Shown: positions 1 through 43,089 of the stretch, piece by piece
How positions within the stretch are numbered: the first letter of the stretch is position 1
How the letters are laid out: every line of letters starts with the position of its first letter
From: an uncultured Eubacteriales bacterium
GTDB taxonomy: Bacteria > Bacillota > Clostridia > Christensenellales > Aristaeellaceae
Reading direction: 5' to 3'
DNA length: 43,089 nucleotides
Assembly: GCA_902790495.1 (NCBI GenBank)
Contig: CADASK010000025.1
Location: 1-43,089 of the forward strand
The notes under the pieces: model-generated
Database searches by the model: none
Told to the model about the DNA's origin: nothing
Seen by the model: the letters and a program-made list of their open reading frames with translations, nothing else
Made by a program: the position numbers and the translations under genes

Positions 1-99
1 TCAGCCTCTGGATCGCAAAAGCACCCTGCTCCATGGGGCAAGGTGCCGTAAAGTTACTTTGGATATTTCCTGTGTCTACTTGACAAGGGCGGATCACCC

Positions 100-128
100 T
101 TGACCAAATTGCCGCGCCCTGTTACAAT
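100..128 (+). promoter_or_regulatory. sigma-A type promoter for the 209-1105 gene
   Basis: A -35 box TTGACC (100-105) and a -10 box TACAAT (123-128) are separated by exactly 17 bp. Transcription would start near 135, giving a leader of about 75 nt before the TTG start at 209. The promoter lies inside a perfect inverted repeat (106-144). Confidence 0.7.
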
Positions 129-150
129 GACGGCGCGGCAATTTCTTTTT
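106..150 (+). promoter_or_regulatory. perfect 13-bp inverted repeat over the promoter; operator or terminator
   Basis: AAATTGCCGCGCC (106-118) and GGCGCGGCAATTT (132-144) are perfectly complementary around a 13-nt loop that holds the -10 box, and a short T run follows (146-150). As RNA from an upstream gene it would be a good intrinsic terminator. As DNA it could be an operator over the promoter. A smaller inverted repeat, CAAGGG/CCCTTG (84-89 and 97-102), overlaps the left edge of the -35 box. Confidence 0.6.
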
Positions 151-208
151 CATTCATTTCATTCGCATTCATTCGGCCGCGAACCCTTGACGAAAGGAAG
201 GGATCACA

Positions 209-1105
209 TTGTTTGGCAGACGGCCCGACGGGCGGCGCATCAAGGGGATTGAACCCATTGTGCAGATCACGCCCTACCTGATGCCCACACGCGTGGACGC
301 GCAGGTTTTCCTGCAGCACCGCATCGACTGGGAGTCCATGACCCGCTACATCGCCGAGAAGCAGGCGGAGGGCGAGAGACTCACCCACATGAACATCATC
401 ATCGCCGCCTATGTGCGCACGGTGGCCGCTCACCCGGAAGTCAACCGCTTCATCATCAACAAACAATACTTCTCCCGCAAAAATTGCAGCGTGGCCTTCA
501 ACATCCTCAAGGACACCCACGACGCGGACCAGGGTGAGACGGTGGTCAAGATCTTCTTCGACCCCACGGACACGGTCTTCGACGTGCGCGACCGCTGCCT
601 GGCGGCCATCGAGGCCAACCGCGGCCCCTCCACATCGAACTTCCTGGACAAACTGGCAGGCGGCGTGCTCAAGGTGCCCGGCCTGCCGACGGCTGTGGTG
701 GCTCTCGTGAGGCTGCTGGACCGCTACGGCATCTGCCCTGGCGCGCTCATCGACGAGCTGCCCTTCCACGTGGGCATGTACATCACCAACAACGCCTCCA
801 TCGGCCTGCACCACGTCAATCACCACATCTACAACTTCGGCAACGTCAGCCTGTTCTTCGGCATGGGCCTGGTGGAAAAGATCGCGGTAGTGGAGAACGG
901 CCAGACGCGGATGAAGCGCTACCTGCCCATCGGCATCACGGCGGACGAGCGCGTCTGCTCCGGCGCCCACTACGCGGGCTTCTTCGGCGACATGGTGCGC
1001 TACCTGAACCACCCCGAGCTGCTGGAGACGCCGCCCGAGACCGTGCGCTACGACCCCGGCATCGAGTACCACGTCCCGAAGCTCGTGAATCGTGAAACGA
1101 AATAA
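209..1105 (+). CDS. 2-oxoacid dehydrogenase E2-like acyltransferase-fold protein, catalytic His not conserved
   Basis: The 298-residue product resembles the C-terminal catalytic domain of dihydrolipoamide acyltransferases (chloramphenicol acetyltransferase-like fold) and has no lipoyl or E1/E3-binding domain. It is short for a complete E2 (usually about 400 residues or more) and no E1 or E3 gene is near. The region matching the E2 signature DHRxxDG reads ADERVCSGAHYAGFF, so the catalytic His is Glu and the following Asp is Ser. Family acyltransferase chemistry is therefore doubtful, though stand-alone Clostridial relatives may share the Glu. The start is TTG at 209, supported by an AGGAAGGG ribosome site at 195-202. 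The stop lies one base before the likely radA ATG. Function unknown; it may be a structural or substrate-binding descendant of E2. Confidence 0.75.
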   Translation: MFGRRPDGRRIKGIEPIVQITPYLMPTRVDAQVFLQHRIDWESMTRYIAEKQAEGERLTHMNIIIAAYVRTVAAHPEVNRFIINKQYFSRKNCSVAFNILKDTHDADQGETVVKIFFDPTDTVFDVRDRCLAAIEANRGPSTSNFLDKLAGGVLKVPGLPTAVVALVRLLDRYGICPGALIDELPFHVGMYITNNASIGLHHVNHHIYNFGNVSLFFGMGLVEKIAVVENGQTRMKRYLPIGITADERVCSGAHYAGFFGDMVRYLNHPELLETPPETVRYDPGIEYHVPKLVNRETK

Positions 1106-1106
1106 T

Positions 1107-2483
1107 ATGCCAAAAGAAAAAGTGATTTACGCCTGCACCGCCTGCGGCTACGAAACCCCCAAATGGGCCGGCCGCTGCCCGGGCTGCGGCGCATGGAACA
1201 CCCTGGAGGAGGCCATTGCCTCCGTCCCTGACCCAAAGGCCGCCGCCAAGGCAGCCCCCAAGCAGCGCCCCGGCACCGGCGCGGAGGCCATGCTCCTCAC
1301 CGACATCCCCGAGGACGAAACCCTGCGCACCACCACCGGCATCCCCGAGCTGGATCGGGTGCTGGGCGGCGGCATCGTGGAGGGCGGACTGATGCTCATC
1401 GGCGGCGACCCTGGCATCGGCAAGTCCACCCTGCTGATCCAGGTGGCGGCCCATCTGTGCCAGAGCGGGAAGCGTGTGCTCTACGTCAGCGGAGAGGAAA
1501 GCGCCCGGCAGATCAAGCTGCGGGCCGCCCGCCTTGGCATCGCCGTGCCCAATCTCTACGTGCTGGCCGAGAACGCCCTGGACAACGTGGAGCAGAAGAT
1601 GCAGGCCCTCCAGCCGGACGTGATGGTGGTGGACTCCATCCAGACCATGTACCGGCCTGAGCTGGCCAGCGCGCCCGGCTCCGTCAGCCAGATCCGCGAG
1701 TGCACCAGCCTGCTGCTGCGCCTGAGCAAGGAGAGCGGCACGGCTGTGTTCCTCGTGGGCCACGTGACCAAGGAGGGCGCCATCGCCGGCCCGCGGATGC
1801 TGGAGCACATGGTGGACGTGGTGCTCTACTTCGAGGGCGACCGCCAGCAGGAATACCGCCTGCTGCGGGCGGTGAAGAACCGCTTCGGCTCCGTCAACGA
1901 GCTGGGCGTGTTCCAGATGACCGACAAGGGCATGCAGGTGGTGGAGAACCCCTCCGAGCGGCTGCTGAGCCACCGCGCGAAGGGCGCCAGCGGCTCGGTG
2001 GTGTTCTGCGGGCTGGAGGGCTCGCGTCCGCTGCTGTGCGACGTGCAGGCCCTGGCGGCCCCGAGCTACTACGGCACGCCCCGGCGCACCGTGAGCGGCG
2101 CGGATTCCGGCCGCGTGGCCCTGCTGCTGGCGGTGCTGGAGAAGCGCTGCGGCCAGCGCACGGGCAGCCAGGACGTCTACGTGAACATCGCTGGCGGCCT
2201 GGAGCTGTCCGAGCCCGCGGCCGATCTGGCGCTGTGCATCGCCGTGGCCTCGTCCCTGAAGGACACGAGCGTCGGCGCGGATGTGGCTGTGATGGGCGAG
2301 GTGGGTCTGGCCGGCGAGGTGCGGGCGATTCCCCAGTGTGACCGGCGCGTGGCCGAGTGCAGCCGCCTGGGCTTCACCACGGTGGTGCTGCCCAAGGAAA
2401 ACATGCGCCGCATGAAGGCCCCCGACGGCGTGAAGCTCATCGGCGTGGACACGGTGATGCAGGCCATTGCGTGTGTGTTTTGA
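1107..2483 (+). CDS. radA: DNA repair protein RadA
   Basis: RadA is a RecA-like hexameric ATPase that promotes branch migration and processing of recombination intermediates. The 458-residue product has the full architecture: an N-terminal C4 zinc finger (Cys 10, 13, 24, 27), a RecA-like core with Walker A GGDPGIGKST near residue 97, the RadA-specific KNRFG motif near 257, and a C-terminal Lon-like domain. I chose the ATG at 1107, one base after the previous stop. An in-frame GTG at 1092 would overlap the upstream gene by 14 nt. Neither start has a strong ribosome site, which suggests translational coupling. radA followed by a yacL-type gene is a known Firmicutes order, but disA, which often sits between them, is absent. 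Confidence 0.97.
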   Translation: MPKEKVIYACTACGYETPKWAGRCPGCGAWNTLEEAIASVPDPKAAAKAAPKQRPGTGAEAMLLTDIPEDETLRTTTGIPELDRVLGGGIVEGGLMLIGGDPGIGKSTLLIQVAAHLCQSGKRVLYVSGEESARQIKLRAARLGIAVPNLYVLAENALDNVEQKMQALQPDVMVVDSIQTMYRPELASAPGSVSQIRECTSLLLRLSKESGTAVFLVGHVTKEGAIAGPRMLEHMVDVVLYFEGDRQQEYRLLRAVKNRFGSVNELGVFQMTDKGMQVVENPSERLLSHRAKGASGSVVFCGLEGSRPLLCDVQALAAPSYYGTPRRTVSGADSGRVALLLAVLEKRCGQRTGSQDVYVNIAGGLELSEPAADLALCIAVASSLKDTSVGADVAVMGEVGLAGEVRAIPQCDRRVAECSRLGFTTVVLPKENMRRMKAPDGVKLIGVDTVMQAIACVF

Positions 2484-2517
2484 CATATCCCAATCAAGCA
2501 TAAGTTGGTTTGCAAAC

Positions 2518-2586
2518 CGAAGGCTTCCAAAGGGCGATCGGAAAGCCCTTTGGTCGCCGCCCGCAGGCGGCGAAATCCCCCTGCAG
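2518..2586 (+). repeat. type A two-hairpin intergenic repeat, copy 1
   Basis: Stem 1 is CCAAAGGGC (2527-2535) with GCCCTTTGG (2545-2553) around loop GATCGGAAA. Stem 2 is TCGCCGCC (2554-2561) with GGCGGCGA (2566-2573) around loop CGCA. Both stems are perfect. It lies between radA and the yacL-like gene. Confidence 0.85.
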
Positions 2587-2644
2587 AAATGAAGCATGAT
2601 TGTATAAAGATTCAGTATGCTTACCTGATATGAATGAGGTATAC

Positions 2645-3799
2645 ATGAAAACCAATGAACCCAACGAAGGCCAGGAAGCCCTTCCGGTCAAAGCATCGGA
2701 CCTGCACCTGGTGCTGCGCCTCCTCGTCGCCCTGGTGGGCGCGGGCATCGGCGCGGCCCTCACCCTCGCGGTGGTGCAGCTGATCCACCTGTCCAACCCG
2801 GACCGGGAGCTGCCGATCATCGGCCTGGCCCTGGGCTATTCCGGGTCGGCGCTGGTGGGCAGCGTGGCCTTCTATCTCATCAGCCCCTGGGTCATCAAGG
2901 GTTTTTCCGGCCTGTTCCGGAGCCTGGTGCAGCGCCTGGACCGCATGCCGGTGACCCAGCTGGTGCCCTCGATCGTGGGCCTGGTGGTGGGCTTTGCGCT
3001 GGCGGCGCTGCTCAGCCAGATGCTGCACTTCATCGGCACCTCCATGGCGACGACGGCCCTCTCGGCCATCTTCTACGTGACCCTGGGCCTGCTGGGCTAC
3101 ACCGTGGGCTGGCGCAGGAGCCAGGATCTGCTGGGCCTGTTCCGCCATGCCTACACCTTCCGGGCCAAGCGTGTGCGCCGGAAAAAGAAAAAGCAGGCCG
3201 CCCTGCCGGAGAAGCTGGTGGATGCCTCCGCCCTGATCGACGGACGGATGGCGGAGCTGCGGGAGACCGGCTTTCTCGAGGGCGAGCTGGTGGTTCCCAC
3301 GTTCATCGTGCAGGAGCTGAAGGCCATCGCGGACAGCGCGGATCCCCAGAAGAAGGCCCGCGGACGGCGCGGCCTGGAGCTGCTGGAGAAGCTGCAGCAG
3401 GACGCGAAGCACCCCGTGCGGGTGGAGGACACCGGCGCGGAGGGCGAGACCGACTGCGACATCCTTCTGCTGCGGCTGGCCCGCAAGCGCGGCGCGGCCA
3501 TCGTCACCTGTGACCAGACCCTGGCGAAGGCGGCGGCGGTCAGCGGCGTGCGCGCGCTGAATGTGAACGCCCTGGCGGCGGCCCTGCGGCCTGCCATCGC
3601 GGGCGGCGACCGGCTGCAGGTGACCATCCAGAAGGAGGGCCGCGAGCCCGGTCAGGGTGTGGCCTATCTGGAGGATGGCACCATGGTGGTGGTCTCCGGG
3701 GCCAGGGGCCTCATGGGCCAGCAGCTGGAGGCCGAGGTGACCAGCGTGCTGCAGACCAGCGCCGGGCGGATGGTGTTCGCGAAGGTCGCGGCTGCTTAA
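2645..3799 (+). CDS. yacL: PIN/TRAM domain membrane protein, YacL-like
   Basis: The 384-residue product has four predicted membrane helices in about its first 160 residues, then a basic linker, a PIN nuclease-fold domain and a C-terminal TRAM (RNA-binding) domain. Acidic PIN residues are visible in LVDASALIDGR, VQEL, TDCDILLL and TCDQTL, so the metal site looks complete. This is the B. subtilis YacL family of membrane-bound putative RNases; the natural substrate is not settled. The start at 2645 has a GAGG ribosome site five bases upstream. An in-frame ATG at 2600 would add 15 residues without a good site. It follows radA, and the two hold their usual neighbourhood. Transcription ends at the hairpin at 3817-3852. 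Confidence 0.9.
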   Translation: MKTNEPNEGQEALPVKASDLHLVLRLLVALVGAGIGAALTLAVVQLIHLSNPDRELPIIGLALGYSGSALVGSVAFYLISPWVIKGFSGLFRSLVQRLDRMPVTQLVPSIVGLVVGFALAALLSQMLHFIGTSMATTALSAIFYVTLGLLGYTVGWRRSQDLLGLFRHAYTFRAKRVRRKKKKQAALPEKLVDASALIDGRMAELRETGFLEGELVVPTFIVQELKAIADSADPQKKARGRRGLELLEKLQQDAKHPVRVEDTGAEGETDCDILLLRLARKRGAAIVTCDQTLAKAAAVSGVRALNVNALAAALRPAIAGGDRLQVTIQKEGREPGQGVAYLEDGTMVVVSGARGLMGQQLEAEVTSVLQTSAGRMVFAKVAAA

Positions 3800-3816
3800 A
3801 AACGTAATAAGAAAAG

Positions 3817-3852
3817 AAACCATCAGCACGGATTTGCGCTGATGGTTTTTGT
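3817..3852. terminator. bidirectional intrinsic terminator
   Basis: AAACCATCAGC (3817-3827) pairs with GCTGATGGTTT (3838-3848), followed by a T run. The minus strand also has T-rich sequence after the stem. It sits between convergent genes, the yacL-like gene (+) and pepC (-), and can serve both. Confidence 0.85.
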
Positions 3853-3866
3853 TTCACGGAAAAGTC

Positions 3867-5198
3867 TTAGTCCGCGAGCGTCCCCATGGGATCCCAGGGC
3901 TGGAGCTCGATGGGCTCCTGCTCGGCCAGGGCGGCGAGATCGCCCAGGTATTGCCTGCGGATGGCGGCCTGGAAGACGTACTTGTCGAACCAGGAGTCGG
4001 AGCAGAGATAATAGCCCTTGTTGCCGTTCTCATCGCCCCAGCTGTTCTCGATTTTCCAGCGGGTGGGCTTGCCGTCCACCAGGTTCACGCCGGTCAGGCA
4101 CATGGCGTGGTTCATGGCGGCGAAGCCGTAGTCGAGGGCGTCCGCCTTGCCGATGTCCAGATCCAGGCCGGTCAGCAGCTCGGCGCGGAAGGCCTGGTCG
4201 TCCCACAGGCCCAGCACGCGCTCGCCGTCGTGGGCCACGTCGCTGCCGAACCAGACGATCTTGCCGTCCTGCAGCTGGCGGATGATGGCGGCCTTCATCT
4301 CGTCCATGGTCAGGTTGAGGTGGGTCACCTGGGGCATGCCCACCACGTTGCCCAGCAGGCGGATGGTGAAGGTGCGGCCGAAGGGCTTGTCGGCGGTGGG
4401 CGCGTTGATCACGGAGACCGTGTCCGCCATGAGGGTGCCCAGGTACTTCTTGGCGAAGGCCTTGGGGGTCAGGCCGCGCTCGGCGTGGAAGACCTTGTCC
4501 TTGTCGGTGTATTCAAGGTCGAAGCTCTTGGGCGGCTCGCCGTAGCAGGCGCACAGGAAGCCGTAGACCTGGCCCATCACCGCGTCGCGGCAGGCGTTGA
4601 TCTCGCTCTCGGGCTTGCCGGCGCGCACCATGGCGCGCAGCTGGGCGGCGGCCTTCTTCAGGGCACGGTTGACCATGTAGTTCATGGAGCGGGTGTTGCC
4701 GGACTGGAAGGTCTCGTCGAAGGCGTCCTTGGGCACCATGCCGTACTTCTCCAGGATGTTGGCGAACATGCCCCACTGGCCGCCGTCGTGCACGCCGGTC
4801 TGCAGCACGAAGCTGACGGTGCGGTCATCCTCGGGCTTGTCGGCGGTGTCGATCATGGCCTGCAGGAAGTAGTTGGCGCGCTCGAACTTGTCCCAGAAGG
4901 CGAAATAGCTCTGGCTCAGCTCAAAGTACTCCACGTTCAGGGCCTTGCCGACCTCCTCGCGCAGCACGTTGGCGGCGGCGAAGAGCCAGCAGCGGCCGGA
5001 ATGCTTCTGGTTGGTGACCTTCATGGTCTCCACCTCCACGGAGAAGTGGGGGTGCATGTCGTTGGCGGCGGTCTGGGAGAAACACACGTCCTTCAGCTCG
5101 GACTTGGACAGGGCGAGGGTGGCCAGCTGGCGCTCCGGGCTCGCGGCATAGGCGTCGGACCAGGCCTTCAGCTGTTCAGCAGTGATGGGATGGCTCAT
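3867..5198 (-). CDS. pepC: aminopeptidase C, C1 (bleomycin hydrolase) family
   Basis: A cytoplasmic cysteine aminopeptidase of the papain superfamily that removes N-terminal residues from peptides. The 443-residue length is typical. The catalytic Cys is residue 70 in KHSGRCWLFAAANVL, the His is in MNHAMCLTGV, and the Asn is in IENSWGDENGNKGYY. A Gln just ahead of the Cys (TNQKHSG) fits the oxyanion position. There is no signal peptide. Ribosome site AAAGGAAGAG precedes the ATG. It appears monocistronic: a repeat-filled gap lies upstream and the shared terminator at 3817-3852 downstream. No clear promoter was found. Confidence 0.95.
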   Translation of the reverse strand: MSHPITAEQLKAWSDAYAASPERQLATLALSKSELKDVCFSQTAANDMHPHFSVEVETMKVTNQKHSGRCWLFAAANVLREEVGKALNVEYFELSQSYFAFWDKFERANYFLQAMIDTADKPEDDRTVSFVLQTGVHDGGQWGMFANILEKYGMVPKDAFDETFQSGNTRSMNYMVNRALKKAAAQLRAMVRAGKPESEINACRDAVMGQVYGFLCACYGEPPKSFDLEYTDKDKVFHAERGLTPKAFAKKYLGTLMADTVSVINAPTADKPFGRTFTIRLLGNVVGMPQVTHLNLTMDEMKAAIIRQLQDGKIVWFGSDVAHDGERVLGLWDDQAFRAELLTGLDLDIGKADALDYGFAAMNHAMCLTGVNLVDGKPTRWKIENSWGDENGNKGYYLCSDSWFDKYVFQAAIRRQYLGDLAALAEQEPIELQPWDPMGTLAD

Positions 5199-5258
5199 GG
5201 GGATCTCTTCCTTTCTGTGGATGATAGTTAAGGGAAATCAAGGCTGTTGCCATAGGGG

Positions 5259-5314
5259 GCCAACCCCTCAGTCATCGCTGCGCGATGACAGCTCCCCTCA
5301 TAGGGGAGCCAAGG
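5259..5314 (+). repeat. type B intergenic repeat, copy 1
   Basis: A 56-bp element with two adjacent hairpins, GTCATCGC/GCGATGAC and GCTCCCC/GGGGAGC. It is almost identical to 16247-16302. It lies between the pepC start and type A copy 2. Elements of this style are common between genes in Clostridial genomes. Confidence 0.8.
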
Positions 5315-5343
5315 CAGGTGGCCGCCAAAACTAAAGCGGCCGG

Positions 5344-5470
5344 GCGAAGGGTTGGAGGGGGCTCGGAGCGCCTGGAAAACGCCATGTTATGGCGTTTTCA
5401 GCGGAGAGCGGGCGGCAGCCCCGGACCGATCGCAAAGCCCCTGACCCGCGCCCGCAGGCGCGGAATCTCT
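5344..5470 (+). repeat. type A repeat, copy 2 (long form), overlapping a gene end
   Basis: The long form has the usual flanks (GCGAAGGGTT, then GATCGCAAAGCCCC and CCGCGCCCGCAGGCGCGG) plus an insert of about 67 bp with hairpin AAAACGCCAT/ATGGCGTTTT. Its right part is read in antisense as the C-terminus and stop codon of the glycosylase gene 5387-6016. Confidence 0.85.
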
Positions 5471-6016
5471 CAGAAGCTCCCTGAGCTTCCTCAAATCCTC
5501 CTCATAGACGCTCTGCAGCGCCCGATTGTAGATAATCGACGCGGGATGATACAGCGCGAACACCTGAATCCCCAGCGCGTCGCAGGGCGACATCCGCCCG
5601 TGATACGCACCGATGACCGCCTCCGGCCCCAGCAGCGCCTGCAGGGCGGTGTTGCCCAGCGTCACCAGGAGAGCGGGGGCCACCTCCCGCAGCTCCTCCA
5701 GCAGCAGCGGGGTGAACAGCGCCTTCTCCTCGCGGTTCGGCGGGCGGTTGGACACCGTGCCCTTGGGGCTGACCTTGGTGGGACGCACCTTCACCACGTT
5801 GGTGATCCAGATGGCCTCCCTCTGCAGCTCCAGCGCGGCGAGAAAGCCGTCCAGGTTCTTCCCGGCCTTCCCCACAAAGGGACGGCCGAGCCTTTCCTCC
5901 TCGCCGCCGGGGGCTTCCCCCACCAGGGCGAGGGCGGGACGTTCCCGCTGGCCTTCACCCGGCACGATGCGCCGGCCGGCGACGACGGGGTTTTCCGCCA
6001 GTTCGGCGAGGTTCAA
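5387..6016 (-). CDS. uracil-DNA glycosylase superfamily protein lacking Fe-S cysteines
   Basis: The 209-residue product belongs to the uracil-DNA glycosylase superfamily, seen in GEAPGGEEERLGRPFVG and the late HPASIIYN motif. Unlike the upstream paralogue it lacks the N-terminal Cys pair, and VKCRP is replaced by VKVRP, so a 4Fe-4S cluster is not expected. Clostridial relatives of this cluster-less type exist as far as I know. The start is TTG at 6016 with GGAGGTG upstream, overlapping the previous stop (TTGA), so the two are translationally coupled. The last 26 or so residues (from about DSAPAGAGQ) are encoded by an inverted type A repeat, which also provides the TAA. The native C-terminus was therefore probably replaced or extended. 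Base excision repair is likely but unproven. Confidence 0.85.
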   Translation of the reverse strand: MNLAELAENPVVAGRRIVPGEGQRERPALALVGEAPGGEEERLGRPFVGKAGKNLDGFLAALELQREAIWITNVVKVRPTKVSPKGTVSNRPPNREEKALFTPLLLEELREVAPALLVTLGNTALQALLGPEAVIGAYHGRMSPCDALGIQVFALYHPASIIYNRALQSVYEEDLRKLRELLRDSAPAGAGQGLCDRSGAAARSPLKTP

Positions 6017-6606
6017 GGCGTCTCACCTCCGTAGAGATCGGGATACAGGCCCAGCTCGGTCAGCTTTCGCTTGAGAGACTGCATGTCCTCCCAGGCCTCG
6101 CGCTTGCGGCTCTCGTCCCGCAGCAGGAAGGAGGGATGGTAGGTGGGCATCATCCAGATGCCCTTGCGCTCCGTCCACTGGCCCCTGGCGCGGGTGATGT
6201 GGAGGTTGGGGTCGAGGGTCGCCTTGGCCGCCGTGCCGCCCAGCAGCACGATGACCCGGGGCCTGACCAGCGCGACCTGCATCCGCAGGTGCAGCATGCA
6301 GGCAGCCATCTCCTCCGGCTCGGGGTTGCGGTTGAAGGGCGGACGGCATTTGACGATGTTGCAGATGTAGACCCGGTCGCGGGGCAGGCCGATGGCGGCG
6401 AGCATGCGGGTGAGCAGCTGGCCCGCCGCGCCGACGAAGGCCAGGCCCTCCAGGTCCTCGCGCTCGCCGGGGCCCTCGCCGATGAGCATCAGCGGGGCGG
6501 TGCGGTCGCCCTGACCGGGGACTTTGTGGTGGATGCCGTTGTGGAGGGGGCACATGGCGCAGGATTCGACCTGGCGCTCGAACAGCTCCCAGGAGATTTC
6601 GGCCAT
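6013..6606 (-). CDS. family 4 type uracil-DNA glycosylase
   Basis: This enzyme removes uracil from DNA to start base excision repair. The 197-residue product has the family 4 (UDGa-like) signature: an N-terminal CAMC pair (Cys 17 and 20) and later Cys residues in IVKCRPP and EMAACML that could complete a 4Fe-4S cluster. The active-site loop is GEGPGEREDLEGLAFVG and the closing motif is HPSFLLR. The ATG start has AAGGAGG six bases upstream. It overlaps the next glycosylase-like gene by four bases. A type A repeat lies just upstream, between it and the small membrane protein gene of the same operon. Confidence 0.93.
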   Translation of the reverse strand: MAEISWELFERQVESCAMCPLHNGIHHKVPGQGDRTAPLMLIGEGPGEREDLEGLAFVGAAGQLLTRMLAAIGLPRDRVYICNIVKCRPPFNRNPEPEEMAACMLHLRMQVALVRPRVIVLLGGTAAKATLDPNLHITRARGQWTERKGIWMMPTYHPSFLLRDESRKREAWEDMQSLKRKLTELGLYPDLYGGETP

Positions 6607-6631
6607 TGTTTGCCTCCTTGTTTTGCAAGCA

Positions 6632-6688
6632 TTCCGCGCCTTACGGCGCGGCCAAGGGGCTTTGCGATCGCCCCTTGGAACCCTTCGC
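6632..6688 (-). repeat. type A repeat, copy 3 (minus orientation)
   Basis: Read on the minus strand it has flank GCGAAGGGTT, stem 1 CCAAGGGGC/GCCCCTTGG around GATCGCAAA, and stem 2 CCGCGCC/GGCGCGG around a changed loop, GTAA. It sits inside the leuS operon, in the only large gap of that operon. Confidence 0.85.
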
Positions 6689-6731
6689 CCCTTCGCTTAC
6701 AAACTGATATGTTTGTGAGGGTTAGATACAA

Positions 6732-7031
6732 TTACCAGAGATGCTGGAGCAGGGTGAAGGACTGGCTCATGTCGTTGCGGACCCAGTGGATCAGGGAGAT
6801 GAGCAGGGCGATGAGCAGCAGGATCACCACCGCGCCGAAGATGACGCCGAAGAAATCGCCCAGGCTGGCCAGGAAGCGGAAGTGCTTCACGCGGGCGCGG
6901 CGATGCTCCTCCTCCTCGGTGAGGGGCAGGTCGCTGTCCTCATCCTCCTCGAAGGGGTCCAGGTTCACCGGTTCGCGGAACAGCCGGGCCGGCGCGGATT
7001 CATGCTCCTCCCGGCGATGGAAATAGGCCAT
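6732..7031 (-). CDS. small single-pass membrane protein, unknown function
   Basis: A 99-residue protein with no family I recognise. The first half is hydrophilic and rich in Glu/Asp and Arg, including an acidic block near residue 30 and a basic stretch just before the membrane. Residues from about 60 to 84 form one strong hydrophobic helix, followed by a short tail. The charge pattern favours a cytoplasmic N-terminus. GAGGTGA precedes the ATG with good spacing. It starts 15 bases after trmL, so it is surely cotranscribed with the leuS operon. I see no link to the RNA or DNA enzymes beside it. Confidence 0.75.
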   Translation of the reverse strand: MAYFHRREEHESAPARLFREPVNLDPFEEDEDSDLPLTEEEEHRRARVKHFRFLASLGDFFGVIFGAVVILLLIALLISLIHWVRNDMSQSFTLLQHLW

Positions 7032-7046
7032 GGGCTCACCTCGGTT

Positions 7047-7568
7047 CTATACGTAGTCCAGCCACGGCGCCTCGGGCTCCTCGCGGCCCGTGAGCGCGCC
7101 CTCGCCGCTCAGCCCGGGGAAGCCCTGCTGCCGCAGCGCCTCGAAAAGCACGATGGCCACCGAGTTGCTCAGGTTCAGGCTGCGGGCCTCGGGCCGCATG
7201 GGGATGCGCACACAGTCGGCGTAGCGTTTCTCCAGCAGGTTTTCCGGCAGGCCGCGGGTCTCCCGGCCGAAGACCAGGAAATCACCGTCGCCGTAGGACA
7301 CCTCGGTGTAGCTGCGCGGGGCCTTCGTGGTGGCGAAGCGCATCACGGCGCCCTCGTTGGCGCGGAGAAACTCCTCCAGCGAGGGCCAGCGCTTCAGGGT
7401 CATCAGGTGCCAGTAATCCAGACCCGCGCGCTTGAGGTAGCGGTCGCTGAGGGAAAAGCCCAGCGGCTCCACCAGGTGGAGCACCGCCCCCGTGGCTGCG
7501 CAGGTGCGGGCGATGTTGCCCGTGTTCTGGGGGATTTCGGGGTTGACCAGGACGATCTGCATGGCCAT
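7047..7568 (-). CDS. trmL: tRNA (cytidine/uridine-34-2'-O)-methyltransferase TrmL
   Basis: A SPOUT-class enzyme that methylates the 2'-hydroxyl of the wobble nucleotide of tRNA-Leu isoacceptors using S-adenosylmethionine. The 173-residue product starts with the family signature VLVNPEIPQNTGNIARTCAATG. It retains the SAM-binding knot motifs FGRETRGLPENLL, RIPMRPEARSLNLSNSVAIVL. The length is normal. The first ATG (7568) has GGGAG upstream; a second ATG lies two codons in. It begins seven bases after the nucleotidyltransferase gene. Its presence with leuS in one T-box operon is sensible, as it acts on leucine tRNAs. Confidence 0.93.
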   Translation of the reverse strand: MAMQIVLVNPEIPQNTGNIARTCAATGAVLHLVEPLGFSLSDRYLKRAGLDYWHLMTLKRWPSLEEFLRANEGAVMRFATTKAPRSYTEVSYGDGDFLVFGRETRGLPENLLEKRYADCVRIPMRPEARSLNLSNSVAIVLFEALRQQGFPGLSGEGALTGREEPEAPWLDYV

Positions 7569-7575
7569 GGGCGCG

Positions 7576-8499
7576 TCACTCCCACAGCCGCTCGGGATAG
7601 AGGCCGCTGTCCGTCATGCGGCGGATGGCGTCCACCACCATCGGGCGGTCGGCCTGGTAGGTCACGCCGTACCACTTGTCGGCGCTCTGCAGCACCTGCA
7701 CGCTGGCGCGGCCGGCCTCGATCTCGCGGCTGACCACGGTGGGCAGGTAGCACTCGGCCTTCTCGGGGTTTTTGGGCATCTCCTCCGCCAGGAAGACGGG
7801 GAAGGCCCGGCGCAGCACCTCCACGCAGGAGGGCGTGAAGCCGAAGAAATTCATGCTGACCAGGGTGTCCGGGGGCAGGAGATGGTAGGTCTCGCCGTCC
7901 TCGGTGTAGAGCGGGCCGTCGGAGGACTGCACGATGTGGGTGCGCTCCACGATGCCGGTGAGGTAACCATCGCCGTCCGCGCTGCACACGCCGCGGGCCA
8001 CATGGCCGTTGGCGGTGGTGGTGTTGCGCAGGTGGTAGCCCACCATCATCCAGCGGGCTTTCTCGTCGTCCTTCGCGCCCTTGAGGTACTCGTAGGCCGT
8101 GCAGAAGGCGGAGGGGCCGTAGTAGTCGTCGGCGTTGATGGCCGCGAAGGGCGCGTCCAGCAGCTCGGCGCAGCAGAGCACCGCGTGGGCCGTGCCCCAG
8201 GGCTTTTTGCGGCCCTCGGGCACGGTGTAGGGCGCGGGCAGCTTGTCCAGCTCCTGGAAGGCGTAGCGCACCTCCATGTGCCTGGCGACGGGATCGCCCA
8301 CCAGGCGCTTGAAGTCGGCCTCGATCTCATGCTTGATGAGAAACACGACGCGCTTGAAGCCCGCGCGCTTCGCGTCATAGATGGAGTAGTGCAGGATCAC
8401 CTCGCCGCTGGGGCCGATGGGATCCATCTGCTTGAGTCCGCCGTAGCGGCTGCCCATCCCGGCAGCCATGATGAGCAGAATCGGTTCAGAGGTTTGCAT
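7576..8499 (-). CDS. nucleotidyltransferase family protein (sugar-phosphate type)
   Basis: The 307-residue product has the N-terminal nucleotide-binding signature of NTP-sugar transferases, LIMAAGMGSRYGGLKQMDPIG, followed by an acidic metal motif in INADDYYG. It lacks the left-handed beta-helix found in bifunctional GlmU-type enzymes, so it is likely a single-domain nucleotidyltransferase. The exact sugar phosphate cannot be read from the sequence; a UTP- or dTTP-hexose-1-phosphate enzyme is possible. The start at 8499 (MQTSEP) begins the conserved domain and has AAGGA upstream. The frame stays open further upstream only because it overlaps leuS in antiphase. It lies 17 bases after leuS. Confidence 0.85.
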   Translation of the reverse strand: MQTSEPILLIMAAGMGSRYGGLKQMDPIGPSGEVILHYSIYDAKRAGFKRVVFLIKHEIEADFKRLVGDPVARHMEVRYAFQELDKLPAPYTVPEGRKKPWGTAHAVLCCAELLDAPFAAINADDYYGPSAFCTAYEYLKGAKDDEKARWMMVGYHLRNTTTANGHVARGVCSADGDGYLTGIVERTHIVQSSDGPLYTEDGETYHLLPPDTLVSMNFFGFTPSCVEVLRRAFPVFLAEEMPKNPEKAECYLPTVVSREIEAGRASVQVLQSADKWYGVTYQADRPMVVDAIRRMTDSGLYPERLWE

Positions 8500-8516
8500 G
8501 GATGATACGTCCTTCT

Positions 8517-10934
<2,418 letters not shown>

Positions 10935-11198
10935 GGGCTGTAACCTCCTTGTCAGATACGGGAAAAGTGCAAGAAAGCCGTCCCGTCCCTGCTGTGCAAA
11001 GACGAAACGGCTGTTTCGCGGTACCACTCTGCTTGCCGTCCTGCGAGCGGACAGCCTCTCAAGGCGCTGTATCGGGCGCGCCCGTCGGCCTCTCGGCCGA
11101 GTCGCTCCGGGGCGAGCGGCGTCCTCCCTCCGGCTGTGTCGCACCGACCCACAGCTCTCTTGCATCGGAGATGAAGACACGTTCCCCTTCAACGTGAC
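10935..11198 (-). promoter_or_regulatory. leucine T-box leader of leuS
   Basis: The minus strand carries the T-box core AGAGTGGTACCGCG (11030-11017) between a stem I-like region and a terminator. Stem I includes the AGAGAGC and GGTCGGTGCGA elements. A possible specifier loop has CTC, a leucine codon, at 11116-11114 between GGGG/CCCC and GTCTTC/GAGGAC helices (inference). A hairpin GCTGTCC/GGACGGC precedes the T-box. Uncharged tRNA-Leu should stabilise the antiterminator and let transcription enter leuS. Confidence 0.92.
10971..11011 (-). terminator. T-box attenuator terminator
   Basis: On the minus strand GCCGTTTCGTC (11011-11001) pairs with GACGGGACGGC (10987-10977) over 11 bp, with three G-U pairs, followed by TTTCTT. 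It overlaps the 3' flank of the T-box, so it competes with the antiterminator, as expected for transcription attenuation. Confidence 0.75.
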
Positions 11199-11204
11199 GG
11201 GCCT

Positions 11205-11233
11205 ATTATACCAAAGGAAGGAAGGGCGGTCAA
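11205..11233 (-). promoter_or_regulatory. leuS operon promoter
   Basis: On the minus strand, -35 TTGACC (11233-11228), a 17-bp spacer and a consensus -10 TATAAT (11210-11205). Transcription should start near 11198, at the 5' end of the T-box leader. This is the strongest promoter in the window. Confidence 0.88.
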
Positions 11234-11252
11234 TAGCAAGTTTTTGTCCCGC

Positions 11253-11281
11253 TTGCCAACGCGGGGCAAATCGTGTATGAT
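11253..11281 (+). promoter_or_regulatory. promoter for the exported protein at 11338
   Basis: -35 TTGCCA (11253-11258), a 17-bp spacer and -10 TATGAT (11276-11281). It is divergent from the leuS promoter, with the two -35 boxes only about 20 bp apart. Confidence 0.75.
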
Positions 11282-11337
11282 ACAGCCGAGAGTACGAACT
11301 GCTTTTCATCTTCATAGATTATCGGAGGTGTCTGATG

Positions 11338-12726
11338 ATGAAACGGGCGATCTGCCTCATGCTGTGCGCGGCGGTGCTGGTGCTGACGGCGGTGGGCTGG
11401 GCGAGCGCGGAGAACGCGGAGAGCGCGGAGAGCTCTGCGGCTGTCACCGCGCGGGACGCCGAGACCTTCACCCTGTACTGGGAGGGGGAGGCCATCGCGG
11501 ACGCGGTGGCGGCACTTCGGATGGACGGCAACGTGTTCCTGGTGACCTCGGCGGACGCGATCCCCGGGTCGGACGCGCTGATGAACGCCGGGCCGCTGAC
11601 CGTGGACGACCCGCGCCTGGGCCGCCTCGAGGGCATCTGGCGGGTGGATCTGACCCCGCTGGCCCTGCTGGCCTTCCAGACGGAGACCACCATCGCCGCG
11701 CTCAACGACTTCCCCTACGCCGGGGCGCCGGCTCTGTGCACGGGCACGGTGCGCGCCGGGGGCCAGAACGGCTTCAGCTCCCAGAGCGTGCGCCGCGTCT
11801 CATCCGTCACCCTGGACGGCGTGAACGGCTGGACCTTCTTCAGCGCGGAGGGCTTTCTGCCCGGCGCGGCGGTCATGGATGAGAGCGCGATGATCACGGG
11901 TCTGGTGCTCTCCGCCTGGGGCGAGAGCGCGGGCAAGTACTTCGCCGTGTCCGTGGAGAGCGTGATGGACGCCCTGGCCGAGAACGACCTGACCGAGGTG
12001 CCCCTGGAGGGCCTGCCGATGGATCAGAACGACAGCGGCATCGAGTTCACCTGGGAGGGCGGGCTGCTGACGGTGGATCTGAACGGGCTGGAGCTGACCG
12101 AGGAGCAGGCTGCCCAGCGGCTGCGCATCTACGTCAACGCCTACCCGAACCAGTACCAGCAGTGGCGCGACTTCGAGCCGGGGGAGAACCGCGTGATGAC
12201 CCTGCCCATGCCGCCGGAGAGCGCGCTGGCCGTGTTCGTGTGCCAGGGCGAGGGCGACGACGAGGCCACCCTGACCGTGCAGACCTACCGGACGCCGGGC
12301 GCGACCTTCATGGATCGCTACGGCTATCAGGAGATGGAGAGCTACCTGGGCGAGGCCCCGGCGGATGCGCCGCTGGCGGACGAGGAGGCGGCCCTGCCGG
12401 CGGAGAGCGAGGGGCTGACCGTGGAGCGGCTCTTCGGCGGGGAGACGCACTTCTATTACCAGATGATTTCCGCCTATGATGTGGAGCAGGAGACCCGCGA
12501 AGGGCTGCTGATGACCCTGACCGCGCCGGACGGGCAGTTCGTCTGCCAGCTGGGGACGTTTGTGTACATGCCGGAGATTGAGGCGCGGGATGTGTGGCAT
12601 TTTGATCTGACCGAGCCGCTGGCCACGCTGGCGGAGTATGCGGGCAAGAAGCCCGGCGTGTATACGCTGGCCTATTATCTGGATGGCTCGCTGGGCGGAC
12701 AGATTGAGATTGAAGTAGAAGAGTGA
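11338..12726 (+). CDS. exported protein of unknown function, possible degenerate trypsin-like domain
   Basis: The 462-residue product starts with a clear signal peptide ending near WASA. The segment to about residue 215 has the rhythm of a trypsin-like (Deg-type) fold: FLVTSADAI near the position of the catalytic His strand, then GLVLSAWGESAGKYFAVSVESVMDAL, which resembles the last strands of such proteases. The nucleophile loop GNSGG is not there (PGAAVMDES), so if the fold is right it is inactive. The C-terminal 230 residues are acidic with no recognised domain. GGAGGTG (11324-11330) fits the ATG at 11338 (spacing 7) better than the ATG at 11335 (spacing 4). Family assignment is inference; export is well supported. 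Confidence 0.8.
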   Translation: MKRAICLMLCAAVLVLTAVGWASAENAESAESSAAVTARDAETFTLYWEGEAIADAVAALRMDGNVFLVTSADAIPGSDALMNAGPLTVDDPRLGRLEGIWRVDLTPLALLAFQTETTIAALNDFPYAGAPALCTGTVRAGGQNGFSSQSVRRVSSVTLDGVNGWTFFSAEGFLPGAAVMDESAMITGLVLSAWGESAGKYFAVSVESVMDALAENDLTEVPLEGLPMDQNDSGIEFTWEGGLLTVDLNGLELTEEQAAQRLRIYVNAYPNQYQQWRDFEPGENRVMTLPMPPESALAVFVCQGEGDDEATLTVQTYRTPGATFMDRYGYQEMESYLGEAPADAPLADEEAALPAESEGLTVERLFGGETHFYYQMISAYDVEQETREGLLMTLTAPDGQFVCQLGTFVYMPEIEARDVWHFDLTEPLATLAEYAGKKPGVYTLAYYLDGSLGGQIEIEVEE

Positions 12727-12753
12727 TTTAAATATTCTAATTATCGGAGAAAG

Positions 12754-12850
12754 GCGAAGGTTTCCAAAGGGCTCGGAGCGCCCGGAAAACGCCATGTTAT
12801 GGCGTTTTCAGCGGAGAGCGGGCGGCAGCCCCGGACCGATCGCAAAGCCC
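12754..12850 (+). repeat. type A repeat, copy 4 (long form, 3'-truncated)
   Basis: It has the 5' flank GCGAAGGTTTCCAAAGGGC and the 67-bp insert with AAAACGCCAT/ATGGCGTTTT, but stops after GATCGCAAAGCCC, so stem 2 is missing. It ends 28 bases before the GH31 start codon. Confidence 0.85.
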
Positions 12851-12878
12851 TACAGCAGACCAGAAAGGAGACGCATCC

Positions 12879-14909
12879 ATGCAGTTCATCCAGGAAGGCC
12901 AGGCCTTGCTCTGCCGCCGGCAGGGCGAAACCCTGCGCATCGAGCCGTGGGGCCGCGACGCCCTGCGCGTGCGCGCCACCATGTACCCCGAGCTGACCGG
13001 CCACGACTGGGCGCTGACCGAGGCCCCCGAAGCGCCCGAGGCATCGGCCTTCGCCATCACCCTCGGCGAGGAACAGGAGCGCGAGGGCGACGGCCTGATG
13101 TACAGCTATCCCACCGCCACGGTGCGCAACGGCCGTGTCAGCGTCACGGTGAACCACGTGGGCGTGATGACCTTCTACCGCGACGGGAAGAAGATCCTGC
13201 GCGAGTATTACCGCTTCTACTGGGGCACCATCAGCAAGGAGAGCCGCTGCCTCAAGACCGTCAGCCGCGAGTGGATGCCCTACGTGGGCGGCGACTACCG
13301 GCTGACCGTGCGCTTTGAGTCCAACGACGGGGAGAAGCTCTTCGGCATGGGCCAGTACCAGCAGCCTTACATGGATCTGAAGGGCTGCGTGCTGGAGCTG
13401 GCGCAGAAGAACAGCCAGATCACCGTGCCCTTCCTGGTGTCCAGCCTGGGCTACGGCCTGCTGTGGAACAACCCCGCCGTGGGCAAGGTCTCCTTCGGCA
13501 AGAACCTGACCGAGTGGGAGGCCGGCTGCTGCCGGGACATGGACTACTGGATCACCGCGGCGGACGACCCGAAGGGTCTGCTGGCCAACTACACGGCGGT
13601 CACCGGCCGCGCGCCGATGATGCCCGAGAGCGCCATGGGCTTCTGGCAGTGCAAGCTGCGCTACCGCACCCAGGACGAGGTGCTGTCCGTCGCGCGCAGG
13701 TACCGCGATCTGGGCATTCAGCTGGGCGTGATCGTCATCGACTTCTTCCACTGGACGGTGCAGGGCGACTGGAAGTTCGACCCGAAATACTGGCCCGACC
13801 CCAAGGCCATGATCGACGAGCTGCACGCCATGGGCATCAAGGTGGCGGTGTCGGTGTGGCCCTCGGTGGACCGGCGCAGCGAGAACTTCTCGGAGATGGT
13901 GGAGCGCGGCCTGCTGATGCGCACCGAGCGCGGCGCGATGCAGACCTACGACTACCAGGGCGACTGCGTGCAGATCGACCCGATGAACCCCGAGACCCGG
14001 GACTACATCTGGCGCAAGTGCAAGGAGCACTACTACGACCTGGGCATCGACTATTTCTGGCTGGACAACTCCGAGCCGGACCTGACGAAGTACGATTTTG
14101 ACAACTTCCGCTACTGCATCGGCCCGGCGCTGATGTGCAGCTGCATCTATCCCCAGGAGTACAGCCGCGCCTTCTATGAGCCGCTGAAGGCCCTGGGCGC
14201 GGAGCCGGTCAACCTGCTGCGTGCGGGCTGGGCGGGCAGCCAGCGCTACGCCAACGTGCTGTGGAGCGGCGACGTGCCCAGCACCTGGGAGAGCCTGCGG
14301 GATCAGGTGCAGGCGGGATTGAACATCGGCCTGGCCGGCATCCCCTGGTGGAACACGGACATCGGCGGCTTCATGGGCGGCAACGTGAACGACCCGGACT
14401 TCCGCGAGCTGCTGATCCGCTGGTACGAGTGGGCGGTCTTCGAGCCGGTGATGCGCCTGCACGGCGACCGCGAACCCTTCACGATCCCGGCCCTGGAGGA
14501 GGGCGAGCGGGGCGGCGGCTTCATGCGCACCGGCCAGGACAACGAGATGTGGTCCTTTGGCGAGGAGAACTTCGCCATCATGCGCAAGCACTACGAGCTG
14601 CGCCGCTCGCTGCTGCCCTACCTGAAGCAGATCTTCCGCGAGGCCCACGAGAACGGCTCGCCGCTGATGCGCGCGATGTTCTACGAGTTCCCGGAGGACG
14701 CGCGCTGCTGGGAGCTGAGCGACCAGTACATGTTCGGCCCGGACTATCTCGTCGCGCCGGTGATGACACCCCAGACCTTCTCCCGCGAGGTCTACCTGCC
14801 CGCGGGCGCGTGGGAGGACATCCGCACCGGCGAGACCCTCGAGGGCGGCCGGACGGTGACGGCGGACGCGCCCATCGACAGCATCCCGGTGTTCCGCCGC
14901 GTGCGGTGA
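12879..14909 (+). CDS. glycoside hydrolase family 31 (alpha-glucosidase/alpha-xylosidase type)
   Basis: A retaining alpha-glycosidase of 676 residues, close to the size of the YicI branch. The N-terminal beta domain carries FGMGQYQQPYMDLKG. The barrel has the nucleophile Asp 396 in WLDNSEPD and the probable acid/base Asp 465 in WSGDVPSTWESL. The substrate-binding segment NTDIGGF and the late HGDREP segment are also present. There is no signal peptide, so it acts on oligosaccharides inside the cell. Substrate (xylose- or glucose-capped) cannot be fixed by eye. AAGGAG lies eight bases ahead of the ATG. No sugar transporter is adjacent, and it appears to be a single gene whose leader contains a type A repeat. 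Confidence 0.93.
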   Translation: MQFIQEGQALLCRRQGETLRIEPWGRDALRVRATMYPELTGHDWALTEAPEAPEASAFAITLGEEQEREGDGLMYSYPTATVRNGRVSVTVNHVGVMTFYRDGKKILREYYRFYWGTISKESRCLKTVSREWMPYVGGDYRLTVRFESNDGEKLFGMGQYQQPYMDLKGCVLELAQKNSQITVPFLVSSLGYGLLWNNPAVGKVSFGKNLTEWEAGCCRDMDYWITAADDPKGLLANYTAVTGRAPMMPESAMGFWQCKLRYRTQDEVLSVARRYRDLGIQLGVIVIDFFHWTVQGDWKFDPKYWPDPKAMIDELHAMGIKVAVSVWPSVDRRSENFSEMVERGLLMRTERGAMQTYDYQGDCVQIDPMNPETRDYIWRKCKEHYYDLGIDYFWLDNSEPDLTKYDFDNFRYCIGPALMCSCIYPQEYSRAFYEPLKALGAEPVNLLRAGWAGSQRYANVLWSGDVPSTWESLRDQVQAGLNIGLAGIPWWNTDIGGFMGGNVNDPDFRELLIRWYEWAVFEPVMRLHGDREPFTIPALEEGERGGGFMRTGQDNEMWSFGEENFAIMRKHYELRRSLLPYLKQIFREAHENGSPLMRAMFYEFPEDARCWELSDQYMFGPDYLVAPVMTPQTFSREVYLPAGAWEDIRTGETLEGGRTVTADAPIDSIPVFRRVR

Positions 14910-14957
14910 ACGGTCGGCTTATAGATGCAGCCTATAGCTCATCATACAATTCAAGTA

Positions 14958-14987
14958 TTGGACAAATGCGCCAAACTGCGGTAAGCT
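14958..14987 (+). promoter_or_regulatory. candidate promoter of the MetQ-like gene
   Basis: TTGGAC (14958-14963), an 18-bp spacer and TAAGCT (14982-14987). The box is preceded by CTGCGG, like the TTGCGG before the -10 boxes at 16040 and 29765. Neither an S-box nor a T-box is visible in the short leader. Confidence 0.45.
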
Positions 14988-15042
14988 GGCATCGTTCTCC
15001 CGGAGGGGTGAACAAATTGAAAAGAAGAAGGAGATTCCCCTT

Positions 15043-15894
15043 ATGAAGAAGCTGCTTGCCATCGCCCTGACCGCCCTGCTGGTTCTGTCCCTGGCCGCGA
15101 CCGGCCTGGCCGACACCGTGACCATCGCCGTGCCCAACGACGCGACCAACGAGGGCCGCGCCCTGCTGCTGCTGCAGTCCGCCGGCGTGCTGACCCTGAA
15201 GGAGGACGCGGGCATCACCGCCCAGAAGAACGACGTGGCCGAGTTCAAGACCGCCGAGATCGACTTCAACGAGGTCGAGGCCGCCATGGTCGCCAACGTG
15301 CTGCCGGACGTGGACTACGCGATCATCAACAACAACTACGCCCTGGACTTCGGCCTGAATCCCGTGAAGGATTCCCTGCTGATCGAGGACGCGGATTCCC
15401 CCTACGTCAACGTAGTCTGCGTGAAGGAGGGCAACGAGACCAGCGATCTGGCCAAGGCCCTGGCCGCGGCCGTGCTGAGCCAGAAGGTGGCGGACTACAT
15501 CAACGCGACCTATGACGGCGCCGCCATCTCCACCGTGGCCGAGCCCACCGACGGCTTCGACGCCACCGTGGACTACGCCGCTCTGGCCGGCCAGACCATC
15601 TCCATCGCCTGCTCGCCCACGCCCCACGCCCAGATCCTGAAGGTGGCGGCCGAGATCCTGGCGGAGAAGGACATCAAGCTGGACATCATCGAGTTCACCG
15701 ACTACGTGCAGCCCAACAGCGTGGTGGAGGCCGGCGACGTGTTCGCCAACTACTTCGCCCATCAGCCATATCAGGACAACTTCAACGCCGAGAACGGCAC
15801 CCACCTGGTGACCATCGCCGGCGTGCACGTGGAGCCCATGGCCCTCTACGGCGGCAAGCAGGCCGACCTGACCGCCCTGGGAATCGCGAAGTAA
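15043..15894 (+). CDS. MetQ/NlpA-family substrate-binding protein, circularly permuted
   Basis: MetQ proteins capture methionine for the MetNI importer. This 283-residue protein has all family motifs but in swapped order. After a signal peptide (to about residue 23) it starts with what is normally the second half: AVPNDATNEGRALLLL, AIINNNYAL, SPYVNVV, SQKVADYI. From residue 184 comes what is normally the mature N-terminus: ISIACSPTPHAQIL, FTDYVQPN, ANYFAHQPYQDNF, VHVEPMALYG. Ligand-site residues expected in MetQ (Arg 39, Asn 96-98, Asn 123, His 240) are present. The lipobox Cys is missing (LAATGLA), so it is probably secreted rather than lipid-anchored. No MetN or MetI is nearby. A good AAGGAG site supports the start and a terminator follows. 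Ligand is inferred. Confidence 0.9.
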   Translation: MKKLLAIALTALLVLSLAATGLADTVTIAVPNDATNEGRALLLLQSAGVLTLKEDAGITAQKNDVAEFKTAEIDFNEVEAAMVANVLPDVDYAIINNNYALDFGLNPVKDSLLIEDADSPYVNVVCVKEGNETSDLAKALAAAVLSQKVADYINATYDGAAISTVAEPTDGFDATVDYAALAGQTISIACSPTPHAQILKVAAEILAEKDIKLDIIEFTDYVQPNSVVEAGDVFANYFAHQPYQDNFNAENGTHLVTIAGVHVEPMALYGGKQADLTALGIAK

Positions 15895-15920
15895 TCCGCA
15901 AAGCTCAAAGGAACCCATGC

Positions 15921-15951
15921 CCGACCCGGAACACTCCGGGCCGGGTTTTCT
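15921..15951 (+). terminator. intrinsic terminator after the MetQ-like gene
   Basis: GACCCGG (15923-15929) pairs with CCGGGTT (15941-15947), with an inner CCGG/CCGG, then TTTTC. It lies about 30 bases after the stop codon. Confidence 0.8.
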
Positions 15952-16016
15952 GATGGAAAAATCGCAAGAAACAACACAATTGCGAAATAAAAATGCAAGG
16001 ATTCTGTGTTTTCTTC

Positions 16017-16045
16017 TTTACGATTTGGCGATTTTGCGGTAGAAT
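16017..16045 (+). promoter_or_regulatory. candidate promoter for the gene at 16343
   Basis: TTTACG (16017-16022), a 17-bp spacer and TAGAAT (16040-16045), preceded by TTGCGG. The 300-nt leader that follows would include type A copy 5 and type B copy 2. Apart from these elements and the terminator at 15921, the gap 15895-16342 shows nothing. Confidence 0.5.
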
Positions 16046-16104
16046 ACACAAGGGGTAATCTGCCCCATTGCATGCGAACCAATGAAGCTCAATGAAAACG
16101 CGAC

Positions 16105-16229
16105 GCGAAGGTTTCCAAAGGGCTCGGAGCGCCCGGAAAACGCCATGTTATGGCGTTTTCAGCGGAGAGCGGGCGGCAGCCCCGGACCGACCGCAAAGCC
16201 CCCTGCCCGCGCCCGCAGGCGCGGAATTT
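16105..16229 (+). repeat. type A repeat, copy 5 (long form)
   Basis: Full long form: flank GCGAAGGTTT, the 67-bp insert with AAAACGCCAT/ATGGCGTTTT, loop GACCGCAAA and stem 2 CCGCGCC/GGCGCGG. It is nearly identical to copies 2 and 4 over the insert. Confidence 0.87.
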
Positions 16230-16246
16230 CCCTGCCGCCCGCCAAG

Positions 16247-16302
16247 GCCAACCCCTCAGTCATCGCTGGCGCGATGACAGCTCCCCTCATAGGGGAGCCA
16301 AG
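16247..16302 (+). repeat. type B intergenic repeat, copy 2
   Basis: Near-identical to 5259-5314, with one extra base in the first loop. In both places a type B element is directly next to a long-form type A element. Confidence 0.8.
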
Positions 16303-16342
16303 TTCTGACGCCGGCAAGACCATGCCATAAAGGAGCCTGTTT

Positions 16343-17428
16343 ATGCGTAAAACCATGATCACCCTGCTCACCGCAGCCCTGCTGCTTCTCCCTCTCACCG
16401 CCCTCGCCGCCGACAGCGGCGCGGACCCCCTCCTCCTCAGCGAGGTGGACGCCTGGGCGGCGCACCTGATGGAGCTGGCGCGGGCGGAGGCCCCGCTCAA
16501 CGATCCCCACGACAGCGAGGCCCTGGGCGAGGACGGCTATGCCTATGTCTACGACTTCGGCACGCTGTACATGGACAGCCCCGACCTGACCGATGACACC
16601 GTGCTGCGGGCCGCTGTGCTGCTGACCGACGAGGAGGCCGGCCCCCGGGGCATCCGCCTGAACGACACCTCGGCCGCGGTGCTCAACGCCTTCTACAGCG
16701 AGAACCCGGCCCTCATCGGCAGCAGCGACCAGGCGGTGCTCTACGTCAGCGACGGCCTGCCCGGCGCGAGCCGCTGGGGCAACGTGCTGCGCGACGGCCA
16801 GCGGCTGGAGGCCATCCAGTACGCGGTGCACGAGCCCATCGGCGAGACGGGCCTGTACTCCGATGCGGGCCTGGTGTTCACGATCCAGGCCGACGGGGTC
16901 GCGGCCATCCGCGCCTACGGCCTGAACCAGTTCATCGAGGCCGACCGCGTGGAGGCCACCCTGCGCCTGATGGAGCAGGCGGCCCTGGAGAACAGCTACA
17001 GCGCGGTGCCCGTGAGCGACGCGGGGGATCTGCCCGCATTCGGGGAGGATGACCTGGTCTTCTCCGGCATCAACTTCCTGCACGCCACCCCCGAGGACGC
17101 CGCGGCGGCCTACGGTCAGCCCGTGGAGGACGATTGGATGGACGACGATGGCCGGGGCTGGCTGCGCACCATGGATTTCGGCGGCTGCGAGCTGACCTTC
17201 CGCTATGACAGCGCGAAGCAGCATCCGCAGCTGACCATGCTGACCGTGGGCACGGACAGCTACGAGGCCCCCCGCGGCGTCCGGCTGGGCGACAGCTTCG
17301 CCTCGGTGCTGCGGCGCTTCCGCTTCGAGGTCAGCCCGAACGTGGGCCTGGAGCCTGTGGCGCTCTACGGGGTCAGCGCGTGGTGCTCTCCATCGCCTTC
17401 ACCCGCATGGAGGCCAGTGAGATTGTGA
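16343..17428 (+). CDS. exported protein of unknown function, probable frameshift near the C-terminus
   Basis: The open frame gives 361 residues with a signal peptide ending at ALAA and no recognised domain. The mature part is acidic. Segments such as GIRLNDTSAAVLNAFYSENP and GVRLGDSFASVLRRF look like two copies of a short beta-alpha unit that occurs in other Clostridial exported proteins. The last 20 or so residues change to a Ser/Pro/Trp-rich stretch. Removing one G from the GGGG run at 17369-17372 lets the frame continue as GQRVVLSIAFTRMEASEIV and stop at 17443-17445, a far better match to a beta-rich end. This is either an assembly error or a real lesion. The AAAGGAG site supports the start. 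Confidence 0.78.
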   Translation: MRKTMITLLTAALLLLPLTALAADSGADPLLLSEVDAWAAHLMELARAEAPLNDPHDSEALGEDGYAYVYDFGTLYMDSPDLTDDTVLRAAVLLTDEEAGPRGIRLNDTSAAVLNAFYSENPALIGSSDQAVLYVSDGLPGASRWGNVLRDGQRLEAIQYAVHEPIGETGLYSDAGLVFTIQADGVAAIRAYGLNQFIEADRVEATLRLMEQAALENSYSAVPVSDAGDLPAFGEDDLVFSGINFLHATPEDAAAAYGQPVEDDWMDDDGRGWLRTMDFGGCELTFRYDSAKQHPQLTMLTVGTDSYEAPRGVRLGDSFASVLRRFRFEVSPNVGLEPVALYGVSAWCSPSPSPAWRPVRL

Positions 17429-17476
17429 TCTATCGGGCGGAATGATAGGATATTGTTCAAGTCAAAGGATGTGGCC

Positions 17477-17542
17477 CGAAGAGTCCAGAGGCGATCGGAA
17501 AGCCTCTGGTCGCCGCCCGCAGGCGGCGAAATCCTCCTGCAG
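17477..17542 (+). repeat. type A repeat, copy 6
   Basis: Stem 1 is CCAGAGGC/GCCTCTGG around GATCGGAAA and stem 2 is TCGCCGCC/GGCGGCGA around CGCA. Stem 1 differs from copy 1 by matching changes on both sides. It lies 40 bases before the TPR gene. Confidence 0.85.
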
Positions 17543-17584
17543 ACGAAAAGAACATTGGCCTGATTCTTCTCCTAAGGAGTATCT

Positions 17585-20500
17585 ATGAAGATTGATCTGA
17601 CCTGCCCGGTGGAGGTCTGGAGCTGCTCGCTCCCCAGCGGCGCATCCACCTCCAGCGAGCTGACCCTCTATAACCTGACGGAAAAAACCATCACCTCGGT
17701 GGAGGTGACCCTCCTGTTTGAAAACCAGGCGGGCGAGGAGCTGACGCGTCTGATGGAGCGCGTGCGCGGACTCCGCGGCGAGGAGGCCCGCACCTTTGAC
17801 ATGCGCATCCAGACGCCCAGGGACGTGCTGGCCATGAAGCCCCAGCGCCTGGAGGTGCTGGTGGAGAAGGTCTGGTACGACGACAACAGCGCCTGGCGCC
17901 GGGGCAAGAGCCCGCTGGTGGAGTACCGCCCCAACAAGCTGCCCCACGGCCGCGAGCTGGAGCGCCTGCGCTTCGTGACCGGCGACAAGGCCTCCGGCTA
18001 CCCGGAGGACCAGGGCCGCGTGTGGGTGTGCGTCTGCGGACGGCCCAACGCCGAGGACGCTGCGGTCTGCTCGCGCTGCCGCCGGGATAGGGAGACCGTG
18101 TTCAGCCGCTTCAGCCGTGAGGCGGTGGACGCCGCGGTGGCCGCCCACGAGGGCGAGCTGCAGCAGAAGGCCCGCACGGCCCGGGAGGAGAGCTCCAGGC
18201 CAGAGGAGGACAGCACCGTCCAGCCCAGGGCCATCTCCCGCCGCAAGCAGCACAAGGGGCTGGCCATCGCCTGCGCGGCCGTGCTGGCCGTGGGCGCGGC
18301 GGGCTGGGCCGGGGTGACCTACGGCCTGCCCTACCTGCGCTACCGCCAGGCCATCGGTCAGCTGGAGAGCGGAAAATGGAGCGAGGCCCAGGAGGCCTTC
18401 GAGGCCATGGGCGATTACCAGGACGCGCCGTCCTACCTGCTGCAGGCGAAATACGCCGGGGCCCAGGCGGCGCTGGAGGCGGGCGACGCCGCCAGCCTGA
18501 TCACCGCGAAGGAGCGCTTCCTGGCCCTGGGGGATTACAGCGACAGCGCCGCCCAGGCCCAGGAGGCGGATTACCGCCGCGCGGCCCTGCTCTTCGGCGA
18601 GGGTGAGATCAGCGAGGCCGCCGACCTCTACAAGGCGCTGGGCGACTACCGCGACAGCGCGGATCAGCTGACCCGCTGCGCCTATGAGAAGGCGCGCCAG
18701 CTGCTGGAGAGCGGCCGGTGGAACGAGGCCCACGAGGCCTTCGCCGCCCTGGGCGACTACGAGGACAGCGCGACCCTGGCCCGTGAGGCCTGGTACCGCC
18801 CGGCGAAGACCGCCCTGGACGTGGGCAATCCCGACGAGGCGCTGGCCTGGCTGGACAAGTGCGGGGACTACCTGGACACCGCCACACTGATCCACCGCGC
18901 CCACTACCTCAAGGGCGAACAGCTCTACGCCGCTGGGGAGATGGCGGCCGCCGGCGAGCAGTTCCTGCTGGCCGAGGGCTATGAGGACGCCCAGGAGCAG
19001 GCGAGGCTGTGCATCTACACGCCCGCCGTGCAGGCCATGGACGCGAAGGACTGGCAGGGCGCGAAGGAACTGCTGGAGCGGATTTCCGACTACCGGGACG
19101 CCGCCGCGCGCATCCGCCTGTGCACGATTCGCCTGGCCAGCGAGGCGCTGAAGAACCGCGAGTGGACCCAGGCCGCCGAGCTGCTGGCCTCCCTGCCGGA
19201 CGACGACCCGGAGGCCGACATCCTGCGCAAGGCCTGCCTCTACGCCCAGGCGGACGCCGCCCTGACCGACGGCGACCTGGAGGGCGCCCGGGAGGGCTTT
19301 GCCGCTTTAGGAGACTACCAGGACGCGCCGGAGCGGGTGCAGGCCATCGCCATGGCCCAGGCCCAGGCATTAGAGGACGCGGGCCGGCTGCAGGAGGCCG
19401 TGGAGGCCTACACGCGCCTGAGCGAGGGCGACGATGACGCAGCCGCCCGGGCCCAGGCCCTGCGCTACACCCTGGCCGGCCAGTACGCCGGCAGCGGCGA
19501 GTGGGTCAAGGCCGCCGAGCTCTACGCGGCCCTGGGCGACTACAAGGACAGCCGGGATCAGCTGACCGCCGTGCGCTACGGCATGGCGAAGTCTCTGCTG
19601 GCATCCGGCGACAGCGCGAGCGCCAGGCTGCTCTTCGCCCAGCTGGGCGACTACAGCGACGCCAAGGCGCAGCTGATCGCCTGCGACTACGCCGCCGCCG
19701 GGAAGCTCGCGGAGGAGAAGAAGTACACAGAGGCCGCGGAGGCCTTTGACGCCCTGGGCGATTACCGCGACGCGGCCGCCCAGGCTGTGCTCATGCGCTA
19801 CCGTCAGGCGGAAGCGCTGGAGAACGAGGGCAAGAATGAGGAAGCCCTGACCGCCTTCGAGGCCCTGGGCGATTACAGCAACGCCGCGGGCCGCGCGCTG
19901 AACGTGCGCTGGAAGCTGGCGCGCGCCTTGGACAGCGCCGGGAAGATCGAGGAGGCCATCGCGGCCTTTGAGGCCCTGGGCGACGCGGAGGGCGCGGCGG
20001 AGGAGGCCCTGCGCCTGCGCTATGAGCTGGCGGAGAAGTACCTGAAGAACGGCGAGACGGATCAGGCCATCGCGGCCTTTGAGGCCCTGGCGGATTACAG
20101 CGACAGCGTTGCGCGGGTGCGGGAGATCCGCATGGGACGCGCCCGGGAGTTGGCCGTCGCCGGCAAGGTGGAGGAGGCCATCGCGGCCTATGAGGCCTTG
20201 GGTGACGACGAGGAGGCCCAGACGGCGGCCCGGGAGCTGCGCTACACCAGCGCGGTGGAGCTGACCGAGGCGGGCGACCTGGCCGGGGCCGCGGCCCTCT
20301 ACGCGGCCATGACGGACGATGAGGAGGCCCAGTCCCGGGCGAAGAGCCTGCGGACGCAGCACGCCGAGAAGCTGGCGGAGGCCGGCGACTATGCCGGAGC
20401 CATCGCGGCCTACGGTCTGCTGGGGGACGATGTGCAGGCGCTCACGCGGATCAGAGAGCTGCGCCACCTGCAGGCGGACAGCCTGGAGGCGGCCGGGGAC

Positions 20501-21442
20501 CTGCGCGGGGCCATCACGGCCTACGAGGCCATGGAGGAGGACGAGACCGCCCTGACGCGGGTGAAGGAGCTGCGCACGGAGTTGGCCGCCGCGATGGAGG
20601 CGGAGGGCCGCTTCGACGAGGCTGCGGAGCTCTACACCGCCCTGGGCGAGACGGAGAAGGCGGACGCCGTGCGCTACGCCGCCGCGGAGGCGCTGCTGGC
20701 GGAGGGGAAGAAGACCGAGGCCGCCGCCGCCTTCGACGCCCTGGCGGAGGTGAAGGACGCCGCCGACCGGGCGAAGGACATCCGCAGAGAGATCGCCAAG
20801 GAGGCCCTGGAGGCCGGCGACTACGAGACGGCCATCGCCGCCTACCGGCAGGCCGGTGACGAGGCCGCCGCCGCGGAGGCCGTGATCCGGCAGGAGGACA
20901 GCGTGTGGGCCGCCCCGGCGGAGACCGCGCGGAAGGCCCTGGAGGCCGGGCGCTGGGCCCAGGCCGCCGCCACCCTGGACAAGGTGGACTGGAGCAGGCT
21001 GCCCGAGCGCTACGCCGATCTCGGCGAGACCTACATTCGGGCGTGCTACCTGGAGGGCTGCCGCCTGATGGACGGCGAGGACTTTGCGCGCGCCTACCCC
21101 TACCTGCAGCGCTGCGCGGGCTATGAGGACACCGACGAGCGCATGGCGCGCACGGGCTGGGCGATCCTTGGCACCTGGCGCGGGGACGGCCACACGCTGA
21201 TCCTGCGCGGGGACGGCACGGGCGCCGTGGACGGCGTGCCGATGGAATGGACGCTCAGCGGCTACAACCTGCAGATCGGTGAGGAGACCGCCTTCAAGCT
21301 GTCCCTGCTGCAGGGCGGGCTGCTCACCCTGCGCGACGTGCGCGGCGAGACGGAGGCCGTCTGGAGCCTGAAGCGCACCGCGCCGGACGCTGTGCTGCCG
21401 CTGCCCAGCGCCGCCCTGAGACTGGAGGTCGTGAAGCCGTGA
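17585..21442 (+). CDS. giant zinc-ribbon, single-pass membrane protein with about 24 TPR-like repeats
   Basis: A 1285-residue protein. Residues 1-115 form a beta-rich domain. A CxC...CxxC zinc ribbon (Cys 149, 151, 162, 165) follows. A basic stretch (219-224) precedes one membrane helix (about 225-246), suggesting N-in, C-out. Residues 253 to about 1170 are around 24 helical repeats of 36-38 residues, with core pattern Y..A..L...G...EA...F.ALGDY.DS.......R. Repeats 3-6 and 9-16 are most regular; later ones lose the GDY signature. A beta domain (about 1180-1285, starting GTWRGDGHTLIL) closes the protein. An AAGGAG site precedes the ATG. Its stop overlaps the next start by four bases. I infer a surface scaffold with a cytoplasmic sensing or docking head; the function is unknown. 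Confidence 0.88.
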   Translation: MKIDLTCPVEVWSCSLPSGASTSSELTLYNLTEKTITSVEVTLLFENQAGEELTRLMERVRGLRGEEARTFDMRIQTPRDVLAMKPQRLEVLVEKVWYDDNSAWRRGKSPLVEYRPNKLPHGRELERLRFVTGDKASGYPEDQGRVWVCVCGRPNAEDAAVCSRCRRDRETVFSRFSREAVDAAVAAHEGELQQKARTAREESSRPEEDSTVQPRAISRRKQHKGLAIACAAVLAVGAAGWAGVTYGLPYLRYRQAIGQLESGKWSEAQEAFEAMGDYQDAPSYLLQAKYAGAQAALEAGDAASLITAKERFLALGDYSDSAAQAQEADYRRAALLFGEGEISEAADLYKALGDYRDSADQLTRCAYEKARQLLESGRWNEAHEAFAALGDYEDSATLAREAWYRPAKTALDVGNPDEALAWLDKCGDYLDTATLIHRAHYLKGEQLYAAGEMAAAGEQFLLAEGYEDAQEQARLCIYTPAVQAMDAKDWQGAKELLERISDYRDAAARIRLCTIRLASEALKNREWTQAAELLASLPDDDPEADILRKACLYAQADAALTDGDLEGAREGFAALGDYQDAPERVQAIAMAQAQALEDAGRLQEAVEAYTRLSEGDDDAAARAQALRYTLAGQYAGSGEWVKAAELYAALGDYKDSRDQLTAVRYGMAKSLLASGDSASARLLFAQLGDYSDAKAQLIACDYAAAGKLAEEKKYTEAAEAFDALGDYRDAAAQAVLMRYRQAEALENEGKNEEALTAFEALGDYSNAAGRALNVRWKLARALDSAGKIEEAIAAFEALGDAEGAAEEALRLRYELAEKYLKNGETDQAIAAFEALADYSDSVARVREIRMGRARELAVAGKVEEAIAAYEALGDDEEAQTAARELRYTSAVELTEAGDLAGAAALYAAMTDDEEAQSRAKSLRTQHAEKLAEAGDYAGAIAAYGLLGDDVQALTRIRELRHLQADSLEAAGDLRGAITAYEAMEEDETALTRVKELRTELAAAMEAEGRFDEAAELYTALGETEKADAVRYAAAEALLAEGKKTEAAAAFDALAEVKDAADRAKDIRREIAKEALEAGDYETAIAAYRQAGDEAAAAEAVIRQEDSVWAAPAETARKALEAGRWAQAAATLDKVDWSRLPERYADLGETYIRACYLEGCRLMDGEDFARAYPYLQRCAGYEDTDERMARTGWAILGTWRGDGHTLILRGDGTGAVDGVPMEWTLSGYNLQIGEETAFKLSLLQGGLLTLRDVRGETEAVWSLKRTAPDAVLPLPSAALRLEVVKP

Positions 21443-22050
21443 AGTGTGTGAAAAGACTTGCCAGCGCCCTGCTGGCGCTGCTGCTGGCCTGCGCCGGGTG
21501 CATGGCGGAGGAGGAAGAAACCCAGGACGCCCTCAGCAACCTGGCCGTGCTCTCCGAGTCCATCGGTGTCGCCGTGGAGCTGCCCGCCGGCGTGATGACG
21601 CTGAACGTGGAGAATGCGACGAACGACATGTACCGGGCGGTCGGGCTGAATCCCGAGGCGGCGCGGACCGCCTTCGCGGAAGGCAACGTGGCCATCTGGG
21701 CCGCGCCGGAGGATTACAGCTGGACGCTGACGGTCTCGGGCGAGCCCTTCGAAGACAAGGATTACAGCGATGTGACCGGGGCCACGCTCTTCATGCTGCT
21801 CAACCTATGGCGGCAGAACCTGGAGGCCGTGGGCGGCACCGCAGACACGTGCACCCTTTTCGACGGCTCCGACACCCGCTGGCTCCACATGACCTATGAG
21901 CTGAACGGCATGTATGTCTCCCAGTATGAGACTGTGGATCACGGGCTGAAGCTGGACTTCCGGCTGGTCTCCGCAGTCCCTCTGACGGAGGTGGACCGCA
22001 TCCTGATGGATTCGGTGGTGTACCACAGCCGGGTGAAACCGGAGGAGTGA
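21439..22050 (+). CDS. small exported protein coupled to the TPR protein, possible lipoprotein
   Basis: The 203-residue product begins at GTG 21439, inside the stop of the TPR gene (GTGA), with GGAGGT (21424-21429) ahead, so the two are translationally coupled. The N-terminus is a signal peptide with LLAC and CAGC motifs. Either Cys could be lipidated, although neither matches a lipobox perfectly. The mature part is about 175 residues, acidic, with a WTLTVSG and a LHMTYELNGMYVSQYET segment, and no recognised family. The coupling suggests it works with the TPR-bearing outer part of its neighbour at the cell surface (inference). Confidence 0.8.
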   Translation: MKCVKRLASALLALLLACAGCMAEEEETQDALSNLAVLSESIGVAVELPAGVMTLNVENATNDMYRAVGLNPEAARTAFAEGNVAIWAAPEDYSWTLTVSGEPFEDKDYSDVTGATLFMLLNLWRQNLEAVGGTADTCTLFDGSDTRWLHMTYELNGMYVSQYETVDHGLKLDFRLVSAVPLTEVDRILMDSVVYHSRVKPEE

Positions 22051-22079
22051 TGGGGTACTCTCATCGGTAAGGAGATGCT

Positions 22080-22140
22080 GCGAAGGGGTGCAGGGGGCGA
22101 TCGCAAAGCCCCCTGCCCGCGCCTACAGGCGCGGAATCCC
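22080..22140 (+). repeat. type A repeat, copy 7
   Basis: Stem 1 GCAGGGGGC (22090-22098) pairs with GCCCCCTGC (22108-22116) around GATCGCAAA. Stem 2 CCGCGCC/GGCGCGG has loop TACA in place of CGCA. The outer helix is GGGGT/ATCCC. Confidence 0.87.
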
Positions 22141-22188
22141 TCATCCGGCGCTGCGCGCCACCTTCCCCCGGAGGGGGAAGGCTGACAG
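22138..22188 (+). repeat. type C intergenic repeat
   Basis: A 50-bp element directly after type A copy 7, with hairpins GGCGC/GCGCC and CCTTCCCCC/GGGGGAAGG. Its layout resembles type B but the sequence differs. It is the only copy in the window. Confidence 0.6.
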
Positions 22189-22217
22189 TTGCATACCAGA
22201 GCATAGCAAATTATAGA

Positions 22218-22273
22218 GAGCAATAGAAAAGCAGAGACCCATCATCAGCGGGACTCTGCTTTTTCTGTTGCTC
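22218..22273. terminator. long bidirectional terminator between convergent genes
   Basis: GAGCAATAGAAAAGCAGAG (22218-22236) pairs almost completely with 22254-22273, which is its reverse complement with one mismatch and one extra base. A-rich and T-rich flanks make it usable by the plus-strand unit ending at 22050 and by polC on the minus strand. Confidence 0.88.
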
Positions 22274-22277
22274 TTTA

Positions 22278-25200
22278 TCAGCCGAACATGGAGACCTGGC
22301 TGGTCTCCTCCAGGCCTTCGAGGCTGCCGTGGGCGCGCAGCAGGTCGATGACGCCCTGGCTGACGTGGGCGCGGCTGCGCAGATCCTCCACGGAGAGGAA
22401 CTCGCCGTCCTTGCGGGCCTCCACGATGGGCACCGCGGCGCTTTCGCCCAGACCCACCAGGGACATGAACGGGCAGCGCAGGTTGCCGTCCTCGATCACG
22501 AAGGTCTTCACGGTGCTCTTGTACAGGTCCACCGGCAGGAAGCGGATGCCGCGCATGTTCATCTCCAGCACCAGCTCCAGGGCGGTCTGCTGCTCCTTGT
22601 CCTTGGCGGCGGACTGCTCCTTCTCCTTGCTCTGGTGGGCGGTGTCCTTGTCGCCGCTGTTCTTGCCGCGGATGGCGCGGATCTTCTCCCGGCAGGTCTC
22701 GGGGTCGATCAGCATGGTGGCCGCGTCGAAGCCGTCGCCGCGCACGGTGAAGTAGGCCGCGTAGTAGGCGGCGGGGTAGTGCACCTTGAACCAGGCCACG
22801 CGCAGGGACATGGTGACGTAGGCCACGGCGTGTCCCTTGGGGAACATATACTTGATCTTCCTGCAGGAGTCCAGGAACCAGTCGGGCACGTTGTGCTCGA
22901 TCATGGCCTGCTCCATCTCGGGCTTGAGGCCCTTGCCCTTGCGCACGCTCTCCATGGTGGTGAAGGACAGCTTCGGCGGCACGCCCATGCTCATGAGGTA
23001 GTTCATGATGTCGTCGCGGCAGCACACGCACTCGGACAGGGTGGCGGTGCCGGAGGTGATGATGTCCTTGGCGTTGCCCAGCCACACGTCGGTGCCGTGG
23101 CTCAGGCCGGAGATGCGCAGCAGCTCCTCCATGGTGGAGGGCATGGTGTCGTCCAGCATGCCGCGCACGAAGCCCGTGCCGAACTCTGGCACGCCGTAGG
23201 TGCCCGTGTTGCAGAGAATCTCCTCCTCCGTGACGCCCAGGGCCTCCGGGCTGTGGAAGAGGCTGCGCACGGCGGGGTCGTCCAGGGGCACGTCGGTGAA
23301 GTGGATGCCGGTCAGCTCCTCCAGCACGTGCATCATGGTCGGGTCGTCGTGGCCGAGACAGTCCAGCTTGACCAGGATATCGTGCATGGAGTTGAAGTCG
23401 AAGTGGGTGGTGGTGAAGTCGCTGTCCAGGTCGTCGGCGGGGTGCTGCACGGCGGTGAACTGGTAGATCTCGTACTCCTTGGGCACCACGACCATGCCGC
23501 CGGGGTGCTGGCCGGTGGTGCGCTTCACGCCGCAGCAGCCCTGCACGAGGCGCTCCTTCTCCGTGTTGCCCACGGTGATGCCGCGCTCCTCCAGGTACTT
23601 GCTGACGTAGCCGTAGGCGATCTTGTCCTTCACGTCGGAGATGGTGCCGGCGCGGAACACGTGGTCGTGGCCGAAGAGCTCCTCCACGTAGTGGTGGGCG
23701 CGGTTCTGCTCCTCGCCGGAGAAGTTCAGGTCGATATCAGGCACCTTGTCACCCTCGAAGCCCAGGAAGACTTCGAAGGGGATGTCAAAGCCGTCCTTGA
23801 CCAGGGGACGGGAGCAGATGGGGCAGTCCCGGTCCGGCAGGTCGACGCCCACGTGGTAGCGCTTGATGTCCACGTCGAAGAAGCCCCGGTGGCAGTAGGG
23901 GCAGCGGTAGTGGGGCGGAAGGGCGTTGACCTCGGTGATGTTGCACATGCGCGCCACCAGCGAGGAGCCGACGGAGCCGCGGCTGCCCACCAGGTAGCCG
24001 TCCTCGATGGACTTGGCCACCAGGCGCTCGGCGATGTTGTACAGGGTGCAGTAGCCGTAGCCGACGATGGACTTCAGCTCCTTCTCCAGGCGCTTCTGCA
24101 CGATCTCCGGCAGGGGATCGCCGTACATCTCCTTCGCGTTGCCCCAGGTCATGCGCTGGATGTTCTCCTCGGCGTCGTCCCAGTGGGGCTGGAAGGTGTC
24201 CTTGCCCTCCGGGTGCACCGGGAACAGGCGCAGGCTCTCCACCTGGTCGGCGATCTTCTGCGGGTTGGTGATGACCACCTCGCGACACTTCTCCGGGCCC
24301 AGGTAGGCGAACTCATCCAGCATCTCCCGGGTGGTCTTGAAGTACAGCGGGGGCTGCTGGTCGCAGTCCTCGTAGCCCATGCTGGCCTGGATGATGGCGC
24401 GGTTGATGGCGTTGTGGGGGTCGATGAAGTGCACGTCGCCCGTGGCCACCACTGGCTTGCCCAGCTCCTCGCCCAGGCGGACGATCTTGCGGTTGATCTC
24501 CCGCAGCTCCTCCTCGTCCTTCACCTCGCCCGTGCGGATGAGGAAGGCGTTGTTGCCGATGGGCTGGATCTCCAGGTAGTCGTACCAGGAGGCGATGCGC
24601 TTGAGCTTCTCCCAGTCCTCGCCGGCCAGCACCGCGCGGAAGAGCTCGCCGGCCTCGCAGGCGCTGCCGAGGATGAGGCCCTTGCGGTTCTGCTCAATGA
24701 CGGAGCGCGGCATGTGAGGACGGCGGCGGAAGTATTCCAAGTGGCTGATGGAGACCAGGCGGTTCAGGTTGACCAGGCCCTCCTGGGTCGCCGCCAGCAG
24801 GATGATGTGCCAGCTCTCACCGATGGCGCCGCCGTGCAGGGTGTTGAGATTCCGCAGGGTGCGCAGGCCCTGCTCCTTGGCGGCCTCGTTCATCTTGGCC
24901 AGACACTGGGCGGTGGCGGTGGCGTCGTGCACGGCGCGGTGGGCGTTTTTCAGGCTGACGCCCAGCTTCTTGCACAGGGTGCCCAGCTTGTGGGTCTTCA
25001 TGTCCGGGTAGAGCTTGCGGCAGTAGGTGAGGGTGTCCAGCACGGGCGCGTTGAAGCTCTGGCCCAGGCGGTGCAGCTCGGCCCGCAGCAGGGCCCCGTC
25101 GAAGGAGGCGTTGTGGGCGGCGATGGGGCAGTCGCCGATGAAGGCCATCAGCTTCGGGATGGCGGTGTCGGCGCTCTCCTTGTCCGCGAGCATCATGTCG

Positions 25201-26762
25201 GTGATGCCGGTCAGCTGGCTGACCTTCTCCGGCAGGGGCTCGTGGGGATTGACCAGCAGGGAGAAGGTGTCCTCCACCACACCGCCGCGCAGGCGCACCG
25301 CGCCGATCTCGATGACGCGGCAGGTGCGGGTGTTCAGGCCCGTGGACTCAAAGTCCAGCACGACGATGGGGTCGTCCAGGGAGCGGTCGTCCGCGTCCTC
25401 CACGATGGGGCGCTCGTCCACTAAATAGCCCTCGCAGCCGGGCAGCAGCTTGATCTTGTTGGCCTTGGCGGCGTTGAAGGCCTTGGGGAAGGCCTGCAGC
25501 ACGCCGTGGTCGGTGATGGCGACGGCGGGATGTCCCCACTTGGCCGCCCTGGCAATCAGCTTGTCCGCGCCGGTGAGGCCGTCCATGGTGGACATGTTGG
25601 TGTGCATGTGCAGCTCCACGCGCTTCTCCGGCTCGTTGTCCTCGCGCTCGATCTTCTGCATGGGCACCAGGTCGCGCACGGTGATGGCCAGCTCCCGGGA
25701 AAAGCTGTCGTACATGCACTCGCCGCGCACCTTCACGTTCATGCCGACCTGGATGCGGTCGATCTTCTCCTGCACGGCCTTGCGCTCCTCGTCGGTGATG
25801 GGACGCTCGTCCTCCTCCTCGCCGCGCCGGCGGAAGCCCTTGCGGTAGCGCAGGAAGGACTTGCAGAGGATGGAGGACGTGTAGTCGGTGACGCAGAAGG
25901 TGACCAGCACGGTCTCGCCGCCGCGCAGCTCCTTGGTCTCCACCTTGAAGATGTCGCCCTGCACGGTCACCAGGCCCGTGTCGCTGCTCAGGCCCTTCAT
26001 CTCCACCGGCGGGTCTGCTACGCCGCGGCCCAGGATCGGCTTGCCGATGACCGTGTCCGTCATCTCCGGGATGAAGGGATTCTTCTCCTTCTCGGGCTTT
26101 TCCGCCTTCTCCGCCCGTTTGGCCTTGGCGGCCTCGCGCTTCTTCTCGTCGGCGGGGGTCTTGGGGGCCTTCGGTTCCTTCTTCGCCCCTTCCTCGCCGT
26201 AGCGCTCGCGCAGCTCCTGCACGGTGATGGGCTTGCGGGCCTCGTCGGCGGCCTTGCGCATCTCGGCGATGTGCTTCTCCTGGTCGCCGTCCACGGTCAG
26301 CTCCACCTTCACGTCCACCGCGAAGATGTCCTTCACGGCCTGGGCCAGGCGGGCGGAGGCGTTCTGCCGGGCCATGTACTCCATGGAGAAGGTGTCCGGG
26401 AAGGTCAGGGTGACGAGGTCGCCGGCGCAGCGCCAGCCGATGTGATCCATCCAGCTGGTGGAGGCGGGGTAGTTGCGCTTGAGAAAATCCACCAGCACCT
26501 GGCGGTAATCGTCGATGTGGGCGCGGAAATCATCGCCCAGGGCCGGCGACACCACGCGCAGGGCCAGTGCGCTCTGGTGAAAGACGCGCCGCAAAAGGGC
26601 CTCCAGCCGAAGGAAGGTGGCCTCCTCCACCAGCTTGGTGGATTCAAAGGTGATGTAGGCCTTGTTCTGGGCCGTGACATAGACCACGCGCGGCGCGTTC
26701 AGGCACCCGGTCAGGTGCGGAAACTCTGCGTAGATCTGGCTTAAAAGATCATCGTAGCTCAC
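22278..26762 (-). CDS. polC: DNA polymerase III alpha subunit, PolC type
   Basis: The replicative polymerase of Firmicutes, combining synthesis and proofreading. The 1494-residue product has an N-terminal domain, an OB region, a PHP domain starting at VELHMHTNMSTMDGL (about residue 382) split by a DnaQ-type 3'-5' exonuclease (VLDFESTGLNTRTCRVIEIGAV, about 470-640), a Cys-rich zinc module (CPYC and CPIC, about 950-990), the polymerase palm with PDIDLNFSG near 1010, and a helix-hairpin-helix end. A Lys/Glu-rich linker lies around 195-230. The start is GTG at 26762 with AAGGAG nine bases upstream. It follows the HAD-Tmk gene with a type A repeat between, and ends at a strong terminator. Confidence 0.98.
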   Translation of the reverse strand: MSYDDLLSQIYAEFPHLTGCLNAPRVVYVTAQNKAYITFESTKLVEEATFLRLEALLRRVFHQSALALRVVSPALGDDFRAHIDDYRQVLVDFLKRNYPASTSWMDHIGWRCAGDLVTLTFPDTFSMEYMARQNASARLAQAVKDIFAVDVKVELTVDGDQEKHIAEMRKAADEARKPITVQELRERYGEEGAKKEPKAPKTPADEKKREAAKAKRAEKAEKPEKEKNPFIPEMTDTVIGKPILGRGVADPPVEMKGLSSDTGLVTVQGDIFKVETKELRGGETVLVTFCVTDYTSSILCKSFLRYRKGFRRRGEEEDERPITDEERKAVQEKIDRIQVGMNVKVRGECMYDSFSRELAITVRDLVPMQKIEREDNEPEKRVELHMHTNMSTMDGLTGADKLIARAAKWGHPAVAITDHGVLQAFPKAFNAAKANKIKLLPGCEGYLVDERPIVEDADDRSLDDPIVVLDFESTGLNTRTCRVIEIGAVRLRGGVVEDTFSLLVNPHEPLPEKVSQLTGITDMMLADKESADTAIPKLMAFIGDCPIAAHNASFDGALLRAELHRLGQSFNAPVLDTLTYCRKLYPDMKTHKLGTLCKKLGVSLKNAHRAVHDATATAQCLAKMNEAAKEQGLRTLRNLNTLHGGAIGESWHIILLAATQEGLVNLNRLVSISHLEYFRRRPHMPRSVIEQNRKGLILGSACEAGELFRAVLAGEDWEKLKRIASWYDYLEIQPIGNNAFLIRTGEVKDEEELREINRKIVRLGEELGKPVVATGDVHFIDPHNAINRAIIQASMGYEDCDQQPPLYFKTTREMLDEFAYLGPEKCREVVITNPQKIADQVESLRLFPVHPEGKDTFQPHWDDAEENIQRMTWGNAKEMYGDPLPEIVQKRLEKELKSIVGYGYCTLYNIAERLVAKSIEDGYLVGSRGSVGSSLVARMCNITEVNALPPHYRCPYCHRGFFDVDIKRYHVGVDLPDRDCPICSRPLVKDGFDIPFEVFLGFEGDKVPDIDLNFSGEEQNRAHHYVEELFGHDHVFRAGTISDVKDKIAYGYVSKYLEERGITVGNTEKERLVQGCCGVKRTTGQHPGGMVVVPKEYEIYQFTAVQHPADDLDSDFTTTHFDFNSMHDILVKLDCLGHDDPTMMHVLEELTGIHFTDVPLDDPAVRSLFHSPEALGVTEEEILCNTGTYGVPEFGTGFVRGMLDDTMPSTMEELLRISGLSHGTDVWLGNAKDIITSGTATLSECVCCRDDIMNYLMSMGVPPKLSFTTMESVRKGKGLKPEMEQAMIEHNVPDWFLDSCRKIKYMFPKGHAVAYVTMSLRVAWFKVHYPAAYYAAYFTVRGDGFDAATMLIDPETCREKIRAIRGKNSGDKDTAHQSKEKEQSAAKDKEQQTALELVLEMNMRGIRFLPVDLYKSTVKTFVIEDGNLRCPFMSLVGLGESAAVPIVEARKDGEFLSVEDLRSRAHVSQGVIDLLRAHGSLEGLEETSQVSMFG

Positions 26763-26814
26763 GGAGCGTTTCTCCTTGGCATATCATTGCAAAGAGCCCA
26801 TGTAACATTCGGCT

Positions 26815-26877
26815 GCGAAGGGTTGTCAGGGGCGATCGCAAAGCCCCTGACCCGCGCCCGCAGGCGCGGAATCTCCG
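26815..26877 (+). repeat. type A repeat, copy 8
   Basis: Stem 1 GTCAGGGGC/GCCCCTGAC around GATCGCAAA, stem 2 CCGCGCC/GGCGCGG around CGCA, outer helix GGGTT/AATCT. It lies between tmk and polC, in opposite orientation to both. Confidence 0.87.
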
Positions 26878-26892
26878 CAGATGAAATGCACA

Positions 26893-28194
26893 TCAGCAGG
26901 CGGAAGACGCATGCAGTTCATCTTCTACAAGCCGCTGAATCACCCTTTGGGCGATCTCCTCGCCCATCACCTCCGGCGGCTGGGACGCGTCCACCACAAT
27001 GAACCGCTCCGGGTCGCGCCAGATCAGCTCGCGGTAGGCCTGCTCCACCCGGGCGAAGAAGGCGTCGCTCTCGGCCTCAATCCGGTCGGGCGAGGTGGCG
27101 GCATGGCGGCGCTTCAGCGCGGCCTCGTGGTTGATATCCAGGTACACGGTGGCCAGAGGCAGGGTGCCATCCACAGCCATGGCGTTGATGTCCAGCACGC
27201 GCTGCACGCCCAGCTGGCGGCCGCCGCCCTGGTAGGCCACGGAGGAATCCACATAGCGGTCGCACAGCAGCACCCGGCCGGAGGCGACGGTGGGACGGAT
27301 CAGCTCGCGCACGTGCTGGGCGCGGCCCGCGGCGTAGAGCAGGGCCTCGGTCTCGGCGGTCATCTCCGGGTTTTCGGGGCTGAGGATGATCTCCCGCAGC
27401 ATCTCGCCGATGCGGGTGCCGCCGGGCTCGCGGCTGTGGGTCACCTCGAAGCCCCAGCGGTCCAGGGCGTCGGTCAGCAGGGCGATCTGGGTGGATTTGC
27501 CGCTGCCGTCCAGCCCCTCGATGGAGAGGAAGGCGCCGCGCGGCGGCTCCTCGCCGGGGCACAGGAAGTCGATCAGCGCCTGCACGCTCTCCACGCAGAC
27601 GTCCGCGCCGGCCTTCTGCAGCTCCTCCAGGGTGCCGTAGCCGTACACCGCGCCGATGGTACGGATGCCCGCGGCCTTGCCGCCCTCCATGTCGAAGCGG
27701 CGGTCGCCCACCATCCAGGCCTCGCGGCAGTTTTCCGGCAGCACGGCGCGGATGATATCCACCTTCTCGCTGCGCGCGTCTGTGGCGCAGCACACGCTGT
27801 CGATGAAGGGGCTCAGGCCGAAGTGGTCGAGGATGCGGCGGGTCGCGTCGCCGTGCTTGCCGGTCGCGACGCCCACGTAATCCCCGCGCGCCTTGAGCGT
27901 GCGCAGCAGACGGCGGATGCCGGGATAGACCCGGTTCTCGAACAGGCCGACGCGGTGGTAGCGCTCGCGGAAGGCGGCGATGGCCCGCTCTGCCGTTTCG
28001 TCGTCGAGGCCCATGAAGGCCCGGAAGGAATAGGCGAGCGGCGGCCCGATGTATTCGCGCAGGGCGGTGTCGTCCGGCACAGGCGCGCCGACTGCCCTCG
28101 CGGCGTGGCGCACACAGTTGAAGATGCCCTCCTCGCTCTGGGTGAGGGTGCCGTCCAGGTCAAAGATCACGGCGCGTCCAGAACACAAAGCCAT
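26893..28194 (-). CDS. tmk: HAD-family phosphatase fused to thymidylate kinase
   Basis: Residues 1-212 are a HAD hydrolase of the phosphoglycolate phosphatase type: motif I DLDGT (Asp 12 and 14), a helical cap, Lys 144 and motif IV GDRRFD (163-168). Residues 220-433 are a complete dTMP kinase: P-loop GLDGSGKST (227-235), EPGG (256-259), DRY (312-314) and the lid region. Thymidylate kinase makes dTDP for DNA synthesis. The HAD substrate is unknown; a nucleotide or phosphoglycolate is possible. There is no stop or frameshift between the halves. The ATG at 28194 has GGAGGA seven bases upstream and overlaps the preceding gene by 28 bases. B. subtilis has the same order (yaaO then tmk) but without the HAD part. 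Confidence 0.93.
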   Translation of the reverse strand: MALCSGRAVIFDLDGTLTQSEEGIFNCVRHAARAVGAPVPDDTALREYIGPPLAYSFRAFMGLDDETAERAIAAFRERYHRVGLFENRVYPGIRRLLRTLKARGDYVGVATGKHGDATRRILDHFGLSPFIDSVCCATDARSEKVDIIRAVLPENCREAWMVGDRRFDMEGGKAAGIRTIGAVYGYGTLEELQKAGADVCVESVQALIDFLCPGEEPPRGAFLSIEGLDGSGKSTQIALLTDALDRWGFEVTHSREPGGTRIGEMLREIILSPENPEMTAETEALLYAAGRAQHVRELIRPTVASGRVLLCDRYVDSSVAYQGGGRQLGVQRVLDINAMAVDGTLPLATVYLDINHEAALKRRHAATSPDRIEAESDAFFARVEQAYRELIWRDPERFIVVDASQPPEVMGEEIAQRVIQRLVEDELHASSAC

Positions 28195-29555
28195 CTGTCT
28201 TCCTCCAATCCGAATCGGCCCTGGGACGGGGCCTGCGCCAGCAGGCGCATGGTGTCTTCTGTGATGATTTCGCCGGGCATCACCAGGGGCATGCCCGGGG
28301 GATAGAGCCCCGCCGCCACGGCGGAGACCCGGCCTGCCGCCTCGCGGACGGGTACGGCCTCCCAGTCCATGGCTTCGGTCTCCCAGGGGTCGCAGCGGCG
28401 CGGGGGCAGGGCGGTCAGCGGGGGCGGGGGAGGCAGGGGCTTGGCATGGGGGCGGATGGCCTCAAGCGCCTCGCGGACGGCCGCGAAATCCTCCGCTGTG
28501 CTGCACGCGGTGAAGATGAGCGTCACGCTGGTGAAGTCCGCCATCTCCGCGTCGATGCCGCGGGCGCGCAGCTCCCGCTCCAGGGCAAAGCCGCCCTGGG
28601 GCGCTTCGATCACCAGCCGGGTCGGGTCGAAGCTGTAGCCGGGCTCGGCCATACGGGTCTGGGCGTCGCTGTAGCCCAGGGCGGGCAAGGCGCGGCGGAG
28701 GCTGTCGGCGGCCTCGGCGACCTGCCGCAGGCGCTCGCGGCCCTGCAGCTCCATCCAGGCGCGGGCGTCGTCGATGGACTGCAGCAGCAGGAAGCTGGGC
28801 GAGGACGACTGGGAGCGTCGCAGCAGCCGCAGGGCCCGGGGATGATCCGCCGCGTCCCGCAGGTGCAGCACCGCCGAGCCGGTGAGGCTGGGCAGCGTCT
28901 TGTGTACCGACTGCACCCAGGCGTCCGCGCCTAAAACGCCGGCGGAGGGCAGCTCCTCCAGCCAGGGCAGGTGCGCGCCGTGGGCCTCGTCCACCGCCAC
29001 GCGGATGCCCCGGGCGTGGGCCTGGGCGATGATGGCCTCGAGCGGGATGCAGGCCCCGTCGTAATCCGGGCGGGTGAGCAGGAGGGCCTTCGCTTCCGGG
29101 TGTGCTGCGAGGGCCGCGAGCACATCCTCCTGGGCCACATAGACCTTGCCGTTCTCCCGCTGGCGCACGGGAATCCACTCGGGATGCAGGCCAAAGCGCG
29201 CGCAGGCGTCCACGGCGCTGTGGTGGGCGCTGCGGGGCAGGAGCACGGTATCGCCCGGCTTTCCGCCCAGGCCGCGCCGGGCCCAGAGCTGCAGCATCAC
29301 CGCGATGCCCGCGGTCGCGCCGCCGGTCATGAAAAAGGTCTCCGCGGCCCCGGCAGCCCGGGCGTAGAGGCGCTGGGCCTCGGCGATGCCGCGCTCGGGG
29401 GCGTAGAGGTTGTCCGTGGTGGGCAGTTCGGTGGTGTCCAGCACGTAGAGATCCTCCGCGCCGAAGGGAGCGCGCCCCTTGTGCCCGGGCATGTGTCCGC
29501 TGACGCGGCCGGCGGCTCCGGCCAGCATGTCGTGGATCGGACGGAAAACGGGCAT
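28167..29555 (-). CDS. Orn/Lys/Arg decarboxylase family PLP enzyme, YaaO-like
   Basis: A PLP-dependent fold-type I decarboxylase of 462 residues, the short form without the N-terminal wing domain of biosynthetic or inducible decarboxylases. Visible motifs are GHMPGHKGRAPF near the start, FFMTGGATAGI (cofactor phosphate pocket), VDEAHGAHLPW (Asp to the PLP ring nitrogen) and SVHKTLPSLTGSA, which holds the Schiff-base Lys. The substrate (arginine, lysine or ornithine) cannot be told from sequence; polyamine synthesis is likely. The start at 29555 has GGGAGGTG upstream and begins the conserved sequence. It leads a minus-strand operon with HAD-tmk and probably polC. This yaaO-tmk order is conserved in Firmicutes. 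Confidence 0.92.
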   Translation of the reverse strand: MPVFRPIHDMLAGAAGRVSGHMPGHKGRAPFGAEDLYVLDTTELPTTDNLYAPERGIAEAQRLYARAAGAAETFFMTGGATAGIAVMLQLWARRGLGGKPGDTVLLPRSAHHSAVDACARFGLHPEWIPVRQRENGKVYVAQEDVLAALAAHPEAKALLLTRPDYDGACIPLEAIIAQAHARGIRVAVDEAHGAHLPWLEELPSAGVLGADAWVQSVHKTLPSLTGSAVLHLRDAADHPRALRLLRRSQSSSPSFLLLQSIDDARAWMELQGRERLRQVAEAADSLRRALPALGYSDAQTRMAEPGYSFDPTRLVIEAPQGGFALERELRARGIDAEMADFTSVTLIFTACSTAEDFAAVREALEAIRPHAKPLPPPPPLTALPPRRCDPWETEAMDWEAVPVREAAGRVSAVAAGLYPPGMPLVMPGEIITEDTMRLLAQAPSQGRFGLEEDRWLCVLDAP

Positions 29556-29585
29556 GGGGTCACCTCCCACAAAAAAGCTGCCCTC

Positions 29586-29614
29586 AGTATACCAGAACGC
29601 GCGCCCACGCGCAA
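29586..29614 (-). promoter_or_regulatory. promoter of the decarboxylase-tmk-polC unit
   Basis: Minus strand -35 TTGCGC (29614-29609), a 17-bp spacer and -10 TATACT (29591-29586). The predicted start is about 25 bases before the ATG at 29555. Confidence 0.65.
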
Positions 29615-29645
29615 GCGGAGTCAACCCATTTGGCACACCGTAGTA

Positions 29646-29675
29646 CTTGCCCGCGCCCGCAGGCGCGGAACCCCC
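29646..29675 (+). repeat. type A repeat, copy 9 (partial, stem 2 only)
   Basis: Only TTGC plus CCGCGCCCGCAGGCGCGG and AACCCCC remain. It lies between divergent promoters. Confidence 0.75.
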
Positions 29676-29741
29676 GCTGTCAGCGAAAAGAATCATATGA
29701 GTGTAATCTCAAAGGGCGTGAGCCAAAAATCTTCTCTCTTC

Positions 29742-29770
29742 TTGACGCTCCCCCCAACTTGCGGTAAGAT
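29742..29770 (+). promoter_or_regulatory. promoter for the NusG II-Gx transporter-YfbR unit
   Basis: -35 TTGACG (29742-29747), a 17-bp spacer and -10 TAAGAT (29765-29770), with TTGCGG just ahead of the -10. The leader is about 30 nt. Confidence 0.82.
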
Positions 29771-29807
29771 GAGAAGGATTCTCAGACTGTGACCAAGGAG
29801 GCCTCTT

Positions 29808-30287
29808 ATGCGCAGATGGATCGCGCTGCTGCTGGCGCTGACGTGCCTGTGCCCGGCTGCCGCCCTCGCGGAAGCACCGGCGGAGACAGACCCGAGCGGC
29901 GAAGCCCAGCAGGCGGAGGCTCTGGATCCCGCCACCCTGGCGCCGGGCTACGTCTTCGTCTCGGCGGCCACCGTCCAGGGCTGGCTCCCGCTGCCCACCG
30001 AGGGCGAGGTCAGCTTCCCCCTGGCCCAGACCCTGCCCGACGGCACCGAGGCGCTCAACGTGATCCACCTGACGCCCCACGGCGTGTGGATGGAGGACTC
30101 CACCTGCGAGGGCCACGACTGCGTGGAGCAGGGTGAGGTCACCTTTGACAATATCGGCACCCGCATTCTGGGTCGGTACATCCTCTGCCTGCCGAACCAG
30201 GTGTCGCTGGAGCTGTACAGCACGGAGGAGCTGCTGGCGCTGATGGGCGCACAGACGGAAACGGCGGGCGGCGACGAGACGCCCTGA
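29808..30287 (+). CDS. exported NusG domain II-containing protein
   Basis: The 159-residue product has a signal peptide ending at ALA near residue 21. It then has a domain with the extracellular NusG_II pattern: TPHGVWMEDSTCEGHDCVEQG and later RYILCLPNQVSLELYS. Cys residues at CEGHDC and ILC are typical for the family. Such proteins are usually encoded next to a Gx transporter, as here, and their role is not known. AAGGAGG precedes the ATG. The Gx transporter start follows 20 bases after the stop. Confidence 0.88.
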   Translation: MRRWIALLLALTCLCPAAALAEAPAETDPSGEAQQAEALDPATLAPGYVFVSAATVQGWLPLPTEGEVSFPLAQTLPDGTEALNVIHLTPHGVWMEDSTCEGHDCVEQGEVTFDNIGTRILGRYILCLPNQVSLELYSTEELLALMGAQTETAGGDETP

Positions 30288-30307
30288 CAGCCCCGGAAGG
30301 AGCGACC

Positions 30308-30982
30308 ATGCGTAAAACCCTGCAACTGACGGTATCGGCCCTGCTGCTGGCGATGATGCTGGTGCTGGGCTATGTGGAGAGCCTGCTGCCCGCCTTCACG
30401 GCGATCCCCGGCATCAAGCTGGGACTGAGCAACAGCGTGCTGATCTTCGCGGTGTACATGCTGGACATCCCCACCGCGTACATCCTCATGGCGCTGAAGG
30501 TGACGCTGTCCGGCTTCCTCTTCGGCAACCCGGCGGCGATGCTCTACGCCTTCGCGGGCGGCCTGCTGAGCCTGACGGTGATGGCCCTGCTCAGCCGGAT
30601 CAGGACGCTGCCGGTGCCCGCCGTATCCATGGCGGGCGGTGTGGCGCACAACGTGGGCCAGGTGCTCATGGCGATGATCGTGCTGCACACGCCCCGGCAG
30701 ATGCTCTACTACCTGGGCGTGCTGATGCTGGTGGGCCTCGCCTGCGGCCTGCTGACGGGCGTGGCCGCCAAGGCCGTGATGGCCCACCTGAAGCACCTGC
30801 ACTGGCGCAGCGCCCGCACGAAGGCCGGGCAGACTTCGGCGCTGCTGATCGCGCTGTCCGTCGCCGCGGTGCTGGCGGCGGGCTATCTGGCCTACCGCTC
30901 GCTGAACACCCCCGTGGCCGTGAAGGTGACCACCGCCACCGATATGCTATTGAAGGAGCTTCCCTTCGAGGTGAAACCATGA
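30308..30982 (+). CDS. Gx transporter family membrane protein (heptaprenyl diphosphate synthase component I-like)
   Basis: A 224-residue polytopic membrane protein with about five or six helices. The family is often labelled heptaprenyl diphosphate synthase component I, but its fold resembles small ECF-type substrate-binding membrane proteins. Conserved patches seen here are the Gly/Asn-rich PGIKLGLSN, the FGNPAAMLYAFAGGLLSL segment and GGVAHNVGQ. A C-terminal extra helix (about 178-200) with a short extracellular tail looks unusual. It sits after the NusG II gene, the common arrangement, and its stop overlaps the next start by four bases (ATGA). A lipid or isoprenoid-related cargo is a guess. 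Confidence 0.88.
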   Translation: MRKTLQLTVSALLLAMMLVLGYVESLLPAFTAIPGIKLGLSNSVLIFAVYMLDIPTAYILMALKVTLSGFLFGNPAAMLYAFAGGLLSLTVMALLSRIRTLPVPAVSMAGGVAHNVGQVLMAMIVLHTPRQMLYYLGVLMLVGLACGLLTGVAAKAVMAHLKHLHWRSARTKAGQTSALLIALSVAAVLAAGYLAYRSLNTPVAVKVTTATDMLLKELPFEVKP

Positions 30983-31563
30983 ATCCCTTTTTCGCCTATA
31001 TGGCCCGCCTGAAACTGATCCGCCGCTGGAGCCTGATGCGCAACACCCAGCCGGAGAACGACGCCGAGCACTCCCTGCAGGTCGCGATGATCGCCCACGC
31101 CATCGCCTTGACCGCCCGCGACCGCTACCACCGGGACATCGACCCGGAGCACGTGGTGACCCTGGCGGTCTACCATGACGCCACCGAGGTGCTGACCGGC
31201 GACCTGCCCACACCCGTCAAATACCACTCCGAGGCGCTGCGCGGAGCCTACCGCACCCTGGAGGATCAGGCGGCGGAGCGCCTGGTGGCCATGCTGCCGG
31301 AGGAGCTGCGGCCCAGCTTCGCCCCGCTGTTCACCGAGCAGGACACGCTGGCCCGGCGCATCGTGAAGGCCGCCGACCGCATCAGCGCCTACGTGAAGTG
31401 TCTGGAGGAGGAGCGCGCCGGCAACCGCGAGTTCGACGCGGCGGCGGAGACGGTGCTCGCGTCCATCCGTGCCATCGACCTGCCCGAGGTGCAGGACTTC
31501 ATGGACACCTGCGTCCCGGCCTTCACGCTGACACTGGACGAGTTGAACGCGCCCGTCACCTGA
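30979..31563 (+). CDS. yfbR: HD-domain 5'-deoxynucleotidase, YfbR-like
   Basis: The 194-residue product matches the YfbR family, which dephosphorylates deoxyribonucleoside 5'-monophosphates. The HD metal ligands are visible as NDAEHSLQ (His), YHDATEVLTGDLPTPVKYH (HD pair) and KAADRISAYVKCLEE (downstream Asp). The Arg in RWSLMRNTQPEN is also typical. It is cytoplasmic and a normal length. It overlaps the Gx transporter by four bases, so it is translationally coupled. A biological link to that transporter is not obvious. Confidence 0.93.
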   Translation: MNPFFAYMARLKLIRRWSLMRNTQPENDAEHSLQVAMIAHAIALTARDRYHRDIDPEHVVTLAVYHDATEVLTGDLPTPVKYHSEALRGAYRTLEDQAAERLVAMLPEELRPSFAPLFTEQDTLARRIVKAADRISAYVKCLEEERAGNREFDAAAETVLASIRAIDLPEVQDFMDTCVPAFTLTLDELNAPVT

Positions 31564-31633
31564 ACGACCGAGGGAACAAAACAGCCGGTCCACCCGTTTG
31601 ACAAGATGAGAACCATGACAGGAGGAACTGATG

Positions 31634-32812
31634 ATGCCATTTGGAAAGCGCGCTTTATCCCTGCTGATGAGCCTTTGCCTGCTGATGGGCTGCCTGGCCT
31701 TCCCGGCGGCGGCCGAGGAGGAAGAGGAGGAGTGGTCCATCGGCGACCTGACCGAGGAGGCGCAGCAGGCGGAAGCGGAAGCGCTGCCCGACTTTGAGGC
31801 GGACGATTTCGACTGGGAGGCCTGGCTGGAATCCACCGAGACCGAGGAGGCTGTGACCGACGCCCTGGGCGACGCGGAGGTGGATACCAGCGTCAGCGCG
31901 GGCGACCTGGAGCTGAACCCGAACCTGCCCGGCAATGTGATCAACATCATGCTGATCGGCATTGACTCTCATGACAAGGACGTGCGCGAGGAGAAGGCCT
32001 CCCACCTGAACGACTCCAACATGATCCTCTCGATCAACACGGACGATGGCTCGGTGAAGCTGACCTCCATCCTGCGCGACCTGTACGTCAACATCCCCGG
32101 CTACAAGAACAAGGCCAAGCTCAACAACGCCTACTACCGGGGCGAGGGCGATCTGGTGATGCGCACGATCAACCACCTGTTCGAGATGAACATCCAGCAC
32201 TACGTGGTGATCAACTTCTACGGCGTGGCCTCCATCATCGACGCCCTGGGCGGCATCGACATCGATATGACCAAGACCGAGGCCAGCGCCATCAACGCCT
32301 ACCTGAACCAGGCCTACAAGAAGACCAGCAAGTACACCTACGACACCAAGGACAAGTCCGAGCGCGAGCCCCTGCAGCGGATCTCCGGCGTGCAGCACTG
32401 CGACGGCATCCAGGCGCTGATGTACGCCCGCCTGCGCAAGATTGACGGCGACTTCGCCCGCACGGCCCGCCAGCGCCACCTGCTGGAGCTGCTGCTGAAC
32501 AAGGTGCTGCAGGACATGGACACGGGCAAGCTGCTCAACCTGATCTCCACCTGCCTGCCCTACATGATCACGAACATGAATGCCCAGACCATCATGAACG
32601 TGGCCACCGCCGTGCTGAAGACGGACATCATCAGCCGGGCGAAGGATGGCGGCGAGCTGCTGCAGCAGCACCGCATTCCGATGGACAAGACCTATGGGTA
32701 CGGCACGACGGACAAGGGTGCGAGCGTGATTACGCTCTCGGACAAGCAGTGGGACAACAATGTGCAGTCCCTGCACTACTTCATCTATGGGAATTATTAT
32801 CCCGCCAAGTAA
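31634..32812 (+). CDS. LytR-CpsA-Psr (LCP) family protein
   Basis: LCP enzymes transfer glycopolymers from a lipid carrier to peptidoglycan on the outer face of the membrane. The 392-residue product has a signal or anchor helix at residues 5-24, where LMGC could also be a lipobox. A very acidic stretch of about 70 residues follows, then the LCP domain: NIMLIGIDSHD, SNMILSINTDD, LTSILRDLYVNIPGY, KLNNAYYRGE, VINFYGVASIIDALGGIDID and ALMYARLRKIDGDFARTARQR. The Arg residues that hold the pyrophosphate are present. GGAGG (31621-31625) is eight bases from the ATG at 31634 and five from an alternative at 31631. No promoter was found, and a strong terminator follows. Confidence 0.94.
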   Translation: MPFGKRALSLLMSLCLLMGCLAFPAAAEEEEEEWSIGDLTEEAQQAEAEALPDFEADDFDWEAWLESTETEEAVTDALGDAEVDTSVSAGDLELNPNLPGNVINIMLIGIDSHDKDVREEKASHLNDSNMILSINTDDGSVKLTSILRDLYVNIPGYKNKAKLNNAYYRGEGDLVMRTINHLFEMNIQHYVVINFYGVASIIDALGGIDIDMTKTEASAINAYLNQAYKKTSKYTYDTKDKSEREPLQRISGVQHCDGIQALMYARLRKIDGDFARTARQRHLLELLLNKVLQDMDTGKLLNLISTCLPYMITNMNAQTIMNVATAVLKTDIISRAKDGGELLQQHRIPMDKTYGYGTTDKGASVITLSDKQWDNNVQSLHYFIYGNYYPAK

Positions 32813-32816
32813 AGAC

Positions 32817-32866
32817 AAAAGAGAATCCCGGCCAGTTTGGATCAGGCTTGGCCGGGATTCTTTTGC
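32817..32866 (+). terminator. strong intrinsic terminator after the LCP gene
   Basis: AGAATCCCGGCCA pairs with TGGCCGGGATTCT around a 14-nt loop, then TTTT. The arms are perfect, and A/T tracts on both sides make it potentially bidirectional. Confidence 0.92.
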
Positions 32867-32911
32867 GTTCTTGATGATGCTATGCGATGCGCTGCCGGTA
32901 GCACACGCTAC

Positions 32912-32962
32912 GCGAAGGTTTCCAAAGGCTTTGCGTTCGCGGTGGCAACCTTTCGCATCGCA
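32912..32962 (+). repeat. degenerate type A-related sequence (copy 16, remnant)
   Basis: GCGAAGGTTTCCAAAGG is followed by CTTTGCG, and a second inverted GCAACCTTTCGC lies nearby. It looks like a decayed or rearranged copy. Confidence 0.45.
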
Positions 32963-33029
32963 CTTAGCGCAATCTCGTTATTGCCTTTTAAGGATGAAGC
33001 TTGGGTTGCCAAAAGCGTGTGCGGGGGGT

Positions 33030-33094
33030 CCGGGGGACACACGTCGCAACGTGTCCCCCGGTGTCCTTTGCTACTTTCCCACATGGGAAAGTAG
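33030..33094. repeat. two strong hairpins in the gene-free stretch 32867-33152
   Basis: Hairpin 1 is an 11-bp perfect stem (CCGGGGGACAC at 33030-33040 with GTGTCCCCCGG at 33051-33061). Hairpin 2 is CTACTTTCCC/GGGAAAGTAG (33071-33094) with a 4-nt loop. No coding potential is seen in this stretch. They look like another dispersed repeat, of which only one copy is visible here. Confidence 0.6.
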
Positions 33095-33152
33095 AATCAT
33101 CAACTTGCGACAGATAGGGTTTCAGCCGTTTCTAATACTTAGTTGTTAGCAG

Positions 33153-33179
33153 AGGTTCCGCGCCTGCGGGCGCGGGCAA
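33153..33179 (-). repeat. type A repeat, copy 10 (partial, minus orientation)
   Basis: On the minus strand it reads TTTGCCCGCGCC, CGCA, GGCGCGGAACC, so only stem 2 and its flank remain. It abuts the stop codon of the gene at 33181-33729. Confidence 0.75.
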
Positions 33180-33180
33180 A

Positions 33181-33729
33181 TCAACCGTTGCTGTCGCCTT
33201 CGCCCTCGCGCAGCGTCTTCATGACGGCGGTCAGCTGCTCCAGCGTCAGATGCTGGGAGGCGAAGTAGAGAATCTCCCGCTCCGTGAGTATGGCGATGGC
33301 CTTGTACTGCTTGCCCACCAGCTGCACGGCCTGCCAGTCGCCGATTTTGATGGCGTGGGACTCGTGAAACTTCAGGTGCGCCACCTGCTCGGCGAAGGTC
33401 TCCAGCAGGGCCACGTTGGCCTGGGGGTTCCCGTAGTTGGCGGGGTAGACCTCCTTGAAGAAGCGGAGCACCTTCTGGTTGTGGTTGTCCTTGACACAGA
33501 ACTGCTTCCACGTCCAGAAGCGGTCGTGGGGGCCGCGCTTGTTCGGGATCTCAAAATCCGTTTCCAGCGTCCAGTGCTTGTCCACGGTGATGGCGTAGGC
33601 GCCGTCCCACAGCTGCAGCTCCTGCTCGCCGAAGTAGAAGTCATCCGCCAGGGCGGTCAGCTGGGCACCCAGCAGGCAAACGAGAAGCAGCGCGGCGAGA
33701 GCGCGCCGGAGGAATGCATATCGGTTCAT
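33181..33729 (-). CDS. small exported protein of unknown function
   Basis: The 182-residue product has a signal peptide ending in ALADD near residue 28-30. The mature part is mixed alpha/beta with many aromatic and basic residues, e.g. TVDKHWTLETDFEIPNK, KVLRFFKEVYPANYG and AIKIGDWQAVQLVGKQYKA. I do not recognise the family. The AVQLVG...AIAILTEREILYF pattern looks like the lipid- or ligand-binding beta sheet of small exported PsbP- or DUF-type proteins, but this is weak. The gene stands alone with its own promoter at 33780-33807. Its stop codon touches a partial type A repeat. Confidence 0.78.
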   Translation of the reverse strand: MNRYAFLRRALAALLLVCLLGAQLTALADDFYFGEQELQLWDGAYAITVDKHWTLETDFEIPNKRGPHDRFWTWKQFCVKDNHNQKVLRFFKEVYPANYGNPQANVALLETFAEQVAHLKFHESHAIKIGDWQAVQLVGKQYKAIAILTEREILYFASQHLTLEQLTAVMKTLREGEGDSNG

Positions 33730-33779
33730 CAGATCGTCTCCTGTCCCGGCCGCCGGGGCGGCCTGCTTGTACAGCTTCT

Positions 33780-33807
33780 ATTATAAGCGTTTGGACGGGA
33801 AAGTCAA
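33780..33807 (-). promoter_or_regulatory. promoter of the exported protein at 33181-33729
   Basis: Minus strand -35 TTGACT (33807-33802), a 16-bp spacer and a consensus -10 TATAAT (33785-33780), about 50 bases upstream of the start codon. Confidence 0.8.
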
Positions 33808-33871
33808 TCACGGCGGCGCGCAGGAACCCGCCGCCTTTGCATTTTTGGGGCATTTTTTTGTAAAAAAGCCA

Positions 33872-33900
33872 TTTACAAAAGCCTGCCTTTCTGATAAGAT
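33872..33900 (+). promoter_or_regulatory. rpsO promoter
   Basis: -35 TTTACA (33872-33877), a 17-bp spacer and -10 TAAGAT (33895-33900). Transcription would start near 33907. Confidence 0.8.
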
Positions 33901-33906
33901 AAACCT

Positions 33907-34056
33907 TGGGTTTTGCTGAACCGCACGCGCGGGCTGCCGGATACTCCTTCGGCGCGCTGGGCACGCGGCGATTGCGCCCCCGGATGACCGGCGAAAGGCC
34001 GGATACCGGAGAAGAACGAGCCCCCGAACGGGGCGGAAACAAATGGAGGAAAGACC
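33907..34056 (+). promoter_or_regulatory. rpsO 5' leader, possible S15 autoregulatory RNA
   Basis: About 150 nt between the predicted start and the rpsO ATG. It is GC-rich with several hairpin-forming stretches, including CCGGC/GCCGG around 33990-34005. In several bacteria S15 binds its own leader to repress translation. I cannot match this leader to a known S15 class by eye. Confidence 0.35.
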
Positions 34057-34311
34057 ATGACCAAGTCCGAGATCATCGCCGCCTATGCGCTGCATGAGGG
34101 CGACACGGGATCCCCTGAGGTGCAGATCGCGCTTCTGACCGAACGCATCAACCACCTCAACGAGCACCTGAAGAAGAACAAGAACGACCACCACTCCAAC
34201 CGTGGCCTGCTGCTGATGGTTGGCCGCCGCCGCGGTATGCTGGAGTACCTCAAGAAGACCGACATCGAGCGCTACCGCACCCTGATCGCCCGCCTGAATC
34301 TGCGCAAGTAA
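34057..34311 (+). CDS. rpsO: 30S ribosomal protein S15
   Basis: S15 binds 16S rRNA early in 30S assembly. The 84-residue product is slightly shorter than the usual 88-89 but has all key parts: [22 protein letters not shown], then [14 protein letters not shown] and the [18 protein letters not shown] motif, ending in ARLNLRK. GGAGG lies seven bases ahead of the ATG. rpsO followed by pnp is a widely conserved order, although a terminator and two repeats lie between them here. Confidence 0.98.
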
Positions 34312-34363
34312 TTCACACGGGAACCCCTGGAGCACGCGCTTGGTTGTCGCGGGCTGTCTGCAC

Positions 34364-34402
34364 CAGCCGCCGGGGAATACGCTTCTCCGGCGGCTGTTTT
34401 CA
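34364..34402 (+). terminator. intrinsic terminator after rpsO
   Basis: CAGCCGCCGG (34364-34373) pairs with CCGGCGGCTG (34387-34396), then TTTTC. Some read-through to pnp is possible. Confidence 0.87.
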
Positions 34403-34491
34403 GGACAGCCCACTGACGGGACCCGCTTCGGATGTTATGCACAGGCAATCCATTTAAAGCAAGCCTTCACTCTGATAACTTCAGGGCGACG

Positions 34492-34559
34492 GCCGAAGGT
34501 TTGCAAAGGGCGACCGGAAAGCCCTTTGCCCGCGCCCGCAGGCGCGGAACCCTTTCGGC
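34492..34559 (+). repeat. type A repeat, copy 11
   Basis: Stem 1 GCAAAGGGC/GCCCTTTGC around GACCGGAAA, stem 2 CCGCGCC/GGCGCGG, and an extended outer helix GCCGAA..GTT with AACC..TTCGGC. This is the clearest case of the closed three-way fold. Confidence 0.88.
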
Positions 34560-34584
34560 TAATAAATGCCCAATCAGGCCGAGA

Positions 34585-34647
34585 GCGAAGGGTTGCAAGG
34601 GGCGATCGCAAAGCCCCTTGCCCGCGCCCGCAGGCGCGGAACCCCTG
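34585..34647 (+). repeat. type A repeat, copy 12
   Basis: Stem 1 GCAAGGGGC/GCCCCTTGC around GATCGCAAA, stem 2 CCGCGCC/GGCGCGG, outer helix GGGTT/AACCC. It is in tandem with copy 11, 25 bases apart. Confidence 0.88.
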
Positions 34648-34724
34648 CTGCCAAAGAATGGAAAAGGCCAGCCTCGCGCTGACCGCGCGATTGTCTGTGC
34701 ATAGCACCCGAGGGGTCAAAGGGT

Positions 34725-34744
34725 AGCGGCGACGGTTCGCCGCT
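34725..34744 (+). promoter_or_regulatory. perfect hairpin in the pnp leader
   Basis: AGCGGCGA pairs with TCGCCGCT around CGGT, about 45 bases before the pnp start. In E. coli a pnp leader hairpin is cut by RNase III for autoregulation. A similar role here is only an inference. The gap 34312-34789 otherwise holds the rpsO terminator and type A copies 11 and 12. Confidence 0.4.
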
Positions 34745-34789
34745 GTCCTCAGAGAACGACGAGATGTGAAAAGGAAAAAGGAGAAAAGC

Positions 34790-36946
34790 ATGGCTTACAA
34801 ATCCTACAGCATGGATCTGGCGGGCAAGAAGCTGACGCTGGAATTCGGCAAATACTGCGAGCAGGCCAACGGCTCCGTCTGGGTCCACCTGGGCGACACG
34901 GTGGTGATGGTCAACGCGACCATGGCTCCCACCCCCCGCGAGGGCGTGGACTTCTTCCCCCTGGCCGTGGACGTGGAGGAGAAGCAGTACTCCGTGGGCA
35001 AGATCCCCGGAGGCTTCATCAAGCGTGAAGGCCGTCCCACCGAGAAGGCGACCCTGACCTGCCGCCTGATCGACCGCCCGCTGCGCCCCCTGTTCAACAA
35101 GGGCATGCGCAACGACGTGCAGGTCGTGGTGACCATCCTCTCCGTGGAGCAGGACGTGCCGCCGGAAATCCCCGGCATGATCGGCTCCTCCGTGGCCCTC
35201 GCTGTCAGCGACATCCCGTGGGGCGGCCCCACCGGCGCTGTGGTCGTCGGCCGGGTGAACGGCGAGTATGTCATCAACCCCGATGAGGCCCAGCGCGCGG
35301 CCTCCGACATGAACGTGTACGTGGCCGGCACCAAGGACGCCATCATGATGGTGGAGGCCGGCGCGAACGAGCTGAGCGAGGACGTGATGCTGGACGGCAT
35401 CATGTTCGCCCACGACTATATCAAGCAGATCGTCGAGTTCCAGGAGATGATCGTGGCGGAGATCGGCAAGGAAAAGGTCGAGGTGCCGCTGATCACCACC
35501 GGCGACGACGTGAAGGCCGCCGTGCGCGCCTTCGCCTATGACAAGGCCGTGTGGACCTTCTCCACCTTTGAGCGCTATGAGCGCCAGGCCCGCGAGAAGC
35601 AGGTGAAGGAGGAGACCCTGGCCGCCCTGAGCGAGCAGTTCCCGGGCCGTGAGAGCGAGATCGCCGACGCCCTGTACTACCTCAACAAGGAAGTCATGCG
35701 CCGCCGCATCCTGGACGAGGGTGTCCGCGCGGACGGCCGCAAGCTGGACGAGATCCGCCCCATCTGGTGCGAGGTCGGCGTGCTGCCCCGCGTGCACGGT
35801 TCCGCCGTGTTCACCCGCGGCCAGACCCAGGCCCTGACCGTGACCACCCTGGGCCCCGTGAGCGAGGGCCAGGTGCTGGACGGCCTGAGCAGCGAGGACT
35901 TCAAGCGCTACATCCACCAGTACAACATGCCGCCGTATGCCACCGGTGAGGCCGGACGCCTGAAGAGCCCGGGCCGCCGCGAGATCGGCCACGGCGCGCT
36001 GGCGGAGCGCGCGCTCCTGCCCGTGATCCCCTCCGAGGAAGAGTTCCCCTACGCGATGCGCCTGGTGAGCGAGATCCTTTCCTCCAACGGCTCCTCCTCC
36101 ATGGCCTCCGTGTGCGGCTCCACCCTGTCCCTGATGGACGCGGGCGTGCCGATCCACGCGCCGGTGGCGGGCGTCGCCATGGGCCTGATCAAGGACACCG
36201 AGAGCGACAAGCTGGCCGTGCTGACCGATATCCAGGGCCTGGAGGACTTCCTGGGCGATATGGACTTCAAGGTGGCCGGCACCATGAACGGCATCACTGC
36301 CATCCAGATGGACATCAAGATCGCCGGCATCAGCCGTGAGATCCTGAAGACCGCCCTGGAGCAGGCCCTGCAGGGCCGCCTGTACATCCTCAAGCTCATG
36401 CTCGACTGCATCGGTCAGCCCCGCGAGAGCCTGAACAAGTACGCGCCCAAGATCATCCGCTTCACGATCAACCCCGAGAAGATCCGTGAAGTCATCGGGC
36501 CTGGCGGCAAGATGATCAACAAGATCATCGCCGAGACCGGCGTCAAGATCGACATCGAGGACGACGGCCGCGTGTTCATCTCCACCCCCGACGAGGAGGC
36601 CGCCGCCAAGGCGCGCAGGATCATCGAGGGCATCGCGAAGGATATCGAAGTGGGCGATGTGTTCACCGGCAAGGTGGTGCGCATCATGAACTTCGGCGCC
36701 TTCGTGGAGCTGGCCCCCGGCAAGGACGGCATGATCCACATCTCCAAGCTGGCCAACCACCGCGTGGAGAAGGTCGAGGATGTGGTGAAGATCGGCGACG
36801 AGCTGGAGGTCAAGGTCAACGAGATCGACGCTCAGGGCCGCATCAACCTGATCCGCAACGACATGGTGTATGAGAACACCGCGCCCCGCCGCACCGAGGG
36901 CAAGGAAGGCTTCCGCCGTCCCCCGCGTCGGGATGGCCGCGCGTAA
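34790..36946 (+). CDS. pnp: polyribonucleotide nucleotidyltransferase (PNPase)
   Basis: PNPase degrades RNA 3' to 5' with phosphate and is a core mRNA decay enzyme. The 718-residue product has two RNase PH-like domains, the second carrying SSNGSSSMASVCGSTLSLMDAGVPI and the catalytic Asp in the DIQGLEDFLGDMDFKVAGT segment. A KH domain (IREVIGPGGKMINKIIAETG) and an S1 domain (GDVFTGKVVRIMNFGAFVEL) follow, then a short basic tail. The GGRPTEKATL-like FIKREGRPTEKATLTCRL patch is also present. I set the start at 34790, with AAAGGAG ahead; an in-frame start at 34766 is unlikely. Copies 11 and 12 of the type A repeat lie in its leader. Confidence 0.98.
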   Translation: MAYKSYSMDLAGKKLTLEFGKYCEQANGSVWVHLGDTVVMVNATMAPTPREGVDFFPLAVDVEEKQYSVGKIPGGFIKREGRPTEKATLTCRLIDRPLRPLFNKGMRNDVQVVVTILSVEQDVPPEIPGMIGSSVALAVSDIPWGGPTGAVVVGRVNGEYVINPDEAQRAASDMNVYVAGTKDAIMMVEAGANELSEDVMLDGIMFAHDYIKQIVEFQEMIVAEIGKEKVEVPLITTGDDVKAAVRAFAYDKAVWTFSTFERYERQAREKQVKEETLAALSEQFPGRESEIADALYYLNKEVMRRRILDEGVRADGRKLDEIRPIWCEVGVLPRVHGSAVFTRGQTQALTVTTLGPVSEGQVLDGLSSEDFKRYIHQYNMPPYATGEAGRLKSPGRREIGHGALAERALLPVIPSEEEFPYAMRLVSEILSSNGSSSMASVCGSTLSLMDAGVPIHAPVAGVAMGLIKDTESDKLAVLTDIQGLEDFLGDMDFKVAGTMNGITAIQMDIKIAGISREILKTALEQALQGRLYILKLMLDCIGQPRESLNKYAPKIIRFTINPEKIREVIGPGGKMINKIIAETGVKIDIEDDGRVFISTPDEEAAAKARRIIEGIAKDIEVGDVFTGKVVRIMNFGAFVELAPGKDGMIHISKLANHRVEKVEDVVKIGDELEVKVNEIDAQGRINLIRNDMVYENTAPRRTEGKEGFRRPPRRDGRA

Positions 36947-36990
36947 GAAAAATCATCATCGCGCCCATGCGCGAAATGCGTAGACATGCG

Positions 36991-37030
36991 AAATTCGCAA
37001 AGGCTCCCATGGGCTTTTGCGAATTTTGCG
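36991..37030 (+). terminator. hairpin terminator after pnp
   Basis: ATTCGCAAAGGC (36993-37004) pairs with GCTTTTGCGAAT (37013-37024) with one wobble, then TTTTGCG. The T tract is short, so termination may be partial. Confidence 0.55.
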
Positions 37031-37065
37031 TAATATAAAAAGGTCGGAGAGAGGAGGAATCAGCC

Positions 37066-38388
37066 TTGGATCGCTTCAGACTGCGCCCGTACCAGGTCAT
37101 CGTCGGAGGCTTCCTGCTCCTGATCCTCCTCGGGGCCTGCCTGCTCTCGCTGCCCTTCGCCAGCCGCGCGCCGGGCTCCGTGCCCTTCGGGGACTGCCTG
37201 TTCACCGCCACCTCGGCGGTGTGCGTGACCGGCCTCATCGTGCGGGACACCGCCACCACCTGGACCCTCTTCGGCCAGGGGGTGCTGCTCGTCCTCATCC
37301 AGATCGGCGGCATGGGCGTGGTGACCATGGCCCTGATGCTGTCCTTCTTCTCCGGCCGCAAGATCGGGCTGATGCAGCGTGTGCTGATGCGGGAGACCAT
37401 CTCAGCCCCGCAGGTCGGCGGCATCGTGCGCCTCACGCGCTTCATCCTGATCTCCACGGCGGCCATCGAGGGCGCGGGCGCGCTGCTCCTGCTTCCGTCC
37501 TTCTGGCGGGCCTTCGGCTTCAGCCGCGGGCTGTGGTACGCGGTGTTCCATGCGGTGTCGGCTTTCTGCAACGCGGGCTTCGACCTGATGGGCGTCCGCG
37601 AGCCCTACTCCTCCATGACCACCTTCGCCCAGGATCCGCTGGTCAACCTCGCCCTGATCGCCCTGATCACCCTGGGCGGCCTCGGCTTCCTGGTGTGGAA
37701 CGACATCAAGACCAACGGTCTGCACTGGAAGCGCTATCGCGTGCAGACCAAGCTGGTGCTGACGGTCTCGCTGGCGCTGGTGCTGATCCCGGCCATCGCC
37801 TTCTACGCGCTGGAGCTGCAGACCTACGGCGCGGGCGAGCGCGTGCTGCCGGCGCTCTTCCAGTCCGTGACGCTGCGCACGGCGGGTTTCAACTCGGCGG
37901 ATCTGGGCAGCTTCTCGGATACGGGCAAGGTGACCATGATCCTCTGGATGCTGGTGGGCGGTTCGCCTGGCTCCACGGCCGGCGGCCTCAAGACTACGAC
38001 CCTGGCGGTGCTCTACCTGGCCCTGTGGGCTGTGGTGCGCCGCAGGGAGAACACCGAGGCCTTTGGCCGGCGCTTCCCGGAGGAGACGGCGCGCAGTGCG
38101 ATGGCCCTGCTGGTGCTGTACCTGACCCTGTTCATCTCTACCGGTATGCTGATCAGCCGGGTGGAGGGCCTGCCGCTGCTGACCTGCCTGTTTGAGACGG
38201 CCTCGGCGGTGGGCACCGTGGGCGTGACGCTGGGGATCACCCCGAGCCTCGGCCCACTCTCCCGCGCGCTGCTGATGGGGCTGATGTTCTTCGGCCGCGC
38301 CAGCGCCCTGACGCTGATCTACGCCGCCCAGCCCTTCCGCCCCACGGGCGTTGGCAAGCTCCCGGAGGAAAAGATTACGGTGGGTTGA
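37066..38388 (+). CDS. ktrB: K+ uptake channel subunit KtrB (TrkH family)
   Basis: The membrane subunit of a Ktr/Trk potassium uptake system. The 440-residue product has about eight to ten helices arranged as four pore repeats. Selectivity-filter Gly residues are seen in ATSAVCVTGL, HAVSAFCNAGFD, RTAGFNSADL and SAVGTVGVTLG, matching the four P-loops. The intramembrane gating loop GGSPGSTAGGLKTTT is also clear. The start is TTG at 37066 with GAGGAGG upstream; no ATG fits. The stop is 24 bases ahead of ktrA. Ktr systems in Gram-positives are often shut by c-di-AMP. No ydaO-type riboswitch is visible upstream. Confidence 0.94.
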   Translation: MDRFRLRPYQVIVGGFLLLILLGACLLSLPFASRAPGSVPFGDCLFTATSAVCVTGLIVRDTATTWTLFGQGVLLVLIQIGGMGVVTMALMLSFFSGRKIGLMQRVLMRETISAPQVGGIVRLTRFILISTAAIEGAGALLLLPSFWRAFGFSRGLWYAVFHAVSAFCNAGFDLMGVREPYSSMTTFAQDPLVNLALIALITLGGLGFLVWNDIKTNGLHWKRYRVQTKLVLTVSLALVLIPAIAFYALELQTYGAGERVLPALFQSVTLRTAGFNSADLGSFSDTGKVTMILWMLVGGSPGSTAGGLKTTTLAVLYLALWAVVRRRENTEAFGRRFPEETARSAMALLVLYLTLFISTGMLISRVEGLPLLTCLFETASAVGTVGVTLGITPSLGPLSRALLMGLMFFGRASALTLIYAAQPFRPTGVGKLPEEKITVG

Positions 38389-38412
38389 TATCTGTTTTAG
38401 GAGGAACTCCCT

Positions 38413-39060
38413 ATGAAATCCGTCATGCTCATCGGCCTCGGCCGCTTCGGCTATAACCTCGCCCAGGAGCTCAACGAGCTGGGCCACCAGGTGATGGCCG
38501 TGGACACCAGCGAAGAGCGGGTCAACCGCGTGATGCCCATCGTGACCGACGCCCAGATCGGCGACGCGACGGATGAGGCCTTCCTGGAGTCCCTCGGCGT
38601 GGACAACTACGACGTGTGCTTTGTGGCCATCGGCAGCGATTTCGAGAGCTCCCTGGTGGTGACCTCCCTGCTCAAGGAGCTGGGCGCGAAGAAGGTCATC
38701 GCCCGGGCCTCACGCGACATGCAGCGCAAGTTCCTGCTGCGCAACGGCGCGGACGAGGTGGTCTACCCGGAGAAGCAGCTGGCGGCCTGGACGGCCCTGC
38801 GCCACACCACCGACCATGTGTTGGACTTCATCGCCCTGGACAACGAGCACGCGATCTATGAGCTGGACGTGCCGGAGGAATGGTGGGGCAAGATGGTGGG
38901 CGACCTTAACATCCGCCGCCGCTACAACCTGAACATCCTCACCCTGCGCGGTGAGGACAAGCGCGGCATCCCGGTCAACGGCGACACGGTCTTCGCCCAG
39001 GGCCAGACCATGTTTGTGCTGGGACGCTGGAGCGACATCCAGAAGTGTCTGAAAGTGTAA
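38413..39060 (+). CDS. ktrA: K+ uptake regulatory subunit KtrA (TrkA/RCK family)
   Basis: The cytoplasmic ring-forming subunit that gates KtrB. The 215-residue product has an RCK_N Rossmann domain with GLGRFGYNLAQEL, the acidic VDTSEE that binds the adenine nucleotide ribose, and DATDEAFLESLGV, then a C-terminal RCK_C domain (about 135-215). This is the single-RCK size of KtrA, not the double-length TrkA. In S. aureus KtrA the RCK_C domain binds c-di-AMP. GGAGG lies eight bases ahead of the ATG. It is cotranscribed with ktrB. Confidence 0.95.
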   Translation: MKSVMLIGLGRFGYNLAQELNELGHQVMAVDTSEERVNRVMPIVTDAQIGDATDEAFLESLGVDNYDVCFVAIGSDFESSLVVTSLLKELGAKKVIARASRDMQRKFLLRNGADEVVYPEKQLAAWTALRHTTDHVLDFIALDNEHAIYELDVPEEWWGKMVGDLNIRRRYNLNILTLRGEDKRGIPVNGDTVFAQGQTMFVLGRWSDIQKCLKV

Positions 39061-39110
39061 GCACTATCTTTCTTCATGCCAATGCGATAAGCCTGACAGA
39101 AGAGCAGCGG

Positions 39111-39172
39111 GCGAAGGTTTCCAAAGGGCGATCGCAAAGCCCCCGGGTCGGCCCGCAGGCCGAAACCTCTTT
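39111..39172 (+). repeat. type A repeat, copy 13 (diverged)
   Basis: Stem 2 is TCGGCC/GGCCGA around CGCA, a third sequence for this stem that is still complementary. Stem 1 is imperfect here (CCAAAGGGC with GCCCCCGGG). Confidence 0.75.
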
Positions 39173-39224
39173 GTGAAAGATGAGGCTTTCTCAACTGAGA
39201 ATATATGACATTTTCTCTTCATAG

Positions 39225-39359
39225 CTGCAGGAGATTTCGCCGCCTGCGGGCGGCGACCAAAGGGCTTTGCGATCGGTCCAGGGCTGCCGCCCGTTCTCCG
39301 CTGAAAACTCCATAACATGGAGTTTTCCGGGCGCTCCGAACCCTTTGGAAACCATCGCC
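39225..39359 (-). repeat. type A repeat, copy 14 (long form, minus orientation)
   Basis: On the minus strand: CCAAAGGG, an insert with hairpin AAAACTCCAT/ATGGAGTTTT, then GATCGCAAA, GCCCTTTGG and stem 2 TCGCCGCC/GGCGGCGA. The insert hairpin differs from copies 2, 4 and 5 by a paired change (CGCC/GGCG to CTCC/GGAG). It lies tail to tail with copy 13. The gap 39061-39390 holds nothing else. Confidence 0.88.
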
Positions 39360-39390
39360 GGCTACAAGAATAGATCCAATTGGAGAAACC

Positions 39391-40638
39391 ATGCAAAAGA
39401 CCTGGACTTTATCCAACGGCGTCCGCGTCGTCGCGGAATCCATGCCGGAGATGCGCTCCGTCTCCGTCAACGTGTGGATGCACACCGGCTCCATGATGGA
39501 GACGGAAGCCGAAAACGGCATCAGCCATTTCCTGGAGCATATGGCCTTCAAGGGCACGGCCCGGCGCACCAACCGGGAGCTGGCGCGGGAGATGGACGCC
39601 ATGGGCGGCAACTTCAACGCCTACACCGCCCGGGACTGCACCTGCTACTACGCCCGCGTCATCGACGAGGATCTGGAGAAGGCGATGGACGTGCTCTCGG
39701 ACATCTCCATCCGCGCCGCGATGGACCCGGAGGAGATGGAGAAGGAGCGCGGCGTGGTGCTGGAGGAGATCGCCATGGACGAGGACTCGCCCGAGGATCT
39801 CGTGGGCGACATCCTGCACCAGAGCCAGTTTGAGGGCACCAGCGCCGGCCGGCCGATCCTGGGCACCTCAGCCCACGTCTCCGCCTACACGCGGCAGGAT
39901 CTGCTGGGCTACCGCGACAGCCACTACACGCCGCAGAGCTGTGTGGTGGGCGTGTGCGGCCACTACGACGAGGAGCGCCTGCGCGCCCTGCTGGAGACCT
40001 ATTTCGGCAGCTGGCAGCGCGAGGGCGTGACGCCTCACATTGGACTGTGGGAGGCCCAGAACGGGAAACTCATCACCCGCGAGAAGGACGTGGAGCAGCT
40101 GCACCTGAGCTTGGGCTACCCGGGCTTGGCCTACGGGGACGGCGACATCTACGCCCTGGCGACGCTCAGCAGCGTGCTGGGCGGCTCCATGTCGTCCCGC
40201 CTGTTCCAGCGCGTGCGCGAGGAGCTGGGCATGGCCTACACGGTCTACAGCTACGCCGACAGCTTCGAGGGCGGCGGCGCCTTTGCCGTGTACGCGGCGG
40301 TGTCGCCGAAGAACGGCCGGCAGGTGCTGGACGAGATCCTGAGCCAGGTGGAGCTGATGCGGCGCGACGGCCTGCAGGAGCGGGAATTCCTGGAGGCGAA
40401 GAATCAGCTGCGCATCAGCTACCTGCTGGGGCTGGAGAGCCCCTCCGGGCGCATCTCCGCCTGGGGACGGCAGCTGATGATGCTGGGCCGGGCCATCGAC
40501 AACGAGGAGACCCTGGCGCACATCGACAGCCTGACCCTCGAGCAGGTCAACGCCATGGCCCGGCGCGTGCTGAGCGCGCAGCCCAGCCTGGCCGTGGTGG
40601 GCCGCGGGGCGGACAGCTATCGGGAGGTGCGGGCATGA
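39391..40638 (+). CDS. M16 family zinc metallopeptidase (processing protease-like)
   Basis: The 415-residue product is a single M16 subunit like B. subtilis MlpA (YmxG). The inverted zinc motif HFLEH gives His 46, Glu 49 and His 50, and the distal Glu lies in VLEEIAMDEDSPED about 75 residues later. The C-terminal half has the substrate-facing Arg/Tyr segment LFQRVREELGMAYTVYSY. It therefore carries both halves needed for activity. There is no signal peptide. In B. subtilis mlpA lies just beyond pnp; here the Ktr genes come between. GGAGAAACC precedes the ATG. The stop overlaps the ruvX start by four bases. Confidence 0.94.
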   Translation: MQKTWTLSNGVRVVAESMPEMRSVSVNVWMHTGSMMETEAENGISHFLEHMAFKGTARRTNRELAREMDAMGGNFNAYTARDCTCYYARVIDEDLEKAMDVLSDISIRAAMDPEEMEKERGVVLEEIAMDEDSPEDLVGDILHQSQFEGTSAGRPILGTSAHVSAYTRQDLLGYRDSHYTPQSCVVGVCGHYDEERLRALLETYFGSWQREGVTPHIGLWEAQNGKLITREKDVEQLHLSLGYPGLAYGDGDIYALATLSSVLGGSMSSRLFQRVREELGMAYTVYSYADSFEGGGAFAVYAAVSPKNGRQVLDEILSQVELMRRDGLQEREFLEAKNQLRISYLLGLESPSGRISAWGRQLMMLGRAIDNEETLAHIDSLTLEQVNAMARRVLSAQPSLAVVGRGADSYREVRA

Positions 40639-41057
40639 ACGAGCGGATTGTGGCCCTGGACATCGGCGACGCGCGCATCGGCGTGGCCGTCAGCGACCCC
40701 ACCCGGCTGATCGCCAGCCCGGTGGAGGTGATCCAGAGCGTCGGCTGGGGGCCGGACACGAAGAAGATCGCGGCCATCTGCCAGCGGTACGAGACCGTCG
40801 AGGTGCTCAGCGGCCTGCCGCTGAACATGGACGGCACCGAGGGCTTCCAGGCGAAAAAGGTGCGCGGCCTCTGCCAGCAGCTGGAGAAGGCGGGCCTGCA
40901 TGTGACCTTCATGGACGAGCGCCTCTCCACCGTGCAGGCCGAGGACGCCCTGATCGAGGGCGGCGTCTCCCGCGAAGGCCGCCGCAAGGTGGTGGACAAG
41001 GTCGCCGCCGCCGTCATCCTCCAGCGCTGGCTCGACGCGCAGAGGGCAGGAAACTAG
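40635..41057 (+). CDS. ruvX: putative Holliday junction resolvase RuvX (YqgF)
   Basis: An RNase H-like nuclease of 140 residues, implicated in recombination intermediates and pre-16S rRNA processing. Motifs: ALDIGDARIGVAVSDPT at the N-terminus (first acidic residue), VEVLSGLPLNMDGTEG in the middle, FMDERLSTVQAE and VVDKVAAAVILQRWLD at the end (last catalytic Asp). The ATG at 40635 overlaps the M16 stop (ATGA) and GGGAGGTG lies before it. ruvX followed by a DUF1292 gene is a conserved Firmicutes order (yrrK-yrzB). Confidence 0.96.
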   Translation: MNERIVALDIGDARIGVAVSDPTRLIASPVEVIQSVGWGPDTKKIAAICQRYETVEVLSGLPLNMDGTEGFQAKKVRGLCQQLEKAGLHVTFMDERLSTVQAEDALIEGGVSREGRRKVVDKVAAAVILQRWLDAQRAGN

Positions 41058-41085
41058 TTATAATTGTTGCCGTTTAAAGGCGGCT

Positions 41086-41150
41086 GCGAAGGGGTGCAGG
41101 GGGCGATCGCAAAGCCCCCTGCCCGCGCCCGCAGGCGCGGAATCCCTGCC
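41086..41150 (+). repeat. type A repeat, copy 15
   Basis: Stem 1 GCAGGGGGC/GCCCCCTGC around GATCGCAAA, stem 2 CCGCGCC/GGCGCGG around CGCA, outer helix GGGGT/ATCCC. It separates ruvX from the DUF1292 gene. Confidence 0.88.
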
Positions 41151-41204
41151 CAAAATGAAAAGATCAATATCCAAATTCAAATACTCATCAAGGAGGATAC
41201 TCTC

Positions 41205-41534
41205 ATGAGCGAAACCGAACGCGATGACAACATCATCGAACTCATCGACGAAAACGGCGGCACCGTGCAGTTCGAGCACGTGGCCACCATCGAGCACGAG
41301 GGCGAATACTACATCGCTCTGATGCTCCTGGACGAGGATCACACCGAGGATGACGACGAGGGCGAGCTGGTGCTGATGAAGATCGACACGGACGACAAGG
41401 GCGAGGAGTGCTACGTCGCCGTGGAGGACGAGGATCTGCAGCAGGTGCTCTTCGACAAGTGCATGGCGCTGCTGGACGAGGAGTTCAACGGCGTGGAATT
41501 CGAGGATGAGGACGACGCCGAGGGCGAGGCTTGA
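41205..41534 (+). CDS. DUF1292 family protein (YrzB-like)
   Basis: A 109-residue, very acidic cytoplasmic protein with the DUF1292 pattern: an N-terminal beta segment ELIDENGGTVQFEHVATIEHEGEYYIALM, an acidic turn, ELVLMKID and a helix ending VLFDKCMALLDEEF. Function unknown in any organism that I know of. AAGGAGG lies nine bases ahead of the ATG. In many Firmicutes it follows ruvX, as here. Its TGA overlaps the ATG of the deacetylase gene by one base. Confidence 0.92.
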   Translation: MSETERDDNIIELIDENGGTVQFEHVATIEHEGEYYIALMLLDEDHTEDDDEGELVLMKIDTDDKGEECYVAVEDEDLQQVLFDKCMALLDEEFNGVEFEDEDDAEGEA

Positions 41535-42913
41535 TGCGTATGAAACAGCTCACCCGTTTGCTGGCGCTGCTGACAGCGCTGGCGCTCCTGGCAGGCCTGC
41601 CGGGCGGCGCGCTGGCGGCGCAATCCGACAAGCCCCGGACGCCGCTGCAGGACTGCCACAAGGTGGAGCTGACCCACACCGACACCACCCTGGAGAACAA
41701 GAGCGTGGTGCGCGTGTGGGCGGCCAAGACCGCGCTGCCGTCGGTGGACGAGGAGCTGGCGGCCATCACCGCCGCGTGGGCGGAGGAGATCGGCCCCGAG
41801 CTGCCCAAGGCGGCCAACAAGACCGAAAAGAACAGCCGGGTGGACATCGAGATCCGCTACAGCCGCACGGGCCTGACCTGGATGAGCTTTGTGGTACAGG
41901 CGCGCACGACCTATCACCGGGATCTGACCGGGCAGCGGATGACCACCCGCACCTACGACATGACCACCGGCGAGCGCGTGCTGCTGACGGACATCTTCCC
42001 GGAGGACAGCGAGGCCTGGGCGCTCCTGGCGGACACGGTGCGGGAGACCTGTGCGGCCTACTTCCCGGACGTGGAGCCGGACGCGGCGGCGCTGGAGAGC
42101 CTCTGCACCCGCGAGGCGCTGGAGCAGGCGGAATTCTCGCTGCACGGCATGTCGCTGGTGCTGCACATCCCGGCGGAGACCCTCTACCCGGAGCGCTACA
42201 CGCTGATGGAGGTCACCCTTTTCTACCCCCAGATCCGCCCGATGATGACGGAGAAGGCCCAGGAGGAGACCGACAACCTCAGCTACTACAGCACCTGCGC
42301 CCTGACCTTCGACGACGGGCCGGTGCGCACCAACACGACCCTGGTGCTGCAGAGCCTGATGGAGACCGGCTCCCGGGCGACCTTCTTCGTGATCGGCAAC
42401 CGGATCAAGAACTTTGCCGACCTGGTGCAGCGCGAGCACGACGAGGGCCACGCGGTGGGCACCCACAACTGGACCCACGCCAACGCGACCAAGATCAGCG
42501 CGGCCAACATCCGCTCCATGCCGAAGAAGTGCAGCGACGCGATGCTGGCGGCCATCGGCATCCGGGAGCGCTACGACCGGGTGCCCTACGGCCTCTATCC
42601 GCCGATGGTGAAGAACAAGGTGGGCTGGAGCTACATCCAGTGGAGCCTGGACACCTACGACTGGCGCGGCCGCTCCACCGCCACCGTGCTGAAGACGGTG
42701 AAGAAGCAGATCGATGACGGGGACATCATCCTCTGCCACGACATCAAGGACAAGACGCCCGCGACCGCCAAGGCGGTGGCCAACTGGCTGCAGGAGAACG
42801 GCTACATGCTGCTGACGGTGGACGAGCTGATGGCCAAGGACGGCGTGGAGCTGCAGCCGGACACGGTGTACTATCGCTGCAAGGACGGCGACACCAGCAA
42901 GAAGGATCGGTGA
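41534..42913 (+). CDS. exported polysaccharide deacetylase, PdaC-like
   Basis: Likely removes N-acetyl groups from peptidoglycan or another cell-wall glycan outside the membrane. The 459-residue product has a signal peptide ending GGALA near residue 28. A DUF4163/DUF3298-type domain (about 35-240; RTYDMTTGERVLLTDIF) follows, then a NodB domain. All NodB motifs are present: TFDDGP (Asp near 260-261), THNWTH (His 311 and 315, zinc), RVPYG, DTYDWRG and IILCHDI. This matches the domain order of B. subtilis PdaC. The start at 41534 is coupled to the DUF1292 stop; an alternative ATG lies two codons in. A strong terminator follows. Confidence 0.94.
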   Translation: MRMKQLTRLLALLTALALLAGLPGGALAAQSDKPRTPLQDCHKVELTHTDTTLENKSVVRVWAAKTALPSVDEELAAITAAWAEEIGPELPKAANKTEKNSRVDIEIRYSRTGLTWMSFVVQARTTYHRDLTGQRMTTRTYDMTTGERVLLTDIFPEDSEAWALLADTVRETCAAYFPDVEPDAAALESLCTREALEQAEFSLHGMSLVLHIPAETLYPERYTLMEVTLFYPQIRPMMTEKAQEETDNLSYYSTCALTFDDGPVRTNTTLVLQSLMETGSRATFFVIGNRIKNFADLVQREHDEGHAVGTHNWTHANATKISAANIRSMPKKCSDAMLAAIGIRERYDRVPYGLYPPMVKNKVGWSYIQWSLDTYDWRGRSTATVLKTVKKQIDDGDIILCHDIKDKTPATAKAVANWLQENGYMLLTVDELMAKDGVELQPDTVYYRCKDGDTSKKDR

Positions 42914-42939
42914 GCTTCCCCGCTGTGAAGCGCATCCAC

Positions 42940-42988
42940 AAAGATCGATCGGAAGGACGATGGTTCCTTGCGATCGATCTTTTGTTTT
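42940..42988 (+). terminator. intrinsic terminator after the deacetylase gene
   Basis: AAAGATCGATCG (42940-42951) pairs with CGATCGATCTTT (42971-42982) with an inner GGAA/TTCC, then TGTTTT. The remaining bases to 43089 hold no gene I can identify. Confidence 0.9.
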
Positions 42989-43089
42989 CACCTTGAATTG
43001 TCAAGTCAAGTGCAACGAAGTACCAAAGAAAACTTCGAAGGGGGACTTCCAGCCGAGACATTTACGAGGACGATGATTGAGCAGATCGA

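Follow-up and report, generated by a model that had tools for sequence, protein, structure and literature searches.

The stretch of DNA analysed in this work (the window, 43,089 nucleotides in length) encodes a binding protein of the MetQ/NlpA type in which the order of the two segments is swapped. With a probability of about 85%, we regard it as a MetQ that has undergone natural circular permutation: the secreted protein, with two lobes, would close on methionine and pass it to a MetN-MetI ABC importer. The permutation had been proposed in a sequence-only reading, together with a signal peptide at the new N-terminus and the lack of a lipobox cysteine; all three are borne out by the analyses described below. 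The gene and its parts are as follows.

15028–15033, forward strand: ribosome-binding site AAGGAG of the gene itself (read from the sequence).
15043–15894, forward strand: open reading frame (ORF) of the circularly permuted MetQ (clade A), 283 residues and a stop codon (ORF, Pfam, phmmer and permutation-aware alignment).
15043–15111, forward strand: predicted signal peptide, residues 1–23, with a type-I-like cleavage site between GLA and D and no Cys (assigned by rule).
15112–15528, forward strand: normally C-terminal segment (lobe 2 and the return to lobe 1), residues 24–162, with Arg39, Asn96 and Asn123.
15529–15594, forward strand: new 22-residue linker STVAEPTDGFDATVDYAALAGQ, which joins the old C-terminus to the old N-terminus.
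15595–15879, forward strand: normally N-terminal segment (lobe 1), residues 185–279, with Tyr221, Phe238, His240 and Tyr243.
15920–15949, forward strand: terminator-like inverted repeat CCCGACCCGGA-acac-TCCGGGCCGGG followed by TTTT (read from the sequence).

The normally N-terminal segment stops at the inter-lobe loop, which is the present cut point of the chain. The inverted repeat at 15920–15949 suggests that the transcript ends there; it was not among the matches of a consensus terminator scan that demands at least five T. The nearest upstream neighbour of the gene encodes a glycoside hydrolase of family 31 (GH31). A family scan of eight ORFs near the gene assigned two of them (GH31 and TPR) and left six without a family. 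Downstream lies a 1285-residue ORF (window 17585–21442) with TPR repeats and a YbgF-like stretch; in G010, the genome of a related species of the same genus, a counterpart lies beside the permuted gene.

PF03180 is the sole Pfam family in the window protein (E = 1.3e-65; 221.3 bits against a cut-off of 27), and it matches in two stretches: residues 22–162 correspond to profile positions 94–233, whereas residues 186–279 (window 15598–15879) correspond to profile positions 1–94. No other Pfam family matched at E up to 1, so homology to type I sugar-binding proteins of the TpMglB-2 kind was not found. In phmmer, 22 distinct PDB sequences match the protein, each as two stretches, with swapped order in the two alignments shown. 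When the mature protein was aligned with 50 canonical representatives, two blocks in swapped order were obtained in all 50 comparisons, and the canonical order (N-terminal, then C-terminal) in none. A single block over at least 85% of the canonical length was obtained in 0 of 50 comparisons with the mature protein, but in 49 of 50 with a doubled copy of it. For the canonical Dysosmobacter gene at locus L166, the doubled copy gave one block with an E value of 2.8e-87, compared to two blocks of 2.0e-46 and 2.9e-35. The permuted representatives (84 of clade A, 3 of clade B and 8 of clade C; these clades received their names on the basis of linker length and operon order, ahead of any tree calculation) align with the window protein as one block, with no doubling needed. 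Identity between permuted and canonical proteins is 50–58% (three canonical genes). The window protein scores 143.4 bits against TIGR00363, 85 short of the cut-off of 228.85 bits.

The AlphaFold model of the window protein is confident (pLDDT 95). Its first half, 45–47% identical to 4k3f and 4ib2, superposes on MetQ over 142 residues at 1.2 Å; this superposition, by Foldseek and VIA-align, which are both bound to chain order, covers the first half only. For the second half, a MetQ fold is predicted from the sequence together with the confident model. Matches in a viral fold library were to distant, generic folds only.

Permuted MetQ genes are carried by many bacteria, mostly gut and rumen Clostridia. 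From 227 loci we obtained 195 distinct MetQ genes, after dropping one ORF with a partial lobe and merging identical ones, and 133 of them are permuted; this proportion is not a prevalence, because the loci came from searches with permuted or MetQ profiles. Clustering at 85% reduced the 195 genes to 145. Among 396 genomes of the order, 15 have full-length clade A matches (E 1e-60); for the class the figure is 18 among 391 (E 1e-55; two half-length matches excluded) and for the phylum 3 among 299. Each of these counts includes the genome of the window. Clade C occurs in 26 of 200 genomes of the window's family (E 1e-40). No further clade B members were recognised in the 391 class genomes, as all 18 matches, with that of G000 (the window's genome) among them, lie in genomes already known from the clade A search. 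Clade A is carried, among other named organisms, by Vescimonas fastidiosa, Oscillibacter sp. ER4 and a Faecalibacterium prausnitzii isolate; a named carrier of clade B is Slackia faecicanis DSM 17537. Clade A genes are also present on some metagenome-assembled contigs labelled Treponema, for which binning errors are possible.

Three further observations concern individual members. The Faecalibacterium permuted MetQ at locus L152 (3354–4136 and upstream) appears to have a twin-arginine-like start (TRRSFLK) and a lipobox; judged from these motifs, the protein may be exported in folded form via Tat. Nearly full-length but much weaker clade C matches in genomes G147 (contig C211, 1632–2519; E ~1e-92) and G081 (contig C50, 15072–15902; E ~1e-91) are perhaps a further sub-clade of permuted MetQ. 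At locus L220 (1–2382), a clade C permuted MetQ lies within an unusually long frame of 811 residues, which is either a fusion or merely an open upstream frame.

The genome of the window is split over 78 contigs, and the sequence-only reading had named an assembly rearrangement near 15590 as a possible source of the swapped order. Such an assembly or annotation artefact has practically no chance of being the explanation: G010 has a syntenic copy, likewise permuted, which is 90% identical and lies among the same neighbouring genes, and the 133 distinct permuted genes include genes of named isolates.

The equivalents of the published methionine-contact residues, as located by alignment, are Arg39, Asn96, Asn123, Tyr221, Phe238, His240 and Tyr243, and all seven are in the window protein, as had been expected from the sequence. 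They are invariant in 95 of 95 permuted representatives, whereas the 50 canonical ones vary somewhat at six of the seven positions. The invariance of these residues and the association of relatives with metN and metI (see below) make the window protein, on sequence grounds, most likely the methionine-binding component of a MetNI importer. The MetQ/NlpA family is said to include binders of other ligands. It is also the case that Rfam found no known riboswitch and no methionine-responsive RNA near the MetQ genes of eight sources, in which one tRNA was the only match. Both points would suit a protein that has turned to another ligand, such as a different sulfur amino acid or a dipeptide, and is still used by the MetNI of contig C17 described below; with the seven methionine-contact residues unchanged throughout the permuted representatives, however, we consider this unlikely.

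Six MetN and MetI queries found neither gene in the window at E 0.01, in agreement with the sequence-only reading. That reading had gone on to suggest that an orphan, unlipidated form serves signalling or a different transporter, an idea that the gene context of relatives does not support. In clade A, metN comes after the permuted gene in 97 of 110 cases, and in clade C in 18 of 19; metI precedes the MetQ gene in 3 of 4 clade B and 50 of 62 canonical genes; contig edges explain 4 clade A, 1 clade B, 1 clade C and 3 canonical genes among the rest. The window's genome (G000; 94.5% complete) has two MetQ loci, both permuted and differing from each other, one of the clade A and one of the clade C lineage; no canonical MetQ was found in it. 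It also has two NIL-domain (MetN) genes. One adjoins the clade C gene on contig C50 (L056, 8280–9173), which has a 31-residue linker and its own metN-metI adjacent; the other is located on contig C17 (L078, 6989–8733), where metN is followed by metI and no MetQ is adjacent. The closest clade A operons have a metN that is 74–79% identical to the one on C17; for Vescimonas the identity is 58%, and among the canonical-operon loci compared it does not exceed 55%. As no canonical MetQ was found in G000 and C17 has a metN-metI pair without a MetQ, the 'orphan' is most likely the binding protein of the C17 MetN-MetI; in this species, the gene would have left its operon and kept its partner. A small doubt concerns a further metQ lost in an assembly gap beside this pair, because C17 terminates about 150 bases past metI and the genome is incomplete and fragmented.

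The operon split occurred within the genus of the window. G010 has the same separation of metQ and metNI and the same genes around metQ, and in G007 the two are likewise split, but in G004 and G009 metN still adjoins the permuted metQ; so the operon came apart within the genus. In G003 and G011 the permuted gene is also without adjacent metNI; G011 has a C17-type metN at a contig end, and none was found in G003.

An orphan receptor, that is, a secreted permuted MetQ which senses methionine for signalling or serves a non-MetNI transporter, would fit a gene that stands alone in the window without metNI, has no lipobox and is followed by a terminator-like repeat. It would also fit the 9 of 110 clade A genes that have no metNI within 1.5 kb, five of which belong to the window's genus. 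Nevertheless, we consider it very unlikely, since metN follows most clade A genes, a matching metNI pair without an adjacent MetQ is present in the same genome, the contact residues are invariant and the missing lipobox is a family-wide habit. In addition, no sensor partner was recognised among the eight nearby ORFs, although the six without a family leave room for one.

The first Cys of the window protein is residue 126, and no lipobox is present. In the window's bacterial family, a simple rule detected a lipobox in none of the 25 clade A and 19 clade C genes and in 3 of the 33 canonical MetQ genes; the rule undercounts (L105, L133 and L153 are lipobox-like but uncounted). Of the 85 clade A genes that do not carry this family's label, 68 have a lipobox by the same rule; the group is mixed, as it takes in named-genome loci without a family label and thereby likely family members such as L095–L097 and L100. 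An earlier, looser rule, which flagged 74 of 110 clade A genes, some of them for a Cys upstream of an AxA site, was replaced. The lipobox is scarce in permuted and canonical MetQ of the family alike; thus, as far as these motifs indicate, the unlipidated signal peptide is a habit of the lineage, canonical MetQ included. A loss of the lipobox caused by the permutation was considered and rejected, as the canonical MetQ genes of the family mostly lack it and most other clade A genes have it.

Most SBP_bac_1-type matches in G000 (L228–L246) also appear to have no lipobox, despite the presence of Lgt homologues (four matches). By a looser rule, 12 of the 19 are without one, and six of the seven flagged show, on inspection, AxA after the Cys; in this count N-termini were chosen by rule, and some matches may not be binding proteins. 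According to the available text of a study of Neisseria meningitidis (PMC8416018), the transporter responded little to secreted MetQ without a lipid, whereas MetQ that kept its signal peptide partly stimulated it. An uncleaved signal peptide is a possibility for the membrane anchor of the window protein; the relatives at L072 and L073 have apparent N-terminal membrane anchors instead.

The normal MetQ chain crosses the hinge twice, the topology of type II binding proteins. From this topology, the permuted chain would cross it once, so each lobe would be one continuous stretch. As to the likely route, a tandem duplication of metQ would have been followed by in-frame fusion and trimming at both ends. 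This would put the old C-terminal segment right after the signal peptide and the old N-terminal segment after the linker, and the new ends would fall within the 4–5 residue loop where the chain first crosses between the lobes. Tandem metQ genes, the raw material for duplication, are present in Campylobacter and Deinococcus records; a Campylobacter jejuni record (L165, 4118–6506) has three tandem canonical MetQ genes after metN-metI. No fused tandem intermediate was found among the ORFs of 220 loci.

The linker is 22–23 residues in length in 78 of 84 clade A representatives (up to 27), 31–32 in clade C and 17–20 in clade B. In clade A its length and a pattern like NPTDGYDxxVDYxALxG are kept across distant bacteria, a conservation greater than a passive linker would seem to need. 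The compared members of all three clades have one cut site in common, the short loop after SLDAL/SLDEL and before VAVPND.

For phylogenetic analysis, the segments were realigned to a common order and the linkers left out. The first tree has 101 rows, with clade A thinned from 84 to 40; in the second, of 73 rows, six canonical and 22 clade A rows were omitted and the longest branches are absent. In the 101-row tree, each of the three permuted clades forms a group of its own among the canonical genes. A single clade of A, B and C was rejected (AU p = 0.0028 with 101 rows and 2e-9 with 73 rows, without the longest branches), and so was one of A and C (p = 0.0012). Clade C joins the canonical gene of L046 with support of 100/99 (101 rows) and 100/100 (73 rows). 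The transporter genes of clade C point the same way: among the matches listed, the metI of L046 comes nearest to theirs from outside the clade (56%, against 46% for the next), and its metN is the nearest canonical one (51%, against 48% for the next). Trees with one origin for all three clades being rejected and the cut loop being the same in all clades, there were at least two independent permutations of MetQ at one inter-lobe loop.

A single origin, with the canonical relatives of A and C as reversions or tree misplacements, would explain why the cut falls in the same loop in all three clades; it would also draw on the long branches of clade C in the 101-row tree and on the A plus B grouping, which was not rejected (AU p = 0.26 and 0.46). 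Given the rejected groupings and the ties of clade C to L046 in MetQ, MetI and MetN, we consider it distinctly unlikely.

Perhaps there were three origins. The trees establish at least two and not three, since A and B as one clade was not rejected and B lost support in the 73-row tree (44/8), where the starred branches force two changes, not three. A sister relationship of clade A to canonical Dysosmobacter (98/90 with 101 rows) was likewise set aside, as it was not recovered in the 73-row tree. The structure model of clade C (pLDDT 55.5, 9 sequences) is too poor for use.

We lean towards a wider reading of at least two independent permutations, perhaps three, in the same 4–5 residue loop: the chain would be left with one hinge crossing, the membrane tether would shift from lobe 1 to where lobe 2 begins, and in clades A and C the permuted gene comes first in the metNI operon, not last. 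Repeated fixation would then mean that the permuted form is favoured, with an advantage gained, for example, through a hinge of altered stiffness or a different geometry when it docks from the membrane.

The closest known proteins are the MetQ/NlpA lipoproteins (PF03180, TIGR00363; solved structures 4k3f, 4ib2 and 6cvl). The window protein is homologous to them over both segments, has the same contact residues and, in its relatives, the same association with metNI; it differs in its swapped segments, new 22-residue linker, cut in the inter-lobe loop, lack of a lipobox and score below the TIGR00363 cut-off. In the available text of PMC4990184, TpMglB-2 (Tp0684) is a circularly permuted glucose-binding protein, for which a 'type Ic' was proposed; homologues occur in treponemes and Gram-positive bacteria, and the protein still binds glucose and shifts conformation on binding. 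Like permuted MetQ, it is a natural circular permutant of a binding protein. As described there, however, it has a type I fold, a sugar ligand, a cut inside the N lobe and a fourth hinge crossing gained, whereas permuted MetQ is cut at the hinge and would lose one of two. OpuAC/ProX and other glycine-betaine-binding proteins have been reported as circular permutants of each other, with less than 24% identity between the proteins compared in the available text (PMC2395249). Permuted and canonical MetQ, by comparison, are 50–58% identical, and at this distance the events can be located on a tree.

No description of a natural permutation of MetQ was found in the literature searched, a body of text that most subscription journals lie outside; one match in it concerns an E. 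coli MetQ sensor. Among the matches there to natural permuted periplasmic binding proteins, those listed looked, from their titles, like sensor engineering. Natural permuted binding proteins are already known (TpMglB-2, OpuAC/ProX), and what is new here is a permuted MetQ. Most interesting is that it recurred at one site.

Many natural circular permutants are known from proteins too distantly related for the event to be located easily. Permuted and normal MetQ are up to 58% identical, have ligand residues and partner genes in common and record at least two events at one site; they illustrate how a working protein can be re-cut in evolution and yet keep its likely job. Order-sensitive tools under-score such genes, as the 85-bit shortfall of the window protein against the NCBI cut-off illustrates. 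The system makes it possible to test how permutation affects hinge motion, ligand affinity and docking to the ABC importer, and whether the re-cutting of MetQ was adaptive.
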